Below, piece after piece: positions 1 through 45,418 of a stretch of 45,418 nt of DNA (position 1 is the stretch's first letter; every line of letters starts with the position of its first letter). This DNA comes from Bacteroidota bacterium. GTDB lineage: Bacteria > Bacteroidota > Bacteroidia > JABEUT01. The DNA lies in the NCBI GenBank assembly GCA_013288205.1, contig JABDCH010000007.1, positions 1 to 45,418 on the forward strand. Reading direction: 5' to 3'. The position numbers were made by a program, and so were the translations under genes. The notes beneath the pieces were generated by a model. That model was not told the origin of the DNA. It did not search any database and saw nothing but the letters and a program-made list of their open reading frames with translations.

Positions 1-11
1 AGCGCTTTTTG

Positions 12-19
12 TATTTTTG
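12..19 (+). promoter_or_regulatory. Candidate -7 element for the lectin gene
   Basis: TATTTTTG matches the Bacteroidota -7 consensus TAnnTTTG and lies about 50 nt before the ATG at 71. No convincing -33 element can be judged so close to the window edge. Confidence 0.4.
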
Positions 20-70
20 TTGAAGTAAAACTGTCCGACAAATGATACCTTGGAATATAAGATAGATGAC

Positions 71-2410
71 ATGAAAAAAATATTATATATAACTTTCTTC
101 CTTTTCTTTCTTTCTCCATTAAATTCTGCTGCACAATTTGCACTCGTAAATAATGCATCTATTACTGAGCCCAAATGCAGCGATTCATCTACAACCTATT
201 TGTTAACACCCAATTTGAACTACCAGGCGGGCCAAATATGGTATATAACACCTGTTAGTCTTACTCATCGCTTCGATATTCAATTTGAAATGTATTTAGG
301 CGCTAAGCCTTATACTGTGGGGGCTGATGGAATTTGTTTCGTATTCCAACAACAAAGTATAAATGCCGGAGGTAATGGCGGCGGACTGGGCTTCTCGGGT
401 ATAACCCCTTCCATTGCAGTAGAGTTTGATACTTTTGAGAATTATTGGGATCCCCCGTTTTGCCACACAGCTATTGAAAAGAATGGCGATGTTAATCATA
501 CCGATAATTCGGGGAATAACCTGGTAGGTCCATTGCAGCTTTCTCCCGGTAATCCTAATTTACCCGATAATGCATGGCACCATGTGGAAATTATATGGAA
601 CCCTATTACCGACTCTCTTAGTATGTATTTTGATTGTGTTTTCCGCATAGCTTACGATGGAGATATTATTGATTCTATTTTCGGAGGAAATCCTAATGTA
701 TATTGGGGATTCACAGCAGGAACGGGAGGTGAAGATAATAACCAGGAAATATGTATAGCTCGCTCGTATCTTAATTATCTTAAAGATACTACGATATGTC
801 AATATGATTCAGTTAAGCTAACCACCTCAGGTGGGGTATCCTATCAATGGTCCCCAGCCAAATGGTTGAGCAATGATACGGGGCAAACTGTATATGCAAA
901 ACCGGATATTACCACTACTTACACTGTTACTATAAAGAATAGTTGCGGAGTAATAACTAAAGACAGTACCACCATAACAGTCAACCCCACACCCTCTATG
1001 ACATTAGGCGCCCCAACAAACCTGAAGTGTAATGGGGTTAATACGGGAACAGCTTCAGTAACCGTGCTCAACGGGAATTCCCCGTATACCTATTTGTGGA
1101 GCCCTGCTGGTGGGACAAGTGCAATAGCTACCGGGTTGAGTGCGGGCACTTATACCGTAACTGTATCCGGCACAAATGGATGTGGTGCAAGCGGGAAAGT
1201 AACCATTACGCAGCCTCCTGCTATTACTACTTCCTTTACTTCCAACGTTGCTACTTGTATAGATACCAATGGGTCTATTAGTGTTTCCGTTAGCGGGGGC
1301 ATTTCTCCTTATACCTATTTATGGAGCCCTGGAGGAGAAAGAACTTCCAATATCAAAGGGTTGAGTTCGGGCAAATATACAGTGACTATTGTGGATGCCA
1401 ACGGTTGTATCGATACTGCATCGGGCAATGTAGGTATTAATAAGACGTTTTCAGTTTCTGTTACAGGGCTCGATACCATGTGCAAAGGTCAGAATGCGGT
1501 GCTCTCCGCATCGGGAGCTACAAATTACAAATGGTCTACCGGCAGCACTTCCTCATCGGTTGCTGTTAGTCCTGCCAGCACCACCAATTATTGGGTAGTT
1601 GGTAGCACAGGAATATGTAAGGATTCAATTCCGTATACAATAGATATATACCCACCCTTAGTATTAAACCTGTTGAACGATTCCATTTGTCCTGGTGCAG
1701 CGGTAAAATTGCAAGTAACATGTTCAGGGGGGAAACCAACTTACACCTATACATGGAGTAATGGAATTACAAGCAATAGTCCGGGTCCCATTAAAGTATT
1801 TCCTACCAGCACTACTACGTACAGTATAACTATAACAGACGAGTGTAACTACAAAGCAATTGATAGCGCAAGGGTAACCGTATTTCCCATAGGTTCTACT
1901 TCATTTTATGCGAACCCTGATACCCTTACTAATGGACAGATAGTACAATTTACCAATACCAGCCATGGAATCAATAAATATTACTGGTACTTTGGTGATG
2001 GCGGCACTTCAGGCAGTGTAAATCCTTCCTATTCTTATCCTATTCCCGGTAATTACCAGGTAGTTCTTATTGGGTATAATTCGTATGGCTGTATTGATTC
2101 TGCCATAGGAGATATTTACGTAGCTCCTAAAGTAATTATTCCCAATGTGTTTACCCCGAATGGCGATGGTACCAATGATGAATTCTATTTTACCATACGG
2201 GGGGCGCAGTGCTTTAATTGCAATATTTATAACCGTTGGGGAATTTTGGTCTACCAATCCAATGATATTAAACAAGGCTGGGATGGAAAGATTCAGCAAT
2301 CAGGAGAGCTAGCATCTGATGGAACATACTACTACCTTTTGAATTATTGCGATTATAAAAACGATTCCTATCAATTGGCGGGTTTCTTAGAACTGATAAG
2401 AAATAAATAA
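71..2410 (+). CDS. Secreted L-type lectin / SprB-repeat / PKD protein with T9SS type B sorting domain
   Basis: The protein is a large secreted, probably surface-attached, adhesin-like protein. I chose the ATG at 71 rather than an upstream TTG at 50 because it opens a clean signal peptide (MKKILYITFF... ending near SAAQF). Domains in order: an L-type (legume-like) lectin fold at about residues 20-230 (GADGICFVFQ, AVEFDTFEN, and AWHHVEIIWN motifs); Ig-like/SprB repeats at about 235-600, two of them sharing the SPYTYLWSP...GLS.G.YTVT pattern; a PKD domain at about 610-680 (YYWYFGDGGTS); and a C-terminal gliding-motility/type B sorting domain (VFTPNGDGTNDEF, IYNRWG). Known for the family: such cargo crosses the outer membrane by T9SS. 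A sugar-binding role is inferred from the lectin fold; the ligand is unknown. Confidence 0.9.
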   Translation: MKKILYITFFLFFLSPLNSAAQFALVNNASITEPKCSDSSTTYLLTPNLNYQAGQIWYITPVSLTHRFDIQFEMYLGAKPYTVGADGICFVFQQQSINAGGNGGGLGFSGITPSIAVEFDTFENYWDPPFCHTAIEKNGDVNHTDNSGNNLVGPLQLSPGNPNLPDNAWHHVEIIWNPITDSLSMYFDCVFRIAYDGDIIDSIFGGNPNVYWGFTAGTGGEDNNQEICIARSYLNYLKDTTICQYDSVKLTTSGGVSYQWSPAKWLSNDTGQTVYAKPDITTTYTVTIKNSCGVITKDSTTITVNPTPSMTLGAPTNLKCNGVNTGTASVTVLNGNSPYTYLWSPAGGTSAIATGLSAGTYTVTVSGTNGCGASGKVTITQPPAITTSFTSNVATCIDTNGSISVSVSGGISPYTYLWSPGGERTSNIKGLSSGKYTVTIVDANGCIDTASGNVGINKTFSVSVTGLDTMCKGQNAVLSASGATNYKWSTGSTSSSVAVSPASTTNYWVVGSTGICKDSIPYTIDIYPPLVLNLLNDSICPGAAVKLQVTCSGGKPTYTYTWSNGITSNSPGPIKVFPTSTTTYSITITDECNYKAIDSARVTVFPIGSTSFYANPDTLTNGQIVQFTNTSHGINKYYWYFGDGGTSGSVNPSYSYPIPGNYQVVLIGYNSYGCIDSAIGDIYVAPKVIIPNVFTPNGDGTNDEFYFTIRGAQCFNCNIYNRWGILVYQSNDIKQGWDGKIQQSGELASDGTYYYLLNYCDYKNDSYQLAGFLELIRNK

Positions 2411-2457
2411 TAGGCTCCTCAGTGGAATAACATCTATCTTGCGGCCAAAATTAATTT

Positions 2458-2697
2458 ATGGATACCCCGCACATTGCACAAAAAGCTAATTACCCTATAG
2501 AACTTCAACCCGGAAAATATTGGTGGTGCGCATGTGGACTTAGTAAAAACCAACCCTTTTGTGATGGTTCGCACCGTGTAACTTCATTTACTCCTGTCGA
2601 ATTTGAAATAACAGAACCGAAGACTGTAAAGCTTTGTGGTTGTAAGTTGTCTGCTAAAAAACCTTTCTGCGACGGGTTTCACAAGACCCTGCTCTAA
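2458..2697 (+). CDS. CDGSH-type iron-sulfur domain protein (two motifs)
   Basis: This 79-residue protein carries two CDGSH iron-sulfur motifs: CACGLSKNQPFCDGSH (residues about 24-39) and CGCKLSAKKPFCDGFH (about 60-75). Each has the three cysteines and one histidine that bind a 2Fe-2S cluster in the mitoNEET family. In the second motif Phe replaces the usual small residue before His. No signal peptide is seen, so it is probably cytosolic. Members of this family are redox-active or cluster-transfer proteins; the partner here is unknown. It overlaps the stop codon of the convergent gene at 2694 by a few bases. A near-consensus -7 box (TATCTTGC, 2435-2442) lies upstream. Confidence 0.88.
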   Translation: MDTPHIAQKANYPIELQPGKYWWCACGLSKNQPFCDGSHRVTSFTPVEFEITEPKTVKLCGCKLSAKKPFCDGFHKTLL

Positions 2698-3209
2698 ACT
2701 TTTTTTGCCAGTTCTTTCATTCTTGCCTGTGTTTCGAATTTGGCAGGTTTAGCCGCTTTAATTACGGAGTGAATCCTCTGTTCAAATTCACCAGAATAAT
2801 CACCGGTCGAAATAAGTGATAGCGCTTCCTCAAAAGTGTTTACAATGCAATTATAAAATGTGGGTGTGCGGTTATTGTTTCTCTTGATGGCCTCTATACC
2901 ACATTCCACACGATGAACCATTAAGTAGGCCAGTTCACGATCATAAATGCTGACTTTTTTAAATTCGTTGATGAGCTTATTTACATTCAGGTTGGTACGC
3001 CGCTCCTTTGGGTTTTCTGCCGAATAGGCATAAGTGATTTTCTTCTTATACTTCTCCAGCAGTGGATTCTCATCGTCACTTAATTCGGCTGCATAAAACT
3101 CTTTTACATTTTTAAACTTGTCGAACAGGGTAGTTACTTCCCGGATAATATCTTCTTTATCTGATTTGGCAAGATGTTCCAGCAATTTCTTTTTGGTGAG
3201 CTTAGCCAT
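2694..3209 (-). CDS. DUF6155-like conserved hypothetical protein
   Basis: This 171-residue, lysine-rich, probably alpha-helical soluble protein starts MAKLTKKKLLEHLAKSDKE. The N-terminal pattern of repeated short helices with 'L..LSK.ELI..' spacing and the overall length resemble the DUF6155 family, which I recall from memory and cannot verify here. No catalytic motif, signal peptide or membrane segment is visible. Its ATG lies 4 nt after the cvfB stop codon, so the two are almost certainly co-transcribed. The function is unknown. Confidence 0.75.
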   Translation of the reverse strand: MAKLTKKKLLEHLAKSDKEDIIREVTTLFDKFKNVKEFYAAELSDDENPLLEKYKKKITYAYSAENPKERRTNLNVNKLINEFKKVSIYDRELAYLMVHRVECGIEAIKRNNNRTPTFYNCIVNTFEEALSLISTGDYSGEFEQRIHSVIKAAKPAKFETQARMKELAKKV

Positions 3210-3213
3210 GCTA

Positions 3214-4047
3214 TCATTTTACCAGGCGAATTCCATCTTCTTCAAGTGATATCATCCTCGATTTATATAAGGCTCCTATAGCTTTTTTGAAGGTCTTTTT
3301 GCTGATGCCGAAAGTATCATAAATATCATCTGCGGGGCTTTTATCTGATAGGGCGATGAAGCCGTTTTCTTCTTTCAACTTATCTAAAATACTCTTTGAT
3401 ACCGTGTCTACTTTTTCATACCCGGGCTTATCTAATAACAAATCAATTTTCTGGTCTTCCCGGATTTTTTTAATATAGCCTTTGGTATGTTCTCCCCTAT
3501 GCAATGTGCGGAACACATCGGTATCAAACAACATTCCTGTGTGGGTATTATTTACAATGGCTTTATACCCAATGTCGGTCTGCGTGTAAATGATCAAATC
3601 TACTTCCTGGCCTTCTGTAAATTCAGGAGGAGTTAAATCTAAAAAGTTTTCCACTTTGGCAGAACCCAAAATGCGCCCACCCATATCATCAATGTATATG
3701 TACACCACATACGAGCGGCCAACTTCCATTTTTTGTTTCTGTTCGCGAAAGGGTACAAACAAATCTTTCATCAATCCCCAATCCAGAAAAGCCCCAATAT
3801 CATTCACAGCGACAACTTCCAATAGAGCAAAGTCGCCTACCTCTGCAAAGGGCTTGTCAGTTGTAGCAATTACCCGGTCTTCCGAATCATAATAAACGAA
3901 GACATCAATTTCATCACCAATTTTGCAATCTTTAGGGATATAACGGACAGGCAATAGTATTTCACCTAGTTCCTGGGCATCCAGGTACATACCGAAGTTT
4001 AATTCCTTCAGAACTTTTAGCTTATTCCATTTTCCTACTTCTGCCAT
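3214..4047 (-). CDS. cvfB: S1-domain RNA-binding protein, CvfB/YitL family
   Basis: The protein has tandem S1/OB-fold domains and a C-terminal winged helix, the CvfB architecture. The visible S1 signature is VGDFALLEVVAVNDIGAFLDWG followed by DLFVPF (about residues 70-100). The C-terminal winged helix runs over FGISKKTFKKAIGALYKSRMI. Known for the family: CvfB of Staphylococcus binds RNA and affects virulence gene expression; the role in Bacteroidota is not established. I chose the ATG at 4047 (MAEVGKWN) over a TTG at 4074, because a TATATTTG promoter box at 4063-4070 sits between them. It forms an operon with the DUF6155-like gene. Confidence 0.88.
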   Translation of the reverse strand: MAEVGKWNKLKVLKELNFGMYLDAQELGEILLPVRYIPKDCKIGDEIDVFVYYDSEDRVIATTDKPFAEVGDFALLEVVAVNDIGAFLDWGLMKDLFVPFREQKQKMEVGRSYVVYIYIDDMGGRILGSAKVENFLDLTPPEFTEGQEVDLIIYTQTDIGYKAIVNNTHTGMLFDTDVFRTLHRGEHTKGYIKKIREDQKIDLLLDKPGYEKVDTVSKSILDKLKEENGFIALSDKSPADDIYDTFGISKKTFKKAIGALYKSRMISLEEDGIRLVK

Positions 4048-4062
4048 AGCAATACTGCGTTT

Positions 4063-4070
4063 CAAATATA
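4063..4070 (-). promoter_or_regulatory. Candidate -7 element for cvfB operon
   Basis: On the minus strand this reads TATATTTG, a perfect TAnnTTTG match, 15 nt upstream of the cvfB ATG at 4047. Its position argues against translation from the upstream TTG at 4074. Confidence 0.5.
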
Positions 4071-4129
4071 ACAAACCGCTCCCGTGATTACAGGAATAAT
4101 CTTTCAGAAGGGTATTGCAAATTATTTAA

Positions 4130-4447
4130 TTAAGATACAACCAGGGTCGGGTCTATTTCCTGAGCATAGGCCATTATGCCGCCTTTCAGGTTATATAAAT
4201 TCGTATATCCCTGTTGTTGTTCGAGTGCCTGTATAACCGTAGCAGAGCGTTTTCCGCTGCGGCAATGAACCACCACCTTTTTATCTTTCGGGATTTCATC
4301 CAGGTGTTCCATAACCGTTCCCATAGGAATAAGTTTGCCTCCAATGTTAGCAGCTTCGGCTTCATATTCTTCACGAACATCAATCAGTTGGAAATCTTCG
4401 TGGTTATCCATCATTTTTTTTAGTTCTGCTACGGTTATCTCTTGCAT
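4130..4447 (-). CDS. Rhodanese-like domain protein
   Basis: This 105-residue single-domain rhodanese has the conserved LIDVREEYEAE motif and the active-site loop HCRSGKRSA, whose Cys is the persulfide-carrying residue. No signal peptide is seen, so it is probably a cytosolic sulfurtransferase like GlpE. It is divergent from metX-metZ, which also handles sulfur; a shared role is an inference only. The loop length (CRSGKR, six residues) fits a sulfur-transfer rather than a Cdc25-like phosphatase loop. A TATCTTTG box lies 28 nt upstream. Confidence 0.9.
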   Translation of the reverse strand: MQEITVAELKKMMDNHEDFQLIDVREEYEAEAANIGGKLIPMGTVMEHLDEIPKDKKVVVHCRSGKRSATVIQALEQQQGYTNLYNLKGGIMAYAQEIDPTLVVS

Positions 4448-4475
4448 AGATACAGGTATTGGTAATCTTCAGGTG

Positions 4476-4483
4476 CAAAGATA
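4476..4483 (-). promoter_or_regulatory. Candidate -7 element for rhodanese gene
   Basis: The minus strand reads TATCTTTG, a perfect TAnnTTTG match, 28 nt before the ATG at 4447. It faces away from the metX box at 4509-4516, with 25 bp between them. Confidence 0.5.
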
Positions 4484-4508
4484 GCCATAAACGTAATATC
4501 GAAATAAC

Positions 4509-4516
4509 TAATTTTG
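4509..4516 (+). promoter_or_regulatory. Candidate -7 element for metX-metZ
   Basis: TAATTTTG matches TAnnTTTG and lies 32 nt before the metX ATG at 4549. It supports that start over an upstream in-frame codon at 4459, which would place the promoter inside the coding region. Confidence 0.5.
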
Positions 4517-4548
4517 TCCGGTACCCTACACAACAGGGCTTTAAAGAA

Positions 4549-5571
4549 ATGGCTGAAATAAATACATTCCAATATGCGGGAGAATATAAGCTGGAATCGG
4601 GAGAAATACTACCAGGCTTCACACTTGCCTATCATACGTATGGCAAACTAAACAGTGCGAAGGACAACGTCATTTGGATTTGCCATGCCTTAACAGCCAA
4701 TTCAGATGCCGAAAACTGGTGGCCCGGGTTAATTGGTAAAGGCAAGCTTTTTGATCCTTCCGACTATTTTATTATTTGTGCTAATATTCCCGGCTCATGT
4801 TACGGGTCTACCGGGCCTCTTTCAATCGATATAGGAACTGACAGGCCATTTTACCATAACTTCCCACTGCTTACAGTGCTAGATATTGTTGGCGCATTAG
4901 ACATCATGCGCAAGAAATTAGGCATTAAAAAAATTCATGCTGTTATGGGCGGCTCTCTTGGCGGACAGCAAGCATTGGAGTGGTCTATTATAAATCCGGG
5001 GTTAATAAAGAATTTAGTAATGGTAGCTTCAAATGCAAAGAGTTCTCCCTGGGGAATAGCTTTTCGCGAAAGCCAACGCATGGCCATAGAAGCTGATCCT
5101 ACGTGGAAGGAATATATTCCAGAAGCGGGAATTGAAGGAATGAAAGTAGCCCGCAGTATTGCCTTGCTGAGTTACAGGAATTATCAGACCTATTTGAAAT
5201 CGCAAAGCGAGGAGAATAATAATAAAGTGGATAAATTTAAGGCGTCATCTTACCAGCGTTACCAAGGTGAAAAACTGGCGAAGCGCTCTTTTAATGCCTA
5301 TTCGTACTGGACACTTTCTAAAGCCATGGATTCGCATAACGTGGCACGGGGTAGGGGAGGCATGAAAAAAGCTCTTTCTCTCATTAAAGCGAAGGTACTT
5401 ACCATTGGTATTAGCTCTGATATATTATTTCCTCCGCCTGAGTCAAAATTCATTGCTGAAAAAGTGAAGGACGGGCGCTACGAGGAAATAGATTCCTTAT
5501 ACGGCCACGATGGCTTCCTGATTGAAGTACCCCAGCTCACAAAAATTATTAAACCGTTTTTATCTAAATAA
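4549..5571 (+). CDS. metX: Homoserine O-acetyltransferase
   Basis: This alpha/beta-hydrolase-fold enzyme acetylates homoserine with acetyl-CoA, the first committed step to methionine. The catalytic triad is visible: Ser136 in the nucleophile elbow GGSLGGQQALEW, Asp291 in SSDILFPP, and His320 in YGHDGF. The family signature NIPGSCYGSTGP is present. Length from the chosen ATG (MAEINTFQY) is 340 residues, typical for MetX. The upstream 30 residues opened by the codon at 4459 do not look like MetX and overlap the promoter. The next gene, metZ, begins 1 nt after the stop, so the two are translationally linked. Family members may use succinyl-CoA, but the Bacteroidota type is normally an acetyltransferase. 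Confidence 0.95.
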   Translation: MAEINTFQYAGEYKLESGEILPGFTLAYHTYGKLNSAKDNVIWICHALTANSDAENWWPGLIGKGKLFDPSDYFIICANIPGSCYGSTGPLSIDIGTDRPFYHNFPLLTVLDIVGALDIMRKKLGIKKIHAVMGGSLGGQQALEWSIINPGLIKNLVMVASNAKSSPWGIAFRESQRMAIEADPTWKEYIPEAGIEGMKVARSIALLSYRNYQTYLKSQSEENNNKVDKFKASSYQRYQGEKLAKRSFNAYSYWTLSKAMDSHNVARGRGGMKKALSLIKAKVLTIGISSDILFPPPESKFIAEKVKDGRYEEIDSLYGHDGFLIEVPQLTKIIKPFLSK

Positions 5572-5572
5572 T

Positions 5573-6751
5573 ATGCCACGCAGAAAACATCCTGAAACAC
5601 TTGCCATACGGACACAAGCAGAAAGAAGCAGGTTCAACGAACACTCGGTTCCACTGTATCTTACATCCAGTTTTGTGTTTGAAGATGCAGAAACCATGCG
5701 TGCCATGTTTGCCGACGAAATAGAAGGCAATATATACAGCCGTTTCTCTAATCCGAATACAACAGAATTTATTGATAAGATTTGCTTGCTCGAAGAAGCT
5801 GAAGCCGGAGTAGCATTTGCTTCAGGTATGGCTGCTGTGTTTGCAACCTTTGCCGCTCTGCTGAAAACAGGTGACCATATTGTGTGTTGCAGTTCGGTAT
5901 TTGGTTCTACCCATACAATACTCGAAAAGCAATTGTTGCGATGGGGAATTACCCATACGTATGTCGATATTCACAAAACGGATGAATGGGAAAAGGCTAT
6001 TATACCTGATACTAAAATGATATTTGTTGAAACTCCTTCCAATCCTGCATTGGATATTATTGATTTAGATTGGCTAGGGAAGTTTGCTAAAAAACATAAT
6101 TGTATTTTAGTGGTAGATAATTGTTTTGCTACACCTATTCTTCAGCAACCATTAAAGTATGGTGCTGCACTTAGCATTCACTCTGCTACTAAGTATATAG
6201 ACGGGCAAGGGCGTGTGATGGGAGGAATTGTAGTTGGACAAAAGGAGTTAATGATTGATATAAAAGCATTTCTTCGCCAAACAGGCGCTGCCATGTCACC
6301 ATTTAATGCATGGGTATTATCTAAAAGCATGGAAACACTTGGGTTGAGAATGGAAAGACATTCTGAAAATGCTTTGAAAGTGGCAGAGTTTTTGGAAAAG
6401 CAAAGCGATGTAGAATCAGTGAAATATCCGTTTTTACCTTCTCATCCAAAGTATGCTGTAGCTAAAAAACAAATGAAAGCCGGTGGAGGAATGGTAGCTT
6501 TCATTATTAATGGAGGATTGGAACGTGGTAAAAAATTTATGGATGGTGTTGAAATGGCATCATTGACAGGTAACCTGGGTGATACACGTACCATTGTATC
6601 GCATCCGGCATCAACTACTCATGCTAAGCTTACGGAACAAGAACGCCTGGCATCTGGCATTTTGCCGGGATTGATACGCATATCGGTCGGAATAGAGCAT
6701 ATAGATGATATAATCGAAGACCTGGAGCAGGCTTTTAAAAAGTCGAAATAA
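5573..6751 (+). CDS. metZ: O-acylhomoserine sulfhydrylase (PLP-dependent, MetZ-like)
   Basis: This is a PLP-dependent Cys/Met-metabolism enzyme. The Schiff-base lysine is Lys207 in SATKYIDGQGR, a signature of the MetZ branch. Other family motifs are YSRFSNPNT (phosphate binding), FASGMAAVFATF, and VDNCFATP with the pyridine-binding Asp. It probably makes homocysteine from O-acetylhomoserine and sulfide, since it is coupled to metX. Whether it prefers the acetyl or succinyl ester cannot be read from sequence alone. The ATG at 5573 (MPRRKHPETLAIRT) is favoured over one inside metX at 5522, giving 392 residues, the family norm. Confidence 0.93.
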   Translation: MPRRKHPETLAIRTQAERSRFNEHSVPLYLTSSFVFEDAETMRAMFADEIEGNIYSRFSNPNTTEFIDKICLLEEAEAGVAFASGMAAVFATFAALLKTGDHIVCCSSVFGSTHTILEKQLLRWGITHTYVDIHKTDEWEKAIIPDTKMIFVETPSNPALDIIDLDWLGKFAKKHNCILVVDNCFATPILQQPLKYGAALSIHSATKYIDGQGRVMGGIVVGQKELMIDIKAFLRQTGAAMSPFNAWVLSKSMETLGLRMERHSENALKVAEFLEKQSDVESVKYPFLPSHPKYAVAKKQMKAGGGMVAFIINGGLERGKKFMDGVEMASLTGNLGDTRTIVSHPASTTHAKLTEQERLASGILPGLIRISVGIEHIDDIIEDLEQAFKKSK

Positions 6752-6764
6752 TTATTGCCAGGGT

Positions 6765-7376
6765 TTAAGCCGCAACTCTTTGTAAAATCAATTTACAGGG
6801 GATATGTGAGGTTACCCTAACCACATGCCCGGCATGTAATGGAATACTGAGATAATCGCCTGGAATAAGGCTGTGGATAGTTCCGTCAATATCAATATCG
6901 CAGGTGCCTTCCAACACTAAGAATTTTTCGTGCTCATTCGTATGAACTTCATAAGGTGTTTCGCTTTTTAACCAGGCAATGGCAGTGCTCGATTGCGGGG
7001 TGTAGCCTATAATTTTCAAGTAGATATCGTTAAAATCATCAGGCAGCACCATATCTTTTCGACTTGTCCATTCTCTATAATCTTCAATAGTTGAGTTGTT
7101 GCTAAGAATAGGAGGGAAGACTGGTTGTTCTCCACTTTTCAGTCGTTCTTCATAGTCAATCGAAGCCAGTATCAGCGGCTTAATAGTGGGATTAGGAGCC
7201 TTTGAATAAGATTCAGCGTACGTTTTTAATGTTTCCGATATTTCCTCAATTTTTCTCTTTACTTCTTTATGGGCAAACGACATATCTTCCACTTGCCGCA
7301 CTTCTTCAGCAGATGCCATTCCTAAAACATATATTTCAAGAATACCAGATTGTATGAATGATTCTATATTTTCCAC
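6765..7376 (-). CDS. Soluble anti-sigma factor with C-terminal cupin (ChrR/RskA-like)
   Basis: The 203-residue protein appears to fuse two parts. The N-terminal ~80 residues (SGILEIYVLGMASAEEVRQVEDM) resemble the RskA-type anti-sigma domain common in Bacteroidota. The C-terminal ~80 residues form a cupin: HTNEHEKFLVLEGTCDIDI, then PGDYLSIPLHAGHVV, with several His and Glu that could bind a metal. No transmembrane helix and no zinc HxxxCxxC motif are visible, so unlike classical RskA it should be cytosolic, as ChrR is. Its ATG lies 5 nt after the sigma-factor stop codon, so it is almost certainly the cognate regulator. That it senses an oxidant or small ligand through the cupin is inference. 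Confidence 0.8.
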   Translation of the reverse strand: MENIESFIQSGILEIYVLGMASAEEVRQVEDMSFAHKEVKRKIEEISETLKTYAESYSKAPNPTIKPLILASIDYEERLKSGEQPVFPPILSNNSTIEDYREWTSRKDMVLPDDFNDIYLKIIGYTPQSSTAIAWLKSETPYEVHTNEHEKFLVLEGTCDIDIDGTIHSLIPGDYLSIPLHAGHVVRVTSHIPCKLILQRVAA

Positions 7377-7381
7377 TCTGC

Positions 7382-7852
7382 TTAGGGTCTTCTTAATTGA
7401 TTTATTTCTTTTCGAAGTAATTGTCGTAATTCACTAACAGGTATTTGCATTTTTTCTGCCGCTTCTTCTTGTGTGATATGACCTGATATAATTAGTTCCA
7501 TAATTAATGTAGGCGTTTTCCAATCTTTATATGATGAATTCTGATTACCTACGTAAGTACTGTTGGTTTGGTTTTCAAGGAGATTATTAGCCGTATCTAT
7601 GGCTGTTCGAAATACCCATACAACCAATCTTTCTTCCGAAGGCTTGTAAGTCTGTTTAGTCCGCCAGATATGAATAAAACATGCCTTTAATATTTCTTCT
7701 GCAATGGTAGTATTTGCAGTCATCTTCTGTAACACGCGAAATAATATGGGAGAATATTTCTCATAGAGCGCCCCTAATGCTACCTGGTCAGAATTTTGAA
7801 AAGCTCCTGCAAAGCATTCATCAGTTTTATATATGGTGGAATAGTCTGTCAT
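7382..7852 (-). CDS. ECF-family RNA polymerase sigma factor
   Basis: This 156-residue protein has sigma region 2 (ALGALYEKYSPILFRVLQKM...AEEILKACFIHIW) and a shortened, weaker region 4 (HITQEEAAEKMQIPVSELRQLL). That is the two-domain layout of ECF sigma-70 factors. The ATG at 7852 (MTDYSTIYKTDECF) is preferred over one at 7909, which would add a hydrophobic leader unlike sigma factors and overlaps the promoter box. It is the first gene of a two-gene operon with the cupin anti-sigma factor and is divergent from ferrochelatase. Autoregulation is typical for such pairs but is not shown here. Confidence 0.88.
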   Translation of the reverse strand: MTDYSTIYKTDECFAGAFQNSDQVALGALYEKYSPILFRVLQKMTANTTIAEEILKACFIHIWRTKQTYKPSEERLVVWVFRTAIDTANNLLENQTNSTYVGNQNSSYKDWKTPTLIMELIISGHITQEEAAEKMQIPVSELRQLLRKEINQLRRP

Positions 7853-7906
7853 TAATAGAGAAGCAAGAGCTGGGAGAAAACAATTAACTAAATTAATAAA
7901 CCAGTC

Positions 7907-7914
7907 CAAATGTA
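7907..7914 (-). promoter_or_regulatory. Candidate -7 element for ECF sigma operon
   Basis: The minus strand reads TACATTTG, matching TAnnTTTG, 54 nt before the sigma-factor ATG at 7852. This is the housekeeping-type motif; an ECF-specific autoregulated promoter is not recognisable by eye. Confidence 0.4.
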
Positions 7915-7965
7915 TATATAAATTGCAAAATACCTAAGCCAATACTTTATATATCTTCTTAATTG

Positions 7966-7973
7966 TAATTTCG
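7966..7973 (+). promoter_or_regulatory. Candidate -7-like element (TAATTTCG) for hemH
   Basis: TAATTTCG differs from TAnnTTTG at one base and lies 11 nt before the hemH ATG at 7985. The identical 8-mer also lies upstream of ftsX (23602-23609) and, on the minus strand, leuS (23540-23547). Confidence 0.3.
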
Positions 7974-7984
7974 CATCTTTGAAT

Positions 7985-9016
7985 ATGAGCATATCCTCGA
8001 AAACCGGAATACTTCTTTTAAATCTTGGTACTCCTCTAAGCGCTGCCACAGCAGATGTGCGGAAATACCTGCGTGAGTTTCTTTGCGATCCGCGTGTGAT
8101 AGATATTCCATGGCTGCAAAGGCAATTGCTGGTTAATTTTATCATAGCTCCGTTTCGGGCACCCAAATCTGCTGCACAATACAAGGAAATCTGGACGGAA
8201 GAAGGTTCTCCTTTGCTTGTTCATAGCCAGAACCTAAAAACAAAACTGCAGCAAAAAATGGGCGATCGTTTTGCAGTGGAATTGGGTATGCGTTACCAGC
8301 AGCCTTCGGTAGCAGAAGCATTAAATAAACTCCTGAAAACAGAAGGATTGGGAAAGCTTATTGTGGTGCCATTATATCCTCAATATTCGGCTTCAGCTAC
8401 CTCTTCTTCCGTTGAAAAGGCGATGGAGTTATTGGAAAAACAAGACGTTATACTACCGTTTTCATTTATTGGTCCTTTTTATGATAATCCGGCTTTTATT
8501 AATGCTTTCGCAACTATCTGGAAAAAACAGTATAACCTGGACGATTACGATTATTATTTATTCAGCTATCATGGTTTGCCTGAAAGACACATACGTACTG
8601 CCTCACACGAACGGGGCATGAATTGCAGTCTCAATGGTTGTTGTGATGCTATTTCTTCACAAAACTATTTTTGCTATCGGGGATCTTGTTTTCATACTAC
8701 CCGATTGCTGGCGAATGCCCTTCAATTAAAGGAAGGAACCTATAGCGCTTCATTTCAGTCAAGGCTTGGAAAAGACCCCTGGATAAAACCCTATACGGAT
8801 CATATCATTATTGAGAAAGCTAAATCAGGGATTAAAAAAATGCTGGTCTTTTCCCCTGCTTTTGTGGCGGATTGCCTGGAGACCCTTTTTGAGGTAAAAA
8901 TAGAATATGCCCGTTTATTCAAGGAGCATGGAGGCGAAGCACTGCACCTTGCAGAGAGCCTCAATAGCCATGATGAGTGGGTAGAGGCACTTGAGAAGAT
9001 AATTATAGGGGGCTAA
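7985..9016 (+). CDS. hemH: Ferrochelatase
   Basis: The enzyme inserts Fe2+ into protoporphyrin IX, the last step of haem b synthesis. Family motifs: GILLLNLGTP at the N-terminus; FSYHGLPERHIR with the conserved metal-binding His (about residue 195); SFQSRLGKDPWIKPYTD; and FSPAFVADCLETLFE. A cysteine-rich segment (CSLNGCCDAISSQNYFCYRGSC, about residues 216-237) may hold a cluster or zinc, or just structural thiols; similar Cys-rich stretches occur in some bacterial ferrochelatases. I prefer the ATG at 7985 (MSISSKTG); a TTG 6 nt upstream is also in frame. It is divergent from the ECF sigma/cupin pair. Confidence 0.95.
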   Translation: MSISSKTGILLLNLGTPLSAATADVRKYLREFLCDPRVIDIPWLQRQLLVNFIIAPFRAPKSAAQYKEIWTEEGSPLLVHSQNLKTKLQQKMGDRFAVELGMRYQQPSVAEALNKLLKTEGLGKLIVVPLYPQYSASATSSSVEKAMELLEKQDVILPFSFIGPFYDNPAFINAFATIWKKQYNLDDYDYYLFSYHGLPERHIRTASHERGMNCSLNGCCDAISSQNYFCYRGSCFHTTRLLANALQLKEGTYSASFQSRLGKDPWIKPYTDHIIIEKAKSGIKKMLVFSPAFVADCLETLFEVKIEYARLFKEHGGEALHLAESLNSHDEWVEALEKIIIGG

Positions 9017-9125
9017 AATTAGCATGCCGTTTCTCTTTATTGAATTGTTAAAGGAGGTTAAAATAGCTGGTTGCATAAATCCAAAAGAGTATAATGTGTC
9101 GTAGATCTATTAAATTTATAACGTT

Positions 9126-9617
9126 ATGAATGGTAAACTGGTAATACTAACATTGTTGACATGCTCTTTACAGGCCTGTTCGCAGCAAAACACAAAAAGT
9201 ATGGATAATACCCAAAATCAAACACAGGTTGACAGTACCCACTGGAGGAAGTTGACCCCTGAAGAAGCCTATGTAATTGTGCATAAGGGTACCGAACGCC
9301 CCGGAACAGGGAAACTTCTAAACAATACCGTTAAAGGTATATATACTTGCAGGCGTTGCGGCGCTCCGCTCTTTACCTCATCTGATAAATTCCCTTCGGA
9401 ATGCGGATGGCCCAGTTTCGACGATGCCATACCGGGAGCAGTAAAACGTATTCCTGATCCCGACGGAGAACGCATCGAAATAGAATGTGCCCGTTGTGGT
9501 GCCCACTTAGGACATGTATTCACGGGAGAACATTTCACCAATAAGGATACACGCTATTGTGTAAACTCCATCTCTATGGATTTTATCCCGGCAGACAGCG
9601 TAAAGGGTAATAAATAG
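9126..9617 (+). CDS. msrB: Lipoprotein peptide-methionine (R)-S-oxide reductase
   Basis: This MsrB repairs methionine-R-sulfoxide. A lipobox (LQAC, Cys18) after a short hydrophobic leader predicts a membrane-anchored, cell-envelope form. The catalytic domain follows at about residues 40-155: HWRKLTPEEAYVIVHKGTERP; zinc CxxC pairs CRRC and CARC; GWPSFDDAI; and the catalytic Cys145 in RYCVNSISMDF. Resolving electrons in the periplasm would have to come from a thioredoxin-like partner not seen here. The gene stands alone and ends in a strong terminator at 9639-9674. Location next to hemH and the ECF pair suggests an oxidative-stress neighbourhood, by inference. Confidence 0.93.
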   Translation: MNGKLVILTLLTCSLQACSQQNTKSMDNTQNQTQVDSTHWRKLTPEEAYVIVHKGTERPGTGKLLNNTVKGIYTCRRCGAPLFTSSDKFPSECGWPSFDDAIPGAVKRIPDPDGERIEIECARCGAHLGHVFTGEHFTNKDTRYCVNSISMDFIPADSVKGNK

Positions 9618-9638
9618 ATTTTATTGTTTAGTAAATTG

Positions 9639-9674
9639 AGCCTTGTACCACGATTTGTCGGTACAAGGCTTTTT
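9639..9674 (+). terminator. Rho-independent terminator after msrB
   Basis: An 11-bp perfect stem (AGCCTTGTACC / GGTACAAGGCT) with a 10-nt loop is followed by a T run. It lies 22 nt after the msrB stop codon and before the clc promoter, and is the clearest intrinsic terminator in the window. Confidence 0.88.
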
Positions 9675-9713
9675 CGTTTAAAAAATAGAGTGAAGCCTCA
9701 AATTGAAAATATC

Positions 9714-9721
9714 TACTTTTG
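9714..9721 (+). promoter_or_regulatory. -7 element of clc; predicts a leaderless transcript
   Basis: TACTTTTG is a perfect TAnnTTTG match, and only 5 nt (CACCT) separate it from the ATG at 9727. With the usual -7 geometry, transcription would begin at or within a nucleotide or two of the start codon. Confidence 0.6.
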
Positions 9722-9726
9722 CACCT

Positions 9727-11061
9727 ATGAAGATCAGCCCATTCATTCAGAAGCTCGCTCAAGGTAGGTATAATAAATTGAGCCCCAATAACTTTTTCCT
9801 GCTTTTGACAGTTGTTGTCGGAGTAATCGCCGGCCTGGCTGCTGTTGCGCTTAAGCAGGCAACGGGAGCATTGGAGTCGTTATTGCAAGTGTATGAAAGG
9901 AGCGGTAATATTGTATTGCTCATATCACCCGTAATTGGTATTCTATTGGCTACAGCATACACCTGGATTTTTAGGAAAGGAAAACTGGGAAGAGGTATCA
10001 GCAACGTAGTTGAGAATATTGATACTAAGGGCGGCTATATGGAAAAAGATAAGATGTATAGCCACATGATTACATCCTCTTTAACAGTAGGTCTCGGTGG
10101 TTCTATGGGGTTGGAGGCACCTATTGTAGTTACAGGTGCCGCTTTTGGCTCCAATATTGCCAGTTTTTTTAAGCTTACGGATGAAGAACGTATATTGCTC
10201 TTGGCCTGTGGAGCCTCAGCGGGTATATCGGCTATTTTCGGCGCTCCCATTGCCGGGGTTTTGTTTTCTATTGAAGTGCTGTTGAAAAAGTTTTCTACCG
10301 TTCAATTTGTTCCACTACTTATAGCATCTGCTGTAGCTTCTGTAATATCACAAATACTATATCATAACGGGCAGATATTTTATATTTTCACGCAAGGCTG
10401 GGATGTTAGGGCCATACCATTTTATGTGGGACTGAGTATTCTTACCGGGTTCTATTCCTTGTATGTGCTTAAATGCATCGCCTACTCGTCCAATGTATTT
10501 GAGGGTGTCAAAAACCCTTATAAAAAAGCCTTGATAGGAGGCCTCATACTGGGTGGAATAGTCTTTCTGCTACCGCCTTTATATGGGGAAGGGTATCATA
10601 CCGTTCAGATGCTTCTTAATTCCGATTATACACGGTTGTTTGATAGTAGCCTTTTATATAAATTTCACAATAACGAATACGTATTACTACTGGTAACCAT
10701 AGCTATATTACTGGTGAAAATATTTGCCACCCAACTCACTATCAGTTCAGGTGGCAATGGAGGCTTTTTTGCTCCGTCACTCTTTATGGGATCTATGATT
10801 GGATTTTTTTATGTATACAGTATTAACTATTTTAATATTTGCAAAATAGTTGGGGTTGATAAGCTTAACGAACCCAATTTTATCGCGGTGGCCATGGCCG
10901 GATTGATGAGCGGGGTTATGCACACTCCGCTTACTGCTATATTTCTGATTGCCGAAGCTACCGGGGGCTATACTTTGCTGGTTCCGCTAATGATAGTATC
11001 ATCATTCTCCTATCTTATTTCAAAGTATTTTCATCCCCAGTCAATTTATATCAGGCATTGA
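9727..11061 (+). CDS. CLC-family chloride channel or Cl-/H+ antiporter
   Basis: This 444-residue multi-pass inner-membrane protein has the CLC selectivity-filter motifs: GSMGLEAPIVVTG (with the gating Glu, in a GLEAP variant of GxEGP), GASAGISAIFGAPIAGVLFSIE, SSGGNGGFFAPSLFMGS, and GLMSGVMHTPLTAIFLIAE. The gating glutamate is kept, which in this family favours coupled Cl-/H+ exchange over a pure channel. There is no C-terminal CBS domain. The ATG at 9727 is chosen because the promoter box at 9714-9721 lies inside the extension from the upstream TTG at 9703. It sits among other ion and pH homeostasis genes. Confidence 0.93.
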   Translation: MKISPFIQKLAQGRYNKLSPNNFFLLLTVVVGVIAGLAAVALKQATGALESLLQVYERSGNIVLLISPVIGILLATAYTWIFRKGKLGRGISNVVENIDTKGGYMEKDKMYSHMITSSLTVGLGGSMGLEAPIVVTGAAFGSNIASFFKLTDEERILLLACGASAGISAIFGAPIAGVLFSIEVLLKKFSTVQFVPLLIASAVASVISQILYHNGQIFYIFTQGWDVRAIPFYVGLSILTGFYSLYVLKCIAYSSNVFEGVKNPYKKALIGGLILGGIVFLLPPLYGEGYHTVQMLLNSDYTRLFDSSLLYKFHNNEYVLLLVTIAILLVKIFATQLTISSGGNGGFFAPSLFMGSMIGFFYVYSINYFNICKIVGVDKLNEPNFIAVAMAGLMSGVMHTPLTAIFLIAEATGGYTLLVPLMIVSSFSYLISKYFHPQSIYIRH

Positions 11062-11070
11062 GGAATACTT

Positions 11071-11400
11071 TTAGATACCTGCTTCCAAATGTGGGGAAAC
11101 AGATGCTTTAATATGTTCGATTAGTTCCGGGTCCATGAATTTATATTCGTCCGGTATGTCGAGAATAATAATTGGTGTATCAGATAGATGTTCTGGAAAT
11201 TTCTCTATTAAGCGTACTTTATGCTTTTTTTCCATTACAAAAATAATCTCTGCCCAATCAATAAGTCTGGTATTTATTTTTATTCTTGCCGAAGGTTCCG
11301 TTCCTGCGGATTTTGCATTAATCCCTGACACATTTTTATAGATTGTTTCGGCAGTTGGACTGCGCCAATTATTCCGGCTACATACAAAAAGTATATTCAT
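11071..11400 (-). CDS. Small low-molecular-weight protein tyrosine phosphatase-like protein
   Basis: This 109-residue protein begins MNILFVCSRNNWRSPTAE, the CX5R(S) phosphatase loop with Cys7 and Arg13. A possible general-acid Asp lies in DIPDEYKFMDPEL. It is shorter than classical LMW-PTPs (about 150 residues), matching a compact subfamily seen in several bacteria. The substrate is unknown; arsenate reductases share the fold but usually carry extra redox cysteines, which are not seen here. Its stop is 9 nt from the convergent clc stop. The preceding gene (carbonic anhydrase) ends 22 nt upstream, so they may be co-transcribed. Confidence 0.82.
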   Translation of the reverse strand: MNILFVCSRNNWRSPTAETIYKNVSGINAKSAGTEPSARIKINTRLIDWAEIIFVMEKKHKVRLIEKFPEHLSDTPIIILDIPDEYKFMDPELIEHIKASVSPHLEAGI

Positions 11401-11422
11401 GAGTACAACTTATCATAAGTGG

Positions 11423-12046
11423 TTACTCGTAAAACGTAACCTTCCCCGTATCCAGGTCATAAAGACCGCCTATAATTTTAATTTTTCCCGATTGCTCCAT
11501 TTCATGCAGTAAGGGGCTTTGTTTCTTTACCTGTTGAACGGTTAATGTGATATTGTTTACAGTTACATTCTCAACGAATGTTTTGTTGCCAGAATTTCTT
11601 TCTGTTTTGGTTTCTGTTTCTATGGCAATAGCCGGCTTTACTTTATTAAGGAGCTTGGTAACATGGCCTAATTCCACATTATCGCAAGCGCCAGCAATAG
11701 CTCCGCACTTGGTATGTCCAAGTACAACTATAAGCTTGGAGCCAGCCAGTTTACAGGCAAATTCCATACTTCCTAAAATATCATCATTCAAAATATTGCC
11801 CGCTATACGGATGCTGAATATATCGCCTAAGCCCTGGTCAAAAATCAATTCTGCCGAAGTACGGGAATCAATACAACTTAAAATGGCAGCGAAAGGAAAT
11901 TGGCCTGAAGAGGTATCATTGGCTTGCTGCAAAAGATCACGGTGGGTTTTAATATTATTTATAAACCGCTCATTCCCTTCTTTTAATATTTCCAGTGCAT
12001 GTTCAGGGGTCAATTGGTCTTGCGTATCTTTTGTGTGTGTTCTCAT
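11423..12046 (-). CDS. Beta-carbonic anhydrase
   Basis: This 207-residue enzyme interconverts CO2 and bicarbonate. The zinc ligands are visible: Cys58 in CIDSR (with the Asp60/Arg62 dyad) and His111/Cys114 in GHTKCGA. The N-terminal MRTHTKDTQDQLTPEHAL and GNERF are typical of Bacteroidota beta-class enzymes. I place the start at 12046 rather than 12073, because a perfect TAnnTTTG box lies between them and the family begins at this Met. No signal peptide is seen. It neighbours CLC and a cation/proton antiporter, consistent with pH and bicarbonate balance (inference). Confidence 0.93.
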   Translation of the reverse strand: MRTHTKDTQDQLTPEHALEILKEGNERFINNIKTHRDLLQQANDTSSGQFPFAAILSCIDSRTSAELIFDQGLGDIFSIRIAGNILNDDILGSMEFACKLAGSKLIVVLGHTKCGAIAGACDNVELGHVTKLLNKVKPAIAIETETKTERNSGNKTFVENVTVNNITLTVQQVKKQSPLLHEMEQSGKIKIIGGLYDLDTGKVTFYE

Positions 12047-12051
12047 GTTTT

Positions 12052-12059
12052 CAAAAGTA
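12052..12059 (-). promoter_or_regulatory. -7 element of carbonic anhydrase; predicts a leaderless transcript
   Basis: The minus strand reads TACTTTTG followed by AAAAC and the ATG at 12046, so the gap is 5 nt. This is the same box and spacing as clc. Confidence 0.6.
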
Positions 12060-12141
12060 ATATTTCTTTGCATATTGTGAATAAGCTAAGAGTTAGTATT
12101 GTCTTTCCGTTCTTAGCTTTTAGTTCATTGCTCTTCTTTCA

Positions 12142-12149
12142 TACCTTTG
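12142..12149 (+). promoter_or_regulatory. Candidate -7 element for the antiporter gene
   Basis: TACCTTTG matches TAnnTTTG, 19 nt before the ATG at 12169, predicting a short leader of about 15 nt. Confidence 0.5.
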
Positions 12150-12168
12150 TACTTTCCCCTTTAAAAAG

Positions 12169-13401
12169 ATGAACACTACCAACATACTCATAGCACTGAG
12201 TGCTTTAGTGATATTGTCTTACCTGTTCAACATTGTTGCCAAGTACGTAAAAATACCATCTGTTATATTACTATTGATAACCGGTGTGGGGATGAAGTTA
12301 TTATGCGATCAGTTTTCCATCCAGATTACAAATGTTTCTTTTTTTCTCGAGCTTTTTGGGGATATAGGCCTTATCCTGATAGTTCTGGAAGGCTCGCTTG
12401 ATTTAGGAATAACACGTCAAAAGCTTTCGTTGGCAGGAAAATCAGTTCTTTCAGCCATTCTTGTATTGGCCTCCACCTGTGGGTTGATATATCTTGTTAT
12501 GCATTATTATATAGGCATGCCCGTGCGCAATTCCATCATTTACTCCATTCCTATGGGGGTAATAAGCAGTGCCATTGCCATTCCTTCGGTAGCGGCCCTG
12601 GCTACACACAAAAAGGAATTTATAGTATACGAGTCTACCTTTTCAGATATTATAGGCATTATGATTTTCAACTTTGCCATTCTTGATAATGCTTTGTCAT
12701 CCGGTTCTTTTCGCGATTTCTTCCTGAATATTTTATACATCATTATTATTTCCTTTGTCAGTTCTGCCTTGCTTATTTTCATGCTTAACCGGATAACTAC
12801 GCACATAAAGTCTTTCCTCATTTTCGCCTTACTTATATTGGTTTATTCAGTTGCTAAAATGTTCCATCTGCCTTCGCTGCTGCTGATACTGGTATTTGGA
12901 ATGATGCTAAATAACAGCAAGTATTTTATAAAAGGTAAAATGGCAAAAGTGCTGCAACTGGATAAAATGTCCAAAGTCACTTCGGAACTAAAGCTTCTTA
13001 CGGCTGAGTCGGCATTTCTTATCCGCACCTTCTTTTTTATTCTTTTCGGCTATGCTATGAATATTAATTCGTTGATAGCTCCGGAAGTAATAATTACAGG
13101 CTCATTGATAATTGTTTGTATCCTTTTTGCGCGGTTTATTTTTCTTATGTTTATTTCCCGTACGCATGTCATTCCGGAGCTTTTTATCGCGCCGCGGGGA
13201 TTAGTTACCGTTGTGCTTTTTTATAGTATTCCATCCAGTTTTATATCTTCTTTGTTCAACATAGGTATTCTCTATTATGTTATTATTATTTCCAGTATTA
13301 TTATGATGCTGGGCCTTATGTTTACTAAAACGAAGTTTTCGGAGGCACAGGGCTTGGTATTGGGAGAGAATGATATAGATGGTCCCCTAGGGCTTTCTTA
13401 A
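12169..13401 (+). CDS. Cation:proton antiporter (CPA family membrane domain)
   Basis: This 410-residue protein is almost wholly hydrophobic with about 12 predicted transmembrane segments, beginning NILIALSALVILSYLFNIVAKYVKIPSVILLLITG. The conserved KxPsvilLLitGvg start and the GDIGLILIVLEGSLDL helix are typical of Na+(K+)/H+ antiporters of the CPA1/CPA2 type. There is no C-terminal TrkA-N or TrkA-C regulatory domain; the protein ends soon after the last helix. Ion specificity cannot be told from sequence. A short-leader promoter precedes it, divergent from carbonic anhydrase. Confidence 0.85.
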   Translation: MNTTNILIALSALVILSYLFNIVAKYVKIPSVILLLITGVGMKLLCDQFSIQITNVSFFLELFGDIGLILIVLEGSLDLGITRQKLSLAGKSVLSAILVLASTCGLIYLVMHYYIGMPVRNSIIYSIPMGVISSAIAIPSVAALATHKKEFIVYESTFSDIIGIMIFNFAILDNALSSGSFRDFFLNILYIIIISFVSSALLIFMLNRITTHIKSFLIFALLILVYSVAKMFHLPSLLLILVFGMMLNNSKYFIKGKMAKVLQLDKMSKVTSELKLLTAESAFLIRTFFFILFGYAMNINSLIAPEVIITGSLIIVCILFARFIFLMFISRTHVIPELFIAPRGLVTVVLFYSIPSSFISSLFNIGILYYVIIISSIIMMLGLMFTKTKFSEAQGLVLGENDIDGPLGLS

Positions 13402-13441
13402 TATTTTTTCCTTTTTATTTTCACTATTCCTTGTAACCGCT

Positions 13442-13449
13442 TACTTTTG
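13442..13449 (+). promoter_or_regulatory. Candidate -7 element for pheT
   Basis: TACTTTTG matches TAnnTTTG, 19 nt before the pheT ATG at 13469. Confidence 0.5.
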
Positions 13450-13468
13450 TACTCAGAATTGAGCCGCC

Positions 13469-15892
13469 ATGAAAATATCCTATAACTGGTTAAAAAAATA
13501 TGCCAATACTTCACTTGCGCCTGAACAGGTTGCAAAACTCCTGACCGATTGCGGACTGGAGGTAGAGCATATCGAACCCTTTGAATCTATTAAAGGCGGC
13601 TTTAATGGGTTGGTGATAGGGGAGGTTAAAACCTGTATAAAACATCCGAATGCAGATAAACTCTCATTAACTACCGTTGATATTGGCAGCGAAAAAATAT
13701 TGAATATAGTTTGCGGTGCCCCCAACGTGGCTGCGGGACAAAAGGTAGTGGTAGCTACCGAAGGTGCTACGCTCTATCCATCCCAAGGAGAACCGTTTAC
13801 CATTAAGAAAAGTAAAATAAGGGGAGAGGCTTCTGAAGGAATGATATGTGCCGAAGATGAAATAGGCTTAGGTACATCACATGCAGGCATAATGGTGTTG
13901 CCCCCTGACACAAAGATAGGTCTACCTGCTGCAGAATATTTCCAGGTTTATTCGGATTATACTTTTGAAATAGGAGTCACACCTAATAGGGCTGATGCCC
14001 TTTCCCATATTGGTGTAGCGCGTGATTTAGTGGCTGCCATCAATCTTCATGCGGCACAACCGGAAAAGTTAAAATTGGTTATTCCACCTGCTACGCTGGA
14101 TGGAAAGGAAGCTCCTGCCATCACAGTAATCATTCAAAATCCGGAAGCCTGCAAACGATATACATCTGCTGAAATTAGAGGGATTGAGGTGAAAGAATCG
14201 CCTCAATGGCTAAAAAATTACCTGTCGGCTATTGGGTTGCGACCCATCAATAACATTGTCGACATCGCCAATTTTGTAATGTATGAAACAGGACAACCAC
14301 TTCATGCTTTCGATGCTGATAAAATAAAAGGTAACAAGGTAATTGTACGTAAAGCAAAATTAGGCGAGCATATCATAACTCTGGATAACGAGAGACGTCA
14401 ATTAACGCCGAACGATTTACTTATATGCAACGAAAGTGAAGATATGTGCATAGCCGGGGTGTATGGAGGAAAAGATTCGGGCGTTACGGAGAATACTAAG
14501 AATATATTTCTTGAAAGCGCTTGTTTTGATGCTGCACACATCCGTAAAACAGCTAAAAGCCAGGGATTGCATACCGATGCTTCTTTCCGCTACGAAAGAG
14601 GAGCAGATGTGAACATCACGACGTATGCGTTGATGCGGGCTATTAACCTGATGCAAGAGGTAAATGCAGGTGCATTTATAACAACTATAACAGATGTTTA
14701 TCCTGATAAGAAAGAAGACCTGAAATTAGAATTCTCGCTGGGCTATGCTGATAAGTTAGCTGGGCATCCTATTCCTGCAGATAAAGTAACTGAAATAATA
14801 GAAGCTACTGGTATAAAAATAATAGAACGTACACACGATAAATGGTTGCTCTCCATACCCAGCTACCGTATGGACATTACAGGCCAAGCTGATATTGTAG
14901 AAGAAATATTGCGGTTTTACGGGTATAATAATATCCCTATTCCACCCAGGTTAAACATACCATTGGTTTATACGGGAGAGAAAAAATCGGATGAAATGGT
15001 AGATAAAATAAGCAGTTTTCTTACCTCATCAGGATTCATAGAAGTAATGAATACTTCTCTTTCATCTGCTAAACTTGAAGATAACGCAGACACCGTCAAA
15101 ATTGCTAATCCGCTGAGTATTGACCTGGATATTTTACGTGGCTCATTAGTATTTAATGGTCTCACCAATATTGCCCTTAACCAGAATAATAAACAGCCTG
15201 ACCTAAGACTATATGAATTCGGAAGAAGCTACCATAAAGAACAGGATGGAAAGTATAAGGAAGCAGAGCACCTTTCATTATGGGTATGTGGCAATAAATC
15301 GCCGCTTTCATGGAACAGCAAAGAGGTGCCGGCTGATTTTTATTATTTGAAATCGTATGTGGTGGCGCTTATAGAAAGGGTTACCGGTATTTCTAAACCT
15401 ATTGAAATGTTTTTGGCCAACGATAAATTACTTTCTTCCGGACTTACTTTTTCAATTAAATCAAAAGAAGTAGCTGTTGTTGGTATAGTACGTAAAGAGA
15501 TTCTCGTTAAGCAGGGAGTTAATGGGGATGTGTTTTTTGCCGATATAAATTGGAAGTTTTTGATCCAAAGTAAGAGTAAGGGATTGGCGATAAAAGAGAT
15601 AAACAAGTTCCCTGCTGTAACGAGAGATTTAGCCCTGATTATTGATGAGACCGTGGATTTTGAGATGCTCCGTGACATTGCGGTGAAAACAGAAAAGGAA
15701 CTTTTGAAACAGGTTTCCGTATTTGATGTTTACGAGGGAAAAGGAGTGGAGCAAGGCAAAAAGTCGTATGCGTTGCGGTTTATTCTGCAAAGCGACAGCA
15801 AGACATTAAGCGACAAGGATATTGATAAAACCATGGAAAGACTTGTGACCGCTTTTGCTGAAAAAGCGGATGCAGTAATAAGAAACTCCTGA
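13469..15892 (+). CDS. pheT: Phenylalanyl-tRNA synthetase beta subunit
   Basis: This 807-residue protein is the beta chain of the alpha2-beta2 PheRS that charges tRNA-Phe. Domains in order: a tRNA-binding OB fold at about residues 40-150 (LVIGEVKTCIKHPNADKLSL); B3/B4 at about 210-390 (RPINNIVDIANFVMYETGQPLHAFD), the usual editing region; B5 at about 415-485; the core catalytic-like fold; and a C-terminal FDX-ACB anticodon-binding domain (FPAVTRDLALIID to the end). Length is normal. pheS is not adjacent, so the two subunits are unlinked. It converges with the sulfatase-like gene with 2 nt between the stops. Confidence 0.97.
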   Translation: MKISYNWLKKYANTSLAPEQVAKLLTDCGLEVEHIEPFESIKGGFNGLVIGEVKTCIKHPNADKLSLTTVDIGSEKILNIVCGAPNVAAGQKVVVATEGATLYPSQGEPFTIKKSKIRGEASEGMICAEDEIGLGTSHAGIMVLPPDTKIGLPAAEYFQVYSDYTFEIGVTPNRADALSHIGVARDLVAAINLHAAQPEKLKLVIPPATLDGKEAPAITVIIQNPEACKRYTSAEIRGIEVKESPQWLKNYLSAIGLRPINNIVDIANFVMYETGQPLHAFDADKIKGNKVIVRKAKLGEHIITLDNERRQLTPNDLLICNESEDMCIAGVYGGKDSGVTENTKNIFLESACFDAAHIRKTAKSQGLHTDASFRYERGADVNITTYALMRAINLMQEVNAGAFITTITDVYPDKKEDLKLEFSLGYADKLAGHPIPADKVTEIIEATGIKIIERTHDKWLLSIPSYRMDITGQADIVEEILRFYGYNNIPIPPRLNIPLVYTGEKKSDEMVDKISSFLTSSGFIEVMNTSLSSAKLEDNADTVKIANPLSIDLDILRGSLVFNGLTNIALNQNNKQPDLRLYEFGRSYHKEQDGKYKEAEHLSLWVCGNKSPLSWNSKEVPADFYYLKSYVVALIERVTGISKPIEMFLANDKLLSSGLTFSIKSKEVAVVGIVRKEILVKQGVNGDVFFADINWKFLIQSKSKGLAIKEINKFPAVTRDLALIIDETVDFEMLRDIAVKTEKELLKQVSVFDVYEGKGVEQGKKSYALRFILQSDSKTLSDKDIDKTMERLVTAFAEKADAVIRNS

Positions 15893-15894
15893 TA

Positions 15895-17805
15895 CTATTG
15901 TAATTGATTGTGGATAACCAAATGATTGTAGGTCTGTTCCACCGCTTTTAGAATATGGGAAAGAGAATCCTGCACAGGTAAATTTTTGCCCGCCAGGTTA
16001 TTTTCAAGCAAACTGTCTTTTTGGTAATTATACAAGCCGGTTACAATTGTATCTGTCATTTGCAGGCACCACGGATTTTCCTCTATCTGGTACACACTAT
16101 TTAAATAGCCAATGGCATAATGCCTGGCAGATGAGACAGTATCAAAAGCATTTGATCCAAATGAAAAATAGGATTGAGGATAATGCATAAAACCAAGAAT
16201 AGTGGGCATAATATCAATTTGCTGTGTGGTAATATGTGTTTTGCCTTTCAGATTAGAATGAGGCATATAGTATATAATAGGTATTTCATACATTCCTAAT
16301 CGGTTGGAGTAGTAGGGGTCATTGCTGGGTCCGGTATGGTCCCCGGTTATCACAAACAAGGTACTGTCGAACCAGGGCATTGTAGAAGCAGTCTGGAAAA
16401 ATTCCCTGAGTGAAAAATCACTGTATTCAATACATTTAAGCATAGGCATTTCCCCCAGTTTTTGAACAAACCTGCTTTTGTACTTAGGGGGAATAGAGAA
16501 AGGATGATGCGAGGAAATGGAAAAAATAGCGGCGTAAAAAGGCTTATGAAGGGTATCAACATTCCGGGCAAAATATTGGAAAAATGGTTCATCCCAAATT
16601 CCCCAGTTGCCATCGTAATCAGCATTGTTATTATACTCGTTCATGCCGTAGTAATAACGAAAGCCCCCTTTTTTGCAGAATACATTAAATCCCATGGAGC
16701 CCTCATGCCCTCCATGAAAAAAGGCGGTAGTGTACCCTTCTTTATCCAATAAGCCCGCTAAGCATGTATGTTCATCATTTGCATAGGGAGATGTTATAAA
16801 TGCCGTATTCATCCAGGAGGGAAGACTCGATACTATGGCCGGAATACCTTCCACCGACTTTTTTCCATTGGAAAAAGCATTATCAAAAACAAGCGACTGT
16901 GAAATCAATGAATCAAGAAACGGAGTGTAAGTATGGTGTCTGTTATTAAGAGCGCCTATATATTCTTTCGACATGCTTTCCATAATGATGACCACCACAT
17001 TCAGTTTCCTGAAATTGCCCGGCGACGCAGCCTGCATTGGAGTGTAATACTTTTTTGCATCGGGTATAATGGTGTTATCTGTCAGTACAGGTCTGAAATA
17101 GGTATTAATAATGCTGTAGGGGCTATTCATCACAAGGGGAGCGTCGTGTGCCGATGCATAGTCCATGGCATCAAGCGTGCTCATAGGTTTAAGTTGCCAC
17201 CCCCCACGCCAGCCTATAATCAGCAGTCCGATAAAAACGCTGTACGATGCGACTGTGAAGGATGTAACAGGATGTTTTCGTTCGGTAACCGTATTTTTTA
17301 TTTTCTTTTTTCCCGTTACGCTGTAAAGGAAATAAGTTAGTGCGATAAGCCCGAACCAGACCAGGATCATGAACCAATAATCCTTGATAACGGTGGGCAT
17401 TACATCGGTTGTGTCGTCTCCACCGCCAAGACCTAGAAACTTGAAGATGTCACCTGTAGAACGCTTGTAAACAAAGGGAAAGAAAACCGTGTCACCAATC
17501 TGGAAAAATAGAGCTACGCTGTTCGCCAGCATATAAATCATCTTGAGTACATATTTCCGGTAAAAACTTTGTTCGCTTCCCCACGGTAGAAGGCTTAAGA
17601 AAACAAACACCAAATTAGTGATGATAATGGCCGAAATATCAAATCGCAACCCGGTATAGAGGCAGTAACAAAGTTTTGAAAATGGCATGCCAGAGAAGTA
17701 GGCAGCATTATACACCCGGAAAATAATACGGCATAGCTCGTAGGGAATCAGCAATAATGCTAATCGCTTTACCAGCAGCCTAACATGAAGGGGGATACGG
17801 TTCAT
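15895..17805 (-). CDS. LTA synthase-like sulfatase-fold membrane protein
   Basis: This 636-residue protein has about five N-terminal transmembrane helices (residues ~10-210) and a large exported alkaline-phosphatase/sulfatase-fold domain (~265-600). Metal and nucleophile motifs are visible: VVVIIMESMSKEYIGAL, a likely nucleophile Ser/Thr region at NGKKSVEGIPAIVSSLP, FFHGGHEGSMGF, ISSHHPFSIP, and VITGDHTGPSNDP. Known for the fold: LtaS and phosphoethanolamine transferases move head groups to envelope glycans or lipids. Bacteroidota lack lipoteichoic acid, so the product is more likely a lipid A, glycan or lipid head-group decoration (inference). It follows the protease gene by 22 nt. Confidence 0.85.
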   Translation of the reverse strand: MNRIPLHVRLLVKRLALLLIPYELCRIIFRVYNAAYFSGMPFSKLCYCLYTGLRFDISAIIITNLVFVFLSLLPWGSEQSFYRKYVLKMIYMLANSVALFFQIGDTVFFPFVYKRSTGDIFKFLGLGGGDDTTDVMPTVIKDYWFMILVWFGLIALTYFLYSVTGKKKIKNTVTERKHPVTSFTVASYSVFIGLLIIGWRGGWQLKPMSTLDAMDYASAHDAPLVMNSPYSIINTYFRPVLTDNTIIPDAKKYYTPMQAASPGNFRKLNVVVIIMESMSKEYIGALNNRHHTYTPFLDSLISQSLVFDNAFSNGKKSVEGIPAIVSSLPSWMNTAFITSPYANDEHTCLAGLLDKEGYTTAFFHGGHEGSMGFNVFCKKGGFRYYYGMNEYNNNADYDGNWGIWDEPFFQYFARNVDTLHKPFYAAIFSISSHHPFSIPPKYKSRFVQKLGEMPMLKCIEYSDFSLREFFQTASTMPWFDSTLFVITGDHTGPSNDPYYSNRLGMYEIPIIYYMPHSNLKGKTHITTQQIDIMPTILGFMHYPQSYFSFGSNAFDTVSSARHYAIGYLNSVYQIEENPWCLQMTDTIVTGLYNYQKDSLLENNLAGKNLPVQDSLSHILKAVEQTYNHLVIHNQLQ

Positions 17806-17827
17806 TTTTAAACTAGCCGGACTTTAT

Positions 17828-20068
17828 TTATTTCATATCACCTATTACTCTCGTCGCCTCAAATAACACGGGATCTTTCATCATTCTTTTGAGACGGATA
17901 TTTTCTGAATTAGCTTCGTTTGTGTCTGCGCGCATTTTACTTTGTTCCCCGGCAGTAGCAGTAATGAGTACATGGTAATTACCCGTAACGCCATAAAAAT
18001 TACTTGCATTATTAGTTTGTAATGCCATTGCATTAGACGCTTTTATTGTATCCTTATCATGGCTGGGTGAAAGGATAAATTGGTTTTTGCGAACATTGAA
18101 AAGAGATACATCTTCAAAGGGCAGGGCTTTATTCAATACTTCAAACCGTTTGTTTTCAGCCCTGATTTTTTTGTCTGCTTTTCTGTATTCGTCGTAATTT
18201 AATGAATAGAGGGTGCTGTCGCGTTCTTGCTTGTACGTTTTGGCATCTTCTTTCATCATAATAAAGATAGAGTCATTTGAAATACGATCCGAACTTTGTT
18301 TGGATAAGTAAGCCACATCCGGAGGATTATTCCATACCACATAGTTTGCAGGCGTTATTTTATCCCAGCTTAATGGGTAATCCGCATCCTTTTCTTTTCC
18401 ATAAGCATATTGATATGGGTCCGGCATCACAACATCAGGTGTAACACCATCTTTTTGGGTAGTACCCCCGCTAATCCGGTAAAACTTGCTGATGGTTATT
18501 TTCACTGAGCCTAATGGTTTAAGACTGTTGTATGCAGCGGCAATTTTATCATCCAATGTAAAGACTTGTTGTACAGTACCCTTACCATAGGTTTGTGAGC
18601 CCATAATTACTCCGCGTTTATAATCTTGTATAGCGGCAGCAAATATCTCTGAAGCTGAAGCGCTTGTGCCGTTAACCAATACAACCAATGGTCCCTTGTA
18701 TAAAGCGCCTGTATCGCGGCATGTAAGTACCTCAGGTTCTTTCATGCTAGGGTTCTTTATTTGAACAACGGGGCCTTGTGCCACAAATATGCCGGCCATT
18801 TTTACAACATCCTGTAAGGAGCCGCCTCCGTTATCGCGCAAGTCCATAACGATACCCTTTATGTTTTCCCCATTTAATTCTTGCACGAGAGCCTTTACAT
18901 CGTCCGAACATCTGCGAGCTCCGGTGCCATCAAAATCGGTATAGAATTCCGGCAGGCGGATGTATCCTATTTTTTCTCCGTTATTTTCAATAATGGCTGC
19001 ATGCGCATAAGTATCTTCCAAATGAATAACATCGCGTATTAGGGAAACTACTTTGGTGCTAATGCCTGACTTCACGGTCAATTTTACTTCGGTGCCTTTT
19101 TTACCACGGATAAGCTGCACAGCTTTGTCAAGGCGCATACCTTCAATATCCACAGGTGTTCCGCTACCCTGCGCCACTTTCAAAAATACATCCCCTTCTT
19201 TCAATTCCCCGCTTTTCCATGCCGGGCTTCCGGGTATTACTTTTTCAATCGTTATTTTTCCGTTTTTATCTTGCAACTGTGCTCCGATACCTTCTAATTG
19301 TCCGCTCATGGATATATCAAAGTTCTTTCTTTCTTCGGGAGCAAAGTATTCTGTATGCGGGTCATATACATTGGCTATTACATCGAAAAATTCATTGATT
19401 TTATCTGTATCGGTTATTTCGCCCAGGTATTTAAAATCGTTTTCCTCCGTTTTCAATACCATCATCCGCGCAGAGTCTTCCAGCTTTTTAAATGATTTAG
19501 GCTTATAAGCCGAGTCCTTCTTTTCTTTTGCTTTATCCTCGTCATCCAGCATTACTACCAGCTTCGCAAGGGTTTCATATTTCAACAATTTCCTCCAACG
19601 TTCATGCAAGGCATCTAAATCTTTTGGGTAAGCAACTTTGTTTCCATCGGCCTGAAAATCTTCCTGCGCATTAAAATCAAATGGTTTAGAGAGAAGTTTT
19701 TTTATGTAGATGGAATCGTCGCCTAATCGCTGATTCCATACTTTATTTACCTGGTCATAAAAAGCAAATGTGCCCTGGTTAATGGCACTGTCAATTCTAT
19801 ACTCGTAAGGTTGAAATTGCGCAATATCTTCTTGTGTAAAGTAGAGTTTATCGCTATTTAAACGCTTTAGGTAGAGGTCGTATATTCTTTTGGAGAGCGT
19901 ATCATTAACCGGTATAGGGTTATAATGTTCAGCTTCGATACCTCCAACCATGAGTTGAAGAATAGCTCTGCGCTTTTCTGATTTGGCCGAAGGATGCAGT
20001 ACGGCACATAACAATAGTCCTGAAGTAAGTAGTAATAAAACTATAAAGGCGATCCGTGTCTTTTTCAT
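17828..20068 (-). CDS. prc: C-terminal processing (tail-specific) protease, S41A family
   Basis: The 746-residue protein has one N-terminal signal or anchor segment (residues ~6-25), an N-terminal helical domain, a PDZ domain at about 245-340 (GIGAQLQDKNGKITIEKVIPGSPAW), the S41 catalytic core at about 350-560, and a C-terminal Tsp-type extension. The catalytic Ser471, Asp482 and Lys496 occur in SASASEIFAAAIQDY and TYGKGTVQ; their spacing matches the E. coli Tsp residues 430/441/455 recalled from the literature. It degrades or trims envelope proteins from their C-termini in the periplasm. It heads an operon with the LTA-synthase-like gene. Confidence 0.94.
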   Translation of the reverse strand: MKKTRIAFIVLLLLTSGLLLCAVLHPSAKSEKRRAILQLMVGGIEAEHYNPIPVNDTLSKRIYDLYLKRLNSDKLYFTQEDIAQFQPYEYRIDSAINQGTFAFYDQVNKVWNQRLGDDSIYIKKLLSKPFDFNAQEDFQADGNKVAYPKDLDALHERWRKLLKYETLAKLVVMLDDEDKAKEKKDSAYKPKSFKKLEDSARMMVLKTEENDFKYLGEITDTDKINEFFDVIANVYDPHTEYFAPEERKNFDISMSGQLEGIGAQLQDKNGKITIEKVIPGSPAWKSGELKEGDVFLKVAQGSGTPVDIEGMRLDKAVQLIRGKKGTEVKLTVKSGISTKVVSLIRDVIHLEDTYAHAAIIENNGEKIGYIRLPEFYTDFDGTGARRCSDDVKALVQELNGENIKGIVMDLRDNGGGSLQDVVKMAGIFVAQGPVVQIKNPSMKEPEVLTCRDTGALYKGPLVVLVNGTSASASEIFAAAIQDYKRGVIMGSQTYGKGTVQQVFTLDDKIAAAYNSLKPLGSVKITISKFYRISGGTTQKDGVTPDVVMPDPYQYAYGKEKDADYPLSWDKITPANYVVWNNPPDVAYLSKQSSDRISNDSIFIMMKEDAKTYKQERDSTLYSLNYDEYRKADKKIRAENKRFEVLNKALPFEDVSLFNVRKNQFILSPSHDKDTIKASNAMALQTNNASNFYGVTGNYHVLITATAGEQSKMRADTNEANSENIRLKRMMKDPVLFEATRVIGDMK

Positions 20069-20094
20069 TTTTGAGTAGGGTCTGTTTGAGGATT

Positions 20095-20102
20095 CAAAGA
20101 TA
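20095..20102 (-). promoter_or_regulatory. Candidate -7 element for prc operon
   Basis: The minus strand reads TATCTTTG, a perfect TAnnTTTG match, 26 nt before the ATG at 20068. Confidence 0.5.
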
Positions 20103-20451
20103 CTTCTTTTACGGAAGTAAGTGGGTAAGAGTCAGCGGGCAGGATTCATAAAAATTGTTAAGAATACCACCTTTGCTCTCCCGGCCTCATTGCCAGTTTC
20201 TCCATTTTCAAAACTCATAAAAAACAACAATTAACAACAGGAAATACAAGGATTTTACAAGGAAATAGGAGTGGTTTCTAAATTCTATTGCTTTGCAACA
20301 GGCTGATTTAAAGTATGTTGAAAAACCATTCCTTGTTAAATACAGTAAATTGCAATTTGTGTAAGTGATGTCATATTTCATTTCAGTGGTCAGTTATCAG
20401 TTGCGAAACTATACCATTAAAAAGTTGGTCTTGAAAACGTCAATGACTGTG
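20103..20451. other. Intergenic region upstream of prc and downstream of leuS
   Basis: About 350 bp of AT-rich sequence without a supported gene. The left edge abuts the prc promoter box, and the right part (20384-20402) holds a fragment of the CAGTGGTCAGT-type repeat also found inside leuS. No clear terminator hairpin for leuS is visible by eye. Confidence 0.6.
20384..20402. repeat. Fragment of dispersed CAGTGGTCAGT-type repeat
   Basis: The bases CAGTGGTCAGTTATCAGTT share the alternating CAGT/ACTG unit pattern with the copy inside leuS at 20946-20981, in inverted orientation. From memory, such tandem CAGT(G/A)GTCAGT units are dispersed repeats in many environmental bacterial genomes. It is short, so the assignment is tentative. 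Confidence 0.5.
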
Positions 20452-23400
20452 CTATACAACTATATTCACAATCTTATTCGGAACTACGATGACCTTTTTA
20501 ATAGGAGCCTCTTTAAGCCATTTTTTTGCATCTTCTGACGATAAAACTTCTTTCTCAATCTGCTCTTTGCTCAAGTTTAATGGCAATTCCAGCATAAAGC
20601 GGGTTTTCCCATTAAATGAAACAGGATAGGAGAACGTATTCTCAACCAAATAAGACTCTTCAAATTTCGGGAATTTTGCTTTTACAACAGAAGAGGTATG
20701 CCCCAGTTTGGTCCATAACTCTTCGGCAACGAAAGGTGCAAAAGAGGAGAGGCAGATTAACAAAGGTTCCAGTATTTCGCGCTTGTTGCATTTCAAGTCG
20801 TACAATTCATTCAGGCAAATCATAAAAGCGCTCACAGCCGTATTGAATGAAAGTCGCTCAATATCCTCATCAATTTTTTTAATGGTTTTATGCAGAATTT
20901 TTAATTCGGCAGGAGTAGCCTTTTCACCGGAAACATAAAATTCTTCAGACTGACTACTGGCCACTGACCACTGACTACTGAAAAACATTCTCCAAAACTT
21001 CTTTAAGAAATTATATACCCCGCTAATGCCTTGTGTGCTCCAGGGTTTGCTTAATTCCAATGGGCCTAAGAACATCTCATACATGCGCATAGTGTCAGCT
21101 CCATATTGAGCAACCACATCATCGGGGGTAACTACATTCCACTTGGATTTTGACATTTTTTCGACTTCGCGGTTAAAAACGTATGGCTTATTATCCTCAG
21201 GAAAAAAGACTATTTGGGTATTTTCTATCCTATCATAATTATTAATCCACTCTATGATTTTCTCTTTTTCAATATCGTTATTTGCTGAAATTTCCTGTAT
21301 TGGAAAGGGTCTAGTATTAAACCAATTTCTTCCACGTGCATCAATTTTTATTGAATAATCTTGATCTCTAACAAATGCGGCCATTCGAGGATTAAATTTC
21401 CTAAAACAATTATTGAGAAAATCGACTAATTCATTTTGCATTCCCTCATCGGTAACTATTTTATCTGCAACTTCTTTTGTTATATAAATTATTGGAATTG
21501 TAAATAGTGTACGAAGTATTGAACCACTCAATACAAATATTTCCGTATTTATTCTTGTTATATAGGCAGACACCCCCTGTATCATCCCCTGATTTACCAA
21601 TTTCTTAGCAGGCTCTGTAAAAGGAATCAAGCCATAATCATTTAAGAATTTTGTCCAGAAACGGAAATATAGCAAATGGCCTGTGGCATGTTCGGCACCG
21701 CCAATATATAAGTCCACATTTTGCCAATAGTTAATGGCATCTTTGGATGTAAACTCTTTATCGTTTTTCGGGTCTTCGTAGCGCAAATAATACCACGAAC
21801 TACCTGCCCAGCCCGGCATAGTGGTGTATTCGTAATTATATTGTCCTTTGTATTTCCAGGTGGTGGCTCTTGCCAAGGGTGGTTCACCTGTCTCCGTCGG
21901 TTGGAATTTATCTACTTCCGGCAAAACAAGTGGCAGTTCGCTTTCATCTAATGGAGTAGGTATGCCGTCTTTATAATAGATGGGTATAGGTTCGCCCCAA
22001 TAGCGTTGTCTGCCAAAAGCCGCATCGCGCAAACGGAAGTTTATTTTCCCTTTTCCCAATCCTCGTTTTTCAATTTCTTCAATAGCACGTTTAATGGCAT
22101 CTTTTACATCTAATCCATTCAGGAAATCGGAGTTGATGCATTTACCATTTTTACCGTCATAAGGTTCCGTCATTGCGAGGCTTTGCGAAGCAATCTTATT
22201 ATCGGGTAAGACTGCTTCGTTCCTCGCAGTGGCGAGGGATTCGGGAATTTCAATTACCTGTTTAATATCTAATCCAAAATGCTTAGCAAAAGCATGATCG
22301 CGGGAATCGTGAGCAGGTACACCCATTACAGCGCCTGTACCATAGCCTGCCAGCACATATTCGCCTACCCATATAGGAATCTTATTCCCGGTAAACGGGT
22401 GAATGGCATAAGCTCCCGTAAATATTCCGCTTACTTTTTTCTCCGCCTGGCGTTCGCGTTCGGTTTTGTTTTTTGCAATGTTTACGTATTCTTCAACTTG
22501 AGCTTTGTGAGAGGCAGGTGTGATTTTATTCACCAATTCGTTTTCGGGAGCGAGGGTTATAAATGTTACGCCAAAAACCGTGTCAGGACGAGTGGTAAAT
22601 ACCGTAATTGTGAATTGTTCCCGATAGCTATCGGGATTGTTAATTGTAAATTGCAAAGAACATCCTTCTGAACGCCCAATCCAGTTGCGTTGAGCTTCTT
22701 TTATGCTTTCGCTCCAGTCAATAGTATCAAGGTCGTTTAACAATCTGTCAGAATATGCGGTAATACGCAGACTCCATTGGGGCATTAGTTTTCTTTCCAC
22801 GGGATAGCCTCCGCGTTCCGAAACACCGTCTTTCACTTCGTCGTTGGCAAGTACGGTGCCCAAAGCCGGGCACCAGTTTACCCAGGCTTCGCTTAAATAA
22901 GCCAGCCGGTAGTTGAATAACACATCTGATTTTTTCTTTTCTGAAAAGGACTTCCATTCGTCGGCAGAAAAAGTCATTTCTTCTCCATAGGCAGCGTCAA
23001 TTTCTGTAGTACCCAATTTCTCAAACTGACTAATTAAGGTTTCTATAGGTTCTGCCTTCTGTGTTTTGTTATTGTACCACGAACCGAACAGTTTCAGAAA
23101 AATCCACTGGGTCCATCTATAAAACTTAGGGTCCGATGTTTTTATTTCGCGGCTCCAGTCATACGAAAAGCCCAACATATCCATTTGGCTGCGGTAGCGG
23201 GCCAGGTTTTGTTCAGTTGTGATGGTAGGGTGTTGCCCGGTCTGGATGGCATATTGTTCGGCAGGTAAGCCAAAGGCATCCCATCCCATCGGGTGAAGCA
23301 CATTAAAGCCCTTCAACCTTTTGAAACGGGAAAATATGTCGGATGCAATATATCCCAGCGGATGCCCTACGTGAAGTCCCGCACCTGAAGGATAGGGGAA

Positions 23401-23514
23401 CATATCGAGCACATAGTATTTAGGTAAAGAAGAGTCATTAGTTACCTTGTAAATATCTTCTTTAGCCCATTTTTCACGTGCGGCTTTTTCTATTTCGTCC
23501 GGTTTATATTCCAT
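20452..23514 (-). CDS. leuS: Leucyl-tRNA synthetase, enlarged by in-frame insertions
   Basis: This class I synthetase charges tRNA-Leu and edits mischarged products. The HIGH motif is in PYPSGAGLHVGHPLGY (residues ~37-52), the CP1 editing domain holds TVFTTRPDTVFGVTF (~303), and the KMSKS motif is in EKMSKSKWNVV (~785). It has 1020 residues against roughly 920-940 expected for Bacteroidota from memory. The excess lies in four places: a palindrome-encoded loop at residues ~293-299, a hairpin-repeat insertion at ~427-449, an expansion at ~640-780, and an SQWSVASSQ segment at ~844-857. All keep the reading frame, and all core motifs are intact, so it is probably functional. It is divergent from ftsX. 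Confidence 0.96.
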   Translation of the reverse strand: MEYKPDEIEKAAREKWAKEDIYKVTNDSSLPKYYVLDMFPYPSGAGLHVGHPLGYIASDIFSRFKRLKGFNVLHPMGWDAFGLPAEQYAIQTGQHPTITTEQNLARYRSQMDMLGFSYDWSREIKTSDPKFYRWTQWIFLKLFGSWYNNKTQKAEPIETLISQFEKLGTTEIDAAYGEEMTFSADEWKSFSEKKKSDVLFNYRLAYLSEAWVNWCPALGTVLANDEVKDGVSERGGYPVERKLMPQWSLRITAYSDRLLNDLDTIDWSESIKEAQRNWIGRSEGCSLQFTINNPDSYREQFTITVFTTRPDTVFGVTFITLAPENELVNKITPASHKAQVEEYVNIAKNKTERERQAEKKVSGIFTGAYAIHPFTGNKIPIWVGEYVLAGYGTGAVMGVPAHDSRDHAFAKHFGLDIKQVIEIPESLATARNEAVLPDNKIASQSLAMTEPYDGKNGKCINSDFLNGLDVKDAIKRAIEEIEKRGLGKGKINFRLRDAAFGRQRYWGEPIPIYYKDGIPTPLDESELPLVLPEVDKFQPTETGEPPLARATTWKYKGQYNYEYTTMPGWAGSSWYYLRYEDPKNDKEFTSKDAINYWQNVDLYIGGAEHATGHLLYFRFWTKFLNDYGLIPFTEPAKKLVNQGMIQGVSAYITRINTEIFVLSGSILRTLFTIPIIYITKEVADKIVTDEGMQNELVDFLNNCFRKFNPRMAAFVRDQDYSIKIDARGRNWFNTRPFPIQEISANNDIEKEKIIEWINNYDRIENTQIVFFPEDNKPYVFNREVEKMSKSKWNVVTPDDVVAQYGADTMRMYEMFLGPLELSKPWSTQGISGVYNFLKKFWRMFFSSQWSVASSQSEEFYVSGEKATPAELKILHKTIKKIDEDIERLSFNTAVSAFMICLNELYDLKCNKREILEPLLICLSSFAPFVAEELWTKLGHTSSVVKAKFPKFEESYLVENTFSYPVSFNGKTRFMLELPLNLSKEQIEKEVLSSEDAKKWLKEAPIKKVIVVPNKIVNIVV
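20946..20981. repeat. In-frame copy of CAGTGGTCAGTGGCC-type repeat inside leuS
   Basis: The plus strand reads runs of ACTGACTACTGGCCACTGACC and similar units; on the coding strand it encodes SSQWSVASSQS. The flanks (WRMFF and EEFYVSGEKATPAELK) match normal LeuRS, so this is an inserted low-complexity segment near residue 850. A related fragment lies 550 bp away at 20384-20402. Confidence 0.7.
22169..22236. repeat. Palindromic CATTGCGAGG...GAAGCAATC repeat inside leuS
   Basis: The left arm (CATTGCGAGGCTTTGCGAAG, then CAATCTT) and right arm (AAGACTGCTTCGTTCCTCGC, then AGTGG) are imperfect reverse complements around an ATTATCGGGT loop. The element is in frame in leuS and encodes roughly ESLATARNEAVLPDNKIAS through QSLAMTE. 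From memory, GTCATTGCGAGG...GAAGCAATC elements are widespread dispersed bacterial repeats, usually intergenic. Confidence 0.8.
22619..22636. repeat. 18-bp perfect palindrome inside leuS
   Basis: TCCCGATAGCTATCGGGA is a perfect 18-bp palindrome encoding the loop PDSYREQ between two strands of the LeuRS editing domain. It is flanked by similar AATTGT(T/G)AATTG-like sequence on both sides. Confidence 0.65.
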
Positions 23515-23539
23515 TGAATAATGCTGCGATTAACAACCG

Positions 23540-23547
23540 CGAAATTA
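23540..23547 (-). promoter_or_regulatory. Candidate -7-like element (TAATTTCG) for leuS
   Basis: The minus strand reads TAATTTCG, one base off TAnnTTTG, 25 nt before the leuS ATG at 23514. Confidence 0.3.
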
Positions 23548-23601
23548 GAAAAAACAATTACCTGTTTGTTACTTCTATCGTTCAGGCTTAAAAGAATTTT
23601 A

Positions 23602-23609
23602 TAATTTCG
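23602..23609 (+). promoter_or_regulatory. Candidate -7-like element (TAATTTCG) for ftsX
   Basis: TAATTTCG lies 16 nt before the ftsX ATG at 23626; it is the same 8-mer as upstream of leuS and hemH. Confidence 0.3.
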
Positions 23610-23625
23610 TGTCATAAATTTTTTC

Positions 23626-24501
23626 ATGGCATCCAAGGCAATCGGAAATAAATTCAGGTCCACTTCGCTAATAACGATAGTGAGTATCTCATTGGTGTTA
23701 TTTATCCTCGGACTATTGGCCCTGCTTATTATAGATGCTCAGAAGATAGCCCGCGATGTGAAGGAGAACGCTGATGTGGAAGTATTTTTAAATAGTAATG
23801 CAAAAGATGCCGATGTGGCCAAGTTGCAAAAGATGCTGGATGCATCGGACTATGTGAAGTCTACAGCTTATATATCCAAAGATTCAGCTGCCAAACAACT
23901 GCAAGCCGTTGATACCGGTGTCGATGTTACCCTTGCCGGGTATAATCCATTGCCCGCTTCTATTGATATACACGTAAAAGCCGATTATGCCAATATTGAC
24001 AGCCTTAGTAAAATCGAAAAAGAACTATCGCATTACCCTGAAGTGAAAGAGGTTGTTTACCAAAAAGCTTTTATCAAAATGATGAATGAAAACCTGAAAA
24101 AGATATCGCTTGTTATGCTTGGGTTCAGTTTGTTACTACTATTGGTATCGCTTACACTTATCAATAATACCATCCGGCTTACTATATACTCTAAACGGTT
24201 TTTAATTAAAACCATGCAACTGGTGGGCGCTAAACAAGGATTCATCAGGAAGCCTTTTTTATGGAAAGGCGTGCGCAATGGAGTTATTGCAGCCGTTATA
24301 GCCCTGCTGATGATATTCGGACTTATCCGTATAGCGCAATCGCGTTTAGTAGAGATACAAGAACAAGGTCTGAATGACATGAACACCTATCTTATCCTTT
24401 CGGGAGTAGTAGTTGTGTTAGGCATTTTTATTTCCTGGGTAAGTACTTACTTCGCCCTCCGCCGTTACTTGCGCGTTGCAGCAGATGAATTGCATTTTTA
24501 G
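23626..24501 (+). CDS. ftsX: Cell division ABC-transporter permease-like protein FtsX
   Basis: The 291-residue protein has the FtsX layout: a cytoplasmic N-terminus (MASKAIGNKFRSTSLITI), TM1 at ~17-37, an extracytoplasmic domain at ~40-155, then three more helices (~160-182, ~220-240, ~255-277) with the permease loop RLTIYSKRFLIKTMQLVGAKQGFIRKPF. With FtsE, FtsX controls peptidoglycan hydrolases at the division site. ftsE is not in this window, so the pair is unlinked here. It is divergent from leuS; the leuS/ftsX neighbourhood recurs in Bacteroidota as far as I recall. The next gene downstream is convergent. Confidence 0.93.
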   Translation: MASKAIGNKFRSTSLITIVSISLVLFILGLLALLIIDAQKIARDVKENADVEVFLNSNAKDADVAKLQKMLDASDYVKSTAYISKDSAAKQLQAVDTGVDVTLAGYNPLPASIDIHVKADYANIDSLSKIEKELSHYPEVKEVVYQKAFIKMMNENLKKISLVMLGFSLLLLLVSLTLINNTIRLTIYSKRFLIKTMQLVGAKQGFIRKPFLWKGVRNGVIAAVIALLMIFGLIRIAQSRLVEIQEQGLNDMNTYLILSGVVVVLGIFISWVSTYFALRRYLRVAADELHF

Positions 24502-24523
24502 CCGGAAGGCGGTGGAGATATTT

Positions 24524-26722
24524 CTATTCTTTTATAATCTTCTTTCTAACAGAAGCGCCATCGTCTGACTGCAAGGTTATAATATAAACACCATTTGACA
24601 AGCCACTTATATTTATTTGTCCGGTATTCCCTTTTTCAGCGGTGAATTGTGTATTGCTGTAGACTTCTTGTCCAAGCACATTGTTTATCCGAACAGCGCC
24701 TTTAAAGGACTCGTTGAACGCAACAGAAAGCATATTAGTAGCCGGATTGGGATAAATGGTAACAGCATTCTCATTGAAAATCGCAGCAATACCTGTAGTG
24801 TTTAAATAAGTCATATTAGAATAGGAGCCTGTAGGGCTGAAAGTATAACGATTGCCTCTAAACTGCATCGAAAGGTAAGGTGTACAAACAACATTCCAAT
24901 CGGTGCTAATCATATACCGCAAGCCTTTATTAATAGGTGCCGATCTGTCCGTATATGCATTAATAGAACCTTGAACAGAGTCAATTGCATGCCAGTATCC
25001 TTTGCCCGAATCGTCCCGGAGTATTCTATAATATACTACCGAGTTACCTCCGTAAAAATTCCAGTTTAAGTTAGCTTCGTTTGGTCCTATTCCGGCAGAG
25101 GATTGGAGAAAAATAGTTTCATTAAAATTACCCTGTGATGAATACGTTCCACATGTATCATGCATGCCTAGTGCATAGAATGATGGTTCTACCAAAGGCC
25201 GTGCACTGTAATCTTTAAATTCTGTATGGGCATGTACCGAGACTGCTCCTATCCGCACATAATTATTCAATATGTTTTGACTGTATATAATTACGCTATC
25301 AATAGCCAATGTATCCATACCGGTTTTTTGCCAAAAAATAGTATTAAAAATGGATGATGTATCCGTTGTAACATAGCAAATAGAAGGTGGATAAGCATTT
25401 CCGCAAGGTGGTGGAGGGGCGCAATACATAGTATCAATGGTAATGCGGTCGCTATCTTTACATCCATTACTGTCGGTAACTACTACGGTATATGTAATGT
25501 TGGTGTGGGGTGTAACTGTGTAAGACAAGCCATGATAATTGCCCGGTTTCCATACGGCAGTATAAACAGGATTAGGGTCTGTAACGGTAGCTGTCAAAGT
25601 GGTTGGGCTGCCAGGGCAAACTACTCGTTGTGTAGCTGTAGCAGTAACTACTAAATTACAGAAGTGGGTGCATGCGGTGGTATCGAAAGGGGTAAAATAA
25701 ACAAAGCCAAGGTTTATATTTTGATAGGCATCGTATATAGTAGCTTGTATGTGTGCAGAATCGTGTAGGCACCAATAGTTGTTACTTACACTTTCGTTGG
25801 TGGCAAATTCTGACACAATGCTGTACTTAGTGTTACCACAAATAGTATTACATGAGATAACACGGTCATCCATACTCTCAATACCTATCCTATTATCTGA
25901 TATATCATTTAAAATAATACTATCCGCTTCACTATTAATACCTATATTATTATTTTTTATGGTGCAATTTGTTATCTTGTCGCCAGAAATATAAATAGCG
26001 GTCCCCCGGTTCGAATCAAAAATACTATTTGTTATTATTTCTTGGGCACCTACACCGCTTATACCATAATCATAATTATTTCTAAATACACAACTTAAAA
26101 CATTTCCTGGCATATTAATACCTGTACCATTTTTAATAAATTCACAACTAATAGCCGTAACTCTAGCGCCTGAATTTAAACCGATTGAATCATATTTGAA
26201 TATGCAGGTGTCAATAGACGGCTCAGTATTAACAAGACTCCAATTATTTATGCCACTGAGATTAGAAGTAAAGATACAATGTGCTATTGGAGGGGCATAA
26301 GTAATACCATTAACAACATTAATTGCTGCGATAGCATAAGAGAATCTGCAATATTTAAAAGATACCGTATCGCTGGCAAAGTTTATACCTTTATAAATAC
26401 CTGCATAAGGAGTTCCTGAATTGCTGGTGAATATTATAGAGTCAGTTAGGGTGCCATTTGCATATAAATTTCCCCAATCTCGGATTATTTTACTGTTATC
26501 AAATTTTACTACTACCCCAGGTTGGATAGTTAGCGTAACTCCGCTAAAAATTGAGACTGTATCAGTAACAATGTAAGGACTTTTGGCCTTTGTCCATGTA
26601 GTATTGGAATAAATCCCTCCGCTAACATATGTTTGAGCTGAAAGAGAATTGCCAATCAAAGGGGTAAATAAGAAGAAATATAAAAATTTCTTATTGAGCT
26701 TTTTCAAAATAAATTTTAACAT
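24524..26722 (-). CDS. Secreted beta-helix protein with T9SS type A sorting domain
   Basis: This 732-residue secreted protein has a signal peptide (ending near SLSAQ), then a right-handed beta-helix region at ~30-330. The helix region contains many short repeats such as NNNIGINSEADSIILNDISDNRIGIES and GTAIYISGDKITNCTI. An Ig/PKD-like section at ~345-430 (TLTATVTDPNPVYTAVWKPG) and Fn3-like modules at ~455-640 follow. The type A sorting domain at ~655-732 has IYPNPATNMLSV, VLGQEV and NGVYIITL...KKIIKE. The beta-helix could be a carbohydrate-active or adhesive surface, but no catalytic residues are identifiable, so no enzyme activity is proposed. It probably ends up on the cell surface or secreted through T9SS. 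Confidence 0.88.
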   Translation of the reverse strand: MLKFILKKLNKKFLYFFLFTPLIGNSLSAQTYVSGGIYSNTTWTKAKSPYIVTDTVSIFSGVTLTIQPGVVVKFDNSKIIRDWGNLYANGTLTDSIIFTSNSGTPYAGIYKGINFASDTVSFKYCRFSYAIAAINVVNGITYAPPIAHCIFTSNLSGINNWSLVNTEPSIDTCIFKYDSIGLNSGARVTAISCEFIKNGTGINMPGNVLSCVFRNNYDYGISGVGAQEIITNSIFDSNRGTAIYISGDKITNCTIKNNNIGINSEADSIILNDISDNRIGIESMDDRVISCNTICGNTKYSIVSEFATNESVSNNYWCLHDSAHIQATIYDAYQNINLGFVYFTPFDTTACTHFCNLVVTATATQRVVCPGSPTTLTATVTDPNPVYTAVWKPGNYHGLSYTVTPHTNITYTVVVTDSNGCKDSDRITIDTMYCAPPPPCGNAYPPSICYVTTDTSSIFNTIFWQKTGMDTLAIDSVIIYSQNILNNYVRIGAVSVHAHTEFKDYSARPLVEPSFYALGMHDTCGTYSSQGNFNETIFLQSSAGIGPNEANLNWNFYGGNSVVYYRILRDDSGKGYWHAIDSVQGSINAYTDRSAPINKGLRYMISTDWNVVCTPYLSMQFRGNRYTFSPTGSYSNMTYLNTTGIAAIFNENAVTIYPNPATNMLSVAFNESFKGAVRINNVLGQEVYSNTQFTAEKGNTGQINISGLSNGVYIITLQSDDGASVRKKIIKE

Positions 26723-26795
26723 AGTATTTTGTTTGCTATCAAGTTAATAATAATAAAATAGTTAGCGTTACAGGTACTTTCAGAATCTTACCAAT

Positions 26796-26818
26796 AATTA
26801 TATCAGAATGATATAATT
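26796..26818. repeat. Perfect inverted repeat with 10-bp arms
   Basis: AATTATATCA and TGATATAATT are perfect reverse complements separated by GAA. It lies 74 bp upstream of the minus-strand T9SS gene's start codon. It is AT-rich with no adjacent T run, so it looks more like an operator-type dyad than a terminator, but chance is possible in AT-rich DNA. Confidence 0.4.
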
Positions 26819-26909
26819 GTAAAATTTGAATACAAACATAACAAATAATTGATTCAAAGGCATATTATCCGTAAAATATTCATAAAGAGATTGCCTATTC
26901 TTTTATTAC

Positions 26910-26996
26910 CTAGCGCTTCTTTGCTGGATGCAGAACCGTAAAGAAGATAGTAATTACAAGAAGAAATAAGGAGGCGGAAAAAATCCAGCGTAACAT
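26910..26996 (-). CDS. Possible 28-residue membrane peptide
   Basis: An ATG-to-TAG frame encodes a 28-residue peptide starting MLRWIFSASLFLLVITIF and ending LHPAKKR. It has one predicted transmembrane segment and a basic C-terminus (positive-inside pattern). No database match can be claimed and the promoter is unclear. Small single-span membrane peptides with this shape do exist, but a frame this short can arise by chance. Confidence 0.3.
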   Translation of the reverse strand: MLRWIFSASLFLLVITIFFTVLHPAKKR

Positions 26997-27138
26997 TTTC
27001 AATGATTTTTACGTTTCAAAAAGAGATACTTGACACAAGTACGTTTAATAAAGAGTGGTGTATACACTCCTAATTGAATGAACATACACAGGTTGAAAAC
27101 TTACCCCTGATGAAATAGCCTTACATAAGCCCTAATCA

Positions 27139-27146
27139 TAACTTTG
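27139..27146 (+). promoter_or_regulatory. Candidate -7 element for the TPR/beta-barrel operon
   Basis: TAACTTTG matches TAnnTTTG, 25 nt before the ATG at 27172. Confidence 0.5.
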
Positions 27147-27171
27147 CTTTTCTAAAAAGGGGCGTATAGGT

Positions 27172-30100
27172 ATGTTGAAACGGATTCTGTTGTTTATTTC
27201 TGTGCTATGTTTTTCCCAAGTGGTAATAGGTCAGCAGACCCTTATTTACAGCAACCCCAATGCTATATTTGATAAGGCAGTTACATTGTTCGACGAGCAT
27301 AAGTATTCTGCCGCTGCACATCTTTTTGAACAAGTTTCCAATTCCATAAAAGAAGAGCAATCCACCCTCAAGGTTCATTCTGATTATTATACTGCTGTTT
27401 GCTCCATGTATCTTGACCATGCCGATGCCGAAAGGCAAATGACAGGTTTCATACACAAGCATCCGCAAGCGCCTGAAGTGCATAAAATATATTTTTTGCT
27501 GGGCAACTATGAATATGAAAAGCATAAGTATAAAGATGCATTAACCTGGTATGCTAAAGCGGATGTGGACGATCTTGACTCCAAAGAGCTGTCGGAATAT
27601 TATTACAAAATGGGCTATTGTAATTTTTCAAAAAACCAATTAGATGCGGCTCAACATAATTTTGAATCAGTAACCGACTCCACTTCTACTTATTACCCGC
27701 GTGTTCTATATTACTATGGATACATAGCATACGTTCATAAAAAATACCAAACGGCGGTAAATAGTTTTTTCAAGTTGCGCAACGATCCTAATTTTTCCAA
27801 AGCGGTACCATATTATATAGCTGAATGTTATTACCTGGAAGGGGATTATTCAAAAGCCATACAATATTGCGTTCCATTACTCGACTCTATTCCGAACAAC
27901 ACACCGTTGCTAAATACTGCTGAAATCAGGAAAATTACGGCAGAGTCATATTATCATATGCAGCAATATAAAGAAGCTATTCCTTACTTTGAGAAATATG
28001 CTAAAAAGGGGAGTTTGCTTGGAACAGAAGCGTATGAGTTTGCCTATTGTTATTTTGTAACAGGCCAGTATTCGGAAGCTATTCCCTATTTTCAGAATGC
28101 TGCAGTAGCCAATGATTCATTAGCACAAGATGCCTTGTTTCATGTTGGCGAATGTTATTTAAATGAAGGTGAAAAGACCTATGCAGCTAATGCCTTCAAT
28201 GATGCGTATAAGATGAATTACAACCAGGAATTGAAAGAGAACGCCCTCTTCAATTTTGCCAAAATATCCTACGAAACGTGTAGCGACCCTTTTGATGTAG
28301 CTATTAAAGCGCTCTCCCAATATTTGAACGCATACCCTAACTCTTCTCACCGGGATGAGGTGTACAAGTATCTTGTAAATATTTATTCTACTACGCGGAA
28401 CTACGAAGCAGCGCTCAAATCATTGGCAGAAATAAAAAATTGGGACTCTCATCTGCAGGCTGTTTATCAACGTTTGTGTTATTACCGGGGTGTTGATTTA
28501 TATAATAATCATCAATATGAACCTGCTATTGATTATTTTGAAAAATCGCTGACCTATAATTATGATGCTAAATTGCATTTGCTGGCATATTATTGGAAAG
28601 CAGAGGCTTTTTACCGGGAGAGAAAATATAATGATGCGGCTGCCGCATACAATGACTTTATGAGCCATACTGAATCGTTCAGTACGCCTGAATACAACTT
28701 ATCGCAATATGGGGCCGGTTACTGCTTTTTCCAAATGAAGGATTACGATAATGCAGGAAATTGGTTCAGGAAATATGTAAATATTGAAACGACCGACAAA
28801 AAGAGATTGAGCGATGCCTATAACCGCATTGGCGATTGTTATTTTGTGCAGGAAGATTATGCTTCAGCCATTCCGTTCTACCAAAAGAGTATGGAATTAA
28901 GCGCATACGACGGCGATTATGCCAGCTACCAATTGGCACAGGCCTATGGCGTACAGCACCAATTTGATGATGAAGTTAAAACCTTAGAAGCTTTTATGGG
29001 TAAATATCCCAAGAGTAGTTATTATTCATCGGCTATGACGCAATTAGCCGGAGCTTACTTATCAGATAACCAACCGAAAAAATCTGCCGAGACCTATCAG
29101 CGCGTGGTAACCGATTATCCTTCCGGTCCTGCTACCAATCAAAGTCTCTTACAGTTGGGTATGATATATTACAACCAGGGAGATAATACACAGGCCTTAA
29201 ATGCATGGAAGCAAGTAGCTGAAAAGGATAAAAACTCCAACGAGGGTAATGAAGCCTTATCACATATAAAGATGCTCTATGTTTCGGAAGGAGATGTGGG
29301 CACTATGCAAGAATACTTAGCTAAGTTGGGCGTTACTCTAGGCAGTTCAGCGCTTGATTCCGCTACCTTCTCCGTTATAAAATCAGAATATCTGAAAGAA
29401 GATTATACCCGCTTTTTGCCTGAAGCAACCAATTATTTGCAAAAGTTTCCTAATGGACTGTTTGCGGCTGAAACACATTTTTATTTGGCAGAATATTATT
29501 ACAAGCAAAAGAATAATGATAGCGCTATTGTGAATTACCGCTATGTTCTGAAAGGTCCGAAAACATATTATACTGTTATATCGCTGGTAAGGGCTTCACA
29601 AATTGATTTTGCTAAGCAAAATTATACGGAGGCGCTTGGGTATTATAATGAGTTGGGCAACATGTTCCAAGATGAAACCCAAATGATTCTGGAGCGTGTA
29701 GGAAAAATGAGATGCTATAATTTCCTCAATAATGAGGATGGCCTCATCGGGGCTGCCGATACAGTAATTCAAACCCCGCAGATTACAGCCGATGTTCATG
29801 CAGAAGCATATTTCCTAAAGGCCAAAGCCCTTATGCAAAAGCAACAATCCGATTCGGCTATGGCTAATTTCAGCCGGGTTGTTAAAATGACCAAGAGCGA
29901 AATGGAGGGCGAGTCCAAATACAATATTGCAAGTATTCAATACAACAAAGGCGATTTTTCGGGTTCTGAAAAAACAGTATTTGATTTAGTGAACCAGGAG
30001 CCTTCTTATCCTGAGTGGATGGCGAAGGGCTTGGTGGTACTGGCCGATGATTATGTAGCCTTGAAAGATAACTTCCAGGCTAAGCATACACTTAATACGG

Positions 30101-30258
30101 TGATTGATAATGCCAGTGATACGGCAGTGGTTGGACAGGCAAAGCGCAAATTAAACACGATAATTCAATCGGAACAAAAAGCCATGCAACCTGCTAAACA
30201 AGATACGGTATTAATCATGCATTCGGATACTACGGGCATAAAACCAGGCAACAAATGA
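27172..30258 (+). CDS. Large periplasmic tetratricopeptide repeat protein
   Basis: The 1028-residue protein begins with a signal peptide (MLKRILLFISVLCFSQVVIGQQ) and is otherwise built of about 20 TPR-like helical hairpins. Many show the A..YY.G......Y..A...F pattern, for example YYKMGYCNFSKNQLDAAQHNF and HVGECYLNEGEKTYAANAF. It has no enzymatic domain, so it is probably a periplasmic scaffold. Its last 4 nt (ATGA) overlap the start of the beta-barrel gene, so the two are translationally coupled and likely work together. A role in outer-membrane assembly or transport is inference. Similar TPR/barrel pairs occur in other Bacteroidota as far as I recall. Confidence 0.85.
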   Translation: MLKRILLFISVLCFSQVVIGQQTLIYSNPNAIFDKAVTLFDEHKYSAAAHLFEQVSNSIKEEQSTLKVHSDYYTAVCSMYLDHADAERQMTGFIHKHPQAPEVHKIYFLLGNYEYEKHKYKDALTWYAKADVDDLDSKELSEYYYKMGYCNFSKNQLDAAQHNFESVTDSTSTYYPRVLYYYGYIAYVHKKYQTAVNSFFKLRNDPNFSKAVPYYIAECYYLEGDYSKAIQYCVPLLDSIPNNTPLLNTAEIRKITAESYYHMQQYKEAIPYFEKYAKKGSLLGTEAYEFAYCYFVTGQYSEAIPYFQNAAVANDSLAQDALFHVGECYLNEGEKTYAANAFNDAYKMNYNQELKENALFNFAKISYETCSDPFDVAIKALSQYLNAYPNSSHRDEVYKYLVNIYSTTRNYEAALKSLAEIKNWDSHLQAVYQRLCYYRGVDLYNNHQYEPAIDYFEKSLTYNYDAKLHLLAYYWKAEAFYRERKYNDAAAAYNDFMSHTESFSTPEYNLSQYGAGYCFFQMKDYDNAGNWFRKYVNIETTDKKRLSDAYNRIGDCYFVQEDYASAIPFYQKSMELSAYDGDYASYQLAQAYGVQHQFDDEVKTLEAFMGKYPKSSYYSSAMTQLAGAYLSDNQPKKSAETYQRVVTDYPSGPATNQSLLQLGMIYYNQGDNTQALNAWKQVAEKDKNSNEGNEALSHIKMLYVSEGDVGTMQEYLAKLGVTLGSSALDSATFSVIKSEYLKEDYTRFLPEATNYLQKFPNGLFAAETHFYLAEYYYKQKNNDSAIVNYRYVLKGPKTYYTVISLVRASQIDFAKQNYTEALGYYNELGNMFQDETQMILERVGKMRCYNFLNNEDGLIGAADTVIQTPQITADVHAEAYFLKAKALMQKQQSDSAMANFSRVVKMTKSEMEGESKYNIASIQYNKGDFSGSEKTVFDLVNQEPSYPEWMAKGLVVLADDYVALKDNFQAKHTLNTVIDNASDTAVVGQAKRKLNTIIQSEQKAMQPAKQDTVLIMHSDTTGIKPGNK

Positions 30259-31934
30259 GATTCTACGCAAACAAACATAGTAGGCTTGGCCAGCTCGCAT
30301 TTACTGCGATTGTAACGTTGTTTGCAAATTCAGGTATAGTGGCACAGCAAAAAGCTAAAGGAATGGATACCATACAGGTGAATGTAATTACCCGCTACAA
30401 GCCTACCATTCACGATGCTGTTAAAATTGATAGCAATCCTGCATCGGCTGATACAATGCACATTTCAAGAAAAGTTAAATATGACGTGGTAAATACCCAG
30501 TTCCCTACATCCTATACTCCTCCCCAGATTTCCGCATTACAAATAAAGGATGCTCCACCCGAACGCTTATTCCATTCCTTATTAGATGCCGGCGTAGGAA
30601 ACTATAATACCTTGTATGCTGAATATTTCTTCAATAGCCTTCGTTCGAACAATATGGACTATGGATTTCATCTGAATCATCTTTCAGCCAGTTATAATAC
30701 GAATGAATTAAACAGCGGATATGCATTCAATAATATAGATGCTTATGGAGAACGATTCTACAGTCAACATACATTAACTGCGCAATTGGGATTTCAAAAC
30801 CACAGTTTAAATGATTATGGATATGGCATTAATCCGGATATATTTGGCACGTTCCGCCTATATCCCATACAAGAACGGTTTGATTATACGAATGGTTCTA
30901 TCGAGTATGCCAGCAGTTATAAGGATTCATCACGCATAGGGCATGACATTAAGTTGAAGTATTACAACTTCAATGATATATATAATGCAACAGAAAATAA
31001 CGCCAATGCTGATATGAAATTTTTTACCTATTTCAACCAGCAACGTATTGACCTGAGAATACAGAGCAATTATTTTTATAATGTTACTCCGCTTTCTAAT
31101 CTGACCAATTGGAATGCCTTGTTCAATCCTTATTTTACAACTAACGAAACCCATTGGGATGCTCACTTAGGAGCGAATGTTTATTATAATACCATTGACC
31201 AGAAAATAAATATTTATCCTGATTTACTGGCCCGTTATCATATTGTACAGGATGTAGTTATGATTTATGCTGGAATTGACGGCAATGAAACATACAACAG
31301 TTATAAAGCTCTTTCAGATGTGAATCCATTTGTACAGGATACCATGAAATTAAATTATACCTATACCAAATACCATGTATTTGGTGGTATTGCCGGAAAC
31401 ATCACCAGGCTGTTGACATATAATATTTCTGTTGCACAATCAATGATAGATAATATGCCGCTCTTCATAACCGACACATTAGAGCCTATACGCAATCATT
31501 TTACGGTGGTGTATGATAATGTGAAGGTAACCAATGCACATGTGGATATTGATTATAAATGGAGAAATAAGCTGAGTGTTATACTCGCCGGAGATTATAA
31601 TATATATACCCCTACCAACCAGTTGAAAGCATGGTATAATCCTGCATTGAAAATAAGCGCTACCGGAAAATATACACTCCAGGATAAATACATTTTTAAA
31701 GCAGAATTCTTTGTAGTTGGTTCTCAATATGCCCCTGAAATGACAGATGGCATTATGACCGCTAAAACACTTTCGGGGTACCCTGATCTTAACCTGGGAG
31801 TTGAGTATAAATACAATAAAGTATTTACAGCCTTCCTTAACCTTAACAACATTGCTAACGTAGCCTATTATACTTGGGATAACTACGAAATGGAGCGGTT
31901 TAACATCCTTATAGGGGTGCGACTCGGGTTCTAA
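30255..31934 (+). CDS. TonB-dependent-receptor-like outer-membrane beta-barrel protein
   Basis: The 559-residue protein has a signal peptide (ending near SGIVAQQ) and a short N-terminal region including MDTIQVNVITRYKPTIHDAV. The rest has amphipathic beta-strands alternating aromatic and polar residues, ending in the C-terminal Phe of FNILIGVRLGF, an outer-membrane insertion signal. Its length is below that of full TonB-dependent receptors (~700-1000 residues) and no plug domain is clear, so it may be a barrel-only relative. It overlaps the TPR gene by 4 nt. Substrate and partner are unknown. This may be the pore partner of the TPR protein. Confidence 0.8.
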   Translation: MRFYANKHSRLGQLAFTAIVTLFANSGIVAQQKAKGMDTIQVNVITRYKPTIHDAVKIDSNPASADTMHISRKVKYDVVNTQFPTSYTPPQISALQIKDAPPERLFHSLLDAGVGNYNTLYAEYFFNSLRSNNMDYGFHLNHLSASYNTNELNSGYAFNNIDAYGERFYSQHTLTAQLGFQNHSLNDYGYGINPDIFGTFRLYPIQERFDYTNGSIEYASSYKDSSRIGHDIKLKYYNFNDIYNATENNANADMKFFTYFNQQRIDLRIQSNYFYNVTPLSNLTNWNALFNPYFTTNETHWDAHLGANVYYNTIDQKINIYPDLLARYHIVQDVVMIYAGIDGNETYNSYKALSDVNPFVQDTMKLNYTYTKYHVFGGIAGNITRLLTYNISVAQSMIDNMPLFITDTLEPIRNHFTVVYDNVKVTNAHVDIDYKWRNKLSVILAGDYNIYTPTNQLKAWYNPALKISATGKYTLQDKYIFKAEFFVVGSQYAPEMTDGIMTAKTLSGYPDLNLGVEYKYNKVFTAFLNLNNIANVAYYTWDNYEMERFNILIGVRLGF

Positions 31935-31988
31935 AAACCTTATTGTATTGGTTTACTTTTTTTAACATTAGGGATGTGCTGATTTTTA

Positions 31989-31996
31989 TACCTTTG
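31989..31996 (+). promoter_or_regulatory. Candidate -7 element for the aminotransferase/manC unit
   Basis: TACCTTTG matches TAnnTTTG, 23 nt before the ATG at 32020. Confidence 0.5.
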
Positions 31997-32019
31997 CCCA
32001 CCTATAATTATTGTATTTA

Positions 32020-33318
32020 ATGGAATCTATTATAACAAAACATAAGGCTGCTGCTATTAAGGTTTCGGAGATGGCGGAGCATCTCACAGGCTCTGAAATA
32101 TTGAAGATAGGAGCAGAGGTGAATGCGAAAATAAGGGACGGCCATAAAATTTCCAATTTTACGATTGGAGACTTCAATCCCGAAATATTTCCTATCCCTG
32201 CTGAACTGAAGGCTGATATTATAGATGCATACCAACATAATCAAACGAATTATCCGCCCGCTGACGGCATTTTGTCATTAAGACAAGCCGTCTCAAAATT
32301 TCTGAAAACCACATTGGCCTTGGATTATTCTGCATCTGATGAAATAATTATTGCCGGCGGTGCCAGGCCAATCATATATTCTGCATACAGGGCATTAGTT
32401 GATCCGGGAGATTATGTATTATATCCGCTTCCATCGTGGAACAATAACCACTATGTGCACCAGGTTGGAGCCCACCCGATTGAAATAGAAGCAAAGCCAG
32501 AAAAGAACTTTATGTTAACAGCGGATGACATCAAACCTCATATTGGCAAGGTGACTCTTATTTCCCTCTGTTCTCCACAAAATCCGACAGGCACTATGTT
32601 TACCCGCGAAGGATTGGAAGACATCTGTAACCTGATGATGGATGAAAATTATCGCCGCGGTCAAACAGGCGAAAAGCCCGTGTATCTATTGTATGACCAA
32701 ATATATTGTCAACTTGCATTTGGTGAAGCAAAGCATTATAACCCTGTTTCCATACTTCCTGAAATACGTGATTACACGGTATTTGTTGATGGTATTTCGA
32801 AGTTTTTAGCAGCTACCGGTGTTCGTGTAGGATGGTCAATGGGTAACAAGAAAGTGATTGAGCGAATGAAATCAATTATTGGCCATGTTGGAGCCTGGGC
32901 TCCTAAAGCCGAACAAATTGCCGTGGCAAAATATTTAGAGAACATTCCCCTGGTTAATAATTTCCTGGAAGAATTCAAGGATGATATTTACCAACGATTA
33001 ATGGGTTTTTATGAAGGATTCTCTGCGTTGAAAAAGGAAGGATTCAATGTAACTGCTATTAAGCCACAAGGTGCAATCTACCTTACCGTAAATTTTGATT
33101 TGTCGGGCAAGAAAACAGGTGATGGCACTATTTTGACCGATGGTGAAAGTATTATGCGTTATATACTCAATGAAGCAAGTGTGGCTGTTGTTCCGTTTTA
33201 TGCATTCGGCGCATCCGAAAACTCGACATGGTTCAGGCTTTCAGTTGGAACCGCACAAATGACTGAAATTGCTGACGTTATTAACCGTTTACGAAAAGCC
33301 TTGCAACTACTGAAATAA
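32020..33318 (+). CDS. Class I/II PLP-dependent aminotransferase
   Basis: This 432-residue fold-type I PLP enzyme has the aspartate-aminotransferase-family layout. Lys261 in DGISKFLAATGVRVGW should form the Schiff base. Also visible are SLCSPQNPTGTMF (substrate/PLP Asn), LLYDQIYCQLAF (Asp/Tyr of the cofactor site), and the carboxylate-binding Arg in FRLSVGT. Substrate specificity cannot be called; aspartate or an aromatic amino acid is possible. The ATG at 32020 (MESIITKHK) is preferred over a TTG at 32011. The stop overlaps the manC start by one base (TAATG), so the genes are coupled, though a metabolic link is not obvious. Confidence 0.88.
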   Translation: MESIITKHKAAAIKVSEMAEHLTGSEILKIGAEVNAKIRDGHKISNFTIGDFNPEIFPIPAELKADIIDAYQHNQTNYPPADGILSLRQAVSKFLKTTLALDYSASDEIIIAGGARPIIYSAYRALVDPGDYVLYPLPSWNNNHYVHQVGAHPIEIEAKPEKNFMLTADDIKPHIGKVTLISLCSPQNPTGTMFTREGLEDICNLMMDENYRRGQTGEKPVYLLYDQIYCQLAFGEAKHYNPVSILPEIRDYTVFVDGISKFLAATGVRVGWSMGNKKVIERMKSIIGHVGAWAPKAEQIAVAKYLENIPLVNNFLEEFKDDIYQRLMGFYEGFSALKKEGFNVTAIKPQGAIYLTVNFDLSGKKTGDGTILTDGESIMRYILNEASVAVVPFYAFGASENSTWFRLSVGTAQMTEIADVINRLRKALQLLK

Positions 33319-34409
33319 TGAATAAACATCATTACTGCATAATTATGGCAGGAGGCGTAGGCAGCCGCTTTTGGCCTATGAGCCGAACAACGCACCCCAA
33401 ACAGTTCATCGATATTTTAGGGAAAGGTATTACCTTGATTCAAGAGACCTATCAGCGTTTGGCACCCTTAGTTCCTAAGGAAAACGTGTTTGTGGTAACC
33501 CACGAATCATATAAGGAGCTTATAAAAGAACAGATACCTGGTATTCCCGACGACAATATTATTTGTGAGCCTGCGCGTAAAAATACGGCCCCCTGTATTG
33601 CATATGCATCGTATAAAATTGCCATGAAAGACCCTAAGGCTTTAATAGTAGTATCTCCTTCCGACCATCTCATTAAGAAAGACAAGACTTTTGTAAAAGC
33701 TATAAAGGCTTGTTACGAAAAAGCAGCTTCGGAAGATTGCCTTATTACTATTGGTATTCGACCTTTATGGCCCGATACAGGCTATGGCTACATTCAATAC
33801 AAGGAATCGCCTGTAAAAGAAAAAGACCCGAGAATTAAAAAGGTAAAAACATTTACCGAGAAGCCGGATCATGAAATGGCGCAATTCTTTCTTCAGAGCG
33901 GCGACTTTTTATGGAATTCCGGAATTTTCGTATGGAGCGTCAGTAGCATTATAAAGGCGCTGGAGGCCCATGCACCTGATATGGCTGAATTATTTAAAGA
34001 ATGCCAGAAATACTATTATACCAACCAGGAGGCGAAGCATATCGAGAAAATATACAGCCACTGCAAAAACATTTCGATAGACTATGCCGTAATGGAGAAA
34101 GCTCCGAATGTATATGTACGTAGCTCTGCTATTGGATGGTCTGACTTAGGCACCTGGGGCTCCTTATACCAGCAATTAGGTAAAGACAAAGAGAAAAATG
34201 CCGTGGTGGGCAAAAATGTGCTTTTATTCCAATCGAAGAAATGTATTGTACATGTTCCTAAAAACAAGCTAGTGGTTATTGAAGGGCTTGAAGACTATAT
34301 TGTAGTTGAATCATCAGATATATTGCTGATATGTAAAAAACAGGACGAGCAACAGATTCGCAATTTTGTGAATGAAGTGAAAGCGCAAAAAGGCGAAAAG
34401 TTTATCTAG
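33318..34409 (+). CDS. manC: Mannose-1-phosphate guanylyltransferase
   Basis: This enzyme makes GDP-mannose from mannose-1-phosphate and GTP, feeding GDP-mannose/fucose and surface glycan synthesis. The nucleotidyltransferase signature is IIMAGGVGSRFWPMSRTTHPKQF (residues ~9-31); also present are EPARKNTAP, SPSDHLI, DTGYGYIQ, EKPDHEMAQFF, FLWNSGIFVW and YAVMEKA...SDLGTWGSLY. At 363 residues it is the monofunctional type; the C-terminal isomerase domain of AlgA-like proteins is absent. It overlaps the stop of the aminotransferase by one base. No other glycan genes are adjacent. Confidence 0.94.
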   Translation: MNKHHYCIIMAGGVGSRFWPMSRTTHPKQFIDILGKGITLIQETYQRLAPLVPKENVFVVTHESYKELIKEQIPGIPDDNIICEPARKNTAPCIAYASYKIAMKDPKALIVVSPSDHLIKKDKTFVKAIKACYEKAASEDCLITIGIRPLWPDTGYGYIQYKESPVKEKDPRIKKVKTFTEKPDHEMAQFFLQSGDFLWNSGIFVWSVSSIIKALEAHAPDMAELFKECQKYYYTNQEAKHIEKIYSHCKNISIDYAVMEKAPNVYVRSSAIGWSDLGTWGSLYQQLGKDKEKNAVVGKNVLLFQSKKCIVHVPKNKLVVIEGLEDYIVVESSDILLICKKQDEQQIRNFVNEVKAQKGEKFI

Positions 34410-34440
34410 GGCAGCTTAATTTTCAGCAGTTCGTTAAATA

Positions 34441-35604
34441 ATGTATTTTTGGGGAGTGAATACCTCAAATATAAAATCTTCTCGTATTCAATCCATCGAT
34501 GCCTTACGCGGGCTAGTGATGATTATTATGGCATTAGACCATACAAGGGACTTTTTTCACTATGATGCCTTTCTTCACGATCCTTTAAACCTGCTTTATT
34601 CTCCCGCCGATCTGTTCCTCACCCGTTGGATAACCCATTTTTGTGCCCCCACTTTTATTTTTCTAACAGGGGTATCGGCCTATTTATACGGATTGAAGCA
34701 TACGAAGAATGAATTAAGTAAATTTCTTTTCACCCGCGGGCTTTGGCTAGTTTTCCTGGAGATTACTTTTATAGCTTTTGCCTGGTTCTTCAGCTTTAAT
34801 TTTACACACCCTACACTTATGGTGATATGGGCTATCGGTGTTAGTATGATTTTTCTTGCTTTGATGTGCAGACTGCCTTATAGGGTAATTCTAGCTGCAG
34901 GGTTGGCTATTGTTTTTTTGCATAACCTCACCGAAAATGTTCATTTTGCCGAGGGCACTTTTATAAACGATATATGGCTTGTGCTCCATGTTCAGGGACA
35001 AATACCTGTCTCTTCGGGGATGAAGATATTTATATTCTACCCGGTGCTTCCCTATTTCGGACTAATTTGCCTTGGCTATGCTTTTGGTAAGCTTTTTAGT
35101 CCTGAAACAGATGCCATTAAAAGAAAAAGGGCTTTATTCTGGATAGGGACTGTTTCAGTTATACTATTTATCGTGGTAAGATATTTAAATACTTATGGGG
35201 ATCCCCATCCCTGGCAATATCAAATAGCGACACGTTACACTGTTCTTTCGTTTATTAATTGCAATAAGTATCCTGTTTCTTTACTGTTTGCCCTTATGAC
35301 ATTGGGGCCTTCTATATTGTTTTTGTATGTTTTTGACGGCATACAGAATAAGTTTACAGGGTTTCTTACTGTTATCGGAAAAGTGCCTATGTTTTATTAC
35401 ATTGTCCATATTTATTTGATTCATACGATAGCCTCTATAACAGAAAATCCCGGTCGAACTCCCTTTCATGTAGCCGGCCGCTTCCATCTTTGGACAGTAT
35501 ATCTTATATGGATAAGCGTGGTACTGGTATTGTATTTTCCCTGTAAATGGTATGGGAAATATAAATCAACACATCCTGAAAAGTGGTGGTTGAGTTATAT
35601 TTAG
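34441..35604 (+). CDS. Multi-pass membrane protein, DUF1624/HGSNAT-like
   Basis: This 387-residue protein has about ten predicted transmembrane helices. The start SIDALRGLVMIIMALDHTRDFFH is the hallmark of the DUF1624/heparan-alpha-glucosaminide N-acetyltransferase-like family, with the conserved D..RG and DH..D motifs. Family members are thought to transfer acyl groups across the membrane; the acceptor here is unknown. Two starts are possible: the ATG at 34441, or a GTG at 34456 that lies 4 nt after a TATTTTTG promoter-like box at 34444-34451. The second would give a leaderless mRNA and a protein five residues shorter; I annotate the longer form. Confidence 0.87.
   Translation: MYFWGVNTSNIKSSRIQSIDALRGLVMIIMALDHTRDFFHYDAFLHDPLNLLYSPADLFLTRWITHFCAPTFIFLTGVSAYLYGLKHTKNELSKFLFTRGLWLVFLEITFIAFAWFFSFNFTHPTLMVIWAIGVSMIFLALMCRLPYRVILAAGLAIVFLHNLTENVHFAEGTFINDIWLVLHVQGQIPVSSGMKIFIFYPVLPYFGLICLGYAFGKLFSPETDAIKRKRALFWIGTVSVILFIVVRYLNTYGDPHPWQYQIATRYTVLSFINCNKYPVSLLFALMTLGPSILFLYVFDGIQNKFTGFLTVIGKVPMFYYIVHIYLIHTIASITENPGRTPFHVAGRFHLWTVYLIWISVVLVLYFPCKWYGKYKSTHPEKWWLSYI
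34444..34451 (+). promoter_or_regulatory. Possible -7 element inside the annotated 5' end of the DUF1624 gene
   Basis: TATTTTTG matches TAnnTTTG and ends 4 nt before an in-frame GTG at 34456. If active, it would give a leaderless GTG-started transcript. Confidence 0.3.
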
Positions 35605-35976
35605 GAAGGTAAAATAAGGAGGATAAAGTGTGGATGCATTTCGGCGGAGGCGCCTTCCCCTGAACGGCTACCCCCGCGTACATGCATATAGCTAATTAAC
35701 CACACATCAAGAACATTTTTCAAACACATGCAGTAAAAACATTAATACTGCATTATTGATGTATAGTTGATTAGACGATGACTGTTTTGCTAACCTTCGC
35801 AAAAAATAAAGAAATTTTTAGTGCACCCTTTTTGCAGCAATACCGGCATTTCATTCAACCATAATAATAGGGTAATGTTGCCGTAAAATAGCTTGTTTAG
35901 TTTTGAAAAGATAGGAAGTGAATAGAATTATGCTATATTCGCTTAGTAAATTAATAACAACTAACGCCTTAACAAA
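35605..35976. other. Intergenic region before the VOC gene
   Basis: About 370 bp. It holds an AGGAGG sequence (35617-35622) followed 5 nt later by an 11-codon GTG-TGA frame, then a GC-rich patch (~35638-35695) unlike its AT-rich surroundings. The VOC-gene promoter candidates (35898-35905 and 35934-35941) lie at the right end. No other gene is supported. Confidence 0.5.
35898..35905 (+). promoter_or_regulatory. Candidate -7 element for the VOC gene
   Basis: TAGTTTTG matches TAnnTTTG perfectly, 71 nt before the ATG at 35977. A second, imperfect TATATTCG box at 35934-35941 is 35 nt before the ATG, and either could be used. Confidence 0.35.
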
Positions 35977-36363
35977 ATGGAAAAACACGAAAACAGCTTA
36001 AACTGGTTTGAAATACCTGCAACAGATATTTCAAGAGCACAAAAATTTTATGAAACTATTTTTGGTATTAAGATGGATGCTATGCCTGAAATGATGGGTA
36101 TGAAAATGGCAAGCTTCCCGTCTGAAATGGGTAATGGAAAGGTTGCAGGAGCTGTTGCTCAGAGCCCCAACCATAAACCCGGCATGGATGGAGCTGTTGT
36201 TTACCTCAACGCAAACCCTAGCATTGATGCTGTTATTGGTAAAATAGAGCAGGCAGGTGGTAAAATGATAATGCCTAAAATGCAAATTAGCCCTGAAATT
36301 GGTTATATGGCATTCTTTACCGATTCAGAAGGTAACCGTGTAGGCTTACACGCTCAAAACTAA
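35977..36363 (+). CDS. VOC (glyoxalase/bleomycin-resistance) superfamily protein
   Basis: The 128-residue protein is a single vicinal-oxygen-chelate domain: NWFEIPATDISRAQKFYETIFGI at the start, a central VVYLNANPSIDAVIGKIEQAGGKMIMPKM, and a C-terminal GYMAFFTDSEGNRVGLHAQN. These are the two beta-alpha-beta-beta-beta modules. The metal-binding residues are not all obvious, so enzyme activity is uncertain. The methionine-rich segment (MDAMPEMMGMKMASFPSEMG) is common in this subfamily, often described as DUF/PhnB-like or YdcJ-like. No role can be assigned. It is cytosolic and stands alone. Confidence 0.86.
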   Translation: MEKHENSLNWFEIPATDISRAQKFYETIFGIKMDAMPEMMGMKMASFPSEMGNGKVAGAVAQSPNHKPGMDGAVVYLNANPSIDAVIGKIEQAGGKMIMPKMQISPEIGYMAFFTDSEGNRVGLHAQN

Positions 36364-36371
36364 GAACACCC

Positions 36372-36800
36372 TTATTTATTTTCGAACCATTCTTTGGAGG
36401 TGCGGTAAACCGTACCTCTGAAGAATGCTACGGTATTATTGTCCTTTGTGATGATGACATCATAAATTCCAATTTTATTGGTGAGACTTATTTCATTGGC
36501 TATTGCTAGGATTATATCTCCCTCTTGCAGCGAGACTGTATGTGATATGGAAGTCTCTATTGAAAGGCTTTTCCTGCCATGGGAGTTAGATGCAAATGCC
36601 AGCGCGCTATCAGCAAGTGAAAAGGCAATTCCACCATGTGCAATGGAAAAACCGTTTAGCATTTCCCGCCTTATCTGCATTTTTAACACGCAATGGCCGG
36701 GTTCCACTTTTACCCTTTCTATCCCTAACCATTGGCTAAAATGGTCATTGGTAAACATAGTATCTACCACTTTTTCAGCTAATGCTTTTTTATTTTCCAT
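36372..36800 (-). CDS. Hotdog-fold (PaaI-like) thioesterase
   Basis: The 142-residue protein has the PaaI/4HBT hotdog signature NGFSIAHGGIAFSLADSALAFASNS, where the conserved His-Gly-Gly and following Asp/Glu region form the active site. Known for the family: hydrolysis of aryl- or acyl-CoA thioesters, often as a CoA-salvage enzyme. It is the last gene of the five-gene minus-strand unit, starting 8 nt after the comEC stop. PaaI proteins sometimes serve phenylacetate degradation, but no paa genes are nearby, so the substrate is open. Confidence 0.88.
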   Translation of the reverse strand: MENKKALAEKVVDTMFTNDHFSQWLGIERVKVEPGHCVLKMQIRREMLNGFSIAHGGIAFSLADSALAFASNSHGRKSLSIETSISHTVSLQEGDIILAIANEISLTNKIGIYDVIITKDNNTVAFFRGTVYRTSKEWFENK

Positions 36801-36808
36801 AATTCAGA

Positions 36809-38905
36809 TTAACACTTTTCAATATACGCACCTTGCGTTTTAACACTGTAGCAGTGCAAATGTAGTTGTTCGCATTCGGCTTCCCAATTTTTCAATTTAT
36901 AATCGGGTACTGACGAATCAAATATAATAGTTTCAACATTAAAAACGTTTTGCAGGTTCTGCATATCAAGGTTATATCCGTTTGAAATAATAATTGAATG
37001 CAGTACTATCTTATTCTCAAGCAATGGTACGTCACTATTTTGCCTGATAAGTACAATTTTATAATTATCAAACTGGATAAATTGGTTTTGTATCATTATT
37101 CTTCCTGAAAGCATTATGGCATTCGTATCTCTTTTAATAGGGTAATTATTTTTTAGGCCCAGCTTCCACCAATTATATTGTATGTGCCAGGCTATGTCGC
37201 TTGAGTCGACTGTAGTGAAAGGCATCACACAATGCTCACCTGAAATAAAGGTGATGGCAGATTTTCCGGGAACATCATAAACAGCTAGCATTTGCTGGTT
37301 TAAATGAATGGTTTTTTCTGTGGCACGAATGCCAATAAATAATGCCAATACACATAACCCTGCAATCAGGTACTGATTTTTTCGAAGAAAGAAAAAACCG
37401 GTAATGAGTGATAGAACCAAAAATAATAAAATGGCTTCCAAAGAAGAAATACTGATTCCTTTTAGCGTTGAGTAGGGGAGATGTGAAATCTCGTAAACAA
37501 TCATATGGATTAGGAACAGGCACTTTTTTAGAATCCATGAAACAGCAGTAGAAATAATGGGTACTGGTGAAGTGATGAAGAATAAGATTCCGGTATAAAT
37601 AACCAAAGCGAGCAATGGAACAACCAATAGATTGCTGATAATAAAATAATTAGGAAACTGGTGAAAGTATTGTAATGACAATGGTAACACGGCTACCTGT
37701 GCTGAAACGGATACGCAAACAATTTCCCATATTTTACTGAGTAATATATGTTTAGGAGTAAAGAGTGATAGAAGGGGTTCGTAAAGAATAATTATTCCTG
37801 ATACAGCCAGGTAAGAGAGCTGAAAGCCTGTGTCGGCAATAGAAAATGGAGAAAACAGCAGGATTAAGAAAGCTGAAATGGCAAGTGTGTTTAGCGGGTG
37901 ATTATGTTTATCATAGAAACGCCCGACAGTTAAAAAACTGAACATAACGGTGGCTCTTAATACTGGGATTGCTAATCCGGTGAAAATGGCATAAAGCCAA
38001 AGTAGAAGTAGGATAACTATCATGCTCATTGCCTTGCTGTATCTGAATTTGGATGGAAAAACAATGATATAGTTAAGAAGAAGAAATAAGATGCCAACAT
38101 GCAGACCGGCAACGCATATAACATGAACTACTCCGCTATCAATAAAGTTCTGTGTATCTGATTGCGAAAGCTCATCGCGATAGCCCAGAAGAATGGCGGA
38201 TGCAATATCGGCTTCTGTTCCTCCAATTTTTTGTTGTAAAAGCTGAGTAAGCTTTTTGCGGTTGTTATTGGCAAAACACAGTAGTTTGTTTGAACCGGTT
38301 GTAGAGAGGAGTGAATAATTGTTTGGCGATACATGGCAGTAATAATTGATTCCACGTGTTTGCAGAAAACCTTTGTAGTTGAATTCATCAGGGTTTGTGG
38401 GTGCTTCAATTGCCTTTAGTTGAGAATAAATAAGTAATACATTGCCATATTGTATCTTTTCTGAAGCAGAATCTTTATGAAAATAAAACAATGCTTCGCC
38501 TATAGTTTTTTGCTGTTTCCCGTTTTTAATGATGCCTATAATCTCCCCAGTTGCTTTGTAGGTTTTCTCTTTTTCCTGCGGAATAGAAGTAATGGAGACA
38601 ACCAAAGTATCCTTGGCTTCTCCTGTTAAATTACCCGCATATAACTTATTTTCCGATGGCGTGCGAAGTAATATGACAGCGTATCCGGTCGTGAACATAA
38701 ATAGGGCAAGTAAGGCGCCATAAACCCATCGCCGGGAATAGGAAGCTTTATTTTTTTGTGAATTCCATAAAATGAGAAAGAGTAGTAACACTGCTGGGCC
38801 ATATAAAAACAGGTGATGTGAAGGATAATATAGTTCGGTTATTGTGCCCGCTGCAAAGGCAATTACAATTCGAAGAAACGGTATTTGGTCGAGTTTTACC
38901 GTCAT
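36809..38905 (-). CDS. comEC: ComEC/Rec2-family DNA-uptake channel protein
   Basis: This 698-residue protein has an N-terminal soluble DUF4131-like domain flanked by helices (~residues 1-230) and a polytopic competence domain (~235-520) with the signature DSGVVHVICVAGLHVGILFLLLNY and YAIFTGLAIPVLRATVMFSF. The C-terminus (~540-698) is a shortened soluble segment without a full beta-lactamase-like fold (no HxHxDH motif seen). The family imports single-stranded DNA across the inner membrane in natural transformation. In Bacteroidota, ComEC often lacks the nuclease-like domain, as here. It lies between spoIID-like and hotdog genes with 8-nt gaps. Confidence 0.92.
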   Translation of the reverse strand: MTVKLDQIPFLRIVIAFAAGTITELYYPSHHLFLYGPAVLLLFLILWNSQKNKASYSRRWVYGALLALFMFTTGYAVILLRTPSENKLYAGNLTGEAKDTLVVSITSIPQEKEKTYKATGEIIGIIKNGKQQKTIGEALFYFHKDSASEKIQYGNVLLIYSQLKAIEAPTNPDEFNYKGFLQTRGINYYCHVSPNNYSLLSTTGSNKLLCFANNNRKKLTQLLQQKIGGTEADIASAILLGYRDELSQSDTQNFIDSGVVHVICVAGLHVGILFLLLNYIIVFPSKFRYSKAMSMIVILLLLWLYAIFTGLAIPVLRATVMFSFLTVGRFYDKHNHPLNTLAISAFLILLFSPFSIADTGFQLSYLAVSGIIILYEPLLSLFTPKHILLSKIWEIVCVSVSAQVAVLPLSLQYFHQFPNYFIISNLLVVPLLALVIYTGILFFITSPVPIISTAVSWILKKCLFLIHMIVYEISHLPYSTLKGISISSLEAILLFLVLSLITGFFFLRKNQYLIAGLCVLALFIGIRATEKTIHLNQQMLAVYDVPGKSAITFISGEHCVMPFTTVDSSDIAWHIQYNWWKLGLKNNYPIKRDTNAIMLSGRIMIQNQFIQFDNYKIVLIRQNSDVPLLENKIVLHSIIISNGYNLDMQNLQNVFNVETIIFDSSVPDYKLKNWEAECEQLHLHCYSVKTQGAYIEKC

Positions 38906-38913
38906 AATTCACA

Positions 38914-40065
38914 TTAATATGCCTGCAAAGGCAATGCAGAATAGTTAGTCACCTGTATTCCCTGGTAGTAAAAGTTCAATATTTGTAAATAGGTATATCC
39001 AAGCTGACCCATGCGCATGGCGCCTTCCTGGCAAAAGCCCACCCGGTGCCCATTCCCTCTGCCTCTAAGTGTTATTACATTATCTTTTTTTATCACTTTA
39101 AAGTAAGTAGAGTGCAGGTTCAAATCCATACGTATATCCTTGAGCGGAATTAAGTAGCCTTTGTCGTAAAGGTACACTCTTTTTTCCTCGGGTATCGAGT
39201 CCCAGTAAGCCTCGCCTCGAGTGTCTGTTTTTGTTAAGGCAGATTCTTTTTTATCCAGGTAATTGTTCCAGTCTGGCAGGGTAAAAAGCTTTTCCCAACG
39301 TGCATGCAACTGATTCATGCAAAATGTATCTTTTACTGCATGCAGATATGAGAAGCGTCTACCCCACACATCTTCGGAATTGAGTGTATATCCCCCACAG
39401 TTAGAGAAGTAAGCCGCATCAATCAGGTGTTTTAAGCTGTCAGCAATCACCAGGCCTTTTGTGCTTTCTACGGCCTCTGTAATTGCAGGAATATCTCCCA
39501 TTCCTTTATATACCTGGCAATGCACAGCATCGCATAATTCATAATATTCTCCCAGATGCTTCGCCAAGTTATTGAGGGCATATGTACGGCAGATGATGGC
39601 TTGCGCCTTATAGAATTCTGTAGATTTATTATATCCACCTTCGCATTCCACAACGCCTGCAATATAGTGCTCTAATTCTACCATGTTAATCATCTTCAGG
39701 TATCCTCCTGTATTAGATATCTGGATATTATCATTATAGAGTCGTATGGTCCTTTCAAGAGATATTTTTATATTAAAACTGCAATCGGGTCTGCATTCCT
39801 TTAATTGGATAGAATTGAATTTACCAAGTTCTCCTTTAAGGCTTCTCAATACAAGTAAGCTGTCTTTGTCCTTTATCTCGAATACATTGGCAGTTGTTAT
39901 GGTATCGATTAACTTACCATCTGCAATTAGCAGGTAGCTACCAGATTGAGGTGCCAGTAATATGTTTTTTATGCTATCTGATTCATAAATACGCACACTT
40001 ATATTGATAGAAAACAGGTAAAAAGGCAGTAGAATAAAAAGCACCGGTAACAACAGCTTTTTCAT
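38914..40065 (-). CDS. SpoIID/LytB domain protein
   Basis: The 383-residue protein has a signal peptide (MKKLLLPVLFILLPFYLFS) and the SpoIID/LytB domain. Motifs are MVELEHYIAGVVECEGGYNKSTEFYKAQAIICRTYALNN, GLVIADSLKHLIDAAYFSNCGGYT, and the C-terminal GRGNGHRVGFCQEGAMRMG. Known for the family: SpoIID is a peptidoglycan lytic transglycosylase, and LytB-type relatives enhance amidase activity. It is expected in the periplasm. It starts inside the lpxB stop (4-nt ATGA-type overlap at 40062-40065) and is followed by comEC. Confidence 0.9.
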   Translation of the reverse strand: MKKLLLPVLFILLPFYLFSINISVRIYESDSIKNILLAPQSGSYLLIADGKLIDTITTANVFEIKDKDSLLVLRSLKGELGKFNSIQLKECRPDCSFNIKISLERTIRLYNDNIQISNTGGYLKMINMVELEHYIAGVVECEGGYNKSTEFYKAQAIICRTYALNNLAKHLGEYYELCDAVHCQVYKGMGDIPAITEAVESTKGLVIADSLKHLIDAAYFSNCGGYTLNSEDVWGRRFSYLHAVKDTFCMNQLHARWEKLFTLPDWNNYLDKKESALTKTDTRGEAYWDSIPEEKRVYLYDKGYLIPLKDIRMDLNLHSTYFKVIKKDNVITLRGRGNGHRVGFCQEGAMRMGQLGYTYLQILNFYYQGIQVTNYSALPLQAY

Positions 40066-41219
40066 ACAGATATATGTCCCGGTTTAGTAGTGTGAAGAAA
40101 CTCCGAAATTGATTTTGCTGCTCTTCCAGAAGCGCCGGGTCCGCCTAATTTCTCATCCATAGAGCGGTAGTCGCTTAATATCTTTTCCCGGTATGACGGA
40201 TCCTCCATCAATTTTTTTAATTCTTCCGAAAGATTTTCCACCGTTAAATCATGTTGTATAAGCTCTTTCACCACCTCTTTTTCCATAACCAAATTAACTA
40301 TACCAATATATTTCAATTTTTTTCCAATCAGTTGTTTGGCTAAATGATAGGATATGGTTCCAGTAAGGCCTTTGGCGCGATAACAAATAACTTCGGGAAC
40401 ATTCCATAAGGCTGTTTCCATGGTTGCTGTACCCGATGTAACCAACGCTGCTGAGGAGTGGGAAAGCAATTCGTATGTTTTGCCGTATACAATACTGATG
40501 TTGGAATGATGCAAATAATGTTGATACCATTCTTTATGGGCAGATGGGGCTCCGGCAATAATAAACTGCCATTTTGGAAAACGTAACGCCGTTTCACTCA
40601 TTACAGGAAGCATGTTTTCAATTTCCTGGTGGCGGCTTCCGGGAAGCAAGGCTATAATTGGTGTATCTGGTAAGCTATTTTCTTTTCGGAAATCGGTTAG
40701 AGAAGAGTAGGGGGAGTTAGTAATAGCGTCCAACAGTGGGTGCCCTACAAATTCTACATCGTAGTTGTATTTTTTGTAGAAATCCTTTTCAAAAGGGAAT
40801 ATGACCAGCATTTTATCCACTACTTCTTTTATCAAATGTACCCGCGACGATTTCCATGCCCAGACCTGGGGGGAAATATAATACACTACTTTCAGTCCAG
40901 CTTTTTTGGCGAATTTTGCAATTCGCAGGTTAAAGCCCGGGTAATCTACAAGGATAAGAACATCGGGTTTAAAGGCAAGTATGTCACTTTTGCAAAAGTT
41001 AATATTTTTAAGTATTTCAGGAAGGTGTTGTATAACCTCGGCAAAGCCCATAAAGGCAAGGTCGCGGTAATGTTTTACAAGGTGAACGCCCTGCTGCTGC
41101 ATCATATCTCCGCCCCAGCCTCGTATTTCTGCAGCGGTGTCATTTAGCTTCAGGTTTTTAACAAGATTGGAGGCATGAAGGTCGCCGGATGCTTCACCGG
41201 CAATAATGTAGTATTTCAT
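40062..41219 (-). CDS. lpxB: Lipid-A-disaccharide synthase
   Basis: The enzyme joins UDP-2,3-diacylglucosamine and lipid X to make the lipid A disaccharide on the inner membrane's cytoplasmic face. Family motifs: GEASGDLHASNLV near the start, GWGGDMMQQQGV, ILVDYPGFNLRIA, YYISPQVWAWKSSR, LPGSRHQEI and GTATMETALWNVPEVICYR. Length (385) is typical. It shows that the cell makes lipid A, which matters for interpreting the LTA-synthase-like gene. It follows the small membrane gene by 2 nt and overlaps the SpoIID-like gene by 4 nt. Confidence 0.96.
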   Translation of the reverse strand: MKYYIIAGEASGDLHASNLVKNLKLNDTAAEIRGWGGDMMQQQGVHLVKHYRDLAFMGFAEVIQHLPEILKNINFCKSDILAFKPDVLILVDYPGFNLRIAKFAKKAGLKVVYYISPQVWAWKSSRVHLIKEVVDKMLVIFPFEKDFYKKYNYDVEFVGHPLLDAITNSPYSSLTDFRKENSLPDTPIIALLPGSRHQEIENMLPVMSETALRFPKWQFIIAGAPSAHKEWYQHYLHHSNISIVYGKTYELLSHSSAALVTSGTATMETALWNVPEVICYRAKGLTGTISYHLAKQLIGKKLKYIGIVNLVMEKEVVKELIQHDLTVENLSEELKKLMEDPSYREKILSDYRSMDEKLGGPGASGRAAKSISEFLHTTKPGHISV

Positions 41220-41221
41220 GC

Positions 41222-41524
41222 TTAAATCAGTTTCATAATACAGACATAAATGGCAAACACAAAAGTGGCTTGTAATACTCCCCTGGCTGATCTGTCGCGG
41301 TCAGTCCATATAAATATGAAAAATACCAACAAGTTAGGAACTACACATAAGCTCAGTATGGGAATAAAAGTTCCGCCATCATACAGGTAGCGGATAAAGG
41401 CCGGAAAATACATTCCCCTATAACGAATAAGATAATACAGAAGAAATGCGATTATAGGTACGAACAACCCTGTTATGGTGCCCAAGGCAACCGAGTCATA
41501 TTTGTCGTCTATTCTGTACTTCAC
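41222..41524 (-). CDS. Small three-helix membrane protein upstream of lpxB
   Basis: About 100 residues with three predicted transmembrane helices: GTITGLFVPIIAFLLYYLI, FIPILSLCVVPNLLVFFIFIW and QATFVFAIYVCIMKLI. I do not recognise a family. The start is uncertain: the frame is open back to 41641, but a TATTTTTG promoter box at 41554-41561 argues for a start below it, and a GTG at 41524 (VKYRIDDKYD) is the first conventional one. Its last codon is 2 nt from the lpxB ATG, so it heads the envelope operon. A role in lipid A or envelope assembly is inferred only from position. Confidence 0.7.
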   Translation of the reverse strand: MKYRIDDKYDSVALGTITGLFVPIIAFLLYYLIRYRGMYFPAFIRYLYDGGTFIPILSLCVVPNLLVFFIFIWTDRDRSARGVLQATFVFAIYVCIMKLI

Positions 41525-41553
41525 GCTTTTTTCATCAGCTTTTAACTGAATTG

Positions 41554-41561
41554 CAAAAATA
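41554..41561 (-). promoter_or_regulatory. Candidate -7 element for the lpxB operon
   Basis: The minus strand reads TATTTTTG, a perfect TAnnTTTG match, upstream of the small membrane gene and divergent from the metallophosphoesterase gene. Confidence 0.45.
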
Positions 41562-41622
41562 CAAGAAAACTTGGGCTTCCGTGCTATTAAAGTTTTTAAG
41601 ACCTTTGTACGTCTATAAACCA

Positions 41623-42909
41623 ATGCGTAAAATAATGGCACTAGACAGTAAGGTAGTTTTCGGATTCACAATATTCTTCCTGGTGCTATTCCTGATTGAT
41701 TTGTATGTATTCAGAGGAGTTAAGACTATTTTTTCTACCTCATCATTCCCGGTAAAGCGAACTGCCACATGGCTCTATTGGGTAGTTAACCTGGCATTTA
41801 TAGCTTGCGTTATATATACTATCTCAACTGTTTCGTTTTCTGCCAGGCACACGTCGTTTATTGTTCAATTTGTAGCTGCTGCCTTTGTGCTTTTGTATGT
41901 ACCTAAGCTTATATTTTCACTTTTTCTCCTGGGCGAAGATGTGTATCGGCTTCTCAGGGCAATGGGAGTAGGGGTATATAAGTTTGCGTCAAAGACTGAT
42001 TCTCCTATTGAATTTTTTGAATCGAGGAGACGCTTTATCAGCCAGTTTGCCACGGTTGTTGCAGGCATTCCTTTCGTTTCGATTATATATGGAGTTATTA
42101 AGGGAAAATATAATTTTAAAATACACCGGGTTGAAGTAGCTTTTGAAAACTTGCCTAAGGAATTTGACGGATTTAAAATTACCCAAATATCCGATATTCA
42201 TTCAGGTAGTTTCGATAACCCGGAACCGGTGAAACATGCGGTGAATTTGGTTAATCAACAAGGCTCTGATGTTATTTTCTTTACCGGCGACTTGGTAAAT
42301 AATATTTCCGATGAAATGGACCCATGGGTAGACGTATTCAAAGTGCTGAAGGCTCCTATGGGCGTATATTCCATTTTTGGCAATCATGATTATGGCGATT
42401 ATGCACGCTGGTATAACGAAGAACAAAAAAAAGCCAACCTGCAAAAACTGGTAGATATACACGGGCGGCTGGGTTTCCATTTAATGCGCAATGAAAATCT
42501 GAAACTTCAACGCAACGGTGAATATATTGATTTGATTGGTGTTGAAAATTGGGGTAAAGGTGGCTTCAGTAAATATGGCGACCTGGATAAGGCTTTAGTT
42601 GGAACAAACCCCGATTCTTTTAAAATATTATTATCGCACGACCCTTCGCACTGGGAGGAAAAAGTGATGAATGTAACCGACAAGCATATCCCACTCACTT
42701 TTGCAGGGCACACGCATGGTATGCAGTTTGGCATTGAAGTACCCGGCATTAAATTTTCGCCCATACAGTTCCGTTATAAAAGATGGGGCGGTTTGTATGA
42801 AGAAAATAACCGCTACCTCTATGTAAACCGGGGATTAGGATTTATTGGATTCCCGGGCAGGGTAGGCATTTGGCCTGAAATTACCGTATTCACCCTGCGC
42901 TGTTCGTAA
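41623..42909 (+). CDS. Membrane-anchored metallophosphoesterase
   Basis: The ~428-residue protein has about three or four N-terminal membrane helices (residues ~15-125) followed by a calcineurin-like phosphoesterase domain at ~155-425. Metal-binding motifs: ITQISDIHSGSF (DxH), FFTGDLVNN (GDxV), IFGNHDYGDY (GNHD), LLSHDPSHW (H), and LTFAGHTHGMQFG (GHTH). The layout matches the YkuE/YaeI-type phosphodiesterases seen in many bacteria; substrates proposed include lipids such as UDP-diacylglucosamine, but that is not shown here. I prefer the ATG at 41623; an ATG at 41635 is also possible. The last 20 nt overlap the convergent glycosyltransferase gene. Confidence 0.9.
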   Translation: MRKIMALDSKVVFGFTIFFLVLFLIDLYVFRGVKTIFSTSSFPVKRTATWLYWVVNLAFIACVIYTISTVSFSARHTSFIVQFVAAAFVLLYVPKLIFSLFLLGEDVYRLLRAMGVGVYKFASKTDSPIEFFESRRRFISQFATVVAGIPFVSIIYGVIKGKYNFKIHRVEVAFENLPKEFDGFKITQISDIHSGSFDNPEPVKHAVNLVNQQGSDVIFFTGDLVNNISDEMDPWVDVFKVLKAPMGVYSIFGNHDYGDYARWYNEEQKKANLQKLVDIHGRLGFHLMRNENLKLQRNGEYIDLIGVENWGKGGFSKYGDLDKALVGTNPDSFKILLSHDPSHWEEKVMNVTDKHIPLTFAGHTHGMQFGIEVPGIKFSPIQFRYKRWGGLYEENNRYLYVNRGLGFIGFPGRVGIWPEITVFTLRCS

Positions 42910-44305
42910 GCGATTTATCTTTTTTGCTGAATAGTTTAACGTATCCGTATGCTGCAGCTACGCAAATAAACGGTATTACGGGTAGCTTGTAACGGTAGCT
43001 CCCTAATACCCCCGCAATAGCCCATAAGTACCCTACAGTCAATACGAGCAGAATAATAAACATGAATTGCTTATCTATATAAAGTTTCATTATTCCATAA
43101 GCAGTTCCCCCATACTCAACGAGCATAATGAGCAGAATTAATATGCCTAACAGGGTCTCTCTTTTATCTTTTTTAAAGTTTGACAATACACGCTGCGAGT
43201 TCATTACTGCAAATTGCTGAGAATCGTCCTTATCATTTGCCCAGCCCAATGTTCTTGCAAGGCTATGATTGCCAATTGAAAGATACATGTTTCTCCCACC
43301 TTCCAGGTGACTGATGAAGAAGGGTAATTTGTGAGATGATATATATGAAATAGCAAGTTGTTTGTAGATTGCAGATTGGTTAAAAATATCTTTCTCAGTT
43401 TTAAATCCTGCCGAGTCAGCCTCCCGTTGAAACTTTACCCTGATGGAGTCAAGATTATTGTGCGATACCCTTTGTTCGGAAAGACTTGAATAGTAGAAGA
43501 GGAGGTCGTTGCCTCCTTGGGTAGTCATTTGCCAGTGGCCGTAATCTACGCGATTGCGGATAAGCCATATTGAAGTAATGCCTCCACATAGCAAGGCAAA
43601 GAGAAGAACCATTTTGATGCTCCATACCTTGGGCTGAGCGGAAAAGAAAAGAATGATTATCAATAACACACCCGGATATAACAAAACAATGGGCTTCGTT
43701 AAACAAGCCAATCCTGATAAAATGCCTCCATAGGCAAAATGTTGCCAGCGGTAATTTTTCATTCCTTTGAGGAAATGATAAACAGCAGGCAGAAAGAATA
43801 TGAGGAGCAAGGTATCCGTAAGCAATTCATTGGCTACAAAAATGGAATGAATGTCTATAGCAACAAGAAGAGTGGATAATTTTGCGATCGCTTCATTATT
43901 AAAGAGCAGGAGAGCTATTTTAAAACAAAAGATAAGGATGATACTACTTAACAGAATTTGGACCAATATCGCCATAAAAGGCTTTATTCCGAAAATAAAG
44001 TAAATAGCTGCCATGAATAATGGATAGCCCGGTTCCCTATAGCTGTCGGGATGAAGAAAAAGATACCCGGTAAGTCTGTAATCGGAAAAATGAGCCGGAG
44101 TAATGGTATCAACGGGCGATGAAAAAGTATGATATTTCAATAAGTTTTCGGCTATTGCTTCATATTGCCATGAATCACTCACTACAATCCTGTTTTTTTC
44201 TACATTTTTATTCCAGGGAGATATATAGCAAAACAAGGCCAGTTTTAATAAAAGACCCAGCAAAACAATACGGGTGAGTGATATTCTTGAAATTATTTTT
44301 AGCAT
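42890..44305 (-). CDS. GT39/PMT-like multi-pass glycosyltransferase
   Basis: The 471-residue protein has about ten transmembrane helices. The N-terminal ER/periplasmic-loop motif SDSWQYEAIAENLLKY (Asp of the active site, GT-C fold) and YREPGYPLFMAAIY are hallmarks of the GT39/ArnT-like family that moves sugars from polyprenyl-phosphate donors. The acceptor is unknown. The start is at 44305, 4 nt from a TACTTTTG box, predicting a leaderless mRNA. Its 3' end overlaps the convergent metallophosphoesterase gene by 20 nt. The PDSYRE codons form a near-palindrome resembling one in leuS (see findings). Confidence 0.85.
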   Translation of the reverse strand: MLKIISRISLTRIVLLGLLLKLALFCYISPWNKNVEKNRIVVSDSWQYEAIAENLLKYHTFSSPVDTITPAHFSDYRLTGYLFLHPDSYREPGYPLFMAAIYFIFGIKPFMAILVQILLSSIILIFCFKIALLLFNNEAIAKLSTLLVAIDIHSIFVANELLTDTLLLIFFLPAVYHFLKGMKNYRWQHFAYGGILSGLACLTKPIVLLYPGVLLIIILFFSAQPKVWSIKMVLLFALLCGGITSIWLIRNRVDYGHWQMTTQGGNDLLFYYSSLSEQRVSHNNLDSIRVKFQREADSAGFKTEKDIFNQSAIYKQLAISYISSHKLPFFISHLEGGRNMYLSIGNHSLARTLGWANDKDDSQQFAVMNSQRVLSNFKKDKRETLLGILILLIMLVEYGGTAYGIMKLYIDKQFMFIILLVLTVGYLWAIAGVLGSYRYKLPVIPFICVAAAYGYVKLFSKKDKSLTNSAG

Positions 44306-44309
44306 AAGG

Positions 44310-44317
44310 CAAAAGTA
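44310..44317 (-). promoter_or_regulatory. -7 element of the glycosyltransferase gene; predicts a leaderless transcript
   Basis: The minus strand reads TACTTTTG, then CCTT, then the ATG at 44305, a 4-nt gap, close to the 5-nt gap at clc and carbonic anhydrase. Confidence 0.6.
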
Positions 44318-44357
44318 ACTAAAAGCTCTTTTAACAGTAAACGGTAGATAAAAAACC

Positions 44358-44365
44358 TAATTTTG
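44358..44365 (+). promoter_or_regulatory. Candidate -7 element for the OsmC gene
   Basis: TAATTTTG matches TAnnTTTG, 16 nt before the ATG at 44382. Confidence 0.5.
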
Positions 44366-44381
44366 GACAAAAATAAAAATC

Positions 44382-44774
44382 ATGTACAAAGCAACCGTAA
44401 CCTTAGGTCCTGTAGATTTTGGAATGAAAGCGGTAGTAGGAAACCACACCGTAATAATTGATGAACCTGTTAGCAATGGAGGCCAGGATACCGGTCCCAG
44501 CCCAAATGAATATGTATGCGTTGCACTTGCCTCATGCACCACAGCCACTGTTAAAATGTATGCTAACCGCAAGCAATGGAAAATAGATTCAATGCAAGTA
44601 GAGGTTGAAAAAGAAACTACCCCCGATGGAAAAAACGTTTACAAACGAACCCTACATATAAAGGGGAATTTAGATGATGACCAATTGAACCGCTTAATGC
44701 AAATAGCTAACGTCTGTCCTGTGCATAAAATATTGACACAAGCAAATACAGTTGAAACGATTTTAGCAAACTAA
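44382..44774 (+). CDS. OsmC/Ohr-family peroxide reductase-like protein
   Basis: The 130-residue protein has the OsmC fold. The two redox cysteines are in YVCVALASCTTATVKMYANRK (~residue 52) and NVCPVHKILTQA (~114). In OsmC/Ohr these thiols reduce organic hydroperoxides using lipoyl or dithiol donors. Length and motif spacing fit the OsmC branch of small proteins. It is cytosolic and monocistronic by position. It follows a TAATTTTG box and sits between the glycosyltransferase and the LolA-like gene. Confidence 0.9.
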   Translation: MYKATVTLGPVDFGMKAVVGNHTVIIDEPVSNGGQDTGPSPNEYVCVALASCTTATVKMYANRKQWKIDSMQVEVEKETTPDGKNVYKRTLHIKGNLDDDQLNRLMQIANVCPVHKILTQANTVETILAN

Positions 44775-44784
44775 TCTGGGGGTA

Positions 44785-45418
44785 TTATTCCCTTAAATCT
44801 TCAACTTCTATACCAGGGTAGTTTTTTGGATTAAAGACAAAAGCGTCGTCGGCAAACGGAGTGTTCGCAGAAAATTTGCTCACTACAACAGCCTGCATGG
44901 TTCCATCTTTCATCAGGAAGGAAATTTTAGCTACCTGGTTTTTTACTTTGTCAATAAATAACCGAATGGTATGGTACTTTTCCTTTTCCGGGTGTTTGGG
45001 ATACAACTCAATACATTCGCATAAAACGGAATTTACTTTTTCTTCGTCGATAAAATGGCTCTTAAAGCCTTTTTCATAAAAATTAAATAGAGTAGCCGGA
45101 GATAAGCTTCCCTTATCGCTGGTAGGGTCTACTTTATTAATTTGTACTTCGTTGGCATCCTTCAGGTAAGTCCATGTATTTACACTGTCGCAGAATACCA
45201 TCTGGTTTTTTATATCGTATTTATATTTTGAGCCTTTCACCCACAGTATGCCTTTTTGTGAATCGCCCGGTTTCCTGTCTGTACCATATTGGGTAATGGT
45301 GAATTCCGCATAAATGGTTTTATCGATTTTTGTTTTTTTGTCAAGCGCCTGTAAAATACTAACCGCCTTAGTATCGACGGTTTCGGCAGGCTGCGCCGAC
45401 ACCATAATGGTCAGCATG
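44785..45418 (-). CDS. LolA-like outer-membrane lipoprotein carrier (5'-truncated by the window)
   Basis: About 210 residues are visible, and the frame is open to the window edge. The visible N-terminus (LTIMVSAQPAE) looks like the end of a signal peptide, so the true start is probably outside the window. The fold motifs are LolA-like: AEFTITQY, KGILWVKGSKYKYDI, FCDSVNTWTYLKDANEVQI, CECIELYPKHPEKEKYHTIRLFIDK and DAFVFNPKNYPGIEVEDLRE. Known for the family: periplasmic transfer of lipoproteins to the outer membrane. In Bacteroidota it is often next to ftsK, which would lie beyond this edge (inference). Confidence 0.88.
   Translation of the reverse strand, partial: MLTIMVSAQPAETVDTKAVSILQALDKKTKIDKTIYAEFTITQYGTDRKPGDSQKGILWVKGSKYKYDIKNQMVFCDSVNTWTYLKDANEVQINKVDPTSDKGSLSPATLFNFYEKGFKSHFIDEEKVNSVLCECIELYPKHPEKEKYHTIRLFIDKVKNQVAKISFLMKDGTMQAVVVSKFSANTPFADDAFVFNPKNYPGIEVEDLRE

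Follow-up and report, generated by a model that had tools for sequence, protein, structure and literature searches.

The leucyl-tRNA synthetase gene (leuS) of this Bacteroidota bacterium carries, within its reading frame, a 67-nt palindromic element that belongs to a repeat dispersed in the genus and that is absent from the orthologous genes. The best explanation, to which we give a probability of about 0.9, is that a dispersed palindromic repeat was copied into leuS and has been tolerated there. In the window, that is, the whole stretch of 45,418 nucleotides analysed here, leuS lies on the reverse strand (20452..23514) as an open reading frame (ORF) of 1020 aa with no internal stop. Its product has the Pfam domains tRNA-synt_1, editing domain PF13603 (residues 276-481) and Anticodon_1, and its best PDB matches are bacterial LeuRS structures. 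An earlier note on this DNA had described the frame and the core motifs as intact and had named the flanks of the element, and all of this holds, both HVGHPLGY and KMSKS being present. The note had also placed a palindrome of about 68 bp at 22169-22236. The palindrome exists but its limits are slightly different: the element, a REP-like dimer of the CGTC type, occupies 22168..22234 on the reverse strand, and translation of these 67 nt gives the 23-residue peptide LATARNEAVLPDNKIASQSLAMT, which is exactly residues 427-449, as the note had estimated. Unit 1 (22168..22198, forward strand, 31 nt) starts with CGTC and has the stem ATTGC/GCAAT. Unit 2, which is inverted (22204..22234, reverse strand, 31 nt), starts with CGCC, and its stem, ACTGC/GCAGT, differs from that of unit 1 by a paired change. 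The two units are about 5 nt apart, and each has its own short stem, while jointly they could form one longer hairpin.

Folded as single-stranded DNA, positions 22160-22250 reach -19.6 kcal/mol, whereas shuffled versions average -9.9 (z -4.0) and none of 200 folds as well. The element was not detected in an ungapped inverted-repeat scan (26-nt arms, up to 7 mismatches) because its arms are gapped. So strong a fold could mean that the hairpin is kept for a role in the leuS mRNA or DNA, such as pausing, decay or a gyrase/recombination site, the peptide being a by-product, and the paired stem changes described below would also fit such a role, though that constraint may act on the mobility of the element instead. 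We consider this role improbable: no Rfam family scores above threshold in 20000-24000 of the window (there is a single sub-threshold SAM-III match elsewhere in leuS), and the other LeuRS in both our 30-sequence and 109-sequence sets are without the repeat at this loop, so that no conserved regulation of leuS is seen. At the protein level, the insert lies within the editing domain as delimited by Pfam. In an AlphaFold model of the window LeuRS (44 sequences, mean pLDDT 80.5) the confidence is 90 just before the insert, 71 for residues 421-430, 54 for 431-440 and 58 for 441-450, and it returns to 83-89 just after. Such low values are as expected for a flexible loop, and a lack of homologues can also cause them. 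The position inside the editing domain and the low confidence there are compatible with the proposal in the earlier note that a model would place the segment in a surface loop, and fall short of proving it.

Comparison with relatives points to insertion. We aligned 30 LeuRS sequences, comprising that of the window, nine from the same genus and 20 from the same class. Residues 427-449 are missing in all 29 relatives, with both flanks conserved, which is the gap that the earlier note had predicted, and none of the 29 encodes the same residues without the palindrome. Eight of the nine congeners have a short loop at this site, of the WDxxK type or similar, and in the ninth, G010, the same loop is occupied by an insert of another sequence, TSPKGKINEGTFVASPIGGQGD. 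The G010 insert has inverted ends, and a search of its own genome returned two matches including itself, which leaves its interpretation as a dispersed repeat unsupported. We then counted loop lengths in these sequences together with 80 further named LeuRS, all from Bacteroidota by title, giving 109 sequences after the LeuRS of G009 (L009) was left out on account of a TAG that splits its frame. The number of residues between the two flanking columns is 19-27 in 107 of the 109, 37 in G010 and 41 in the window. The net gain of the window loop over the 23 residues of most congeners is 18, fewer than the 23 residues encoded by the element, and some loop residues must therefore have been replaced rather than the insert being a pure addition. 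The natural spread of 19-27 residues might suggest ordinary variation in loop length, by slippage or small duplications, with the likeness to a repeat arising by chance. This is extremely unlikely, however, because the 67 nt match the genus-wide repeat over their full length (90%, E 8.6e-20) and form a hairpin far stronger than those of shuffled sequences. We infer that the segment originated by insertion of the repeat rather than by gradual change. Among the matches listed, the bacterium's own genome has one full-length leuS, a second being conceivable in a genome that is 61.7% complete. In the G009 gene, the TAG (L009, 3214) is a single in-frame codon between otherwise intact halves and is either a real change or a sequence error; a 74-nt copy of a CCCC palindrome lies upstream of this gene.

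The repeat is dispersed in the genus. The bacterium's own genome, G000, is a draft of 2.42 Mb in 153 contigs and is 61.7% complete. A 70-mer query found five matches in it, including the leuS copy itself, and all four other copies lie outside ORFs of more than 71 residues, which agrees with the view in the earlier note that the element is mostly intergenic; an altered copy in aroC of the same genome is in frame. A consensus query found matches in 11 of 11 genus genomes, as expected from the note's suggestion of many genomic copies, with 111 in the sister species G002, 102 in G006 and 38, 34, 25, 20, 13 (own genome), 6, 5, 3 and 1 in the others. In these counts both strands of one palindromic place may count twice, so that the places are fewer, and in G002 and G006 the scoring covered 40 of 58 and 40 of 80 initial candidates, respectively. 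A phylum sample of 395 genomes, including that of this bacterium, was searched as well, with no more than two candidates scored in each; among the matches listed, at least 38 genomes, from 15 of 171 genera, match at E <=1e-4. We fetched 60 regions (36 from G002 and 24 from G006), corresponding to all 38 merged places of G002 and 26 of the 38 of G006 among the matches listed. The repeat is in the middle of a recognised gene in four of the 60 (aroC twice, nadE and bioA). Several further copies lie close to the first codons of an ORF whose actual start is uncertain, or within short ORFs that are presumably spurious. This scarcity inside genes would fit purifying selection. Of 31 repeat clusters in ORFs of at least 90 aa, 11 + 17 were read, the other three being the same places in overlapping loci. 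Among the 17, ten clusters have no full unit and were set aside as chance matches of a 12-mer, and seven do contain full units, but their ORFs, of 99-139 aa, are regarded as spurious.

The basic unit follows the pattern CGTC-A-NN-GC-GAG...GAA-GC-NN-T-CT. We collected 124 units from the genus loci with a pattern in which the tag was not fixed but A and T were fixed as the first pair; identical contexts were removed, and a unit fetched twice with cut flanks may count double. The CGTC tag is present in 114 of the 124 and in one of the two leuS units, and among the ten tags listed, which are CGTC and its variants, there is no GTAG. The contiguous stem is 5 bp long (ANNGC/GCNNT), the loop is mostly 10 or 13 nt and the tail after the unit is CTTA in 51, CTCT in 34 and CTCA in 25 of the 124. 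The inner stem bases are complementary in 122 of the 124 units, compared with 98 expected if the two sides were independent. The second stem pair is T-A in 114 (TT/AA in 110 and TG/CA in 4) and C-G in the second leuS unit, and among the 14 variant units, those that are not TT/AA, 12 are still complementary (CT/AG 7, TG/CA 4, CC/GG 1). These paired changes show that the stem of the unit is or was under structural constraint, possibly acting on the mobility of the element. At the fetched places, units are most often paired with their CGTC ends facing outward, a count that is biased since the query had the same arrangement. We also considered whether the element is unusually open to translation and rejected this: the leuS dimer is open in three of six frames, and 43% of 3000 shuffles do as well, while a unit with its tail is open in four of six frames, with 65% of shuffles as good, so that it cannot be called coding-ready.

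Copies in frame are found in other conserved genes, AroC, BioA and NadE all being identified by NCBIfam scores over the cut-off. In aroC (chorismate synthase), three species have one unit at the same site, namely G002, G006 and, in altered form, G000, whereas G001, G004, G007 and G008 lack it. The loop of this unit is 3 nt longer in G002 than in G006, and the frame is kept. One unit is present in bioA of G006 and in none of seven congeners. In nadE of G002, three units extend across residues 267-308, and the corresponding stretch of G006 resembles a decayed copy. A pair of units is also found in a 239-aa ORF of G009 that has no Pfam or NCBIfam match. As a separate observation, in a 199-aa ORF without a Pfam match in our own genome (L153, 1501-1518; G000:C91:8002-8019), the 18-bp palindrome that is also carried by leuS (see below) is nested in a CGTC-like unit.

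The aroC series also bears on the possibility of an assembly chimera. With a draft of 153 contigs that is 61.7% complete, such an artefact has to be considered; yet the frame of leuS is exactly kept, the contig runs for about 22 kb further on each side, and separate genomes share the same kind of insertion at one aroC site, so we give this possibility hardly any credence. The other host genes are similarly relevant to the idea that the insert is adaptive, altering the editing or tRNA binding of LeuRS. That it lies within the editing domain, and that the congener G010 has another insert in the same loop, would be in keeping with this. However, the same repeat is carried by AroC, BioA and NadE, which are unrelated enzymes, and this points to tolerance; the low model confidence over the insert would also speak against it. 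An adaptive insert is thus very improbable in our view, and the effect of the leuS insert is most likely near neutral, tolerated rather than adaptive.

Copying of a repeat into a tolerant place suggests a simple way in which the present gene may have arisen. At some point in the ancestry of this bacterium, a non-autonomous, REP-like dimer of units starting with CGTC would have been copied into leuS. The copy would have fallen in a variable loop of the editing domain, with no stop in the frame used and with the frame kept, and LeuRS would have gained a 23-residue segment, probably flexible. Because the loop was tolerant, no stop was introduced and the frame was kept, the gene would have survived selection, and judging from its sequence the LeuRS with the insert presumably works. 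Copies that break a frame or a fold would be lost and those in tolerant loops would stay. As to what moves the element, Y1-family transposases are present in 10 of the 11 genus genomes, with 38 matches. In the 20 of these 38 loci that were inspected for a RAYT as possible mover, we found no tagged repeat beside the Y1 transposase. In one locus (L079) there is an exact GCGAAGCAATC about 580 nt from the Y1 match. For comparison with MITEs, inverted units are present, and no target-site duplication is readable from the available empty sites.

The leuS gene contains two further dispersed repeats. The second is a perfect 18-bp palindrome, TCCCGATAGCTATCGGGA, at 22619..22636, which encodes residues 293-299 (NPDSYRE). 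It occurs at 13 places in the own genome, including that in leuS, compared with none for a reversed control pattern, and the LeuRS loop that contains it is longer in the window than in all 29 aligned relatives. The third, CAGTAGTCAGTGGTCAGTGGCCAGTAGTCAGT, is of the CAGT type and lies at 20949..20980 on the reverse strand, in residues 845-856. With up to two mismatches, its 20-mer has eight matches in G000 (itself included, two of them overlapping), 11 in G002, 30 in G006 and one in G010, and none in the other seven genus genomes, the control also giving none. The leuS of G006 has a related insert at the same loop. The LeuRS of G002 (L012) has, near residue 850, a hairpin insert of about 30 residues, GGGGTCGACCC, at the loop that contains the CAGT repeat in G000 and G006; with its flanks it folds at -59.5 kcal/mol (RNA parameters), and it has at least one short further match in G002.

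Long loops at residues 289-305 (window numbering), the region of the 18-bp palindrome, are not restricted to this genus, since 19 of the 80 named Bacteroidota LeuRS have at least 14 residues there. Seven of these inserts were searched for in their own genomes by one joined query, and the following figures are among the matches listed. Four of the seven match dispersed repeats: that of L198 has at least 22 further places in its own genome, that of L216 (Mucilaginibacter polytrichastri) at least four, that of L218 (Winogradskyella wandonensis) at least three and that of L222 (Muricauda sp.) at least three, where parts of the insert match. For L209 and L236 the insert itself is the one match among those listed, and the L220 insert likewise matches itself alone. 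Unrelated repeats have thus entered LeuRS loops on several occasions. This does not make leuS a special target, which we do not claim, because the density of inverted repeats is equal in 79 leuS genes (0.42 per kb) and 357 flanking ORFs (0.40 per kb), strong hairpins (z < -2.5) are few in long-loop LeuRS (2 of 20 at residues 289-305, compared with 3 of 90 short-loop LeuRS), and in an IleRS control three repeat-like inserts, judged by eye, were found in two of 30 sequences. Two IleRS, L312 and L309, have a CCCTCCTCTCCCCTTCGGGGAGAGG-like and a CCCCTCCCCTTTGGGGAGGG-like insert in the same loop in two genomes. The IleRS of G002 (L316, G002:C49:30000-34700) is 1293 aa long, compared with 1108-1210 in 30 others, and has long inserts; these were considered as palindromes and rejected, as they are not palindromic.

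In G002 we also found a second, unrelated family, a near-perfect palindrome of 60-66 bp, CCCCAAACCCCTAAAGGGGC...GCCCCTTTAGGGGTTTGGGG. It forms a 24-residue insert in nadE, at another site than the units described above, which is missing in the seven other orthologues of an alignment where the row of G000 is empty. There are at least 23 further places in G002, some of them partial, and the palindrome is in frame in at least five genes (L321-L325, L106), namely nadE, mtaB, a glycosyltransferase-like gene, an oligopeptide-type ABC ATPase gene and gldB. It is also found near the start of a radical SAM gene. MtaB, GldB, the ABC ATPase (as dipeptide-type) and the radical SAM protein score over the NCBIfam cut-offs; the glycosyltransferase scores below, and its name is tentative. 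Among the six G002 genes of this family, the orthologue comparison covers nadE only. The mtaB insert coincides with a gap in the alignment to a solved MiaB. In gldB there is no Met between the insert and the lipoprotein signal, which makes translation of the insert probable. Among the fetched loci we distinguished ten copies whose arms are intact, of which eight measure 60 nt and the others 66 and 74 nt. In five of these copies both strands are open and can encode almost identical peptides, PQTPKGAL..SxxQSPFRGLG, and all six in-gene copies of G002 use the frame of this peptide.

Palindromic elements in coding sequences were reportedly described in Rickettsia by Ogata in 2000 and 2002, and coding palindromic repeats inside Wolbachia genes are said to have been described by Ogata in 2005. 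The repeats described here resemble the latter in being translated palindromes outside Rickettsia. They likewise resemble the Rickettsia palindromic elements (RPEs) in being dispersed palindromes that are in frame in conserved genes (leuS, aroC, bioA and nadE) and missing in orthologues. RPEs are alphaproteobacterial elements of 105-146 or about 150 bp, many of which are in frame in conserved genes and tolerated there (PMC10969869, PMC2229807), and one guanylate kinase carrying an RPE is active (PMC2229807). The leuS element differs, by description rather than by sequence comparison, in being a 67-nt dimer of 31-nt units, and its named LeuRS relatives are from Bacteroidota. Another parallel is with the CGTC-tagged REPs, which, according to Di Nocera 2013 (PMC3733652), are found in five phyla including Bacteroidetes, have no known dedicated transposase and include RPE-4 and RPE-6 of R. 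conorii. According to the same paper, they are mostly intergenic with some intragenic copies, among them copies in tRNA synthetase genes (X. oryzae, E. lithoralis and S. alaskensis), and the WPE repeats of Wolbachia have no relation to the CGTC-4 repeats that other Wolbachia carry (PMC3733652). The CGTC start, the A-T first stem pairs, the dimers and the mostly intergenic location with some intragenic copies are shared with our repeat. The CGTC REPs are, however, described there with stems of 8-9 bp, loops of 4-5 nt and 3-nt tails that are mostly CCA (PMC3733652), whereas the stem of our repeat is 5 bp, its loop mostly 10 or 13 nt and its tail mostly CTT or CTC. As the tag, the A-T pairs and the behaviour are shared but the stem, loop and tail are not, we call the repeat a CGTC-like variant. 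The earlier note had likened the element to RPEs: a similar way of working is supported, in that RPE-4 and RPE-6 are assigned to CGTC-tagged REPs and the CGTC start is shared, while strict membership of that superfamily is not supported, given the differences in stem, loop and tail. GTAG REPs with their RAYTs are also short dispersed palindromes, often dimers and sometimes intragenic, but our units have no GTAG tag and the 20 loci inspected show no tagged repeat by Y1. In the literature searched, which mostly did not include subscription journals and excluded supplementary gene lists, none of the papers listed deals with palindromes carried in frame by leuS of a Bacteroidota member.

Taken more widely, and at somewhat less than even odds in our estimation, we speculate that the genus carries a Rickettsia-like, multi-family set of coding palindromes, including the PQTPKGAL..SxxQSPFRGLG one that uses a single frame in every G002 gene found, and that variable loops of essential synthetases, three LeuRS loops among them, may serve recurrently in Bacteroidota as docking sites for unrelated dispersed repeats, since what survives is filtered by tolerance. 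In-frame palindromic insertion in conserved genes, known above all from Rickettsia, is indicated for a Bacteroidota genus too. The occurrence of several unrelated repeats at once points to near-neutral repeat insertion as a way in which core enzymes acquire new peptide segments, and the recurrence of such peptides in unrelated proteins can mislead homology searches. The aroC insert, present in three species, offers a natural series for following whether segments of this kind are lost by decay, are kept or take on a function.
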